Shown here piece after piece: positions 1 through 64,000 of a stretch of DNA of 64,000 nt. The stretch comes from Phascolomyces articulosus. Lineage: Eukaryota; Mucoromycota; Mucoromycetes; Mucorales; Lichtheimiaceae. The stretch covers positions 868,001-932,000 of the forward strand of contig JAIXMP010000018.1 of assembly GCA_025677815.1 (NCBI GenBank). The letters are read 5' to 3'. The translations under genes and the position numbers were made by a program. A model generated the notes under the pieces. That model saw only the letters and a list, made by a program, of their open reading frames with translations. It was not told the DNA's origin and searched no databases. The first letter of the stretch is position 1. Each line of letters starts with the position of its first letter.

Positions 1-1008
1 TCTAGTTACTTTCCATAGTAGAATTGTTTTGATACCTTGTCTCTTTTCTGAAAATATAAAGATTTTGTTCAACCGCTCTTATTTTTGATTTATCAACAAG
101 TTACAAACTGGTAGTAAAAAATACTCTATTTTGTTTACTTTCCGAATCTAACCAATTATTACATGTGATATCAAAGTGTATTTGATTTTATATATTAGTG
201 CATAGGATTTAAGCCAATCGACACTTGCCATCGGAATTATACTTGCTCTCATTTAGTAGGTTTTTTTTATAATAATAATACGAAGGTACTTGTGTATGGT
301 TTTTAAAGTCTTGTTATGAATTCACCATATCTGATTTACTAAAAATAACACCCATTGAAACCATAGAACCTTCCTGTTTTCATCTTTTTAAGTATCACTT
401 GATATTTATTTTAGTATAAGGAGCTTGTATTTGATCCATGATAAACAATGTCACTAAAAAGAGTGCATGTTGATTTGTACCTCAGTTTCTGTAGCAATAA
501 CTTTGATTCAGTGACACGCCGGGTCCATTTTTGCTTCAAAATGCATCTCCATGTTTCAGCCTATGATCTGCCGAATCATGGCTTGCGGTGATGACTCTAT
601 GGATTACAATAAATCTATTCATCAGTATATATAATATATATTATTGCTTTTTTTATATACTAGTAGTAGTATGATTATTATTATTACTTCATGTTCATCC
701 ACTCTAGGGATCCAAACATATATTCTACATGTTATATTTATTAATTAATGTGCTTCCTCTATTTCCCACTAGATATATTAAATATTATCTCCTTCGCTTT
801 TTTTCGAAAATAAGAACAATATACGTTGCATGGAAGATGAGGTGGCATTTTATTTGTCACCTCTTCCATCGGCACAGGCATAATCGAAGCACTTTATGTT
901 CGTGTTGTCATAGCCTAGAAAGTCCGACGCGTTTTTTTTGTTCATTTTATACGCGACTTTTTATTTTTCGCGTATCTGCAATTTTTTTTTTCTTTTTATA
1001 TATTCGAA
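1..1008. other. Intergenic region and MRC1 promoter
   Basis: AT-rich DNA with stops in all frames and no convincing coding segment. The last 90 bases hold G1/S-type motifs, annotated separately. An open frame overlapping 729-1025 is Phe/Arg/Cys-rich and reads through the promoter, so I treat it as chance. Confidence 0.6.
927..973 (+). promoter_or_regulatory. Cluster of MCB-like (MBF) boxes upstream of MRC1
   Basis: ACGCGT lies at 927-932, ACGCGA at 951-956 and TCGCGT (the reverse complement of ACGCGA) at 968-973, all within 82 bp of the MRC1 start codon. ACGCGT is the MluI cell-cycle box bound by MBF (Mbp1-Swi6) in yeasts, which drives replication genes at G1/S. The spacing and the identity of the downstream gene make regulation plausible; binding is inferred. 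Confidence 0.5.
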
Positions 1009-4000
1009 ATGGACACATCACCTAATCACGCCATTATAGAATCGAATACTACAACAATAATAGAATCAACTACAACAGTTGACAGTTCTAGACGGCTTGA
1101 AGCCATGAGCCTATCCGATTCCGATGTCGATAGTAGTGATAATAACAATAATGATAATACCCCTGAAACCAACAAAACACCTTTAAGAATAACAGGAACA
1201 ACAACAACCCATTTGTCAGATTCTGATGACGACGATCTCGATGCATCATTTAGTGGTTTTGATAATCTTAATTTACCAGCAAGATTAAAACGTCTTATGC
1301 GTGATACAACATTAACTAAAGACAATATGGAAGATGACAATGACGAAGACGATAGTGACAATGAGGACGACCCGATTAAAGATAATGCTCTGTTTCGTAC
1401 ACCAGCCGCTGTAAAAACAGCAGCTATTCAAGAAATGTTAAAAAAGACACCTCCGACCCCATCAGAACCCACAGTAGCAAAACCAAGGAGAAAAGACCCT
1501 ATTGATTTTTTGGCTCAACATAGTGATTATAGTAGCAGTGAAGAGGAAAATACTGTACACCGATCACCTACTCGTCGACGACGTCAACCACAAACGAAAA
1601 AACGAGTCCCTAAAGCTCCACGACGTAGCAAAAAAAAGACGACTGGATTGGATGAGGAGGAGGATCCGTTGGATGGAAAAGATAAAGCAGATGATAGTGA
1701 TGAAGAGAGTGAGAGTGACAGTGATGCTGAAGCTACACCCACAAAACGTAATCGACCTCCAAAACGTAAAATGTCCAAAAAAGCCGAATTGTTAATGCAT
1801 CAAGAAAATCAACGTATTGCTCGTTCTGTGGCTGCACGATTGCAACCTCGTACAAATAAATTAAAGATTGGTGGTGCTGTTGAAAAGATCAAAGGAAGAA
1901 AAAAAATGGGACTAAATAATGATGATGATGAAGAATCAAATACGACATCTTTGAGGTATGATATGGAAAAAGAAAAGGCTACCCTATCAGTAGAAAAAAA
2001 AATTAAAGTATGAGTATTTCTTTATAGAACAAGCAATGACCCAACCCCTCAACATCAATTAAACCGACAACAGCAAGCCATGATGGCATTTTTAGAAGAT
2101 GATGATAGTGATATTGAAATTATTGGTGGTCCCTCCAAACGTGGATTTGAACTCGCCTCTCCTGATCAAGCACGTCATCCAACTCAATTTTGGAAATCAC
2201 CGAAACGAAAAACCACCATCACTCATCGCGATCTCAATAGACGTCTTCAAGGCATGATGATGGAAGATATAGCTAAATTACGGAAAGAATATGAAGAAAA
2301 AGCACGTGCGCAAGGCAATTACTTAACTCCTGAAGAACGAGCGAAAAAACAAATGGAAAGGGAAAAGGAAGCCAAGGCGATTGATCTTCAAGTCAAACAA
2401 CATTTTCTCAAAGGCACACCACAAGGTCAAACATCAAAAACAACAGAATCCAAAACGTTGGATGAGGATGAGGATGAGGATGCACTGTTGGAATATTCTG
2501 GTGATGAAGAAGAATATGAGGAAGAGGAAGAGGAAGATGAGGAAGATGACGATGATCGTGCATCCATCAGAGATCCATTAAATGAAGCTGTGGCTGATGG
2601 AGTGCCTGAAGTGGATGAAGATATCACCATGCATGATCAGGAGGATGATGCAAGTATGGGACTGGCGGATAAAGAGGCTGCAAGTCCTGGTATAGAAGAT
2701 CGTAAACGGAAACGAAATAATGCTATTCTTTTGGATGATGATGAAGATCTCTCGGATAATAATGATGAGGATCGTGTAAAGAAATTAAAAGAAGGCCTTT
2801 CATTAAGTGACTTTTTGAAAGGTGCTAAAAAAGATACCCCAGTCAAGGTAAATAAGAATGAGAATATTTTTTTTATTATAACTGATCCTCTCGATTTTAT
2901 GTACTCATTATTTAATGCATGAATTCAACATTAGGAACCAGAATTATCCAAGAAAGACAAAAGTCAATACCTTGATGCTGAAGCCGATGAATCAGAAGAT
3001 GAATATTATGGTGCGGGTGGTGCTGATATGAGTGATGATGAACACTTGGACCAATTCGAAAAAGATGATATGTTGGTCGATAAAACGGATGAAAAAGTGG
3101 ATGAAGCAGCCTTACGTTCAGCATTAAATAATCAATTGGCTGAATCTGACAAACATATGGTCGAACGTCTATTGAAGGATATTATGAGTGGTGATTTACG
3201 GCGACGTCGAGCAGCAAAAGAAATGGGTCTTATGTTAGATGATTTCGATATTTATGATGATAACGATAATGATCTTGTTGCTTTACGGTTAGCAGCAGCT
3301 GAGCGACGACGTAAACTGTTGGAAGAAAATGGTGATGGATTGGAATTATTAGGTAAACGAATGATTAGAATTCAACTTCATTGTCTCCAGATGAAAAAAC
3401 AGCTTGAAAAAACAGCTGTTAATATGAATTATGGTTTTTTTTAAAAAAAAAATAGCCAAGGATCCAAAAACCCGAGCATTTGCACAAGCTGGTCAACCAT
3501 TACCTGAAGCCAGTGATCCATTGGATCTCAGTGATGTTGAAGAAGATGGAGAAGGAGACAGAACGCCAGCCGGCAAAGTCAGCATGATTGTAGAAAGCGA
3601 TGAAGATGATGAAATTGAGATACCCGTAGAGGATGATGATGATAAGGTATGAATATTCACTTGATGGTGATGTATTCAGAATGGAAAAATTAACTATTTT
3701 TATAGGATGAAAGCCTGGATGATATACAAATTTTCTCGGAAACGGCACACACTGTCTCTGAGATACTGGCAAGTCCTATGGAGGAACGAATTGATGTCGT
3801 TCAACGACGTGTTCGTGAGGACCCAACGGCTAGTCCTACAGCTCGTGCTCAACGACGAAACCGTTTACGACATTTATTGAACGATGTCAATAGTAGTTTG
3901 GGATCTTCAGGTGACAATTCTGGACCACGGGCAGGTTTAACTTCGGCTCAACAAGCAAAAGAAAGAAAGGTATATATATATATATATATAACAAATGGTG

Positions 4001-4173
4001 GGTGTATTAGGTAGTACGATGAAATATTTCTAATGGTTATATTATCCGCTCTCTATCTTTTTTTTTTTTGATTTTAGGTGTCAAAGGCAACTGCTAAAAA
4101 TGTACAGTTTAATGATATGAGCCCGGTGCAAAAACGACAACCAAGACTTTTAAGCTTGTTAAAAAACAAATAA
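1009..4173 (+). CDS. MRC1: MRC1/claspin-like replication checkpoint mediator
   Basis: Probable fork-associated checkpoint adaptor (Mrc1/claspin), which links stalled forks to the effector kinase. I infer six exons: 1009-1955, 2028-2847, 2935-3352, 3456-3646, 3706-3969 and 4078-4173; they sum to 2736 nt (911 aa). The first intron uses GTATGA at 1956, inside what looks like open frame; using the GTATGAG at 2008 instead breaks the frame. The protein is very acidic and Ser-rich with basic patches. The MRC1-like domain (about residues 590-740) is recognisable from EYYGAGGADMSDDEHLD, the LRRRRAAKEMGLMLDD segment and AKDPKTRAFAQA. A basic N-terminal block (residues about 255-300) could bind DNA. It is the only replication gene in the window and has MCB-like boxes upstream. 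Confidence 0.85.
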
Positions 4174-6335
4174 ATAAAAGAAAACATGGTTCTTTCTTGT
4201 ATATAACATAAAAACATTTTTTATTTTTCAACAATATTTTTTTGTGCCTCAAATGAATTTTACATTGTTACATATCCACATATGTGCTTTTTTTCTCTCG
4301 AGGTTACAAAATCCCTATCAACCGATCGATACGAGAAAAATTACTGATGGTGAATTACTATACTTTTTAAAGTTTATATAAAGTACTATTTTTTTATGTA
4401 TCATATAGGAACATTATTAAATTTTTATTTCTGTCTCATGCAGAAAAATCACCCTGTCTTATGGTATCAATATTCATTTATTTTGATTGCCTGCATAAGA
4501 CATCCAGTAAAGAAGTCAATTATAGTATTCGTCTTGTTCTTTGTATTTTATTTACAGTATATATAAGATATACAATCATTGGTATAAAGAAAATATAATA
4601 TAGGATATATAAATATACAAATAGGATGGATAAAAACAAAAGTATCTGTATGACCTTTTTTTTGAAGCAGATTACTTTCTTTACTAAATATCTTTAAGTT
4701 CCCGATCCTTCAAAATGTCACTTTTATATGCTTCAAACGAGGACTTGTAGTGCTGTACAACAAATCATTTACGCCCTGATTCGTTATATTGGGTAGGAGA
4801 TATAACTTGGCACTGACCAAAGTACTACAATGACAAAGTGCGTTTAAATTGTATCTGTCTGCATACATGCTGTAAAGCTGTATATCCGTTAATTGGGCAT
4901 CTTGTATTTAATGAATGAACTGCTTCATCCCCAAATTGAAAATATTGCTTAATCCGTTTAATGAAATATCCTAAAGTGTTTTGATACCACCTAGATAACA
5001 AAGGATTTGGTAGTCCCCAAGTTTGAGAATCGTGATTATGATCATGATTTAAAGAGACTGAATTACCAGAATTTGGGTAATGATAAGGGTACTTTTTTCT
5101 ATTAGCATTATATAAGGTATCCCTAAATCCCAAAATAATTACATGGGAAAATTTGCACTTTTTCCTCTCTAAAAACTTTGTTCATATACCTTTATGAAAT
5201 ACATCTGGTTGGTGCGTATCAGTGGTATCTTTGTTATAAGAAAGACTTCCACATGTTTTAGTTGAGGGTGGGGGAGAGAGAGAAGATAACGAAACAGAAA
5301 AGTGTGTTTGAAGATAAGTTTTTTATATAAAAAAAGTTATGTGGAATACATTGGACAGCATTTTAATTGGCATCCTTACTTTCATTATCCATTCGATTTC
5401 CTCGCCCCAATAAATGTTGAAGTAACAGCAATGTACCTGCTAAATAAATCAGGTTAATTACAGGTATGTTTCTTTTTAAAGAAATAGACATGAACTGTCA
5501 AAAAAAATGCAATATGGCTTGTATAATTATTGTTCCTTATATGTTAGATGATCATTGGGCTGTTGTTTAACCTCATTGCTAATCTACATACAAGGACTAT
5601 TTAGTAGCGAGGTGAAGGATAAAAACAAAGCGTAGATTTTTAATTAATCCTGAATATTCCTTTATAAACTTGTTTTATTCAACTTTTTGTAATAAACAAA
5701 AATGTATAATTTATGCTTTGACATGTGCTACAATATCGATTTTGAGAATCCAATGAGGGGATTGAATAATAGCTGTCAAAGACAAATTATGCAAGAAGCG
5801 CGTTTTTGCATCATTTTTGATACTTTTAATCCCAATCCAAGATTTTGTTCTATTTTAACCAGCGCAACGACATATCACCTTTCTATAGATTATTATCTAT
5901 ACCATTTGAAACCATGTTCATATGTCTCCCATATTTTTTTTCCTTCTTCACTGACTGAATGTAGTACAGTCAGGTCCAGTTACATCACTTGATCATTCTT
6001 TCCTTTTTCAATGATTCCCGCCCCACCACTTTGTTTTCTTCTCCTTGTAGTTTATAAATAAAGTGATATGGACTTTCCAAAAAGGATATATATATGTGTG
6101 TGCTGCTTTTTCTCCAATTGAAAACAAGAAAGTGAAATAGAAAAAAAAGGAAATAATAAATAAAGCAAGAAAAAAACCTTTGAGATGTGTTTTTGAGTGT
6201 GTGAGAAAGAAATTGAGTGGTAATGTTGATATATGGATTGAATAAATTTTGTTAAAGATATGAATTGAATGGGAAGGAAAAAATAGAAGAGAAAAAAGAG
6301 TAATGTGTGGATGAGAGATTTACATGAAAAAATTT
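4174..6335. other. Intergenic region between MRC1 and PHO85-like gene
   Basis: About 2.2 kb, AT-rich. It contains one doubtful minus-strand ORF (4825-5133, separate entry). A second minus-strand segment, about 5369-5465, can be read as a Leu-rich tail ending LGRGNRMDNESKDAN before a stop, after a possible TTTAG acceptor. I could not join these into one gene. A plus-strand open frame at 5702-5992 has no coding character. Confidence 0.5.
4825..5133 (-). CDS. Doubtful hypothetical ORF (102 aa)
   Basis: Minus-strand open frame with a balanced amino-acid composition (WGLPNPLLSRWYQNTLGYF, then QFGDEAVHSL), unlike the Phe/Ile/Tyr-rich chance ORFs around it. I do not recognise a family. It may be a real exon of a longer gene whose upstream exons lie around 5370-5465, or a decayed fragment. 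The start is simply the first in-frame codon of the open frame. Confidence 0.25.
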   Translation of the reverse strand: MGFRDTLYNANRKKYPYHYPNSGNSVSLNHDHNHDSQTWGLPNPLLSRWYQNTLGYFIKRIKQYFQFGDEAVHSLNTRCPINGYTALQHVCRQIQFKRTLSL

Positions 6336-7259
6336 CTATTCAAACTGTTGCTGCATGTATCTGACTTCTTGGAAGTATGGATGATTCATTGCATCCTTTG
6401 CCGATATTCTGAGTTGTGGTTGATATTGAAGCATACGGGATAATAAATCACGACCACAGGCATCGACATTAGGTAGGATGGCATTAATATGCTGAGGTGG
6501 ATAAATTACTTGGTTGGGCTTATATTCAGGCAATTGCGAAACACCTGGCCAAGTTTGCTCCGTGGGGGTACCCATCATACGAAAGATCTTTTGCAATTGA
6601 TCTTCATTGGTTGTACCTGGAAATAATGGACGACCTGTATACATTTCTGCCATAATACAGCCTGCAGACCAAATATCGATGGAAGTGGAATACATCCTTG
6701 AGCCCAATAAAACATCCGGTGCACGATACCATAATGTAACAACTTCATTTGAAAATGTGTTGACGGGGATACCAAACGCGCGTGCTAATCCAAAATCACC
6801 TAGTTTTAATTCAAGTCGTTTATTGATGAGCAAGTTTTGGGGTTTTAAATCACGGTGAAGGACTCGATTCTCGTGACAATACGCAATGCCTTTTAATAAT
6901 TGATACATGAATGACTTGATGATGGTCGTTTCCAATGCTGTATGTCCTGTACGTGCAGTTGCATCCATGTATTTTTTCAAATCTTGATCCATATATTCAA
7001 AGATCAAAATGAGTTTTGATTCAGTATGAATAACGTCTATTAGTCGTACAATATTGGGATGCTTGAGTTCTTTCATGAGGGAAATTTCGCGAATGGCAGT
7101 GGAAGGAGCTCCTTCTTCGGCATCCAAATGAATCTCTTTGAGCGCAACCATTTCACCACTCAATCGACTTTTGCCCTTGAATACCGTAGCATAGGTACCT
7201 TCACCTAGCTTTTCTAATCGTGCATATCGTTGATCTGGAGTACCACCTGTAGTTGACAT
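6336..7259 (-). CDS. PHO85: PHO85-type cyclin-dependent kinase, copy A
   Basis: Intronless 307-aa CDK, close to full length for Pho85/PhoA. Visible features: Gly loop LGEGTYATV (18-26), catalytic Lys41 in VALKEIHL, the PSTAIRE cyclin-binding helix (52-58), HRDLKPQN (catalytic Asp137), DFG (155-157) and [21 protein letters not shown] rather than PSTAIR-Q/D variants and the [15 protein letters not shown] activation segment are typical of Pho85/CDK5, which in yeast works with Pcl cyclins in phosphate, glycogen and polarity control. A second copy lies at 50277-51281. The region just upstream carries a GA-rich tract in the presumed 5' leader. Divergent from the MRCK-like kinase gene. Confidence 0.93.
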
Positions 7260-7866
7260 GTGGGAATTAATTGTTATAAAAAGAAAAAGAGAGAGAGAGA
7301 GAGAGAGAAAAGGAAAAGAGAAAAGACTGCTGTGTGTTTACGTAAAAGAAGTGGAAAAAAAAAAGAAAAAGGGGAGGGGTTTGGTGGAGGCTGTTGTTTT
7401 GTTTTGCTTTGTATTGGTGTAAGATAAAAAGGCTCTGTATTTGCTGCGCCTGTAATAATAATAACAAAGGGATTGTTTGAGAATCGGCCATAAAGTAATG
7501 GTCTGTTTAGTCTAGTTGCCTTTATTATTCATTAATTCCATAAGTACTTTAATATACAGATACAGAGAGAGAGAGAGAGAGAGAGTTTTCGGAACTTACA
7601 AAAAAAGAGAGCAAGTGTAAACAAGTGTATGTGCGTGTGTGTGAGCCATAATAAAATGTAAACATACTCCTTCTTTTGGATAATTATTATATCAAAAAAT
7701 AACTAAAACCAAAGCATAACTAAAGAACCCTTTTCTCTCTTTCTTTTCACTTCTTCTTCTTTTCTTATTATAACTTATCATTATTACTGCTAATATCTTT
7801 CGATTCCCATTTTTAGTTTTACTTTTCATAATAAATAATAATAACAAAAATCATCATTCATCATAA
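7260..7866. promoter_or_regulatory. Divergent promoter, PHO85-A / MRCK-like kinase
   Basis: A 607 bp interval between two start codons. It has a GA tract near 7285-7310, another (GA)n near 7564-7586, and pyrimidine-rich DNA just before the plus-strand start. No coding sequence seen. Confidence 0.5.
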
Positions 7867-9409
7867 ATGCTATCACCATGCAGCATTACTCCGCCTACTT
7901 TGGAATCCCTTCAAGAGATCGCCCATACTCAAACAGATTTGTTATTAGATTGTTTAGTTGCAGTATACGCAGATTTATATCAACAACAACAATCATCTAT
8001 ACGACCTCAATGTATGAGTATTATCTATTTATTTATTATTGTTATTATTACTATCATTATCATTATGCCTAGATTGTAAAGAATGAAACAAAGAAACTAA
8101 AAAAATGCACCCTTTATATGGAAATCATTCATTCATTAGTTGAATCACTTTATCGGAAAATCCAACAATTACGCATCAACAAGAATGATTTTGAGCATAT
8201 TCGACCCCTTGCTCAAGGTCAATTTGGTCAAGTATCCATTGTTCGGCATAAAAAAGACGGTCAAGTCTATGCCATGAAAACACTTCAAAAGGAACATGTT
8301 TTGTCACACCATGAACGGACATTTTATATGGAAGAACGTAATGTATTAGCCACAGCAACAATGACATCCACAGGCTCTTTTCATCCATGGATACCGAAAC
8401 TACATTGGGCTTTTCAAGATGAAGATCATTTGTATATAGTCATGGAATATGCAGGTGGTGGGGATTTATTCAGTGTCTTGTTACGACAAAACAACGAATG
8501 TTTGACAGAACAAGAAGCACGATTTTATATTGCAGAAACTATTGTGGCTGTGGATACGTTACATCAAATGGGTTATATTCATCGGGATATTAAGCCTCAA
8601 AATATTTTGATTGATCATACAGGGCATGTCAAAATAGCCGATTTTGGTTCTTGTATTTCTATTCAAAATGCCAAGGTAAATAAATTCTTTTTATATATAT
8701 ATATATATATATATGTTGTATACGTTTCATATATATACATAAAATACAATTCATCTTAAGCATCCAACTCATGTATTTTCTTAATTATTGGGGGTGGACG
8801 TAAATTTATTACTATTACTTTGGGAATGATATAAAGAAATCACCACCCAAAGTAGCTGTTGGTACTTGTGATTATGTTGCTCCTGAAATATTACAAGCAC
8901 AAGAAGGAAATACTATTTATGGTACAGAAGTGGATTGGTGGTCAGTGGGTATCGTACTCTATGAAGCACTTCAAGTTGTTCCACCATTTTATAATAGTGA
9001 AAGTGAGAAACAAACTTATTTTAATATTATGCTTCATGAGGTAAGAAGAAATGAAAATACACCCTTTCTTTATATGGTTTATTCACTGTCAAAAAATTAT
9101 ATTTTTATATATAGACCAAACTTGAGTTTAATGATGATTTACCGATATCGGCTGAATGCAAAGATCTGATTCGCAAGTAAAAACCTCTTTTTATTATATA
9201 TACATTTATTCCTCATAAAACAGAGCAAGTTCTGAAAAAAACATGTTCGCTTAAACAAAAACCTTTTTTGGAATTGTTTTCTCTAGATTGCTATCCAAAC
9301 GAGAAACTCGATTAGGTAGGAATGGCGTTCAAGAAATCCAAGAACATCCATTCTTTAATGGTATCGATTGGAAAGCCCTTCGAAAAAGTAAATACATTTC
9401 TAATAATAC

Positions 9410-9443
<34 letters not shown>

Positions 9444-12297
9444 GAATCATAGACAAAATAATAACCACGATTATTTGATTATAGCAAACCCACCATTTCA
9501 ACCTGTGCTAACCTCACCTGATGATACCTCAAATTTTTCTGACGCCAATGAAAATGAAGATGAGGGACAAAAGGATAAATATCCTTGGACACCCTCTTCC
9601 GCCACTGATCTAGAACAGCGATACATAGCATTTATTGGATTTTCATTTTCTGGTGTAACAACAGAAAAAACAAATGGTCGTAGTAGTCAAAGCAATAATA
9701 TTCAACAGGAACAACTCCTACGGGAATTACATGACGAAAATAAACGACTCTTACACCAAATCCAAAGCGAAGCAAAGACGCAGCGTGAAAATAAACACCA
9801 CGCCATTGTGATGAATGATTTACAGAACCGAATTGATGCCCTTACAAAAGAAAATGCACAATTAAAATCGACATACGAAGAAACCCATCACACTCTTGAT
9901 CGAGAAAAATGTGAACGAGAAAAGACTGTACAAGATCTTACCAAAGCACAAAAACATATCGATACGTTAATGAAATTCTCTCAAGAGAAAGATCGTATGA
10001 AAAAAGAATGGATGACGGAGCAGGAAAAAATATTGAAAGAGTTGGATGAAGCACGACAACAAATTCAACATTTAAAATACGAAATGGATCGACGGAAAAA
10101 AGCAAGAGACGACGAACAGCAGCAGCAACAACAACATGATCAAGATAAAGAAACAGTTTTAAAAGATAAGGACAATCAATTAAAGAAATATAAGCATGAC
10201 CTTGAACACTTGCAAGATCAAATCACTAAATTGAAAAAACAACACGACACACAACTCCAACAAGTACGTGATGATGAAAAAACCACCATCACTCAAGCAT
10301 TACAAAAGCAGCATGTAGAAACATGGGAACGTCTCCGTGAAAAAGAAACTGCCCAATTACAAAAACAACATCAACAAGCATTAGATCAGTTAGAAATGCA
10401 TTATAAGAGTCAAATTCAACAAATACTGCTTGATGATGAAAATAATTCTGCACAGCTACAACAAATGCAGAGAAAAAAGCACGACGAAGAAATTCAGCAT
10501 CTGCATGACGAAAAAGAAAAGGAGCTTCAAATCTTACGTGATGAAAATATTCGGCTCAAAAGGGAAAAGCAGGAACAAAGGGATACAGCATCCAAAGAAA
10601 ATGAACGACTTGTATCTGAATTACAGTTGTTACATAATGAAATTGCCGAACTGAAACGAAATAACCATAGTAATGGAAGTATTCATGATGACAACGGCGA
10701 TTCCAGTAAAAACGCTACTAAAACGTCAATGATGCCGTCCATCGATCGATACAATAATTATAAGAAAAATGGTATCATTAATAAGCAACGACATCAAAAG
10801 TTTACTGACATAAATACTCTTACTACCAACACTACTGCAGCTGCTACAATCGGTACAGTTAATTCTGCAACGAGTATACTTTCAGTACAAAAACAAAAGG
10901 TGTTACCTTTGTTACCTATGCCCATTCGAGAAGGACAATTAAAAATAATGACCTCTTCTTCATCACCGTCGCCTTGGATGGAATATCATGTTAAACTTCA
11001 AGATGGAGTATTTTACGCCACTTGTTCAAGTCAACAATTACAAAAACAATCCAAGTTGATATTGGATTTCAGGGGATCGACTGTCCTTGTTCAGGAGGGA
11101 ACATTAGAACAAGAAAAACGACTCGGAGTCACATCATCTCTATTGCTTGTCCTTCGCATCATCAACAAGCATCACCAGCAGCATAAGAATGCATCATCAC
11201 CTACATCCACTCCATTATCCTACACATTCCATAACTCTATTACTAAAATTGATCAACAGCTAACAAAGGAGCAACAGTATATTCAAGGAGCGCAAAAGAC
11301 ATTGCAGGCACGTAAAAAACTACTTGCTTCTTCGGGTACCATGGTCATGTATACTACCAAACAACAACGGCAGATTCAATTGGAACTTGAACAAGCTATT
11401 GTCATAGCTCAATCCAAAATCAACCAACTTTTGAAAGAACGTGAACTTTTGATCAAGGTAAATAAAAACATCCACTTGGGAATAGGTTGCTGTAGTTATT
11501 GAATTTGGATAGTAGATGAAAAGGAGAGTAGGAATATAACGAAGGGGTTATTTTTTTTTTGGAGTGTAAAAAAAATAAGGGTTGAAAAAAAAGTTGTCTT
11601 TGATTTCAAAAGGAGAGAATAGTCAGTAGATATTGATAATATATTATTCTGCAGGAAAATGATGGTGATAATAATAATAATAGCAAGAAGAATGATAATA
11701 CTCATCATGATGTTGGTTTGTTGAATGGAAATAATAACAAGTCAACATCATCGTTGATAAAAAATCATGACTTTAAGAACCAAAAAGCAACAAAAGAAAC
11801 AAAATGTGGATTTTGCCAGGATGTCTTGTGGGGCCCACGTGCATTGGCTTGTCAGAGTAAGGGTTCTTTTTCTTTTATATATATATTTGTATATATCATC
11901 AATCTACCCCTCATAATTCCTATATTCAACTTATATCCACTCCACCACTTTTCTTCCTCCTCTCATCTCCCCCTCGTCCCCTCCCTCCCCCGAAGAAACA
12001 AAAATAAGCACCTCCTCTTCTTTTGCTTCCCCTTTCCATCGTTTTACTCGATTATTTTATATTGTTAACTCTTTCATTCATTATTTTTAACAATATATAT
12101 CTATAGAATGTCAATATTCATGCCATCCCCAGTGTCCAGTCGATATTTCATGTGAAGAGTATAAACAACTAATGCAGTGTACTCCATATTATCTTTATGC
12201 AAAAGATCTGACTGAACGGAGTAAATGGCGACACTGGTTGGAACGCTCTGTTCAAAGGTATTCTGATATCAACCGCGAGAAAACACTTTCAAGATAA
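7867..12297 (+). CDS. MRCK/ROCK (DMPK-family) serine/threonine kinase with coiled coil and C1 domain
   Basis: Probable Rho/Cdc42-effector kinase of the DMPK branch of AGC kinases. Exons I support: 8073-8675, 8837-9040, 9115-9176, 9287-9387, 9485-11457, 11655-11856 and 12107-12297 (3336 nt, exact multiple of three). Kinase motifs: QGQFGQV (the first Gly of the loop is Ala), YAMKTL, YIHRDIKPQNILID, ADFG, VGTCDYVAPE, then an AGC tail ending SPDDTSNFSD. A Gln/Lys/Glu-rich coiled coil of about 320 residues (9700-10670) follows, then a possible PH-like segment (10910-11170), then a C1 zinc finger near the C-terminus (HDF, CGFC, CQKCQYSCHPQC). A first exon 7867-8011 (LLLDCLVAVYADL resembles the MRCK N-terminus) fits by homology, but its donor at 8012 leaves the join one base out of phase, so the N-terminus is unresolved. 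Confidence 0.85.
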
Positions 12298-12663
12298 CAT
12301 TACTAAGGGGGAAATCCCACTTGCTGTTGCTGTTGTTAGTTTGTTAAGTAATTAGTCAGTTATTGTTGTCGTTTATATTATATACTTTTAATAAGATGGA
12401 TCATGATAATGTTATACTTTTTCCTTGTATATTTTTTCTTTTTGTAAATAATCCCCATATAAAATAAACAAATTCCTTGAAGAAGAGATGAAGAAAATAT
12501 ATTTCTTTTTTTGACGACAAACATAAACGGGAAACGTAAAATTGGGAACAAAAAAAAAAAAGAAAGAGAAAAAGAGTGTGTCGATTGAACTGCGTGTATT
12601 ATATATATAGAAAGTATGTGTGTGTGTGTGTGTGTGTTTGTGAAAAAAGGAAAAGTATTTTTT
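12298..12663. other. Convergent 3' intergenic region
   Basis: Separates the kinase gene from the convergent small coiled-coil gene. It holds AT-rich 3' UTR-like sequence, AATAAA-like signals near 12465 and a (TG)n tract at about 12616-12638. No coding sequence seen. Confidence 0.5.
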
Positions 12664-12894
12664 TTAAGATCGTCTATCAGAAACCATCATCATCTTTTCT
12701 CGTACAGCGACGATATTTTGCTTGATCCAAAGATCCTTCTCACGTAATTCTTGTTCTTCACGTCGCAACTTTGCAATTTCTTCACGTAGTTGTTGTTCTC
12801 GGTTTACTAATGTACCATGGGACGCGTCTCGAAGTAAAGCCTCGTCATGATGGTGATGATGATGATGAAAATTTCCATTACTTGTTCCGTTCAT
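12664..12894 (-). CDS. Small His-tract coiled-coil protein (76 aa)
   Basis: A complete short ORF: ATG at 12894, stop at 12664-12666. It starts MNGTSNGNF, then seven histidines, then a charged heptad-like helix (REQQLREEIAKLRREEQELR) ending IVAVREKMMMVSDRRS. The helix has regular Leu/Ile spacing and a composition unlike chance AT-rich ORFs. I do not recognise the family; it may be a small coiled-coil adaptor. It shares a 394 bp divergent interval with POP7. Confidence 0.55.
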   Translation of the reverse strand: MNGTSNGNFHHHHHHHDEALLRDASHGTLVNREQQLREEIAKLRREEQELREKDLWIKQNIVAVREKMMMVSDRRS

Positions 12895-13288
12895 TTTTAT
12901 TTTTTTTTTTGGTTTGTTTTCTTATGGATTTATTATATACAGTTGGTTTGTTCTTTTGTATTTGGAAATAATAAAAAAAAGGTTGATGAATGAAAGAGAG
13001 AAGAAAAGAAGAAAAAAAGGTGGATTTATTTATCGCATATTTATTGAGTTTCATGCATCCCTTTTTTTTTTCTTAACCTTTCCCCCTCCACCCAATTCCC
13101 TCCTTATGATAATGAATGTGATTGATTTGAATTACTGGCAAATATTAGTCTAAAAAATATCATATTATTTATGGTCACGTTTCTATTTTAATTAGCCTCA
13201 TAGTTATCATCCGTTATTCAATTTCAGCTTAATAAAAAAAAAGTTCTTTTACTCTGTTTTCTTATATGTGCGTCAAAATATATTAAGA
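12895..13288. promoter_or_regulatory. Divergent promoter, small coiled-coil gene / POP7
   Basis: A 394 bp interval between two start codons with poly-A and poly-T runs. No gene seen; overlapping open frames are Phe/Leu-rich chance ORFs. Confidence 0.4.
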
Positions 13289-14009
13289 ATGAAAGAAAAA
13301 CGATCCAACATAAAAGGTAAACAATTTTTCTTCGGCATCATTGAATCCCATTACTCAATCATAAATATATTTTTTTTTCAAAAGACGCTGCTATTCATAA
13401 ACGTGCACCTCAACGACCTGCTACCATTCCAAGTGATGTCTATATTTCACATAAAACAAAAACAAATGTCATTATTAAACGCGTCCGACAATTAATGGTG
13501 AACGAAAAGTAAAAAAAAAAAAAATAGATACATTCTCTTGTTTTTTCTTCTTTCAACAATGTGAATACTAGGATAACTTACACAAAGATATATACATGCA
13601 TAAATTATTAGATATAAAAAAGTGACACTTCATGGTATGGGCGCACAACTTTTAAAAACGATTCAAATTGCCCAAGCCATCCAACGAACGCTTCATCATC
13701 AAATTGATTTAAAACCTACAACTGGCACAGTGACTTTGGTAGATGATATCATTCCTGATGATACTGTAAGAAGAATGCTATTTTTTTTTTTTGTAAAGAA
13801 TGAACCTTTTTATATATGCATCAGCATACATGACTCATTTATATGTGTATATGAAACCTATTACACAGGAAAAAGATACAGATACACAAACACGTATGAA
13901 TTCTGCAATCCATATTCAGTTAGTAGCAAAAGAAGGTTTAACTGAATTACAACGACGTGTTGCACCTATTCCGCGAAAACCATCCAGAAACCGCAAAGTA
14001 GTCAAATAG
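13289..14009 (+). CDS. POP7: RNase P/MRP subunit POP7 (Rpp20), Alba-fold
   Basis: Small nuclear/nucleolar protein of RNase P and RNase MRP, needed for tRNA 5' and rRNA processing; Rpp20 pairs with Rpp25/Pop6 on the RNA. Four exons: 13289-13316, 13385-13508, 13612-13765, 13869-14009 (447 nt, 148 aa). Recognised from the order seen in Rpp20: RPATIPSDVYISHKTKTN, VTLHGMGAQLLKTIQIAQAI, GTVTLVDDI and NSAIHIQLVAK. The start is the ATG at 13289; the open frame extends further upstream only through non-ATG codons. The acceptor at 13611 (TTATTAG) rather than the nearer AAAAAAG keeps the frame. It is convergent with the GCFC gene, stop codons 23 bp apart. Confidence 0.85.
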
Positions 14010-14032
14010 CTCTTTCTTTCTTTTTATTGTTA

Positions 14033-14234
14033 TTAATCAAGTCGAGCAAGTAATTGTAAAGCTTGTTTTTGTAATTCAGCATCATTGATATTAAGATTGG
14101 GTTGTAATAAGGGTGAAATCATTCGATTCATGATGGTGGTCCCAAGTGATTTTAATGTATCTTTTGGTAAATAACGTCGCCATACATGTAATGTTTTCAA
14201 ATACTATATAATAACAATTTGTTAATACCAGCAT

Positions 14235-14270
<36 letters not shown>

Positions 14271-17025
14271 CCCTTTTGTACATAAAATAATAAAAAGTAT
14301 TTATTTCTATTTACCTTGCATAATCGCCACACAAAACGTTCTTTTGCTTCACTATTAGGTTCTATCAATGTAATGGTATCAATAAGATCAGCATAAGGTT
14401 TTAATTGCTTGTCGATCGCAGATTCTACTTGAGTCATCAAATCCTATATTATATTGTTATAGAGAGTTAGAATTTTTTTTAGTGTTGATCGTCAAACCAT
14501 CCCCCCCTAATAATAAATGATAAATTACCATAAAAGGCCGTTCATGTTTTTCAACATAATAGGATATTTGTTCGATCGCTTGAGCAGCATATCGCATTTC
14601 TTTCATGGAAGAAGCATTCAGTATGTCCAGCATACTTTTAATTTTTTTAATCAACACTTTTTCCACAACCTTGTTTAATAATTCAGTATCGGCATCTTCA
14701 TGTTCTTCAGTAATACCATATTGAGATAAAATAGTATGCCACCGCATGGTATCAAATTCCAGCGGTTCTGTCCAAGGATTCCAAGTAACCAATTCACATC
14801 GCACATAAAATTCAAATGCACCTGGTAAACTCAAACTACCAAAAGCTTTGGAATAATCCTCATAAAAACTCGTTTTCCATGCTTCAAATTTGCTTTTCAC
14901 CATTTCCAAGGATCCAAATTCATCGCTCACGTCTTCCAATAGGGCAGGTATTTTATCATTTTGAATCACATCTAAATGATAATACTGTTTTTAATTTCTT
15001 CTTTTTTCCATCCAAACCATATCCATATCCTCCAAAAGAAAAATAGAATAAAGTGTTACCTAATTTTTGTTCCTGTCTTGCGTCCCAGTCTTCTGCTAAT
15101 TCATCATCCGACCATAATCCTTGTTCTTGAACATTGGTCAAATCTTCATGTTCTCCTATTCGTTGTTGTCGTTCAATTTTTCTTTGTTGAACAACACTTG
15201 CAGAATCACGAAGATCATGCCCACGACCAAATTCATCCACTCCCTCCTCCATTTCTTGATCATTTTCTTCTTGTTCAGGTACTTTAGAAAATTCTCTTAA
15301 ATCATCCAAATCATCCTGCCACCTCCGTTTTGCCACCACATCGTATTTTGTTGCCATCATTTCGTGTGCCTCCTTTTCTAAAGTTTCCAATTCAGGAAAC
15401 TAGAATTACAATATATCATTTCTGTGAATTAATCATCCTTTTTTTCTTTCTCTCCTTGGTTCCACGCAGTCTCCTTTTTTTTCTAGCATACACTTACCTT
15501 GGCATCTAAAAATTCACCCAGATCATTAACATAGCTCATTAATCCTTGGAAATAATCATATCGTTCACTTTCTCGTACAATTTCTTTTTCCAAATCCTTT
15601 TCGCCAGTGGTTAAATTCTCCATATTTTTTTGCATTTGTTCTAGTTGTAAATCATAATGTTTCAATGTACTTGTGATTCCAAAGGCTGTACTATCGAGAT
15701 TTTCAATGGCTTTATCCAATGATAATATAGATCCCTCGATCGGTACTATTATATTATGTAGCATTTAAAAACGCACACACACACAAATTGTTTCATTAGT
15801 TCCTAGGCAAAAAAAAAAAAAAAAAACTTGCATAAATTTCCCCCTTATGATGTTTTTTTTTTACCTTCTGCGGGTCGATAACCAGGTGGTGGTGCATAAG
15901 GATCCTTTTCTTTTTCTTCTTTTCGTTGTGGTCTCACACCACCATGTCGAATCAATTCACTTTCCCATCTTTCAATATCCTGATCATCTTCATCTTCTTC
16001 TTGTGCCTCTTCAATCATTTCTCGTACACCTGCTCTTCGTTCCTGTTCTTGTTTTCGTGCCACCTTTTTATTTAATGTGAGTCGTTCACCAACATAGGCT
16101 TCATATTCTATAAAAAAAATCCCCCACACCCCTCACCTTTATTAGAAATCAAATACCAGCAAGATATGATTTCTTTCTCAAATGACACGCGTTTTCATGA
16201 TGATGCTTTTATTACCTCCTTCTCCATCATCACCAACTTCATCCTCTTCACGAACAAGGCGTGAGCTTCCTTGATCATCCAGTGAAACAAAATCTTCTTC
16301 CACAGGATCCACATAACCTTTACGCATCTGTTCTCGTTTCTTTTTTGCGGCATGAATGGCATTCGCGTCAGGTATAACACTTTTATCATTTTTCATAAGT
16401 GAAGGAAACTTTTCAGCTAATAATGAATCGTCATCATTAATGTTATTATTGTTAAGCGATGCTGATTTTAATGCTGCTGGTGTACTAGGTGTGTCTTTAC
16501 GTAATGCCTCGAGTATTTCATTTGTATAAGCAGACGATGGCGTTGATTCGGTGGTATCTTGTGTTGATGATTTTCGCGCAGCTGAAAGACGTAAACTAGC
16601 TTTACTCTTTTTTACTTTAAAGGTTTCCGTGTCATCTTCTTCCTATAAATGTTATCAAAAGTTAATGAGGAATCGCTTGAATAAAACTCTAGCGTCAATC
16701 AGATCAAGTAAAAAAGAAACCGCAGCATAGTATTTTTCTTTTTTTACCTCTTGATCGAAACTTAAACCGAGCGATTGTTTTGATTCTTTCTTTTCTTTCT
16801 TTTTCTTCTTTTTTTCGAGTTTTGTTCGATTTACAACAGATTCAGTTACTATGAGGGGTTGAATCGAGAATAGATTAGATCAATATGTATATCTTAGACA
16901 GAGTTACTTTTCATAAAAGGAAATAAAAAAGTAATACCATTCTCTGGATCTTGTTTTTGTTCTTCATCATCACTTGTTTCAATTTTACGACGAATATTCT
17001 TGGCGCGATTGGATTTCTTAAACAT
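14033..17025 (-). CDS. GCFC-domain splicing factor (PAXBP1/GCFC2-like)
   Basis: Likely nuclear protein of the GCFC family, whose members take part in spliceosome (intron lariat) turnover. Nine exons on the minus strand: 17025-16938, 16848-16748, 16642-16216, 16107-15865, 15745-15498, 15399-15060, 14971-14529, 14443-14315 and 14203-14033; total 2190 nt, 729 aa. The N-terminus MFKKSNRAKNIRRK with acidic stretches, VNRTKLEKKKKKKEKKE, VIPDANAIHAAKKKREQMR and SRLVREEDE match the PAXBP1 N-terminal layout. A coiled coil lies at about 290-370. The C-terminal GCFC domain (about 480-720) shows KFEAWKTSFYEDYSKAFGSL, ELVTWNPWTEP and LHVWRRYLPKDTL. It shares a short promoter with mL45 and converges on POP7. 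Confidence 0.85.
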
Positions 17026-17221
17026 CTTTGTATAGATATATAAAAAAAAAGAAAAGAACGTACAGATAAAAGAACTACAAAGTTGGTTATAGTAAGTAGT
17101 AAGAGAAAGCCGACGTTGCATGAACAGTCACGCGATTTTTGACATAATTTCAAAATAAGTTGGGCAAATGGTGTGAATTGAGTGTAGAGTCTGAGGAGAA
17201 CGAAAAACAATAACAATAACA
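17026..17221. promoter_or_regulatory. Short bidirectional promoter, GCFC gene / mL45
   Basis: Only 196 bp separate the two start codons, so the genes must share promoter DNA. The mL45 leader ends in a CAATAACAATAACA run. Confidence 0.6.
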
Positions 17222-18458
17222 ATGGCAGCAGCAACAGCAACAGGTTTACGTGGATTGCGATTAGCACCTTCTTTGACAGTACCAGTCGCTACACGACACT
17301 TACAACGTCAAGCTCTTCTTACATGGCAACAACAACGTGGTTATGCTTCTCGTGAACCTCAAGGAAAACAAATCCTTATTCGCGATCACGGTGTTTTCGG
17401 TACTGTCAACATTTTGAAAAAAAAAAAAGAACGATCGTCACTTTCAACATTTCCCTTCTTTCGTAGAGAGGAGAGAGAGAGAAAAAAAAAAATACAATGA
17501 AGACTCATGAATATTATACACTTACACATATATATAAATAGCCAACTATGTTCCTCCTGAAACGGCGCCTGCCATTAGCGATTTTGCTCGATGGCGTTTA
17601 ACCAAGTGGCGCAACCTTAAAAACAACGTTCAAAATTTGCTCAGGTACGGGTGTGATACATATACAAATTCGGTCCAGTAATTCCTTTTATACGTATATT
17701 AAATATGGATGAATGATATAAATAGTGTTGGTTTAATCAAGTACAAGTCTCAATATGAAAAATGGGATTCACGTAAATTTTTGGAAGTTGCTGAAGAAAC
17801 ATATAAAGACATGAATGATGCCTTTGCAAGGTTTGTGTTATAAAAGAAGTTCTTTATATGTGGCGTGATGAAATACGTAGGGCTGACAATAAGTTGAAAT
17901 ATAGAGGTGACCGTCAAATGCTCGAAGAAGTATGCTTGGATGCTATGTATTCGGTAAGGACTCTTATCCCATATTTGGATGGATTGGAAGAGAGAACATA
18001 TCTGACACATAAAAAATGGTTGGGAATTATATAGACATTGAAGAACCAAATTAAGGGTCGTGGCCATGCCCGTTGGGAATGGAGATATCATGGCGAAGTT
18101 GAACAACCAAAAATTGTCTGTGTACGATGTGTTGGTACCACTGGTCTTAGTAAACATGGATTTTCTGTTGCACAAGCTACTTTACGCATGTACACAAAAC
18201 AGGTTAGTATGAGGTTTTCTAAAATAAAATGGGATTATGAAAAAACAAAAGATAAATATATATTGATATACTGATATACCATCCTATTCTCTCTAGTCCA
18301 TGGCTGTTTATGATAAAAAGAATCGATTGATTGGTGGTGATCCTAACAAGATCCATAATGTATTGGAATATGTTGTTTTCCAAAAGACTATTTCGGATCC
18401 TGAAGATATTTGGCGTGTCTATGGCAAAGTTGCTGCTCCAGAAAAGATCCAACAATAA
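17222..18458 (+). CDS. MRPL45: Mitochondrial large ribosomal subunit protein mL45 (Tim44-like domain)
   Basis: Component of, or inner-membrane anchor for, the mitochondrial large ribosomal subunit. Six exons: 17222-17399, 17542-17644, 17726-17830, 17881-17953, 18035-18202, 18297-18458 (789 nt, 262 aa). The N-terminus (about 40 residues) has Arg, Ser, Leu and almost no acidic residues and ends QQRGYAS, a typical matrix-targeting presequence. The Tim44-like core shows WDSRKFLEVAEETYKDM, GRGHARWEWRYHGEVEQPKI, ATLRMYTKQSMAVYDKKNR and VLEYVVFQKTISDPEDIWRV, matching the mL45 C-terminal fold. Yeast Mba1 is a distant relative with a similar role. The intron at 17400 (donor GTACTG) is inferred from frame. 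Confidence 0.85.
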
Positions 18459-19187
18459 TTAAGAATGAAAAACGAATTAATTATTATTACTATTTACCAC
18501 ATCTCATCAAAATCTATCCTATTCACCATTTTATAATAGAGCAAAGAAAAAAATAAGTAAACCAATTATTGGTTGTTGTAAACATCTTTCGATATATATA
18601 TTTATATAAAAGGCATATTTTTTTAGCATATGGTATTTCAGTAACATCTATTTAAACTTAATGATGAAAAGCATTATATATAAAACATGTATATGAAAAC
18701 TTATTTTTACTGTATAAACAATATCTCAAAAGAGATTTTTAAGATTGTTATATCATCTCATGATCTATTCTTTATATTATAGGCGTATTATTATATATAA
18801 ACTTTTATACATAAGAAAAAGAGTGATAAATCTAATGATGTTTTGTTTATTTTATAATATTATTGAACCTTTATTTTTTCCGCACCGTTCTTTTTATTTT
18901 CAAGATATAATACGATTCAGGAGCCTCCATAATATTATCTGTTTATTCTCAAGAACGTCGTTCTTGTTTACTAAATATGAAAAATAATCGAAACAAGAAA
19001 CAGTTTCGATGTGTAGCATAAATGTTATATAGCATTGAATAGTTATAATAATAATAATAATAATAATAATAAACTTGCTTTTCTTCTTGTTAGATTCAGT
19101 TTGTTACTTGTTTCCCTCTTCTCTTTCTTTTTATTATATTTTCTTACTTTTTTTTTCCTTTGTCCTCCTTTATTAAAATTGTTGTCA
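18459..19187. other. Intergenic region upstream of arrestin-like gene
   Basis: 729 bp of AT-rich DNA. It includes an (AAT)n microsatellite at about 19047-19071 and a strongly pyrimidine-rich leader (19075-19180) before the probable start codon. No gene seen. Confidence 0.5.
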
Positions 19188-20980
19188 ATGACAACTTTAT
19201 TTATTCATCTCGATAACAACCCTATTATAATGGATTACGCGACGACGAATAATAACATATTATCTGGCATGATATACATCCAAAATTCTAGTCGTCCGTT
19301 TGCATTCGATCGACACCAGCCAAAAATACGATTACTAGGTCAAATCAATATGATGGATGAAACAACAACCACCTTTCTCGACCAAACTTATTATCTCATT
19401 ATACCCATCCATAACAGCAATAAAAATACTGACAACATCAACAAAAAAAGCACTCTCACATCCTTGTTATCATCAAATTCTGTTCTGACAAGTACGAAAC
19501 ATAACGACACGATCAATAGTATGCCCGAAAATATAAATAATGATGAGAATACAATTTTTTTACCATTTTCAATTCCTCTCAATAAAAATATACCATCTTC
19601 ATTTTCGACACTGACTCGGGCTATTCGATATACACTATATGTAAGCATATGGACAACGACACAAAAAAATGAAAGCGCCACAACATTATCTATATATAAG
19701 AAAAACGACGATCCTAATAGTAAAGATGATGTCCCAACAAAAATCTTTGCTATTCGACCAGTGTTTATTCATCGCCGCCAGGACTATTTTCCTACAGCGA
19801 CCACTATCATCACAAACAGGCTATATTGGGGTACATCCAAACAATCTCGACTATGGCGATATGAAATCCAGCTACCACGTGTCGTCACGTTGAAAGATTT
19901 GATTGCACCATCCACGTCTTCTTGCATTCATTCCAATAATAATAGTACCCTAATCATGGATGATCATGATACTACTTCTACTACTCCTATCGGTAATAAA
20001 TACGACGATTGTTATTTGAACATAATTCTTCGTATTAAAAATACACAACATCATTTTCCAAGGCGACGGAAACAACAGCAACTTCCTCACCTTATTTATG
20101 AAACAAGCACAGCATTATCGAAACAGTTTAAAAAATATACGGAGTGTTGCATTGCAGAATTTAAGTTTGTGGAAGAATGTACATTATCAACCAATTCAAT
20201 CCATCCTTTTACTAGTAGTAGTAAATCTTGGTAAATAATATTAATAGTTTAAATAAAGAGAAAAATACTGATAATTTAGATTAGAAATTATTTTTTTTTG
20301 TGTATTGAAAGATAACACGCTAGTCTTCTTTTTCTTTTTTGTTTATTTATAGTTTACATTCTACAGAAAAAAGGAATGCTTCATCTTCAAGTATTGTTGC
20401 TACAACATTACTTTCTGAAACACATATCTTGTCATGGCCATCTTTTACTTGGAATGAGCCTTTCAAAGCTAGCTTCAAATTGGATCGGTTTCCTTTACCG
20501 ACAACGACAACGACACCTACTACAAGTATATCCTCCACCATAACAACAGAATCGCCGTCTTATTGTCATGACGTTCAGATACGACATTATTTAAATATAA
20601 AATTAACGTTTGATGATGGTAATGAATTTATCGATTATAATACCCATACATTCCCAATCGAAGTGATTCCGTTATTATTGATGAAAAAAAATCAAACAAA
20701 AGTTTCATCATTCGCACCATCATCACGTAATGATAATAAAAAATTGTACCGAGACGCATCCTTCAACAGTGCTACGTCATCAGCAACAACATTAAACAAT
20801 TGTAGTAAAATATCAACAAATACAAGTAGTAATAGCAATAGTGATATTGATATTGATGCAATTAGTTGTAGTAATAGTAGTAATAATAATAACGACAATA
20901 GTGATACTGGCACCTGTTGTCATGATTCTTATTACTCTTCATCTTCTGATGAAAGTTTTACTTATAAAAAACATAATTAA
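19188..20980 (+). CDS. Arrestin-fold protein (alpha-arrestin-like)
   Basis: Probable trafficking adaptor of the alpha-arrestin type. Two exons, 19188-20230 and 20353-20980, give 556 aa. I chose the ATG at 19188 (MTTLFIHLDNNPI) because the upstream in-frame extension is a Phe/Leu stretch encoded by a pyrimidine-rich leader. The N-terminal arrestin half is seen as LSGMIYIQNSSRPF then FLPFSIPLNKNIPSSF and TRAIRYTLYVSI; the C-terminal half as WPSFTWNEPFKASFKLDRF, HYLNIKLTFDDGNEF and THTFPIEVIPLLL. The tail is Ser/Asn-rich, and Asn/Thr tracts interrupt the fold. I see no PPxY motif, which alpha-arrestins often use to recruit Nedd4-type ligases. A decayed copy of the 3' end lies 2.3 kb downstream. 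Confidence 0.7.
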
Positions 20981-22335
20981 CTTAACGAACGCCTCATTTT
21001 GTTTTTTTGACTGTTCTTGTTGAATCCATTGTTGGTGTGTACTACGTCGCATAACAATTACTGGTCACACTACACATATGATCCTTTTTGTATATGAAAG
21101 AACATTTGACCCTATGTTCTTAATTTAGAAGCATATTAATCCGCTATAATAATCATTCATGTTTTACCAAGTTAATACCTTTTGCTTCTGGTAACAGGGT
21201 GATGTGATTGTCGCACAGACCTAAGAAGCTATCCAAGGATCACGCGTAGTTCTATAAATGCAAAGCACCATAGTACTACGAGATCTTCCTTTTCTCCTTA
21301 ATTTTACTTGGTGTTGAGCTGTTGTCAACACACATCCAACGGATAATATATATTTATTGCTTTAGTTTATATAGTAATAGGAACGTTCGTTTGGATTTTA
21401 TCATCGTAAACTTAATTACGCCTGATGTAGTTTTCTTTTTTAATTCCTGTGAATGTAGTATATAAATCAGATCATTATTATACAGTAGTTAGTAGCTGTA
21501 TGAATTTAAGACCTATCTTTCGAGATACGGTGAACGTCTTTAATAAATAAAATTATAACGACTGGTCATGATTCTTGAACATACTGTTATACTATCTTGG
21601 AATCCATGTTCACTCGATACAGTGGAAATGATTAAATAGTGGATGCAGATTATAATTCATCACCCCGATATCTGAACTGCTGAATGACACTACAGCTCTG
21701 ATAATATAAAAAAAGGTTTACGCTAACTGCAGTTAAGCACTAGGTAATAACTGGAGGAATAGAATTAGGATCAACTTCTTGTTGTTGCTATTGTTGAAAC
21801 TGATGAAGGTCCATTCTTGTTTCGGATTGAGGTGTAAGCTAAAGCTGTTTGATTATAGAACTTGAATCGAGGGTAGGAATATGCATATATATCCGACAGA
21901 CCGGATGGAAGTAATAGACTTATTATATGAACAAATATTTGTAAATAAATAGGCAAAGATTCAAGATTCACATGAACTAACCTCCGTTCCATACTGCACA
22001 ACTTTTAAAAGTCGTGAGAATATTCATTTCGACGTTTATTGCCTGGAGAAGATTTTTATCCAAAGTCTGACCACAATCGAATTTTCCCAAATTCAACTTT
22101 AATCGCTTTTAATCCATTTTGTTTTATACCAAAACAAGGTTATGTCCATCTATCCAATGACATGCAACAGATCTCCTTGTTGAAAAATATAATAAAGTAT
22201 TTCGCATAATAAAAGGGCAAACAATCCATATGCGTTTTTTTGCAGTGGTTTGTTATTTTGCAAAGATACTTGAAACATCTTACAGTATATCATGTCTTGT
22301 AATAAAAGGATATATGAGGAAAACTAACATTACTA

Positions 22336-22512
22336 CACTGTAGAAAAAGGTATTCTCAAATATGCTCATAAAAACACGAATTTAGGTAAACTCCCAGCTA
22401 AAATTCAGTTAAAATTCAGGACCAATTTCTCGAGTTTACACATGAAAAAAACACGAATTCGTGTTTTTTCGGTTAGGAGTTTAGGTTTTTTTGGGTTTTA
22501 TTTCCTACAGTG
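22336..22512. mobile_element. MITE-like element with CACTGTAG inverted termini
   Basis: CACTGTAG at 22336-22343 is mirrored by CTACAGTG at 22505-22512, giving a 177 bp AT-rich unit with 8-bp perfect inverted ends and no coding capacity. It contains a 24 bp perfect palindrome at 22446-22469 (core CACGAATTCGTG) and a partial repeat of it near 22372. TA precedes the left end, as in Tc1/mariner insertions, but I see no clear target duplication on the right. Confidence 0.4.
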
Positions 22513-23206
22513 CCATGTGATTGATTCTTTCGACATGGACAATTAATCTTGTTTGTTCTTAAATAAGTGTTGAATCACATCTATATATACATAAAAAACA
22601 ATACTTATTTGGGTCATACTATACATCTATTATCCTTTTAAAACCTCTATATTATTACAAAGAAGAAAATATAAACGTTGGAATTCTGTCATACCATTCA
22701 TTCTTTTAATTGTAAATCGTAGTTGAAAACAACAGCATAGTGGTACTATGATCTCCTACTTATTTGAATGGAGAAAAGCAGTATGCTAAATAATATGAAC
22801 AAGAGATAAACAAGTGCAACCAAGAACAAGAGTAACAAAGAAAGAATAATAATGTATTTTCTTTCACGTAAATCCAGTCTCTTCATATATATTGTATATC
22901 ATATTAAAATTATGACATTATGACTCGCAAAGATTCTCTTCTATTGGTTTATAACTTTGTGATGGTGGCGTCGTAATTGGTCTGAAAAGAAACTCAAGTT
23001 GTGTGTCTCTAGTCTCAAGGACTATTACTTTTTATCCCTTAAAATTTTATATGTCCTTTTTCATGATGGTCAATACGTTCTACCATTTTCATTCCCAAAC
23101 AAACCATTATAAACGCAAAAGCACGCACGTATATCTTTTCGCTGTAGTATTATCGATATATAACAAACCGCTGCTTTCATATATATATATATAATCAAAC
23201 TGGCAA

Positions 23207-23620
23207 GTGGTACTGGCACCTGTTGTCTAAGCTTCTCTTCTAATGAAAGTTTACCTTATAAAATTATAAATGCATTTAATGAACTCACGTATATTTTTCT
23301 TGTTGAGTGTTTCTTACCGTAAGTCCCATTATCGATCTGTGTGTCATCCTACAGTCTCTCTCGCATTATTCCTATGTTACATAGGACACTTTTTAGATAT
23401 GAACAAGGAACATTTGGCCTTATATATACTTTATATAGAAGCAGATTAATCAGCTATTACAATTATCCACATTTTAGTCAAGTTAATACTATAGAATGAT
23501 GTGATGGCTGTCACACAGACCTGAGAATCGATTCAAGAATGCCTATTATGGCAACTAAATAATAAATATCCTTAATTTTTTTTTTACAAGAGGCAAAGAG
23601 CTTTTGTCAACCTATAATAT
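23207..23620 (+). pseudogene. Decayed duplicate of the arrestin gene 3' end
   Basis: TACTGGCACCTGTTGTC recurs here from about 20907, followed by a diverged but alignable AATGAAAGTTT(A)CTTATAAAA stretch, the shared ACATTTG(A/G)CC and TAGAAGCA(T/G)ATTAAT blocks, TCAAGTTAATAC and CACAGACCT(A/G)AGAA. The offset is about 2.3 kb throughout, so this is one duplicated segment of at least 400 bp. The copy has stops and indels, so it is not coding. Confidence 0.55.
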
Positions 23621-24196
23621 CCTGTACAGCACATCATATTGCATTATCATCTATTCATCACATCACATCCCCCTTTTTATATTATATATAAGGATGACGG
23701 GAAACAATGGAAAAAGAGATCGACCAGCTTTTCGGTATACTGAAAACGGATGTTGAAGCGGCATGTTTTTTTATTCTATTTGTGCTGCTACACAGTCCGC
23801 ACGCTTTGATATAAAACTCAGTGAATGGGATTTCCAGCGATGGGGAAATCAGAAAACAGAATATCATTGGTCAAAAGTGAACTCATTTTAAAAAAAAAAG
23901 AGATTGAAAACAGCTTACGTTGATTGACGCGCATTATTATTATTCTTATTATAACATATATAATTTGATATATGTCTGTGCTTTCTTAACAGCGAATGAG
24001 AAGATGAAACCCAAGTCACCCTTACTATTATAGATAATAAAACAGATGAAGCTCTTGTCGGAGGATATAAAAATGACATAGATGGAAGCATCCAATAAAA
24101 GAGATCTTTTTTTTCACTTGCCCCATTTCATTTTTCTGTGGTCCCTTTTTTTTTTTCTTTTTTCTTTCCATACCAACTCATATTACTTCTTAAACT

Positions 24197-26617
<2,421 letters not shown>

Positions 26618-27140
26618 ATTCCTCTTTATATTACTTGATTCTTTTTATATACTACCTTATTTATATTATTCTTCTACATTTCCTATATCCTTTCTTCACG
26701 TCCTCTACCTACCTACACTCACCTTATACAACCAAAAATCCTCAATCTAAATTTTAAATATACTATCTTTTTTTTCTGTATTCAACATGCTTCATTTTTC
26801 TTTCCCTTATTATAAACCTTTACAAATTCCCTATCCTTACACTTCCTTTTTTCTTTCTTTCTATTTTTGTTTTTAGTTTGTTCTTATTTTTTTCTTCATT
26901 GTTTGTATTCAACTACCCAGAGGGGCTGGCTGCTTATTATTATTTTTTTCCTTACCTCCCACCCCTATAATTGTAAATGAGCGAGTAAACCGTTGTCTTC
27001 TTCAACAGACACCTTAATTGTAAACAGTTTTTTCTTTTTCTAATCTAAAACTTTATCTATTTAAAAATAAAAAAGTAAAAAAATTCTTTCAACAGTAAAA
27101 AAAAAAGGTTCTTTATTAATTATATAATAGGGTAGTACTG
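26618..27140. other. Convergent 3' intergenic region
   Basis: 523 bp between two convergent genes, with long pyrimidine runs on the plus strand and poly-A near 27062-27105. No gene seen. Confidence 0.5.
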
Positions 27141-28572
27141 TTATTTATTGGCAATCGATTTCAGTTGATTGACACCAAGTCTTCTGCTCAAAACAAATTC
27201 ACGAATAAAGAATGGAAGATAATAGAATAACAAAAATGTGAATGAATTGTTGCCGTAAGTGATATAGCGAGGAGGGAATCGTTTCAAAAGTTTGTTTACA
27301 ACATAAGTTGCAAATACATTAGTAGGTGTTGAGTTGGGTCCTTGTGACATGTTGGCTCGAGCATAAATAAATTTGACAACAGATAAATAGAGTGAATCTA
27401 AATAATAATACAATAAAAAGAAGTTTAATTTCCATCGACAGCACCACTAGCAACCTCCATCACATTTTCAATTCATCATTACCTTCAGGTACGCTCACCA
27501 TGTTGGTCGAATTCTTTCCAAAGTTCGAAGTTATACTACCAGGTGCAATCACAAGGGCTTGAACACCAAAAGGAGCTAATTCCATGCGTAAAGTATCCGT
27601 CAATGAATGAACAGCTGCTTTGGACATGGCATAAATACCAGCCCAAGGAGTAGGGGAATAACCAACAATAGAACCCACATTAGCAATTTTTCCAGATCCA
27701 CGTTTGACCATATGTTTAGCAACAGCACGACTCATGGCCAATAAACCAAATACATTGACTTCAACACATTGACGTGCAGCATCCAAATCAATATCCAATA
27801 AAGGTCCCACACCACTATATAAAATAAATATATATGTAAAAATATAATGTTTGAATGATCCAACCATGTGCTTGTTCCTGCTGTTCATTGTTGTTTTATA
27901 AACTTACGGTGCACCTGCGTTGTTGACCAAGATATCTATCGTAACAAATAAGAATAATATGACTGATTAATACCTCTCCTTGTCACCCTTCAATTTTTTA
28001 TGCAAGTCAAAAAAAAAAAAACTTACCAATGTGTCCAACTTCATCAATCACTCTCTAAAAAAGTATTTTGCATAAATGAAAAAAAAACATATATTTTGAG
28101 TTTCAAAAGTACTTGATACCATCCCATGATTGCTATATATATTACCTGAACAGTGGAGTTGATCGATTGTTGATCAGTTACGTCTAAAGCCAATTTTTCA
28201 CAACCTATGTATTATCCAATATTAGAATATATTAACAAAAAGAAGAAGGAATGTTACCATGGTGATGACTGGTTTCTAGAGATCACCATGAACTTTTTTT
28301 TTCCTTCCAGTTTCAATAGTAGTTCATTATAACCTGCGAGTCATTGTGTTCTTTACCTTGAAGAGCACCCATGCTTTCAACACGTCTCGCTGTAGCATAT
28401 ACTTTACATCCTCGTTTCACAAATTCTTGACAAAGTCCATTGCCTGAAACCAAAAAAGAATCGTTGTCAACAATCACAAAAGTGTACCTAACCAACGCGT
28501 CTTTTATTACTATGTTATAACTTTACCAATACCGCCTTCGGTACAGCCAGTAATCAAGACAACGAGTGTCAT
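27141..28572 (-). CDS. AYR1: AYR1-like short-chain dehydrogenase/reductase
   Basis: Probable NADPH-dependent 1-acyl-dihydroxyacetone-phosphate reductase of ER or lipid droplets, in phosphatidate synthesis. Seven exons: 28572-28527, 28443-28357, 28204-28146, 28054-28027, 27935-27908, 27814-27483, 27397-27141 (837 nt, 278 aa). Two exons are only 28 nt. Classical SDR motifs: ITGCTEGGIGNGL (TGxxxGxG cofactor site), LALDVTD, LVNNAGAP (NNAG), VNVFGLLAMSRA, a catalytic Ser in VGSIVGYSP, and YAMSK (YxxxK). The C-terminus carries a hydrophobic segment (SFTFLLFYYLPFFI) fitting membrane attachment, ending SRRLGVNQL as in AYR1 relatives. Other SDRs of this subfamily could share these features. Confidence 0.85.
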
Positions 28573-29022
28573 TTCGGTACAAATGTATAAGAGAAAAAAA
28601 AAAAAAAAGAAGTGAAAAAAAGAGTGAGAAAGAGCAAAAAAAAAAAAAAAGTTATGAACGATAAGCAAGATGATTTTTAGTCAGCCCCAATCGTTATATA
28701 AATGGCCAAGTATTTTATTACTACAATTATATAATAACTAATTCTTTCCTACTCTTTTTCTAACTCTATGTATGTGAAAACTAATGATCCTTATTACAAC
28801 AGATCACCCATAAGTGTGGATGGTGTGAGACAAATCAATTGCATTAGAATTATATATAAGAAAACCACACATTTATTAAAAAAAAAATGAATGGGGAAAA
28901 AAAAATAATCATTTATAAGATCTGTCATCCTTTACCCCAATATTTCCCACGTAATGGATAATAAAGGATAATCTGAATTAAAGAGATGTAGAAATTTTGC
29001 GTGTGTGAGTGTCATTTTGAGC

Positions 29023-29056
<34 letters not shown>

Positions 29057-30212
29057 GGCTATGTGAGACATATTTATATATATAAACGAATGAATAACAA
29101 GAAGATGAAAAAAAAGAAGAATGACAACTCCGGTATTGTTTATGATAATGATAGTTTTTAACAACACTTCAAAAACAATATTATCAAAAACAAACACACG
29201 ATAGGTGAAAAACGGAGAAGAAAAAGAGAGATCGTTTGCATTTTGGGAAAAGTGATATAAAAACAAAACAGCGTGGTAATAAGGCTATCGGAAAACAAAA
29301 GAGGTTCTCGTGCATTATCCTCATTGTTGTTGTTGTTGCCTATCGGCTATTTGACATGAACACGTTGAATACTAAATGTACGAAGAAAGGATGATGATCT
29401 CTTCTCCTCATTTTATCATCCGCTCATCCAGACAAGGAATGCCTCTTTTGAAAGATTATCCTCAAGTATTATAATATACAACTTATGGAGAGTGTGTTGA
29501 AGAATTTAATTGATAAACTTAGACGAGAGTTTAAAATAAACAAATATACGCCATTTTTATTTGAATTAAAAAAATAATAATAAACAAAAAATATAATTTG
29601 TCCTTTTCGGTTAGGAAAGTTGTTCAAGAAACAGAAAGAAGAGAATTAGGTTTAAAGAAGATTCTTTTTTGGTATATAGTGGAGTATCATATACAGTTAT
29701 AATATAGGTATATAATATATCATACTACAATATACAGTCCAAAAATAAAATTCGTTACAAAAAAAAAATATTCATGCATGGATTGCATGTGAGGCCAATG
29801 TTCTCTTTTTTTAAAAAAAATTGTCAAAATGATATATAATAATTTTCGCCTTAATAAAAATATTATTATTATTATTTACTTTAAAGAAATATATATATAT
29901 ATATTTATATATAGAAAGAATTGAAAGAAAGAAACAAGAGATAAAAAGCAGAATATATACATAGAGAGTTGAATTGAACTATAAAGAAGAAGAGAAAGAA
30001 GGAGGGGGAAGAAGAAGAAAGAATAGATACATGCTGGTTTAGATAGAATACTAATTGGGGTATTTGGGTAAGTATATATATATATATATATATAAGATTC
30101 ATAATAATATGCTAGAAATACAAATAGAATGCGATGAAGAAAGAAAGGTATATAGGATGATCGTTTGATGAGACAGGGGAATATAGGAGCCTTGATGAGG
30201 TGATATACATAA
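28573..30212. other. Intergenic region with microsatellites
   Basis: 1.6 kb of AT-rich DNA with poly-A runs, an (AAT)n tract at about 29023-29055, an (ATT)n tract near 29862-29880 and TA repeats near 30070-30092. Open frames here are low-complexity readings of those repeats. Confidence 0.5.
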
Positions 30213-30650
30213 TTATCGTAACAATCGTTTGCATTGTTCTACTGCTGCAGAAGAAGGTGAATTCTTCTTGGTATTCTTTTTACTATGACTCGTACTGGAC
30301 GTTGTTGAACCGCCATTACAACCATCGAATTCTTCAAGAGCAGGAAATGAAAAATACATTTTTAAAAACAAAGAATCAGGAAATGAATCAGCTGCAGTTG
30401 CTAAATACATGCGAGCAGCATGTTTGTCTGCTTCATCTTGTTCCTTTTTCACGACACCTCCTTGGGATGCATTGGTAGGTTGTAAACATGACAATGAGGT
30501 AAATATTTGTTTTACAAATGAAGGAAATGAACGATCTTCTTCATCTTGTTGTTGTTGTTGTTGATGACGATGATGAGGGTGATGGTGGTGGTGGTTCATT
30601 ACATCACTAGGTGTTGTAATAAAAGGTTTATTATCGTGAATCATCATCAT
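30213..30650 (-). CDS. His/Gln-rich hypothetical protein (145 aa)
   Basis: Single-exon ORF from ATG at 30650 to a stop at 30213-30215. After MMMIHDNKPFITTPSDVM come His and Gln tracts, then a conserved-looking stretch: DRSFPSFVKQIFTSLSCL, DKHAARMYLATAADSF and FLKMYFSFPALEEFDG, followed by a Ser/Thr/Lys tail. The middle part has ordered, mixed composition, so I think it is real. I do not recognise the family. Confidence 0.5.
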   Translation of the reverse strand: MMMIHDNKPFITTPSDVMNHHHHHPHHRHQQQQQQDEEDRSFPSFVKQIFTSLSCLQPTNASQGGVVKKEQDEADKHAARMYLATAADSFPDSLFLKMYFSFPALEEFDGCNGGSTTSSTSHSKKNTKKNSPSSAAVEQCKRLLR

Positions 30651-32640
30651 AATGAATTATATATATATATATATATGAATATATATATGAATATATAATT
30701 TATGCTTGGTTGAATTATAACACAGCAGCAACAACAACGAAAAAAAAAAAAAAAAGAGAGAGAGAGGGACAGAGATTGGGTCGACTAAACAATACAAAAA
30801 AGAGGCGGGATATTTAAGAAATTGAACAAGTCAAAGGTTGAAAGAAAGAGATGAATTGTTGTTTGTTTTTAAAAGGGAAGAAAAAGAAAGAAAGATGAAT
30901 AAAGGGAAAAAAAGAAGAAGTTTTTTATTTCATTTTTGATGGGCCCAGTGATGGTACCCCATATTTATATATCATATTTACAGGGTGATGATGATGGCGA
31001 TTTAAGCAAAATAAAGGAAATCATCCCTAATTAGGGCAGAGTGTATTAGGATTTTCCTTGGCTAAAAAGAAAGGAGGATTTTCTGTGTGCGCGCTGCTTG
31101 CTTGCTTGCTGATGCTGCTAATTGCTGCTGCTGTTATGTTATATTATGTACGTATGGGTATTTAAGTAATAAGGAAAGAGAGGAGTAATAATAAGAGGAC
31201 GGGGCAAAAGGGAGCGAATTGAATGAATTGAAATGGGATTGGTCTCACCCACACACACTTCTGACTGAGGTTAGTTAGTGCATTTTTTCCAATTTTCTTC
31301 TTAAAAGTAGTGGTCCCGATCCCGGACCGGTATAACTTTACTTTAAATGGGTAATGTGCGTAGATCAAAAAAGGCAGTAGTAATAGCAAAAAGGACAGGT
31401 CTTTCCCTTTTATATTCTACATATACACCACACACAATCAATCATGCAAAAGCGTAGTTCCGTTTCATCTCCTCCCAATCCATTTTGTCTTCTCCGACCC
31501 TGCTTTTTTATTACCATCAACAACATCAACCCTCCTGACCCTAAATAACCAACAAAAACAACAACAATAATTCACTCATCTCCGAAAGGCAACCTATAAT
31601 ATATATCACTTCAATCCAACTAATAAGCCTAGAACCTTTTATATGAATCGTTTGGTTAAACATATCTATATGTGAATATATTGATTGAAAATCGTTTGAC
31701 TAGAGAAAGAAAGAGTTTATACGCAGTAAAATAGTTGCTGATCTTTTTTGGAACTCTTTTCTTCTTTTCTAAACACTATTTCAAATAGGATGATGATGAT
31801 TCTTTTCCAATCCAAATCTGGATATATAAACGACAGAATACACTAGCCATGTGATATTTTATTATTATTATTATTATTATTATTATCGGAATGAGATATA
31901 AACTGTTATTCTATTTACCCATCATTTTATTTTATATATATATAAAGACGAGGCTTGTTGTTGTGTAAATATATGAAACAAATGCACGCATGAGTGAAAA
32001 GGGATGCATAAAGAAGTTTTTTTTTTTTATTATTTATATATACATCTCTTGGTACTATTACGTTTTTATATATTCACCTACAAGCATCTATTTTATTCTT
32101 ACCATAAAGTACTATCTGGAATAGATATCTATTCATTATTTAGTATATAATAAACAACGATATATTACTATTTTATCAATTCATGAAAATAACTACGTAG
32201 TTACTCACTATAAACCTATGCAGCACCAAACTCAAAATACTTATTAATGCTCCGCTCTACCTAAAGTTTGATATATACGATGATTTTACAATCCGTATAT
32301 AATAACCCAAATAAAGTAGTATGAAAAAGAAGATCATCAAAAAGAAAAAAAATTACTTATTATTACTGACTACTGAGACACCAATCATCATTCTTATACA
32401 ATTATTCATTCCGAGCCATCATTCAACTTCCAATTGGCCAAGGGGCTGTGGGTATAATATGGAATAGACAAATATAGTTTAGGACAGGAGATCTAATAAT
32501 CTTCTCAGAAATTATAATCATGATATTAAAAAAAGTAACAGATTTATGTTATTGAGGATAGGATTTGATCCAGTAAAATAATTCAAATTCATTGACTAAG
32601 TATATAATACATCTTATATGAATAGTTGTTTGTGTATATA

Positions 32641-32692
<52 letters not shown>

Positions 32693-35600
32693 ACCAATGC
32701 ACTTCAACAATTGTGCTTCTCTTCTCCTCATCTGAAACTATAAGAATAATCTTCCAATCAATCAGTTTATGGTAAAGTTTTTGCCCGTCCTGAAAAAAAA
32801 AAACATGGAGAACACACTACGGCAATAAACAACAATAATGAGGCTAAACTGAATAAAGAAAATCCTGGTATAAAGTGTACGCCATCAATCATTTATTTTA
32901 CGTGATGCTATCCCCGAACAACAACAAAAGATTTTAATATCATGCACAAATAACTTTCATGAGTTGAAAAAAAAAAATTAGTTGCTGCAATACGATGATG
33001 ATCACAAGTAATAAGAATAATTATGTATCCATGTGCATCAAGAATGGTATTATATATTATGATGAAAAAAGAGAGGAGGGCATATTATATACTTTTAACT
33101 TCTACTTGCTACTCTTGTATTTATCTGCGTGTTGGCAAAAAAAAGAAAAAAGAATGTGGAGTCTGGTTCTTTTTATTTTACCTTGTTCTCATAAAAGCCA
33201 AAGTAAAGAGGAAAAAGAACTACTTTGCATGTTTATTGTTGTCACAAGAGTCTATAATAAACAATGAATTGTCAGTGAATGTCACAACATAAACTCTTTT
33301 GCTACAACATGCATTGAAACATAAAATGGCAGTATTTATATTTCTATTACTCGTATGTTACCTATATATTGCTTATTGTTAATGATTGAATGGTTAATCA
33401 TTAATAAATATACATATCCAATGAATTCATTCTTTTTTTAAGGCTTCATATAATAAAAGTAATGTAAAATCACGTCACAAGGAGAAATGATAGAAAATCA
33501 TGCCAAATGGTTAAAAAGGAGAAGAAAGGAAACAAATAGGGTTTCATCAAGTATTATCACCATCAATGTACGACCATCATTACCGCCATCATTTAGGGAA
33601 AAAAAGAATCGAAAGATAAGTACCAATTGTTCAAATCATGCGCAGTGGGCCTGTATGGCCTTTTACTGGACCCTTCCATCATTCAAATATTTTGATATCA
33701 ACAGAAGTAGAATGCTCCTTCTTTACAAGGGCGCATCAACCATTGGATCCCAAGAATATATATATGTATGTATATGTCACCATCGTCATCTTCCTACTAA
33801 GTTTATTTTAATTTATTTATCAATGGCAATTGAATGATAATAATGGCCAATTCCTCTTATCATCCATCAGGATAGGAATTTCTAAATTCGATAAAATTCA
33901 AGTCTCTTCGGGAAAGCTATAAATGGAAAATGTTTAGTAAACAACTTATAATAATATCCTACTGTTCCTTTTTTGATGATATCTATTTCACTCTATCATA
34001 CTATCATACGTACAATTGTTATTATTTGTTGTTCTTTATGTCAGTTTTTATGTTGTATAGATGATAACTGAGCATTAAAACAAGGCCTTTGAAAGGATGT
34101 TTTCGACGACATTCAAAATTTTGTTATACATTCTTTACTTTATTTTTTATTTGGATAAAAGTGCAAAAGAATTTAAATCTTTTTTTTTTAAAAAAAAAAA
34201 AATCCGCAATACCATCATGGTATTAAAACAAATTATCTAATAGAACACTGAATGCCTGGAATATAAAGTTTTCAGAAGAGTATTCTCAAATAAGTTTATT
34301 TTGTAACAAACAGGATGCAGCCATTAACTCAGGAAATAGATTCCATTCTTATCGAGGTTACGTAGTAATCAACTTTATATAATCGTTCATAACAGTATGA
34401 ATATGAACAAAGAAAATAAGAAAACTCTGAGAATCACACTTAAAAATGAGCACGTCTTCTTTCACGATGAACTACTTTATTATCGTAAATATTCAGGCAC
34501 TAACTTTAATAATACGTCAGTACGTACGTAGTACATAAAAAACATACTTGTAGCATATTGAGCTTTACCATTGACATGAAAAGATGCTTGTATCAGAATG
34601 CTCCATTCTATCCGCAGAAGAGATCAGACCTAACAATTGTATGGAGTGATATTTCATGTAGTCACCTCCTTGTTTTAAAAACCTCTTTCGTGTATAGCAA
34701 TTGTTAAAATAATGGTTCCTTTTTTATAAATTGAATGACAGAAAAAGATAACTGCTGGAGAATATACTTTCCTATGATGAATATATAAAAAAGAACTGTT
34801 ATTAATAATCCCCAAAAACAACAACGTGATTGATGGCATAAATAATAAATTGGGGATCACGCATATCCTGCATAAAGAATATCGAACGCAATTAAAAAGA
34901 ATAGATTATTCGCTTTTTACCAGAAGATAGTTTACATCAAGAATGTTTATCAAATAAGGACATTCAGTGAAAATTTATATGCGTTTACCATTTTCAATTT
35001 TTACATCTCCCAGTACCAGGAAATCAGGCTCATTCCAGAGCATAACATAACATAGATTATCCGGTAATTTTTCATTTGCTCGGAACTCCATCTTTAATAA
35101 AACGAAACAATATATACGATCCAAAGACTGCGAATAAGAGACGGAAGAATTCAGGACCTTAAATTGAATCAATCCACAATGGCCAATAAGGTCTACCTAT
35201 ATCATCGGTCTATTTAAAAATAGACATCTACAACTACCATAACGTTTTGAAAAACAGTACTGATGATAAATATGGAAAAAAATCAAAACATCATTATACA
35301 AAACTCTGATTATTAAACGAATTCCTTCGTACGCTTAAACTTTGAGCTCAATTGTAAAAGAAATCAACCACTATAATATTGAACTAGTTTTAATTTCTTT
35401 AGAAGCATAAATGGAATATTCAACACGATTATTGTTTCAACCAATCTATAGATATTCTATAAACATTCCTTTGATAAAAACCACCATACCATTTATATGA
35501 TTCTAAATTTTACCTAGAATGACCGCTTCACCTAGTGGACACGTTCAATTATTTGCCTACTGACGTAGTAATTAACAAGTGCTAGCGGTTTTTAATGTAA

Positions 35601-36496
35601 TACCAGCAATAGCATATGGTTCTACAACTCACATAAAATTATATAAGAGTAGATTTTAACATAATAACATTTTTATTTGACTGAGGATAGATATACTTGT
35701 ATTACAAAAAAACACGTGATAGCTCATTCTTGGTTTACCAGAAAGAAATACTAAGAAATCTATATTTGTCTAAGAAGGAGAACTACATCATCATACTTGT
35801 GAATAGCGAGCAAGAAATTGCCATTATTCTACCACCGAATTATACTTCTTCTAATAAAATACAAACAAACAACGAGGGAATCAAAAATCAATTCCGTTTG
35901 TAACATATAGCATCATTTAACAAACGTTAACATGACGCAAAATGACCTTCCTCATTATAACACTTGACATAATACAGCAGAATTATAATAGGCGAACCAC
36001 GCTCAATGTATAGACCCATTATATTATTATCCTGTATAAAAATATCAAGATCTATGGATCAAATTCCTTTGATTTTTGTATCCCAATTTATGACCAAATA
36101 AATTCAGGCTACAAGTATTACACTCTATTTATATCAATCTTATTTATAACATCGTCAATTCACGAAAAATTAAATTGGTTACTTAGATCCTTTATTCTGC
36201 TAATACTTCCTCATAAAACCATTCGGAATTTCCATGAGCTGTCATTCAAGTGGACTGTGGTACACACTTCAGCCATTTTATGCCGCAACATTTTTTCCTC
36301 TTCTCTCTCTCAAAAAAAAACCAGAACGCGTTTGTACCTGATCGTTTAGGAGGATATTGTCGCATAAACAAAATGTAAGCATGATTCTTTCCATATATTT
36401 ATTTTTCTTTTCTACATTTTTTGTTTTTAATTCTAATGGAAACAATGGCCTATGTGGCAAAAATAATAATATTACTCTTCTTTTTAATATATATAG
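30651..36496. other. Gene-poor AT-rich region
   Basis: About 5.8 kb with no gene I can support. It holds microsatellites, including (TTA)n at about 31860-31886 and an adjoining (TG)n(GA)n at 32639-32690. Short open frames at 33487-33837, 34975-35172 and 35697-35903 show no family resemblance. Just before the HMG-box exon, an open frame beginning with the ATG at 36280 runs to a strong GTAAGC donor at 36375 but does not join in phase. An ACGCGT box lies at about 36326. Confidence 0.5.
32639..32690. repeat. Compound (TG)n(GA)n microsatellite
   Basis: About 11 TG units run directly into about 13 GA units. Alternating purine-pyrimidine followed by a homopurine tract can adopt non-B structure. Confidence 0.8.
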
Positions 36497-37426
36497 ACAG
36501 CTACTATAGCTGTACTACATAACGCTGTAAAACAATTAAACGAAGTGAGATCCTTAATCGAGCTCGCTGCAAAAAACTGTAATACAACACTTGAAGAATT
36601 AGAAACTTCAATAGCCAAACCAACACCAACTGTAACAAAGAAAAGAAAGCACCAACAAGAACCAAAATCGTCAATAAAGGCACCTGGGAATGGTTATAGT
36701 TTTTATGTCAAGGAACAATATCATTGTGTCAAGCATCAAGTGGGAGGAAATAGTCGTAAAGTCATTTCCCATCTAGCAAAACAATGGAGAACTATGCTAT
36801 GGGATGAAAAGAAGGTACTTTTTTTTTCTTTCAAAAAAAAAAGAGTATGCTATCGTGTTAACATGACCTGTCACTACGACCCATTGTCTATCACCATATA
36901 TAGCCATACGAAGAAATGTCGCAGGATGCATGGGAATTGTACAACCTAAGATTGAAAAAGAAATATGATATCAATGAAGATGATTCAGAGATTGAACAAA
37001 AAGAAGAATCATATGTCAAATCAATCATGAAAAAACCACGGGCATTATCCTCTTCTTCATCCATGATGGGAGTTCATCCACCTAGTTCACCAACGACGCC
37101 CCTTCCAACAGTGCATCAACACCCAATCCATAAAAACCAGAGCATAGCCTCAAAAGGAAATCGCGTGCTCACTGGTGATGATGATGATGATGATGATGAT
37201 ATTTTTTTTTGATGCAAAAGAAGCAAGTGTAGATATCCCATATTTTTATAACGATGATGAAGAGGATGAATTGAGTGAGTTATCAATGGAGGATGAGCTT
37301 CATGAGGATGAATATGATAGTGATGTCATTTATTGTGGTTCATCTACTCCTCATGTCACTCATCCACAAAAAGGAGATAATATATTACATCAGAATAAGG
37401 ATTTTCCCAACAAAAAAATACGATAG
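36497..37426 (+). CDS. HMG-box protein (N-terminus unresolved)
   Basis: Probable DNA-binding protein with one HMG box. Exons: 36497-36814, 36904-37174 and 37221-37426; the first begins after a TATATAG acceptor. HMG box (about residues 50-110): IKAPGNGYSFYVKEQYHCVK, SRKVISHLAKQWRTML, WDEKK joined to PYEEMSQDAWELYNLRLKKK; the second intron is confirmed by this join. An acidic C-terminal region follows (YNDDEEDELSELSMEDELHE), common in HMGB proteins. Two doubts: no in-phase start codon was found upstream, and the 37175-37220 interval is either a 46-nt intron with a weak GTGATG donor or a one-base frameshift at a T9 run after a GAT repeat. Both frames are otherwise open. Confidence 0.65.
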
Positions 37427-39443
37427 AGTCTGAATACTGTCTTATTGATACATTGATTGGCATTCTATCCATGATACTGCCTTTTTTATTTGATTTTACT
37501 TGCCCTCTATCTTGATCCCATTATTTTTCTGTTATGTTTTCATGTATGTAATAGTGAAGCGAATGTAGTAATAAAAGAATACCCTCCCCGTTGTAATATT
37601 ATCATTAATTTATAATGGTTTTACTGTCCGTGATGATATCATAACGATTTGCTTATTTTATTACTTAAAATATGGAAATAGACACATATAAGTGAGATTG
37701 TGTGCGCAATTGCTTTTTTTTTATCGAATTAGACTGTACGCACCAATAATTGGCATTGATAATAAGAATAAAGATGGATTCAGATAAGACTGACCGGAAA
37801 AAACAAAGAAAACCAAACAAGTTTGCATCATTATCATTTTTTCTTTCATTGTGATATAATACTTTATTTTGTAAAGAGAAGGATATGCTCATCACTGGGT
37901 TCAAGTATTGATGATGATAAACTATTGGTATTATGATTGGAAACATGTTACTCTGATGACAATTGATCGCCAAACAGCAAGCACTTGTGCAACAAATATC
38001 GGGTATAATTGGAACTCATGGATATCATCATCTCCATCTTAATAGCACATGCAAAAGGAAGAAGACAATTGATGATAAGCAAGGGTTAGAATGAGGTTTT
38101 CAAAAGCCAACCGGTCCATATGAACCCTATCATCGTCATAATTCTAATCATACATCCTGTTATCCATGTTTTTTCCTATTATTCGTTCTCTTTTTGAAAT
38201 ATAATGATAAAAATTTTTTTGGATCAAAAAAAAAAAAAAGCGTTGAGCGTGAGTGTGTGAATTGAAACATTATTTTTGCATTGTCAAATTTCGAATAGAA
38301 TATAAAGAATAGAATAATATAGTAAAGAAGATACTCACGGTACAAAGATGATGTTGGGTTGGGTCCAATTATTGAGTATTTACACATCATAACCATATAC
38401 AATGATAATAAGAAAAAATAGCCATTTTCTTTTTCTGTTCCCGATCCATTAATGCATTTCATATGCCAAGAGCTCATCTTTTTGCTGTGTAAAAATAAAA
38501 AAAAAGTCAGCCATGGAAGGTTATTTTCTTTTTATTATTATTATTATCGGGATAGCATGTGCTTGCTTTGGAAGAAAAGGGAGTTTTGCATATTCAAATA
38601 AAGAAGACGAGGAGGAATGAAATCCCGTAGATGACCGGGCAAATAGGTTGTTAGGAAAACTTAGCACACTATAAATTTAGTACATCCATTCACACTGCTA
38701 AATATATATCAGCATCATCATCATCACAAGTTCAGTTAAACTTTATCTAATTTATTATATAATTCAACGCAGCAAAATTTTTTATTTATTTTAGAGATAA
38801 GAATCATGTTTGTGAGTTAGAGAAACAACTTTCTTTATTGATGACGCTCTGATAATAATTATGCTCCTTATTATTATTATACAATTAATAAACAAAATGA
38901 GTCATTTTGAGCGTTTTATTTTTTTTTATAGATGGCTATATTTTTATTTATTGTGCTGAATTTCTAATATATATACATATTAAACAACGAAAAAGAAGGA
39001 AAAAGAAACAAGTTTTCCATAAAAAGATGCACTGAATACAAAGGATCCTTGTTTGAGTTACCCCACTATTGAATAGAACTCGTGAGAAACGAAAATTGGA
39101 ATTACTGCCTGTGACGGGTTGACGATCAACATTTGTCTAATTTTTTGAAAGGCGTAAAAAACAGAAGGGCTTGTGCACCACTGACCCGAAAAATCCTAAA
39201 CTCGGAGCAACTCGGAAACCTATTTTTTTCACGAGAACATCCGACTTGGTCGTAATTAGTGGACAATAAGTCCTAATAATAAACACATACTCGCACATAT
39301 ACTTATTAAAACTTCAATATATGCAGAACATATCTTTTGAAACAACCCATTGAGAAACATCAACAATAATAAAACAGTCTGTTTTTTTTAAGTATGTAAA
39401 ATATGCATTATAGACAAAATGTGATTATATTTATAAATAGTTT
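37427..39443. other. Intergenic region
   Basis: 2.0 kb of AT-rich DNA between convergent genes. Open frames (37665-37973, 38160-38477) are Ile/Phe/Tyr-rich without domain features. No gene or structured element seen. Confidence 0.45.
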
Positions 39444-40172
39444 TTAAATGATGGCGGGAGCAGTACATGTAAATTTGTTTTGTAAATGATTATGAGATAC
39501 AAGAATACGACAGTCCAAAGTGGGCAAGTCGAGGGGTATACTAGTGATACTACTACTAGATAATAATGGAGGAGTAGTAGGAGGAGAAGGTGGTAATGGT
39601 ATGGATGTTGGCAACAATGGCGCCTGCGCTTGGTTTGTTGAAGAAGGTGAGGATGATAATACGAATGCAGATAATGGGGGAGAAGGTGGTGTCGACACCA
39701 ATTGTAATGGCTGTTGTTCTGATAATTGTTGTTCAGGTTTTAATGGTTGTGGAGAAACAATTTCAGCTGTCATGACAGGTTGTTGTGGAGGTAATGATTG
39801 TTCTTGTTCTTGTAATGGTTCTTCATCTTCTTCCATATTACTGTGTGCTAAAGGGGAGTGGTGATGTGGAGGATAATGTTGATGATGTTGTTGTGTTTGA
39901 GGAGGATCATCATAACCGACTTCATCATCTTCAGCAGCTAATACTCGGCGATTTGTACGGGCTTGACGTTTATTAAGTAAGGCATCTGCCTTGATCATTG
40001 TGTTATTTAATAAGACTCGTTCACGGATATGATAACTGGGACGACGGCGTTTCTCGTCTCGATCCAATTTTTTACATGCAAGAGAATGGGCTTTGGAAGC
40101 GACTTGTCGAGGAGACATGTTGCGAGTAGAAGTGAAAAGTGTGTTGGGTGCGTTAACTCGTTTTGACCACAT
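39444..40172 (-). CDS. Pro/Gln-rich hypothetical protein (242 aa)
   Basis: Intronless ORF. The first 80 residues are basic and mixed (RQVASKAHSLACKKLDRDEK, PSYHIRERVLLNNTMIKADA, NKRQARTNRRVLAAEDDEVG), looking like a conserved module. The rest is low complexity: His/Pro, then Gln/Glu/Pro, then Ser/Pro, ending LDLPTLDCRILVSHNHLQNK. This layout (basic N-terminal segment plus Pro/Gln/Ser-rich region) is seen in transcription regulators, but I see no known DNA-binding domain. Family unknown. Confidence 0.6.
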   Translation of the reverse strand: MWSKRVNAPNTLFTSTRNMSPRQVASKAHSLACKKLDRDEKRRRPSYHIRERVLLNNTMIKADALLNKRQARTNRRVLAAEDDEVGYDDPPQTQQHHQHYPPHHHSPLAHSNMEEDEEPLQEQEQSLPPQQPVMTAEIVSPQPLKPEQQLSEQQPLQLVSTPPSPPLSAFVLSSSPSSTNQAQAPLLPTSIPLPPSPPTTPPLLSSSSITSIPLDLPTLDCRILVSHNHLQNKFTCTAPAII

Positions 40173-41154
40173 TGTTAAGTTGTTTGTTATTTGTTTATAA
40201 GAGAAGTAGTAATAGTAGTTGTGTAGCGATGTTATTATTGTTAATTAATGTTGATATCCGTGTAATCATCGAATGGCCCAAAAAGCAATCTTTTGTTTGA
40301 TTTTTTTGATGAGAGGGGTGAATAAATGAATCAAAGTTCGATTTGATCCAAACCGTTCAAATTGCACTCCCTTTTATATGAATTTTCAGAAAGAAAAATT
40401 CCTATGCGGAAATGACCGGAAGCTTTGCATGTGCGTTCCTCGGTCGGAATCAAGAGATCAAAATGGGTAAGTGGAGGGGGTTGTAAAATAAGAAAAAGTG
40501 TGGAGGAGGATGTTCTCGATCCAAAAATGGCGCTGAGACTTTTCACTCCGCGAAACGACTATGACAACTGATACATATATTTCATATTGATTTAGTATGA
40601 TATGACACAATACGTTGGATTTAGAGCACCGGGGTTATCGTCGCTCACGTAAAAAAAAAACTTTTTTATTATGAAATTGTTTTAGATGATGATGATGACG
40701 ATAGTACTGAAGGAATAAATAAATCATTGAAAAGGAATGGGGGTTCAATTGGTATTTTAGAAAAGTTGGTTGTGAAAAAATATAAAGATCATATAATTAT
40801 TATGGGAAATATAAAAATATCTCTAATGGGTTATAAGTTGCATGGGCCAAAAACCCGTTCCGTGGAAGAGAAAAGAATTTCGTTTCCTTAAGGCAACCAG
40901 GCTAATTTCGCAGCGAACTGGGCCTTGTTTTCCGTAGCAACCGCGGAGCCGAAAATAGAAAGGAAGGTGTGGCCGCGGGACATCCAAGCGGAACATTCTG
41001 ATTGGGGAAATAGAAGAGCTGCTCTGTTCATCCAATGATTTTCTGCGATGGGCTTATTTTCGACCAATAAGTTTCATATTTTTAAATATGTTGAAAACGC
41101 AAAGCGTGGTTTACTTTTCTGCTGGTACATAAAAAAATCCGTACTTAACAATAC

Positions 41155-41615
41155 TGCGCATCCAAAAATTTTGCGCATCCTAAAATGAACTTGGATTCAG
41201 AAAATCCATCATATTGATAAAAATAAAATAGGAAGATTATTGATATACCCGAGTACATAACGTGTGGATTATGCACTGTATATTGATATTACCGGCGTGG
41301 GTTTAGGGAATCCACCTTGACAATGGTAAATAGGGCTGTGTTCCTTTTTTGATATTTGGGAAGAATATCGGGTGGCGCAGCATCTTTGACATATTTTTCA
41401 GTTTATATTTGATGGCATGCAGTATCTAAATATAAACTTATTGACGCACTTTCATTATATGTTAGGCTTCTTACACAAAGGATCAAAAGGATAGCACACC
41501 AAAAGAACGAACACTTAGTTTTTTTACTGTGAAAATAGTGACCACAGATAAACCATTTCTGAAAATTTTATTGGATGAGCCACACTTTACGGACTTTTTG
41601 GATGCCCGAAATTAG
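41155..41615. mobile_element. Degenerate DNA-transposon-like remnant
   Basis: The left side has TGCGCATCC twice in tandem, separated by AAAAATTT (about 41156-41181). The right side has TTTTTGGATGCCC (about 41597-41609), the reverse complement of GGGCATCCAAAAA. Paired GCATCC repeats at inverted ends resemble Tc1/pogo-type termini. The interior has no transposase ORF. Boundaries are approximate. Confidence 0.3.
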
Positions 41616-41753
41616 AATAACGATGAACATAATATATAAAATACCTATTGTTGGACTTATTTATGGTGTTATGAAAAGATAAAAGATAGAAAGAATGTGA
41701 CGGGAAAATATGAAAAATGGATAACAATCCATATGCTGTAATAGAATAATAAT

Positions 41754-41797
41754 TATAAATTATAAATTATAAATTATAAATTATAAATTATAAATTA
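41754..41797. repeat. Heptamer tandem repeat (ATAAATT)n
   Basis: About six uninterrupted copies of the 7-bp unit ATAAATT. Not a simple dinucleotide expansion. Confidence 0.85.
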
Positions 41798-42453
41798 TGA
41801 TATTCCTGCTGCAGCTTAAATCGGGGGGTTTCAGGCAAAATACACCATGATAAACCTGTTATTATGGTTTTCTCTCATTAGTGATAAATAAAATACTTCT
41901 TTAACCCTTTTTAGGTGTTCTACACAATAAAAAAGCCTTTATGATTTGCTTTTGTTGTCTGTCGTGCAACTTTTTTGCTTATATGATTTCCCGTATGTCT
42001 CGGCATTGGTTATTATAAGACTAGTAATAATTTAAGAGTGCGTAACTTTCAATCACTACTTCATCTCACAACATTAAACGACTTCTACAACCATTATCTA
42101 CAAATGTTTTCTCAATAGTGATAATTTAAAACATATAAATTAATAAAAATCTAGATGCAAAAAGCAACCTCTGCAAAACCATTACTTTTTAACCCACAAA
42201 AAAATATATATGCAAATTATTTTCTATGTAGTTACATAACAATCATCAATTCAACACTAGCAAAAGAAAGAACTGTGTTTCTCTTCATAATATGCATTTA
42301 ACAACTCTCTGGTTCAAAATAAATTATTCGGATTTTACTAACAATCTATCATTATCTTGTACATAACTCTCTCGATAAGCAGTATATAATGAAACACCAC
42401 CACCAGGTCTAGTAAAGATGGAGCCCACCACCAAAACCGCTCTCGAGTAATGA

Positions 42454-42744
42454 TTAAAACGCGCATCCTACCCAACATATAACTAAGTCAACCAAAAAGA
42501 AACTGGATGCACTAATAAATCCTGTTTGGTCAATTGACATAGCTGTCAATTTGTCACAATACAATGTCCATAAATCCAGAAAGGTTTCAATATCCAATAA
42601 TCCACGTCCACTTGCATGGAATAACAAGACATAATAACAAATAGCATTATTCACACCCAAGACAAGGTGTACTGTTTCTACAGAACTCTTTTGATCTGCT
42701 ATACGACGTTTTTGTTGTGCTTGATAATTGATACATGATTCCAT
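42454..42744 (-). CDS. Doubtful hypothetical ORF (96 aa)
   Basis: Open frame with ordered composition: ESCINYQAQQKRRIADQKSS, VETVHLVLGVNNAICYYVLL, FLDLWTLYCDKLTAM and a hydrophobic end. It looks like the C-terminal exon of a membrane-associated protein. An upstream minus-strand segment (about 42837-42917, MRLFTVYYMLRIMLIMG, with a GTATGG donor) may be an earlier exon but is out of phase with the likely TTAAG acceptor. Either a real gene I cannot resolve or a decaying one. Confidence 0.3.
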   Translation of the reverse strand: MESCINYQAQQKRRIADQKSSVETVHLVLGVNNAICYYVLLFHASGRGLLDIETFLDLWTLYCDKLTAMSIDQTGFISASSFFLVDLVICWVGCAF

Positions 42745-43743
42745 AGGTTCCTTAATACAAGTAGATGTAGATAAAAAGAATAAATGGTATAAAAAAGCCC
42801 TTTCTGTTTAAAATTATACCATACCAGAGGTACATAATTGTTCTTGAAGTCCCATAATTAGCATAATACGTAACATGTAATAAACAGTGAATAATCGCAT
42901 GTATCATTATTTCAATTCTGCATACATTATTCACTATCCAACTGGACCATATTTATTGGCGCTTAAATTATTATTAATTTATTTCTTCACTCATTAAAAA
43001 ACAAGTGAGCAAATGAACCTTGTTGGTGTTTCCAAGTACTATTGTTTATGTTGCACATTTAATTATTAATAACTATTCGCGTTTGGGTCAGTTAATATCG
43101 ACGACTCATGAGTAGTTATATAACCATATAAATAAGTATATATCAAATGAAATATCCGATATCGCCTCATTTTCCAGAACTTTCTTCACCCAAGTACACC
43201 CTCTCTCCTGCTATTAAGCGGTTTATCACTTAACACCGGTCCTGGTGTTGAAATATACTCACGTGACGTCGGAGAGAAAAAAGTTTAATGTATGTTTTTC
43301 ATGCAACTTCATTTACTACTTTTTTTTCTTGTAATTTCATAAAGAATCTGTTACTCAAAATTATGTGGTACGATAAAACACCATTATTCATTACCAACAA
43401 TGACACAGGCAAAAAAAAAACAGAAAAAAAAGTTTTGACTCCTCTAGATATTTTAAAAAATGCATGATCACGAAAGGTGAATAAAATTATGTCGGATGAT
43501 AATCAGAATGCTGGTGATATTATTATTATTATAGTTTATATTCTTTATTAAGAATAGCAATGGGGCTGGGACAGACTACCAGCCAGGTTGGGTTCCTTCA
43601 ATGTTTACCAGATATTTTTCTTTTTATACATTATATATATTAATAGATAAATAATTTACTAATAATACTTTTTAGAGGGAACCCTTGACCCATCCATGAA
43701 GCGGGAACAGGTGAGAAAAAGAATGTTAGGGGGGAAACGCCTA

Positions 43744-43789
43744 CTGGAACTAGTACATAGGGCTGGTGTTTCCATAATACTAGTTCCAG
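43744..43789. repeat. 12-bp perfect inverted repeat
   Basis: CTGGAACTAGTA at 43744-43755 and TACTAGTTCCAG at 43778-43789, with a 22-nt spacer. It could form a hairpin or be the end of a small element; no poly-T follows, so it is unlikely to be a terminator. Confidence 0.6.
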
Positions 43790-43959
43790 CAAATTCCTCT
43801 GTAGCATTGTATTAGGTATATATAAATTAAAATACTAAAATATAAAAGTAACGCAGAATATGATATTTTTAGCTCAGCAATGCAACAACATTGATTTTAT
43901 ACACAATACCAGGCGTACTGAATGACACAACGTGAACACCATCATTTCATTTTAGCTGA

Positions 43960-44334
43960 TTATGCCATTATTTCACCAATTTTTTTGTATGAAAGTGAGC
44001 CTCCTATAATATAAATTAGCAACATTTCGACCATAAAGCAGGTAAAAAAAATATATAATTTAACACGGTTTACTCCAAAGTTCTTTGCGTGAATAATAAT
44101 AAATAAAAATGTAATGATAAAATGAAGTATCGCGTTCTTGCCAATATATTTGAAATCGTGCCCAAAGAGAAACAAAATCAACAACAGTTTTTGCGTACAT
44201 CCACTGAGTACACTTTTAATATCTTCAGCACCTTTACATGACAAGCGTTTAATTCGTTGTTGCATCAAGTTCGAGATATCAAGATAATTGAATCGTAAAG
44301 TAGGGAGGGATTTTGGATATGTACTAGTGTTCAT
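43960..44334 (-). CDS. Doubtful hypothetical ORF (124 aa)
   Basis: ATG at 44334. The first 65 residues have ordered composition (LRFNYLDISNLMQQRIKRLS, CKGAEDIKSVLSGCTQKLLL, LFGHDFKYIGKN); the rest turns Ile/Phe-rich like chance AT-rich sequence. It could be a first exon running into an intron, or a pseudogene fragment. No family recognised and no linkage to 42454-42744 shown. Confidence 0.25.
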   Translation of the reverse strand: MNTSTYPKSLPTLRFNYLDISNLMQQRIKRLSCKGAEDIKSVLSGCTQKLLLILFLFGHDFKYIGKNAILHFIITFLFIIIHAKNFGVNRVKLYIFFTCFMVEMLLIYIIGGSLSYKKIGEIMA

Positions 44335-45061
44335 TTGTTCAAACTATTAAGACAACATAATACAGTGTTTAGTTAAAATGTATAATGTATTTGAACCATT
44401 ATCCAACGATTAAGTTAAATCTTATTAAGTTCATCAGTGGACAACAAAAGAATATTGTTTATAGCATCCCAATTATTCCCAAAATCAGCTTTTTTCGTAA
44501 CCATTGTTATAAATCATCAGGCACACGTAAATAAGAAATATCTATACTTCAAAGAGTATTATACTTATTGCGAAGCATAAAATGCATGGTGTATTATTCT
44601 TTTTAGAAAATACCTTTTTGACTTGTAGGATCGTAAGTGTCATGCTTCCAACTAAATGTAAATCTTATCTGACCAAGAGCACCATGTTACTTTGCAACGT
44701 GTATTTTAGCATGACAACCAACTTCGATAGATTTCTCAACAATACGTTTTTTTTTTGTTTTGTTTTTTTTTTTTTTTGCTTGTGGGCTAGATTTGTTCAA
44801 GAGTGAACGATTACAGTAAAAGTCGCATGCTCAGTCTAATTATCTTGGACTTAATTTAGATGATGATGACGACCGAGAGGATGCTTTTGAAAAATATTCG
44901 CGTTGACGATGCCGAGATGCTTTAGTATAATACCATTTTTCTGTATTAAAAGAAGTTCAGGGAGGTGAGTCAGGTGGAACTGCGCGATAAATTTAGGGGC
45001 TTTCTCAACTAACTGGACACCTTATTGGTGATAAGATGTGACCTGATGACTAATATTGAAA

Positions 45062-45080
45062 CGTGAATCGTTCTGATTGG
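45062..45080 (-). promoter_or_regulatory. ERSE-like element upstream of HAC1
   Basis: Read on the minus strand this is CCAAT, nine bases, TCACG. The mammalian ER stress response element is CCAAT-N9-CCACG, so spacing is exact and one base differs. It lies about 140 bp before the HAC1 start codon. ERSE use in fungi is not established; CCAAT alone could bind the HAP/NF-Y complex. Confidence 0.35.
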
Positions 45081-45148
45081 ATGTGAAAATATTCAAATAT
45101 TCTCTCCCCAGCGAGCTTCGCAGGTTTTTTTTTTCTTTATTCGACGAT

Positions 45149-45169
45149 TTCTCTCCATTAGGTGGTGGT
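45149..45169 (+). promoter_or_regulatory. HAC1: HAC1 5'-leader segment complementary to the HAC1 intron
   Basis: These 21 bases (starting TTCTCTCCATTAGG, ending GGTGGT) are the exact reverse complement of 45936-45956 inside the unconventional intron. They end 51 bases before the start codon, so they are probably in the 5' leader. In budding yeast HAC1, leader-intron pairing of similar length stalls translation of unspliced mRNA; the same role is inferred here. That the leader extends this far is assumed, not shown. Confidence 0.75.
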
Positions 45170-45219
45170 AACCTTAAAAACAAAAAGAAATCCCAAAAGC
45201 GTTTATTGTTTTAAAAAAC

Positions 45220-46249
45220 ATGATCTCAAACCAACAACACCAACAACAATCTTTGACACCCAATGTCAATGTTGAAGCACTCTTGTCGTCTTTCTCGGGT
45301 GACTTTGCAGTGAATCCTCTGGTAACGGTCACTTGCCCTAGTGGTATCAGCAGCAATAGCAATATTTGCAGCAACAGCAACAACAACAACAACAACAGCA
45401 ACAGCAACAATAAAAGTCCTAAGCGAGTTGTACAGATCAAAAAATCTCGACTTTCCTTGGACGATAAAGACCAAAAGACTAAAGAAAGGTTTGTATATTA
45501 ATTCTCACTATATTTATCCTCAATTTACTGAAAGGAATCTTTGAAACTCATTATCCGTTTTTTCTTCATTTTATAGAATCCTGCGGAACAGAGCAGCGGC
45601 TCAAGAGTCAAGGGATAAGAAGCGTCGCTATGTCGCTGATTTAGAAACAAATAATAAACGACTACAAGAAGAAAATGAACGAGTGTCGAAACGTGCCAAG
45701 ACTTTGGAAATTCAAAATGAAATTTTGAGTGCTCAACTCCTTGTCCTGAGCCAACGTCTTGCAAAATTGACTGATTCATCTTCCCTCATGGTTGATGGCT
45801 TTTGCGATTCAGCACGGATCGCGAAGAGGATACTATTATGCGTAACCCGTGGTTTTCCAGTCTATTGATCTCGTTTTATCTATCATGTTGAATATGTTCA
45901 TCCTTTGAAACATCGTCGTCTCACCCACCACCACCACCACCACCTAATGGAGAGAACGAGAACGATTCTTCATTTCTTACGATAAAACGATTTTTTTATT
46001 CAAGTATCGATATCGAGCATGGAACAACTTTTTTTATTACACAGTAATGTACCTTTCCCTGCAGCGGAGGCTGTCAAACTTGAAGGACTTGAAGCACCTC
46101 AACTTTTGCCTTCACCAATGTTATCATCCGTGTCTTCCAACGATGATGTCCAGTTAGATGATTTATTTTTTGACTGGGAAGGTTTGCAACATGTCCCAGA
46201 ACAACAATGTTTACAATATATTTCAAGTCCACAAAACCAACAACAATAA
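45220..46249 (+). CDS. HAC1: HAC1/XBP1-type bZIP transcription factor of the unfolded protein response, with IRE1-type intron
   Basis: bZIP activator of ER-stress genes. Spliceosomal exons 45220-45488 and 45577 onward are joined at KTKE-RILRNRAAAQESRDKK (basic region NxxAAxxSR, about residues 90-115), followed by a leucine-zipper-like helix (YVADLETNNKRLQEENERV, AQLLVLSQRLAKL). Unspliced mRNA ends at 45868 (186 aa; an 18-residue tail ARIAKRILLC to GFPVY). Removing 45813-46061, bounded by two 7-nt-loop hairpins, joins codon 169 in frame to a new C-terminus (AAEAVKLEGLEAPQLLPSPM, acidic DDVQLDDLFFDWEGL) and stop at 46247-46249: 693 nt, 230 aa. The acidic/aromatic tail looks like an activation domain. 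The N-terminus has Asn/Ser runs. This matches HAC1/HacA/XBP1 logic; IRE1 cleavage itself is inferred. Confidence 0.85.
45801..45825 (+). promoter_or_regulatory. HAC1: HAC1 5' IRE1-type cleavage hairpin
   Basis: TTTGCGATT (45801-45809) pairs with GATCGCGAA (45817-45825), nine pairs with two G-U wobbles, around the 7-nt loop CAGCACG. Cleavage after the loop G at 45812 gives CAG^CAC. The IRE1 loop consensus, from memory, is CNG^CNGN; this loop fits except for C at position 6. Cutting here is the choice that preserves frame with the 3' site. Confidence 0.7.
45813..46061 (+). other. HAC1: Unconventional (IRE1-type) HAC1 intron, 249 nt
   Basis: The interval has no GT-AG borders (it begins CACGG and ends CCCTG) but lies between two 7-nt-loop hairpins. 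Its removal is frame-exact. Its length is close to the 252 nt I recall for budding-yeast HAC1 and far from the roughly 20-26 nt of filamentous ascomycetes and animals. It contains a (CCA)n run and the leader-complementary segment 45936-45956. Confidence 0.75.
45936..45956 (+). promoter_or_regulatory. HAC1: Intron segment complementary to HAC1 5' leader
   Basis: Starts ACCACCACC and ends GGAGAGAA; it pairs without mismatch over 21 bases with 45149-45169. Splicing at 45812/46061 would remove it, relieving any translational block. Confidence 0.75.
46054..46070 (+). promoter_or_regulatory. HAC1: HAC1 3' IRE1-type cleavage hairpin
   Basis: TTTCC (46054-46058) pairs with GGAGG (46066-46070), including two G-U pairs, around the loop CTGCAGC (46059-46065). 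This loop is the same as I recall for the 3' site of animal XBP1, cut as CUG^CAGC, here after 46061. Confidence 0.75.
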
Positions 46250-47678
46250 TCATCTTTAATCTTTTTTCTTCTTTTTTCTTTTATGATATCGTTTTAACCC
46301 ATATTCTATGTCCATTCTATCTTTTCTCATATATGCATTTGTTTCTTTTTCCCCTTATTATACTCTTTACTTTTTATTTCTTTTTGGCTTTAATAAACGC
46401 AGTTCTCTTTTTACATCATTAAAAAATATGGGTTGTTCAATGGGTATTGGTTGTAATGATGGGGCAAAGTGATAAATATGGTACAAGAACAAATATGTCG
46501 CATGTGCTTGCTGCGACTTCCTCAAAACCACATGAGCCATTTTTCTAGATTTAACCATGAATTGCGTTTTAGATGAATTGTATTAGATCCCAAAAATAGA
46601 TGTTTTGTCTCTGGTAATGACAGTGATTGTAGCTACGTGTTGATTGTATTATCAAACACGTACATTTTTTCTACTGGCTAAGCCCTTTATTTGCATAATT
46701 CAGGCACATAAAACACGAATTCGGGTCAAATAAAAACCTGCTCGGTTAATGATATACAAAATGGCCCAGACGAATTATATTATATATTTGGATTATATAC
46801 CATTGAATTTTTGTATAATGCTAAAAGTATAATAGGTGAATACACGAACTTTTCTTTTGAGGAGAGGGAGGGAGAAAAAGCAGAAGAGAAAATAACAATA
46901 GCTTATGAGAGGAAGTTTTTTTAATAAGAAAAAGCAATAATAATAGAGATACATATAATTTTTGATTATCATGATATAAGAGCGGATATATAGGTTTAGG
47001 AAGAGTATCATGTTTAAAGTCTTTTTTTGTTATGGTTGGTATACAGTATTGGATTGCTATTAAAATGATGAGAGAGATGATAGAAATATAACAATGACAC
47101 AATTTTGGAGAATTCTATATAAACAAGAATAGTATCATTAATATATCACTGCAATATAACCATATATATATATATATATATATATAATATAATTGAAGGG
47201 ATTCTCTCTCTATGTTTTGATTACTGGGATAATGTTTATAGAAATATATTTGCGCCATTGCAAATATAAAGTTAACCTAGAGAACTACTGGAATAATTGG
47301 ATCACCATTATTCAGGAGATTTCGAATATTCACTATGAAATATATAAAACAACCACCATCCATAGAATCTCTTTAGTGTTCATAGAGTGTACACTTCTCT
47401 ATTTTCTGTGACATATATTTATATACATACTATCTCTAAAGTCAATTTTTCGTCCTGAAGATGTAACAAAGATGTGCCGTTTTCTTTTTTCCATGGTTGC
47501 AAAGTCTGTGTAATGTTGTTTTCGAATATGAGCGTAGTGATTGTAACTTTTTCTAAGAGTTACATGATGGCAACCTTTATACGGGCAATAAAAGAGTTCT
47601 GCTACAGCTGGAATTGAAAAGTAGTGTCTGTAAACCTGTTTCTTAAAATTATCCGTTCTTGTTCTTTTCCATTGATTG
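46250..47678. other. HAC1 3' region and intergenic DNA
   Basis: 1.4 kb of AT-rich DNA. HAC1 3' UTR-like pyrimidine-rich sequence with AATAAA near 46392 comes first, then a (TA)n tract at about 47162-47187. The word AAAACACGAATTCG near 46711 also occurs in the MITE-like element at 22 kb. No gene seen. Confidence 0.45.
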
Positions 47679-49704
47679 TCACTTTTTTTTAATAGAAACT
47701 TGATTAATTTCTATACCTGTCGAATTCTGGGTCTTATTTCTCTTCGGGTTGGGTGTCAATGAACTTTTGTTGATGCTAATAGGTAGCTGGAGTTGTTTTT
47801 CTGGATATGGGTGCTTTGTTTTTACAGCGATAAAATTATCATCATCTTCAAATGGATCCTTCCTCATTTTTTCAGCCATTAAAACAAATTCCTTCTTTTT
47901 TGTTCTTTCGAGCAATATTTTTTCCATCATTAAATCCCTTTTTCGTAATTCAAGCGTATCACTTTCTTCCAATGTGTTGCGTGATGCCTCTATTATTAAC
48001 CATAAAAAATATAGATGGATGGAAAAACGTGTTAGAGAGAGTATGGGTTGTCATCACCAACGTGAGAATAAATGTCAAAAAAGAAAAAGAATATGTATAC
48101 TGACTCGTAAATGATATTTCATTCCCTGAACGAGAAGAAAAATAGCCAAAACCTCCTCTTCGCATACTTGTTTTAATCTTGGGATCATGAGTACTTCTAA
48201 TATGGGCAACAATACTAGATCGGTGATATCGATCCAAAACATCACAACCTCTGTATGGACAAAAGAATAACGCTATATATATAAATGGCAGAGACATATA
48301 AATCCATGTCAACTTAGATTGAGTATATATGAATGACGCAAAGCAAAAAGTAGGATCTGATAGACACGAAAAAAGTATCACTTCTCTTCCTTTCCACCTC
48401 TTAGAATTTTTATTTTACCTTGATTTTTGATCTTTATACTCTCAGTATTATCGTTGCCATCATCATATTCGTACTCTTCGTATAAATCCTCTGAAGAAGG
48501 CTCTACAATTATATACATCAATGACACGATTTTGAGTGAATTTCATAATAATCAATATATTATGTCATAGTGTAATCAACATATATATTAGTAAAAGAGA
48601 GGGAAGGCATACCTTTCATCACCATAGGGCGAACTTGTCTTCCAGATCGAGTGATATAAATATCTTTCGACATTGCGGTTGTTGTTGAAGAGGAAGTTGT
48701 ACTCATGTTTTCATCAAGTTCTTCATCATCATCTTCCATCAGTTGCATTGGATTGTCATAGGTAGGGTGCATGGTACGACGCTTTGTGTCTCGTTCCGAA
48801 CCATCAGTATCTGGATTGCATTTTTTTATTTGTTTCAAAGTGATTTGCAATCAATCAATCAATCAATATATATGTATATTCATGCACAAATAAAAAGAAT
48901 TGAACGAACAAATAGAAGTATACCTTGACTATTATGACTATTACTGTTTTCATTGTTATGATTGTGATCATTTGAATATTTACGTTTCAAAGGTGCAAAA
49001 CCTGTTTTTAATAATAAAATAGATTCAAAAATATAAATATTCATCATTCGATTATTATTTTTTTCGTGGGTAATCAATCAAAACAAGATAGTTTACCAAC
49101 AGTCATGGCACTTCCTAATCTTTTAGCAATATATCGACGTTTTCTCGTTGATGTATTGTTTGTTACTAAAGCAGAATTGTTTTTCATAGGATAAGTTGGG
49201 GTGATAGGCCCAATATCAGAATCTTCTTTCGTCAAGTCTATAATGGGACATATACTGTTTTTTTTGACAGTTCGATAGGTTATTGTTGTTCCTTCTACTA
49301 CGGTTGTGGTCTCATTATGATTATAGCGTTTCTTTTGAATTTGATTTCCATTAGACAAATCATTGACATGGATTTTCTTTTGAACAGTTAACATGGTTGA
49401 ACCTAACAATGTTTTTAAAAAAAGTTACACTTGGAAAAGAATAAAAAAAAGTGTGGCCGGAACCAACTGTTTCCGTTTCATATTATCCATATTATCATAT
49501 ACCACACCATTTTTTTTTTTACAAAACCGCATAATTTGTGGTACCTATTCTAGTAGTGGTATCCGCAGCAAGTGATAAAAGAGGGTGATCATCGTGTAAA
49601 CGAGTTTCTACTGATGGATGATGATCATTAGTATCACTATGAGAGAGTGAACCATCTTCATCCAAAATGGTTTTTTTAAATCGTTCCCAAATAGAAGAAA
49701 ACAT
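47679..49704 (-). CDS. C2H2-type zinc-finger protein with SUMO-interacting motif, uncharacterised
   Basis: Seven inferred exons: 49704-49545, 49402-49097, 49001-48924, 48810-48613, 48502-48419, 48272-48105 and 47989-47679 (1305 nt, 434 aa); exon ends may shift by a base or two. It begins MFSSIWERFKKTILDED. Two readable features: CPIIDLTKEDSD (about residue 110), a textbook SUMO-interacting motif with flanking acids; and CPYRGCDVLDRYHRSSIVAH ending IRSTH, a C-x4-C...H-x4-H zinc finger (about residues 280-305). ITRSGRQVRP is a basic motif between them. The C-terminal part is Lys/Glu-rich helix (KRDLMMEKILLERTKKKEF). Likely nuclear; no family name recognised. All six introns are phase 1. Confidence 0.65.
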
Positions 49705-50276
49705 TTTTTTTGTATGATGAAAAGGAAAAAAAAAAAGAAACACCACAGGAATGGCGCAGGGTGTTGAGAACCGCGTATACCTGTTATGGTAGTTGTTACT
49801 ATACTTATTTTAAATTCATTGTCATCTTCTACTGTTGTGTTTACAAACTCAAGCCATTTTAGTTATTTGTATATATAAACAATCGATATATCCCCTCGAA
49901 TTATATATATGCAGATACAGATTATATTTCTGTTTTTTTCTGGGTTATCATAGCTATTCAATACTAATGTGTTCATTTTATAATGTTTTATTATTATTTT
50001 CAAAATGATAAAGAATAGTAATAATAATAATATGGATACAATCATCGAACCAAGAAGAAAAGGGTATGATCATACATAAACGAAATTGGAGGAAACAAAA
50101 AAGACAGATATATTATCATCAAAGAGATCAAAAATAAAAAGGAGAAAAGGGACACATTTTTCTTTTGGTATTGATATATGTATATATATACAGGTACCCA
50201 CCTACAGGAAGAAAGACGGGGAGGGATGGAAGGTAAAACAAGTTTTTATATGTATATTTGTGCATACATCATCGGC
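49705..50276. other. Intergenic region
   Basis: 572 bp between two minus-strand genes: the promoter of the zinc-finger gene and the 3' end of PHO85-B. AT-rich, no gene seen. Confidence 0.5.
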
Positions 50277-51281
50277 TCACTGAGGTTGACGATGCATATA
50301 ACTGACTTCTTGGAAATAAGGATGATTCAGTGCATCTTTAGCTGATACTCTTAATTGAGGTTGATATTGTAACATACGCGATAACAAATCACGACCAGAA
50401 GCATCGATATGAGGTAAAACAGTATTGATATGTTGAGGAGGATAAACGACTTGATTAGGTTTATATTCTGGCAGTTGAGAGACACCTGGCCATGTTTGTT
50501 CCGTTGGGGTACCAAATATACGGAAGATCTTTTGCAATTGATCTTCATTGGTCGTACCTGGAAACAATGGACGCCCTGTATACATTTCTGCCATGATACA
50601 TCCCGCAGACCAAATATCAATCGACGTCGAATACATTCTTGAACCCAACAATACATCAGGTGCGCGATACCATAAGGTGACGACTTCGTTAGAAAATGTA
50701 TTAACGGGGATACCAAACGCGCGTGCCAACCCAAAATCACCCAATTTCAATTCCAATTTTTTGTTGATGAGCAAGTTTTGTGGTTTTAAATCGCGATGTA
50801 GGACTCTATTCTCGTGACAATAAGCAATCCCTTGCAACAGTTGATACATGAAGGATTTAATCAATGGTAAATCCAAAGCAGATGCAGTAGAGGATGAGTT
50901 AGACTGTGAATGATGATGTGGGTGATGATGATGGTGTGCATGAGGATGACTGGAACCATTCACAATTCGAGCCGTGCTATCCATGTATTTTTTCAGATCT
51001 TGGTCCAAACATTCGAAAATGACAATCAACTTGTTTTCGGTATGGATCACATCGATGAGACGCATAATATTGGGATGTTTCAGTTCTTTCATGAGCGATA
51101 TTTCACGAATAGCAGTCGATGGGGCACCTTCTTCTGCATCCAAATGGATTTCTTTGAGGGCTACAATTTCTCCGCTTAACCGGCATCGTCCCTTGTAGAC
51201 TGTTGCGTAAGTTCCTTCACCTAGTTTTTCTAATCGAGCATAACGTTGTTCAACGGCTCCATTTGTTGATGTAGATGACAT
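50277..51281 (-). CDS. PHO85: PHO85-type cyclin-dependent kinase, copy B, with His-rich insertion
   Basis: Intronless 334-aa CDK, highly similar to copy A at 6336-7259 (same LGEGTYATV loop, [27 protein letters not shown], and C-terminal NHPYFQEV). The main difference is an insertion of about 25 residues after the aC/hinge region (about residues 105-130): a His-rich stretch followed by Ser/Asn, just before the helix preceding HRD. In copy A this place is [11 protein letters not shown]. The insertion sits in a loop on the kinase surface, so activity should be retained; it could alter partner or metal binding. The paralogues probably arose by duplication with relocation, since their neighbours differ. 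Confidence 0.93.
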
Positions 51282-51806
51282 GTTTTTTTTTGTTGTTATT
51301 ATTTTTTAGTCGTTTCAGCGATAGGTTTTACTTTGACTTTTATTTGCGCAGTTACGTTCGATAGAAAGGTAAAGAAGAAAAGGAAAAAGAAAGGAAAAGG
51401 AGAAAAAGAGAAAGAGAGGATTGAAATCTCGGTGCGGGGTGTGATTTTTTTAAACTTTTACGCTGGCTGCGGTCCCACAAAAAAAAAAAAGCTTGGTTGT
51501 GGAACATGACCGGAAAACTCATACTGATAGGCATTAATTAGCTTAGTCTAGAATAGTAGTGGTTATAAATAATATTCTTATATATTGGCCATTATTGTTA
51601 TAATCAAGAAATAAGTCATCGTTTTCATTTTGTTTATACTGTACAGCTCTTTTTCTTTTGATTGTTTTTGTACATTTATATTCTAATAGTATTATTTTCT
51701 TTTTTCATTGGATAAACAATATTGGATATATATATATATATATAATAATAAAAATGGGATGGTTTTAAATCAAATATAAATGGTAAGGGAGGGATTTCGT
51801 TTTTGT
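51282..51806. promoter_or_regulatory. PHO85-B promoter and TM9SF 3' flank
   Basis: 525 bp between two minus-strand genes. Upstream of PHO85-B there is a pyrimidine-rich (minus-strand) leader and a (TA)n tract near 51727-51743. No coding sequence. Confidence 0.45.
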
Positions 51807-54739
51807 TTAGTCAACCTAGTAAGAAATGGTATTATATATACAAGTAAGTAAAAACAACATGCTTCATCTTATGAATGAACCCAGGATAGAAAAGAGAGTA
51901 ACCCAACGACTTACTTTGATAGCAGCATAGATCTTGCGTACAAATAAGAATGTGGCGAAGAATCCAATGGTACCCATACACAAACTATATATCAGGCAGA
52001 TCATTATACTATGACCGAAATAAACAACAGCTGGGACAAATCCTTGAACCTTGAGTCGAGTAAAATAATAAAAGATCGAATAAAAGAATACATAGACACC
52101 CGAAGCAGCAGAGACTGCAAATGATTTCCACCACCATCGATAATCCTATTACATAATATAAAATGCGTTATTGAGTAATCTATTTCATGATATAATTTTT
52201 GTATATCTTTTTTACCTCGCTACACAGGCTAAAGTAAGTGATAACAATAGCAATTTCAACGGTAGTGACAACAAGAATGAAAAATACGAGTGCTAAAAAG
52301 CCAAACATATAATAATATTGATCACTCCAGATAGATTTGAAAATAAAGAATAACTCAATGAAAATAACTGCAAATGGCATCAATCCGCCCACCGTCATAC
52401 TACATAATAGATTCAATCCCAAATAAGTGGTCCTTTACATTCCTCAACATATTATTTTCTTCTTTTTTTTTTTTTGGTTTCATTTTACCTTATGTGAAGT
52501 TGAAGATACCAAGGTTGATCAGGAATTTGTCGAGGAATTTGATGTGTGCGTACTGGATTATCAGGCATAGGTCGTCTAGCTCCAAAAACAGCACCAGCAA
52601 ACACCAATGGTGTGGATACACCAAACCACATGGCAATAAGAGCGAAAAAGGTACCGAATGGAATGGCAGATGATGACTGTTGACCCCACACGAACATGTT
52701 GAGAATAAATTCAATCACAAACATGGTACAGGGAACCAATGTTGCTGTCTATGATTCATCAATTGATTTTCATGCTCATTTTTAATATGTGTATCGTATA
52801 AATACACCAAAGCCATAAATATTCCTTTTTCCTTTCATTCCCTCTAATAATAAAAGTGATCACACTTACAACCAAAGCATTTCGGAACCATTGTTGTCCC
52901 TTAAGAACCTTGTACATGCGAGCACTGAAATAGCCAGCAAATGATCTATAGATTCTTTCTATATTAATATATGTGTGATGCATGAACTATCCTCTATATC
53001 AACATCTATAATGATACAATACCCAGCCAATACATAGAATGCTAATCCATAGGAAATAAGACCACCTCGATAGGATGGATTAAGAAGACCAAACATTGAC
53101 AACACTAAATGAGGTTTCCATATAAGTAAACTATTTAGAGTGTACAAAAAAAGAAACACATTTTCTCTCATCCGATTCCCACTTGTTTTTCTTGTTTCCA
53201 CTCCTTTGTTCTTACCAATTGTTCCAGCCACCATAATAAGACATTGAACACCAGAACCAAGCAATGGAGCCAACAAAAGCGAATATTTGGGGGGTCGCAG
53301 AACATCACCATGACATAATTTCCATCCGATCGAATCTTCATCCAATGCCTAAATTGTATATTCCAACACATTATGCCTCGTATTAACAACAGAAAGGTCT
53401 ATGGACCAATTCATATACATGACAACAATAACTATATATATTACCTCAATATCCTCTTCTGAAGTATTATAAGATGTAATATCACGTTTCAGTGTTCGTA
53501 AAATAATCATGGCAACCATACCCGTCAAAAACATGGTGATCACAAGGGAATTGCTAATGGAATACCAATGAATACGAGATTCAAAGATTTGAAGGTAACG
53601 ATCCCATCGAGTAGCCCAAGTAATATCCTTGGATTCTTTCCAAATTACAGAGTAGGTATATGTAATGGATGTTTTACCGGTTCCCACTTCTTTCATGGGA
53701 GCACTTGGTTCTTGTTTGTCACACAATCCAGGTTCAGCATAGCTGTTGTATTGCAAATATAAATGATTATTACCCAATGATATTCTATCTCCAGAATTTT
53801 TCCCATTATAATATACTTACGATGCAGGGTATACTTCAAATCCAACAATATATTTATCATCAGGATTCTTACTACTTGTTTGATACAAGAGTTGTAAAGT
53901 TACATGGTTATGAATATATGCTTGTTCGCCCTAATCATGATCATTAACCTTCATTAATAACCAACGAAGCAATAAACTAATGTTTTTTATGATAAACACA
54001 CACATATATATACTTACTTTGAGTTGGCCAAGAGCAAAATAAGGAAGTAGTGCAGCGTTTGGAACGAAAGATGAATTAAATTTGAGAACAGTAGCACCAG
54101 GCAAATTATCAACAACCCTAAATTTCATTTATCTGTCAGATTTTTTGATTTATTCCCCTAAGCCTGTTTTGTATTTTTCCTTCCATTTGTTGCTAAAGAA
54201 ATCGTACCACTCTACTCGATATTCATCTTTGATAAACTGCTTAACTTCGTTGGATTGTTCTTCGTTAATGGATACTGTACATAATGTTTCGCACTTTGTA
54301 TCTTGACCCACCACAAGCTAAAATAATAAAATATAGATATCCGTTGGTTTATTTGCTTAATATATATGTTGTATGTTGTCATATTTAAATGTTTTGGTTC
54401 TGAGAAGTATTGCCATCGAGCATGCGAAACATGCAAAAATAAAAAGTACCAATCGGTTTTGAATATTCCTACCTTAAAATCGCTACTCATCAATCGATCG
54501 CCACGCAATACTTCACCCAAATTAAGCCAAGTACTTGTACCTCCATTGTGAGGAACACAAACGAATGGTAAATCACCATAAGCAAAAGGAAGTTGTGTGT
54601 TTTCTGAGACAATCTTATTCACCAGTAAAGGGACGTGATCATTGGTATGAAATGGTTTTGGAGAAACACCTGGCACATAAAATCCAAGTGTTTGATGAGC
54701 CAAGACACCAATGATGGTGAATAGCAACAACAGTGTCAT
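51807..54739 (-). CDS. TM9SF/EMP70 nonaspanin (nine-TM endomembrane protein)
   Basis: Golgi/endosomal nine-transmembrane protein of the TM9SF2/Emp70 type, acting in membrane-protein sorting. Twelve exons: 54739-54473, 54317-54208, 54117-54018, 53930-53821, 53742-53445, 53348-53216, 53104-53023, 52945-52870, 52748-52489, 52399-52216, 52145-51915 and 51815-51807 (1860 nt, 619 aa). Signal peptide MTLLLLFTIIGVLAHQTLGF, then FYVPGVSP, LNLGEVLRGDRL, VDNLPGATV and YAEPGLCDKQ in the lumenal domain. First TM ISNSLVITMFLTGMVAMIIL, then GWKLCHGDVLRPP and eight further hydrophobic segments (GSGVQCLIMVAG, PFGTFFALIAMWFGVSTPL, TRLKVQGFVPAVVYFGHS). The last exon is 9 nt (Val-Asp-stop), making the C-terminus KIYAAIKVD, the KxD-type retrieval signal usual in this family. 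Confidence 0.9.
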
Positions 54740-56447
54740 GGTCTTTGATTATGAAAAGTATATGCTGTTAAAAATAAGAAAAAGTAATAAAGAAAAGTAA
54801 GAAAAAAAGAGGGCTGGGTCCACTCCATTCATATTAATTTACTACTAATACGTGTACATGTTAAAATAATTTCACGTTCAGCAAAAAAAGACGGAATCAC
54901 AGGAATTTGCATAAAACCTTTAATTAATTAAATATGATGAATATTGGTACGTGCGCAGAAGAGAGATACCAGTCATTCATGCTGGTAGAAAACGAACGAC
55001 TATTTAATTTAATTCACCATACCAGATAAAAAAAATATTTGTCATTCGTTCTCATTCATTCAAAATTGACTGCTCTAGTTGATTGAATTTTCTACTTCCG
55101 TAAAGAACAGTTGATAGATAGGTAGGAGGGGATAGTGGTACCTATTACCACAGCAGTTTAAATATTCGTAGATGTAATTGTTGTTGTTCATAAACAACAA
55201 CAAATACTAATTAATGACAAAATTCTGCTAAAGAAGAGATACGAGAAGTTCTTTTGATGAATTTGTGTTTGATATATAAAGTGAGTAAACGGAAGAAGCA
55301 CAAGAAGAAGAGGTACAAGAGCAATAATAACAATAATAACAATAATAATTACACTTTTTTATAGATAGTATCACGTTATATGAATACGTAGGATGACTCT
55401 TAAAAGCTTCTTTTCTTATTGATATAATTATAAGGTTAACTTAGATATATAGAGTGTATTTTGATATTCTAAATCTTTCTCTTTGCGTTATTTTTACGTA
55501 GTGTATGGTTTTTATCGATGACAGAAAAGGTGGCATCAGGAATGAAGCCCAATGCTATTTAATTCACCTCAATTCCCTTGATTTATTATAAGGTCCTTAT
55601 AAATATAGAACTCAATAGAGTTATATAAATCCACTCGAATGTTATCTACATAACTATATTAGATTCTATTATAATTATAAAAGTGATATTTTTTACATTA
55701 TTTGCTCGCCTCTCGCCTATATTTACTGCTTAATAGATTTGATCTGTTGAATGTGTATGTTTTGCCATCCTTTTGAGCAACGTTTATATTTTATGAACAA
55801 GCTTTTTGTGTATTCTACTTTTTTCTAATCCAATAGTTTGAACACAGCGGTGTGGTGTATGTAATGTAGTTTTGCGTAAGTGAAGTTATTCTTTCAATGA
55901 ATGCATACTACAGCACCAAGAATTTTGCTTTTTTTATGATTTGCAAATACCCTTCCAGATGACCACTCTAATATTTGATCATTTGGTGGCAGTAAGTCAT
56001 TTACAAGTTTAACATTTTTATGACTATATCTAGCATCAACTTGCATGGGTGGTTCCCAACAATTAATTGACTTATCAACTTCAGCACTATGATTAATATA
56101 TATATAATATTCTGTACCAGTAGAATGTCGTCTAGTATCTTGGGTTACTAGTCCAAATACAGAGAGCTTTTCTTACTTTATGCCTGTTTAAATTCAAACC
56201 CAATTTGCGGTGTATCGCAATGTGTAATAAAAATGAGCACCGTCATGCAGTAAAAAGGATAATTATACTTTTTTAAGTCTATTTAACAAAATGAATAACG
56301 CCAAAGGAGTCCATCGAAATAACAAACCATTCATGATACCATCCAAATCCAAATATCCCCCGCAAAAAAATTCAAGTATATAGAGGTATATATAAACACT
56401 TTTTTTATTTTATTTTTTTTTTATCTATAGTTTACTAGATACAATAT
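54740..56447. other. Intergenic region
   Basis: 1.7 kb of AT-rich DNA upstream of the nonaspanin gene and downstream of the flavoprotein gene. It has an inverted TTGTTGTT(C)...AACAACAA near 55180-55202 and an (AAT)/(AAC) tract near 55323-55349. No gene seen. Confidence 0.45.
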
Positions 56448-57226
56448 TTAGTTTCCCGAACCAGCCTTGTAAGTCTTGATAACGTTACCAAAGTTCTTGC
56501 CTTGGGTTTGAGCAATTTCCAATTCCTTTTCAGAGGGTTGGCGGGAACCATCTCCGTTAGTGACAGTACCAGCACCATAAGCAGAGCCACCAATGACTTC
56601 GCTGTTATCAAAGAGATGAGCGTTGGCGAAACCGAAAGGAACGTAGATGATACCGTGATGAGCAAAGTAAGTGACGGTAGTAAAAGCAGTGGTTTCTTGA
56701 CCACCGTGTTGACTGGCAGTAGAGAAGAAAGTACCAGCAAATTTGCCAGCCAAAGCACCAGAGGACCAGAGACCACCAGTAGCATCCAAGAAGGACTTAA
56801 TCTATAATGCGTAACACAAATTTATAAGTATTTTAAAGTAAAAAAAAAAAAGGTCATAAGAATACAAAGTGTTTTACCTGAGCGGGCATGGTACCGAAAC
56901 GAGTGGGGATACCGAACAAGAAACCATCAGCTTCCTTCAAGTCATCAACAGTGATGACGGGAACATCAGGCTTAGGTGGGGCATGAAGCTTTTCGAGAAG
57001 TTCTTCGGACAAAGTTTCAGGAACTAAAAAAAAATGCAAAGAAATCATTTCATTAGATAAAGAGTCATCGAATAAAAAAAAAGCGTTTCTATGATGTATA
57101 AACATAATTACCTTGGAAGATCTTGGCTTCAACACCAGAGGCTTCAAGACCCTTTTGGACTTCAAGAGCCAACTTGTAAATGTGGTGGTACATAGTGTAG
57201 ATGATGATATAAACCTTAGCAGCCAT
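56448..57226 (-). CDS. WrbA/Pst2-like flavodoxin-fold NAD(P)H quinone reductase, copy A
   Basis: Likely FMN-binding, two-electron quinone reductase of the WrbA/Pst2/Obr1 family, protecting against redox-cycling quinones. Three exons: 57226-57112, 57023-56878, 56801-56448 (615 nt, 204 aa, family-typical). Start [20 protein letters not shown] (phosphate-binding segment; family TxSMYGHI appears as YTMYHHI). Then [45 protein letters not shown] and a C-terminal helix [11 protein letters not shown]. Codon use is strongly biased (GCC, ATC, AAG), pointing to high expression. Divergent from its paralogue at 57627. Confidence 0.9.
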
Positions 57227-57626
57227 TTTTGATATATTTAAGTTATTGTTGCGTGATAGAATAATGAAAAAAAAGCAGTAAAGTTGAAAAGGTACATCCG
57301 TTTTTATAAGTTTTTATTTTTCAGGGACAAAAACTCCGATAGCGGAGAGTGAACAGTAGGGATTAATAAGTGATGACAGTTGCTGGTCAGCTTAATAATG
57401 CTTTACAAATCCCGGCTTGTGCCGCCTATAATTATTTTTATACTATTACTACAACAACTACGTATCTGACATATCATGATCATCATCCTATCGTCAGCAT
57501 CAAGTCAGCATAAAAAAACACGTTTTTATTCTTCTGTCTATAAAAAATGGAAAACTTTGTTTTTTTTCACTCTTTTTTTCACTCTTTTTTTCACTTTACT
57601 TCTTCACAAACAATTTTATAAAAAAA
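57227..57626. promoter_or_regulatory. Bidirectional promoter between Pst2-like paralogues
   Basis: Exactly 400 bp between the two start codons. On the plus side are three tandem copies of a CACTCTTTTTTT-like unit at about 57568-57597. Confidence 0.6.
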
Positions 57627-58797
57627 ATGCCCAAAGTATTCATTATCTTTTATTCCCTTTATTATCATGTCTATACTCTTGCACAACATGTGCAAAAAGG
57701 TCTCGAATCACAAGGTATTGAAGTTGAACTCTATCAGGTAAGAATAATAATTATATAGTCTTTATTGTTATTTGATATCAACCAATGACAATCATGATGT
57801 ACTAACAAGTAGTTAATATTAAAAAGGTACCTGAGACTTTAGATGACGCGATTCTTGAAAAAATGCACGCACCTGCCAAGCCTGATGTTCCAGTGATCAC
57901 TGTCGATAAACTAAAGGAAGCTGATGGCTTTTTGTTTGGCTTACCCACAAGGTATTTGTTGAATGAATGAATGAAAATAAAAACAAAATCAGCGAGGTAT
58001 AATCATATACTGATAATCATGATGGTTTATAAAAACATAATAGATTTGGTATTTTCCCCTCTCAAGTGAGTTTAATAATTTTACTGTTTTATTTATATTA
58101 TAAAATAAACTTGCTTTACATAATGCAATGATCCTAATAAAATAAAAACTTTTATAGTTTAAGTCCTTCTTGGATGCTACTGGTGGTCTCTGGTCCTCTG
58201 GTGCTTTGGCTGGCAAATTTGCTGGTACTTTCTTCTCTACTGCCAGTCAACACGGTGGCCAAGAAACCACAGCATTGACCGCTGTTACTTATTTCGCTCA
58301 TCATGGTATCAACTATGTTCCCTTTGGTTTCGCCAATGCTCATCTTTTTGATAACAGTGAAGTGGTTGGTGGTTCAGCTTATGGTGCGGGTACAGTTGGT
58401 AAGTAACTAAATAGGGGGTGTTATTTGTTGGGTAAACTATACAAAATCAGGCGGGAACAACAACACGGAGAGAGAATTATTCTGGACCCTTTTGACTCAA
58501 CAATTTTTTTTATGCGTGGACTCTTTTTACACAGCAAATGGTGATGGATCACGTCAACCTTCTCAAAAGGAACTCGAAATTGCAGTGACCCAAGGTGAAA
58601 ATTTCGGTAAATTACTGGTAACTTTCCATCGTGGTCAATCCAAATTAGCATCAACTGAAAATGGCGCTGCAAAGAAACAAGAAATTGTAAAGCCTGATGC
58701 TACTCCTGCAACCAATGGTGATGCTTCAAAGAAGCGTGAAGTCAAGTCTACTCCCAAGAAGCAAGAAGAATCCAAGAACAAGTGCTTCTGCATGTAA
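57627..58797 (+). CDS. WrbA/Pst2-like flavodoxin-fold quinone reductase, copy B, with Lys-rich tail ending CFCM
   Basis: Paralogue of the divergent neighbour. Five exons: 57627-57737, 57827-57951, 58044-58065 (22 nt), 58158-58398, 58535-58797 (762 nt, 253 aa). Core motifs: [70 protein letters not shown]. Unlike copy A it has a C-terminal extension of about 45 residues, Lys/Glu/Ser/Thr-rich, ending NKCFCM. The last four residues fit a CaaX box (prenylation) with a second Cys that could be palmitoylated, and a basic stretch precedes it, so membrane attachment is likely. Yeast Ycp4/Rfs1-type members are also lipid-modified, from memory. Codon bias is weaker than copy A. Confidence 0.88.
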
Positions 58798-59657
58798 AGA
58801 TTAAAAAAAAAACATCATCCAGTGAACAGACACACTACACGTATCACATACATTTACATATTCATTTCTTTTTTTTAATATATTAATGATCATTACTACT
58901 GCTACAACTTTAACTTTTATATTTTATATTGTACTTTTCATCCATTACACTATCTATCTATTCATTACCCTTATTATCATTATTAGTGTCCAAATTAAAA
59001 TAAAAAACATTTATAATATATATATATATATATCATGCTGAAAGAAAAAAAAACAAATTCTCTTTTTTTTAAAAAAAAATATAGCAAGTAGATACGCGTT
59101 TGCTGTAGGGAATAGAAAGAAAAAGGGACTGTACATCACAAGAGAGAGAGAGAGAGGTGGTAACTATTAGTAAGAAAACTTCATCATCTACTAGAAGAAA
59201 TAGAAAGAGGACAACCAATTATTTTGGGGAAAAGGGGAGACCATATACAAGTATTATAAAATGAAACGCTTGAAATATACTATATCAAACATTTAACTGC
59301 ATAGAATATAAAAAAAAGAAGAAATGATGGATGGTGATGATGATAACATATACGATTTTTGAAAATAACTGTTGTTTGTTTGTGGTGGTGGGGGATAGAC
59401 AAGTGGGTTTGTTGTAGACTATAGACAGTGAGTGAGTGAGTGTGTATGTGATTCATTCATGCAAGATTAATAATAAAAAGAAAGATAATCCAATGTTGTT
59501 CTTGTGTCTGTTGTTGGTAATAAGAAAAGGGAAGCGAGAAGCGTAAAAAAAAAGGTTTTCTTTTCTATTAAAAAAAAAGAATCGCACCTTTATCCAAAAT
59601 GATATTATTATTCAATTAATAATAATAATAATATCAATATATAGGATTATATACTTT
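58798..59657. other. Convergent 3' intergenic region
   Basis: 860 bp between two convergent genes, AT-rich with GA tracts and an (AAT)n tract near 59620-59633. No gene seen. Confidence 0.5.
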
Positions 59658-61023
59658 TTATAGACCTAAACGTTTTCTTTCCGCTTGAGCATTTTTCCAT
59701 GTGTCAATTCTTTCTCTTAACCTCCGTTTTAAATCAAACTGGCGGTGAAGCATGATCCGCATATCATTTTGTCGATCCGTAAGTCTGATCAATTTGGATT
59801 CCAGAAATCGTCGTAGTTGATCCAATTCTTTATCTGAACTATCGCCTTGGTATGCTTCAATGGGTATGAGGTTGCTAAGATTTAACGTGGCAACTAAAAT
59901 ACGTACAAATGTAGGAGTTAGGTTGTTTGTTCGTAATATCATCATTTATCATATGAATGCCAATTTACCATGAGGGGTATTGTCGACCAAAAAAGTTCGG
60001 CTTAGATCACGTCCAAGGGCACACAAGTCTTTGATGTACATGATATCATTTGTGGCAGTTGATCGCATTCGGATACAAGTACGACGTGTCAAAATATGTC
60101 TATTATATAATATTATTCAATTTAATCCCGTCCTCGTCAACATGATATATAATATAACAAAAGAAAACAAACAACTTACGTTATTAATTTGTTTTCAGGA
60201 TCAAGAACAGATCGTACCATGCCCGCATATTCATCATCACCTGCAGTCCATACAACAACTTCAAATGTTCCCGATGCCCACATCAAAAACTCAGTTACTC
60301 CAGGTCGCAGGATACCTGCTGATAAAATGCTCTGTCCATCCTCAGCAAAGAAAACGTAATCAGGTTGAGTAAAATCTTGGTGTTGTCCCCGATATGTATG
60401 AAGAAGCGTTTCATCCAAGTCAAGCACTATAAATAAAAAAAAAGTTTAATCAGATAAATATATATTAAAAGGGGGAAGTCCTCAAAGAAAATTTTATATA
60501 TTATCATTTTTTTTTAAAAAAAACTGGTTTGTGTCTAGTTACCTAGTGTGGGCCGACTATCTGTTTTTTTGGGAAGATGAGGTTTCATTCCTTTCAGCCG
60601 TGCATGCATGGATGGCCATCGTGCCATAAGAGCGTCTAATGTTGAACATTCTCCACTAGAAAAAAAAAGAAATAATTGTTATATATAATGAGAAATAAGA
60701 AAAAGTATATTAGAATTGTCGTCAATGGGAATTCCTTCTTACTCGTCTAATTGTTCAACAAGGTTTTCAATTTTATAAGAAACGTCTGTAGAAGTTTCTC
60801 GAGATCGACAAATATTCAATAATGGAGGGTCGTTTTCGGTATTGGCTGTTGTATTCGTTGTAGGTGTAGTTGTTGACGTATTCGTAGGATTCAAAGCATT
60901 AGGGTCATTTTCTTTATCGTTACGTCGACTACGTCTCGAAGTACGTTTGACAGTTGTAGAAGAAGGTGTATTACGATTTTTACTGCTTTTGTTAAACTGA
61001 GCTTGATAACGAGTTTGAACCAT
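59658..61023 (-). CDS. FCP1/NIF-family (HAD) protein phosphatase
   Basis: HAD-type phosphatase of the FCP1 homology group (Scp/CTDSP, Nem1/Dullard, Psr). Five exons: 61023-60743, 60655-60543, 60426-60180, 60099-59969, 59893-59658 (1008 nt, 335 aa). Catalytic DLDET (DxDxT, Asp134 and Asp136) in VLDLDETLLHTYRG; then LRPGVTEFL, FEVVVWTAGDDEYA, HILTRRTCIRM, YIKDLCALGRDLSRTFLVDN and PIEAYQGDSSDKELDQL. The N-terminal 90 residues are basic and Ser/Thr/Asn-rich with KRTSRRSRRNDKEN, a likely nuclear signal. No transmembrane segment is seen, which argues against Nem1. The C-terminus has an extra charged helix (KRRLRERIDTWKNAQAERKR). Substrate unknown; nuclear CTD or another phosphoprotein is possible. 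Confidence 0.88.
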
Positions 61024-63227
61024 GGTATCACCAAAAAAAAAAGACAGTTTCAGTGGGTTCAGAGAAGCTTTTTTTTTGTGTGTTCGTTTATGTAAATGTG
61101 CTGGTACGGAAGAAGCAGTATATAGGTTAAGAAGAGAGAAAGATAACGAAAAAGTGTAAAAGAGAGTTATTTATAAATATATTGAAGATTCAAAATGAAC
61201 AATAGTTGTTCAAACAATGAAAAAAAATAAAACGATTGAAGAAGGAAATATATATTTATAATGCTGGGGTTCGTCGTTTCGTTTCGTTTTTTTTATCGTT
61301 TTTTTCCTTGAATCTTGTTTAAGTCTAGTTATAAAATAATAAAGGGAAGAAGAAAGAGAGAGAGAAAGAGCTCTGTACTCCTCTTTTTTTTTTTTCTAAA
61401 GTGTTCTCATGATATTGGAATTGGTAAACTCCGACTCAACCTGTATAAATGTCTGTGAACTATAAAACTTGAATACGACCTGATGATGAGTGGATACATT
61501 CATTCCCTTCCTTTACTATTTTCTATATAATATATATATATACTTAATTCAATCATTTATTATCATGATATATAAAAGTAATAGTAGTACTGATAATGCT
61601 AGAGTGAAAAGAAAATAGATTTGCTGCAGGTACCATTTGTTTGTAACCAAAAAGTGTGCTGCGTTTTCTTCCCCATGATCATGATGATTGTATATGGAAT
61701 CAAATGTGTACTAGTGTGGCCAAGGTGATCTGAGCGTTTTTTTTATTTGTACAGGATTTTCTTTTTATATAAAGGAATGGATCATCATCCCAGCAGCGGC
61801 GCTTTTTTTGTTATAAATCCCATCGTTACAATATGTGCTACCTTGTCTTTAAACCCAATCTGATATCATGATATTAAAAAAAAACAAACTCAATCTAGAT
61901 CATCATCCTACCCTTCTAATACATATATATAAACATATATAGAACAACGGCGATCTCCATTCATTGTATACACTAAAATAGCCAAGACACATAACCATAG
62001 GAAATACGATAAATAATTAATTATGCATAGTTAAATTATGACTGTTTAATAGTTTTCCATTCTTGTTGTTTCTTTACATACTATTTGTATCATATCCGCC
62101 ATTCCACATCCATTTTACCATGCTCTCCCCCCCTTCTTCTTTCTGATCCACACCCCCGGATTTCATATACCATTGTCTGTGGGTTACTTTTCTTCTCCTG
62201 ATCCGCCAAAATAAGAACCATGATATATTTTATATACACAATTTTTTGAAGAATACTTCTTACCCTCCCGCCAAAAAAATACTGTTTAATAGAAAAAGTG
62301 GTATAAATTATTGATGATAGTAAAAAAATAGAAGTGAGTATTTGGACACATGGCTTTATTGTTGTATATAAAGTTGAATTTTGAAACTGCCTACTATAGA
62401 CACTATAATTTATTACTAAAATATCATATACTATGGCTTTCAAGAAGAATAGCTCTAAAGAAGATAACCAGAGAACAATTGCAGTTATCAAATTAGGTTA
62501 TATGGATATTCTATAATACTTTATTAGTTATCAATAATAATAATCCTGGGGAATTATAACAAAACATCGTTTTTATTGTATTCTTCTTGTGGCGTGCGTC
62601 GCATGACATATATAATAATAATATATATGTAAACAACAGCTATCTCTTGAAACGCTTCATTGCTAACATGTCTATTATACAAACCACCCAAAAAAAGAAT
62701 AAATTTAATTCTTGAACATTTTTTTTTATATTTATGTATCAAATTTGTGCCTTTCTTTTAATAACTATTTCAATTAATTCATAAGTATAAACAATGGAAA
62801 AATATCCTGAATAGCGATATAATAATACACAACTTTATGGACAAGATGCTTATAATAATAACCTGCTTCATATGGACACCAATTTCACACTAAATACAAT
62901 GAGTATTCAACAATGAAACTTTTGGTAGGTTGCTATAACTCTTCTTTTTATGATATATACTCGCATTGGGTATATGTCACTTAAGTTGATAGATCTTCTG
63001 TTTATATGATAACAGGATATTTAAGGTATAGACTGGTTGTCTAGGTTTTTTTTGCTGCTACAAACTTCAACTTATAACCAGTGGTGCTACAATGTATATA
63101 ATCATTGAAAATGATGCAACAAATCATATTTTTATTTTCCAGAATCATAATCCCGACACATATAGGGCGTTAGTGTGTCTCTTTTTTTCTTTTCATCGCA
63201 GTTACCTTTTTTTTTTCATAAATAAAA
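61024..63227. other. Intergenic region
   Basis: 2.2 kb of AT-rich DNA between divergent genes. A minus-strand open frame at 62090-62491 (133 aa) is Ile/Leu/Tyr-rich then Arg/Gly-rich, without family resemblance; I do not call it a gene. The last 60 bases are the pyrimidine-rich SF3A1 leader. Confidence 0.45.
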
Positions 63228-64000
63228 ATGGCAACGGCAGCACTTGATCAACCTGAAGCAATGAATATTGATTCACCTGCAGGCAATGGTGCTATGGAAG
63301 AAACATCATCACCTCCACCCCCTGCTGAAAAAGAATCAACACAAACCGATGAATCAGCACCACCCACAACAACAGAAGGCGAAGAAGAAGAAAAAAAGCC
63401 AATTGTTGGTATTATTTATCCACCACCTAATATTCGAGGTACTGTATCCATCTCGATTTCGAATAATTTTAACAATGTATATACAAAAACAAGACTAATC
63501 TAAAATTATTTGTTATTATTACAGAAACGATCGATACGGCTGCAGGCATTCTTGCCAATAAACCACCTCAATTGGAAGATCGTATTCGTGAAAATGAAAA
63601 ACATAATGCCAAATTCTGTTTCTTAAATCCAAGTGATCCATACCATGCTTATTATCAATTTAAATTACAAGAAGCTCGAGAAGGCAAACGTAAATAGATT
63701 ATCTTTTTCAATTTATTTGTAGTGAAGGAGATCAATAGAAATTCACCCAACAAAGCGAAAATGAACTAACAAAAAATAAAATATTTTTAATGGATTATTC
63801 CATATAGTGCCAACAAAAACAGTAGCAAAAGAAGAAAAAGAAGAGCTTGATCTTGACCAAATGGATTTACGACCTAATGAACCAGAATCATTTGAGTTTT
63901 CTGCATCGATGCCTGCCATGTCAGCTCAAGATTTGTAAGTTTTAAACCAAAAAACACGTCGTATAGTATTTTGAAATTTAAACACTCACTCGCTCACTCA
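63228..64000 (+). CDS. SF3A1: Splicing factor 3A subunit 1 (SF3A1/Prp21), 5' part
   Basis: U2 snRNP component needed for prespliceosome formation. Visible exons: 63228-63438, 63525-63689, 63808-63934; the gene runs off the window inside the next intron (GTAAG donor at 63935). The N-terminus MATAALDQPEAMNIDSP is acidic/Pro-rich; KKPIVGIIYPPPNIR directly precedes the first SWAP/Surp domain (IDTAAGILANKPPQLEDRI, FCFLNPSDPYHAYYQFKL). FEFSASMPAMSAQDL matches the stretch leading to the second SWAP domain in SF3A1, which should lie beyond the window with the ubiquitin-like C-terminus. Confidence 0.9.

What the first reader, a model, noticed from the sequence alone, without database searches (positions are those of the whole stretch)
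45149..45956. Perfect 21-bp complementarity between HAC1 leader and its unconventional intron
Bases 45149-45169, 51 nt before the HAC1 ATG, are the exact reverse complement of 45936-45956 within the IRE1-type intron. In budding yeast (established), HAC1 leader-intron pairing blocks translation until IRE1 removes the intron. Finding the same architecture with unrelated sequence in what looks like an early-diverging fungus suggests that translational attenuation of HAC1 is ancient or evolved more than once. A 21-nt perfect match between these two specific segments by chance is very unlikely.
Basis: partly seen in the sequence, partly recalled or inferred. Interest (0 to 1): 0.95.

Follow-up and report, generated by a model that had tools for sequence, protein, structure and literature searches.

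The report
Leader-intron RNA lock on fungal HAC1
In a mould far removed from baker's yeast, the stress-response gene HAC1 carries a 21-letter stretch in its leader that is the exact partner of a stretch in its stress-removed intron, which probably keeps the messenger silent until stress cuts the intron out, a trick known from baker's yeast.

Summary
In detail: 45149-45169 is the exact reverse complement of 45936-45956, and this 21-mer was found nowhere else in the 47.4-Mb genome at up to 2 mismatches. The gene is the HAC1 orthologue of Phascolomyces articulosus (Mucorales): its unspliced product equals that species' deposited protein. Removing a 249-nt Ire1-type intron (45813-46061) gives a 230-aa frame. 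Ire1-like kinase and RNase exons and a Trl1-type ligase domain are in the genome. The unspliced mRNA folds with the arms paired (mean probability 0.98); duplex energy -38.8 kcal/mol. In 5000 dinucleotide shuffles the longest run is 15. No DNA of relatives could be reached, but gene models that misread non-coding parts give one-sided traces: the intron arm in Apophysomyces (PPPNG), the leader arm in an Umbelopsis-like and, weakly, a Dichotomocladium-like sequence. Their joint score is reached by 1 of 3000 genome 21-mers, though they were picked after looking. Best reading: translational attenuation by leader-intron pairing, as in S. cerevisiae, in another phylum. Transcription start, pairing in vivo and repression are untested.

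The parts
45149..45169 (+). leader arm, 21 nt, -71 to -51 from the ATG
   Evidence: exact reverse complement of 45936-45956; pairs with it in the predicted fold of the unspliced mRNA for each of six assumed starts from 44961 to 45145
45936..45956 (+). intron arm, 21 nt, positions 124-144 of the 249-nt Ire1-type intron
   Evidence: the motif CCNCCNCCNAAYGG is also readable from the Apophysomyces ossiformis gene model P0023
45220..45488 (+). HAC1 coding exon 1
   Evidence: identical to P0001 of Phascolomyces articulosus
45489..45576 (+). ordinary spliceosomal intron, GT...AG, 88 nt, within the bZIP-coding part
   Evidence: removal gives the deposited P0001 protein
45577..45812 (+). HAC1 coding exon 2 (most of the bZIP region, up to the 5' Ire1 site)
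   Evidence: Pfam PF00170/PF07716
45813..46061 (+). Ire1-type (unconventional) intron, 249 nt; the unspliced frame stops within it, giving 186 aa
   Evidence: removal joins DSA-AEAVK in frame; a like junction DSAAEV appears in the Mucor lusitanicus model P0015 and in P0024
46062..46249 (+). HAC1 coding exon 3, read only after Ire1 splicing; spliced product 230 aa
45800..45826 (+). 5' Ire1-site hairpin, loop CAG|CACG
   Evidence: (MFE -12.6 kcal/mol for 45796-45829); it lies in the peptide SAR[IV][AV], found in 66 of 132 fetched proteins
46054..46070 (+). 3' Ire1-site hairpin, loop CTG|CAGC
   Evidence: loop matches CxG|CxGx; stem weak, -1.4 kcal/mol, and not the MFE of the fragment 46042-46080

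Best explanation
This is a leader-intron translational attenuator of HAC1. In the unspliced cytoplasmic mRNA the leader segment -71 to -51 pairs with the middle of the Ire1-type intron. The 21-bp duplex closes a large loop holding exons 1 and 2 and stands between the cap and the AUG, so that initiation complexes cannot form or scan. When ER stress activates Ire1, the intron with one strand of the duplex is cut out, exons are joined by the Trl1-type ligase, the leader is freed, and the 230-aa activator is made. Shown here: the sequence match, the gene structure, the predicted fold, and genes for Ire1 and the ligase. Inferred: that the arm lies in the mature leader, that the duplex forms in cells, and that it represses translation.
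For: 21/21 match, found at these two places only in the genome. Arms pair with mean probability 0.98 (lowest pair about 0.70) in the whole unspliced mRNA, and about 54% of the leader arm is unpaired once the intron is removed. Duplex -38.8 kcal/mol, the program pairing 20 of the 21, against -25.15 printed for the S. cerevisiae duplex by another program. Leader x intron energy reached by 1 of 1000 dinucleotide shuffles; longest run in 5000 shuffles is 15. Geometry close to S. cerevisiae: intron 249 against 252 nt; intron arm starts at position 124 against about 103; leader arm -71 to -51 against -38 to -20. Traces in relatives: Apophysomyces intron peptide PPPNG (23 of 5000 peptide shuffles score as high), Umbelopsis-like leader LGGG (84 of 5000), Dichotomocladium-like leader LHWV (334 of 5000 over 51 residues, 218 of 5000 over the last 20). 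Joint score over five sequences, the two non-matching leaders included, reached by 1 of 3000 genome 21-mers, 0 of 776 with similar GC, 0 of 3000 letter shuffles of the arm; singly, genome 21-mers reach the three scores in 0, 4 and 249 of 3000.
Against: No transcript data: the start site is unknown. A donor-like GGTGAGT at 44965 and acceptor-like AGs at 45111, 45123 and 45161 exist; use of 45161 would cut the arm in two. The traces are one-sided and were found after looking; the one in P0043 is weak alone. Two other leaders (P0073, P0011) show no such motif in the 9 and 13 codons visible (2261 and 586 of 5000 shuffles as high). Of 54 other tails after the 5' site, none matches as well as P0023 (18.5); the best is 11.8 (P0038), near P0043's 12.1, so scores of that size mean little; most of these tails are short and end well before the place of the arm in the window. 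Real genome DNA holds other perfect inverted repeats that need no such function. The 5' loop departs from CxG|CxGx at one place and the 3' stem is weak.
Confidence: 0.75

Rival explanations
1. A recent inverted duplication (for example by template switching) copied 21 nt of the intron into the leader or the reverse, with no function; the match is perfect because it is young.
For: Perfect identity with abrupt ends and little flanking similarity; other perfect inverted repeats exist in this genome.
Against: Falls in the two segments of the mRNA that pair in yeast HAC1; traces of each arm in other Mucoromycotina; not a repeat family.
Confidence: 0.13
2. The duplex forms but acts chiefly on something else: presenting the two Ire1 hairpins to Ire1, targeting the mRNA to Ire1 clusters, or controlling mRNA stability rather than translation.
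For: The intron arm lies between the two Ire1 sites and would shape the intron; in yeast the intron structure is said to help in targeting the mRNA to Ire1 clusters (passage read).
Against: A leader partner is not needed for intron presentation; the leader position is best explained by a block to initiation, the mechanism favoured by later yeast work (passages read).
Confidence: 0.08
3. The leader copy is not in the mature mRNA (downstream start or a leader intron ending at 45161), so no pairing occurs; 'CTCTCCATTAG' would be a 3' splice site.
For: Pyrimidine-rich tract before ATTAG at 45161 and a good donor-like site at 44965.
Against: Earlier AGs at 45111 and 45123 lie closer to the branch-like CTGAT at 45073; in P0043 the place of TAG reads TGG (W), and in P0076 probably TTG GGN if its non-ATG start is TTG or CTG, so this AG is not kept there.
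Confidence: 0.04

Closest known systems
S. cerevisiae HAC1 5'-UTR-intron attenuator (Ruegsegger 2001, known here through citing papers; details from passages of PMC8881652 and PMC5114014)
   Same: HAC1 orthologue, about 250-nt Ire1 intron, complementary segments in the leader before the AUG and in the intron, parted by splicing.
   Different: Sequence not compared by alignment, thought to be unrelated; 21 perfect pairs instead of 15 predicted pairs over 19-20 nt; arm 50 nt instead of about 19 nt before the AUG; Mucoromycota, not Saccharomycotina; no experiment.
Predicted K. lactis and Hansenula polymorpha HAC1 leader-intron pairings (passages of PMC6116095 and PMC10608004)
   Same: Long Ire1 intron (297 and 177 nt) with a segment complementary to the leader, predicted attenuation.
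   Different: Yeasts; not compared by sequence here.
hacA/hac1 of filamentous ascomycetes (passages of PMC4488935, PMC10608004, PMC11508391)
   Same: Ire1-spliced bZIP regulator whose translation is thought to be held back in the absence of stress.
   Different: Introns of about 20 nt, held too short for such pairing; the leader itself is shortened under stress.
Cryptococcus HXL1 (passage of PMC6116095)
   Same: Ire1-spliced bZIP regulator outside Ascomycota.
   Different: Reported to seem to lack intron sequence complementary to the leader.

Membership tests
HAC1 leader-intron translational attenuator | gene is the HAC1/XBP1-type bZIP target of Ire1 | tested here: met
   bZIP domain; best match in the genome, two others weak; identical to a Mucorales protein and similar to a protein named 'bZIP transcription factor HacA' of Rhizophagus. 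Ire1 cleavage itself was not tested
HAC1 leader-intron translational attenuator | Ire1-type intron bounded by hairpins with CxG|CxGx loops | tested here: inconclusive
   3' loop CTG|CAGC fits but stem weak; 5' loop CAG|CACG in a strong stem departs at the sixth place; frame and models P0015, P0024 support the junction
HAC1 leader-intron translational attenuator | Ire1 kinase-RNase and Trl1-type ligase in the same organism | tested here: met
   Pkinase and Ribonuc_2-5A exons side by side in L006; RNA_lig_T4_1 at C84. PF08302 (CPD domain) gave nothing, with silent controls
HAC1 leader-intron translational attenuator | long intron with a segment complementary to the leader | tested here: met
   249 nt, 21-nt perfect match, beyond shuffles
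HAC1 leader-intron translational attenuator | the complementary leader segment is in the mature mRNA | not testable with these tools
   no transcript data; splice-like signals listed
HAC1 leader-intron translational attenuator | pairing conserved in relatives, with compensatory changes | tested here: inconclusive
   one arm each in P0023, P0043, P0076; never both in one relative
HAC1 leader-intron translational attenuator | unspliced mRNA is not translated until Ire1 removes the intron | not testable with these tools
   needs reporter or polysome data
HAC1 leader-intron translational attenuator | bipartite element in the 3' UTR that targets the mRNA to Ire1 (yeast) | not tested
   mentioned in the passages; not searched here

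The most novel reading that the evidence does not exclude
Leader-intron attenuation of HAC1 is an old, lineage-wide device of Mucoromycotina: a core like CCATTRGGTGG in the leader and CCACCNCCNAAYGG in the intron kept since before Mucorales and Umbelopsidales split, arisen independently of the yeast pairing or inherited from a common fungal ancestor and drifted in sequence.
Probability: 0.45. Interest if true: 0.78.

Novelty: new member of a known kind. Interest (0 to 1): 0.66.

Why it matters
In the passages I read, leader-intron pairing of HAC1 is treated as a feature of yeasts with long introns. A strong example in Mucoromycota would mean that silencing a standing pool of unspliced HAC1 mRNA is either ancestral in fungi and lost where introns became short, or evolved more than once to the same geometry. 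[quoted passage not shown]

Tried and rejected
Rfam at E up to 1 over 44900-46500 gave only two sub-threshold matches, taken as chance, and no HAC1 intron family. Viral contigs: 39 stretches matched a pattern, none encodes a relative of HAC1; no match to the 5'-site pattern. Genome contigs: 15 matches to that pattern, all in records titled as bacteria, taken as chance and not examined. A search with the translated Apophysomyces intron found only itself. PF08302 in the own genome: none, controls silent too. A paralogous HAC1 with its own pair of arms was sought: only two weak matches (E 2.9e-5 and 6.2e-4) besides HAC1, presumably other bZIP genes, not examined. Terminal inverted repeats of a mobile element were considered and rejected: the 21-mer was found at these two places only. 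Literature searches whose listings showed no title on leader-intron pairing of HAC1 in Mucoromycota: 20 of 38 papers listed; 25 of 47; 11 of 11; 30 of 70; 15 of 240; 15 of 1066; 10 of 17; 10 of 12. I saw titles and beginnings of abstracts, in an open-licence library only, so absence from print is not shown. Passages only (word finds) were seen of PMC8881652, PMC6222058, PMC6116095, PMC2905327, PMC5114014, PMC4488935, PMC4891664, PMC11508391 and PMC10608004; no paper was read whole. Hooks and Griffiths-Jones 2011 is not held and is known to me only through citing papers.

Full report
What is there. The window lies in a 47.4-Mb assembly of 110 contigs. The gene at 45220-46249 encodes a bZIP factor; removing one spliceosomal intron (45489-45576) gives an 186-aa unspliced product that is letter for letter the deposited Phascolomyces articulosus protein P0001 (compared by eye). 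P. articulosus is in Lichtheimiaceae, Mucorales. Removing a further 249 nt (45813-46061) between the loops CAG|CACG and CTG|CAGC changes the C-terminus and gives 230 aa. A like junction (DSA-AEV) is present in models of Mucor lusitanicus (P0015) and Hesseltinella (P0024), and the peptide SAR[IV][AV] at the 5' site is in 66 of the 132 proteins fetched (the other 66 were not sorted one by one and include distant, partial and spliced models). The genome has neighbouring protein kinase and Ribonuc_2-5A exons, as in Ire1, and an RNA_lig_T4_1 domain as in Trl1; the CPD domain PF08302 gave no match, with silent controls. So the HAC1 pathway is present in outline.

The match. 45149-45169 and 45936-45956 are exact reverse complements. 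The 21-mer with up to 2 mismatches was found at these two places only in the whole genome; the backwards control nowhere. The longest complementary run in 5000 dinucleotide shuffles of a 100-nt leader and the intron is 15; the duplex energy of leader and intron, -44.4 kcal/mol, is reached by 1 of 1000 shuffles. Nine bases are a GGT/CCA repeat; the rest is complex, and with the repeat masked a 12-nt run is left. In 264 kb of real sequence (the window and 20 stretches of one contig), 32 of 40000 random pairs of the same size and spacing reach 21, all from a TA repeat and one 29-bp inverted-repeat pair; of 39 listed perfect inverted repeats of at least 21 nt, registers counted apart, four are complex, and the other three are 29, 71 and 100 nt long. 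The 100-bp one lies in two inverted paralogous genes. Thus chance is very unlikely, but duplication as an origin is not excluded.

What it would do. In the fold of the whole unspliced mRNA (spliceosomal intron removed) the arms pair with mean probability 0.98 for six assumed starts between 44961 and 45145; the leader arm is 2% unpaired before and 54-56% unpaired after removal of the intron. In S. cerevisiae a 19-nt leader segment pairs with the intron and blocks initiation until Ire1 splices (passages of PMC8881652, and PMC5114014). The layout here is the same in kind and similar in measure: intron 249 against 252 nt, intron arm near the middle, leader arm upstream of the AUG, and a longer, perfect duplex.

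Relatives. No relative's DNA was reachable. Protein models that read non-coding sequence served instead. P0023 (Apophysomyces ossiformis) runs through the Ire1 intron in another frame: from the 5' site to the 3' site it encodes 51 residues (155 nt if nothing was removed by the annotators), with PPPNG, i.e. CCNCCNCCNAAYGG, just past the middle; the window's arm reads CCACCACCTAATGG. P0076, a metagenome protein that by eye resembles Umbelopsis isabellina P0071 and has a non-ATG start, has LGGGIKFI before the conserved Met, i.e. (taking the start as TTG or CTG) TTG or CTG, then GGN GGN GGN, against TTAGGTGGTGGT in the window. P0043, by eye close to P0085 and to Dichotomocladium elegans P0095 (Dichotomocladium in Lichtheimiaceae is recalled), has an N-terminal extension ending LHWVGT before the conserved Met, i.e. 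YTN CAY TGG GTN GGN ACN, against CTCCATTAGGTGGTGGTAACC. Peptide shuffles reach these scores in 23, 84 and 334 of 5000 (218 of 5000 for the last 20 residues of P0043). Two further leaders that can be read, P0073 and P0011, show nothing (2261 and 586 of 5000). Of 54 other tails after the 5' site the best score is 11.8 (P0038), well under P0023's 18.5 but close to P0043's 12.1, so P0043 alone proves little. The sum over all five is reached by 1 of 3000 genome 21-mers, 0 of 776 of similar GC and 0 of 3000 letter shuffles of the arm; singly, genome 21-mers reach the scores of P0023, P0076 and P0043 in 0, 4 and 249 of 3000. These sequences were picked out after scanning 132 proteins by eye and pattern, so the figures overstate the case somewhat. 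That three sequences hit the same core argues for a real element; P0043 has G where the window has A in ATTAGG, and P0076 probably too.

Weak points. The start of transcription is unknown. A donor-like site at 44965 and AGs at 45111, 45123 and 45161 leave room for a leader intron; only use of 45161 would harm the arm, and that AG is not kept in P0043 and probably not in P0076. The 5' loop departs from the consensus printed in PMC8881652 in one place; the 3' stem is weak. Repression itself is inferred.

Verdict. A HAC1 leader-intron attenuator in Mucorales is the best reading (0.75). It is a new member of a known kind, of interest because the descriptions that I could read place it in yeasts only (passages) and because relatives can settle whether it is ancient.

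Noticed in passing
44965-45123: Possible leader intron: GGTGAGT donor at 44965, CTGAT at 45073, TTCTCTCCCCAG ending at 45111. If real, transcription starts further upstream and three upstream ATGs (45036, 45046, 45081) would be removed.
   Followed up: partly
56701-56800 and 58159-58258: 100-bp perfect inverted repeat inside two paralogous frames in opposite orientation; the peptide ([19 protein letters not shown]...) resembles WrbA/Pst2-type quinone reductases (recalled, not searched); recent duplication or gene conversion likely.
   Followed up: partly
L036:947-975 and 1767-1795: 29-bp perfect inverted-repeat pair about 850 bp end to end, perhaps a small mobile element; no clear target-site duplication seen in the 8 bases on each side.
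   Followed up: partly
P0005, P0011, P0012, P0016, P0017, P0018, P0020, P0054, P0056, P0077: Unspliced HAC1 models of other Mucorales or metagenome relatives end in (M/V/L)C, mostly followed by I or V, then stop, which hints at a different conserved nucleotide element near the start of their Ire1 introns.
   Followed up: no
47399-48414 (minus strand): Two stop-to-stop frames with similar F(Y/F)CPY(K/R)GC...H segments that look like repeated zinc-finger-like sequences downstream of HAC1.
   Followed up: no
L043 (G000:C84:14724-15581): Trl1-type ligase domain match with 4 in-frame TAA, probably introns; the CPD domain PF08302 was not found in the genome, with silent controls.
   Followed up: partly
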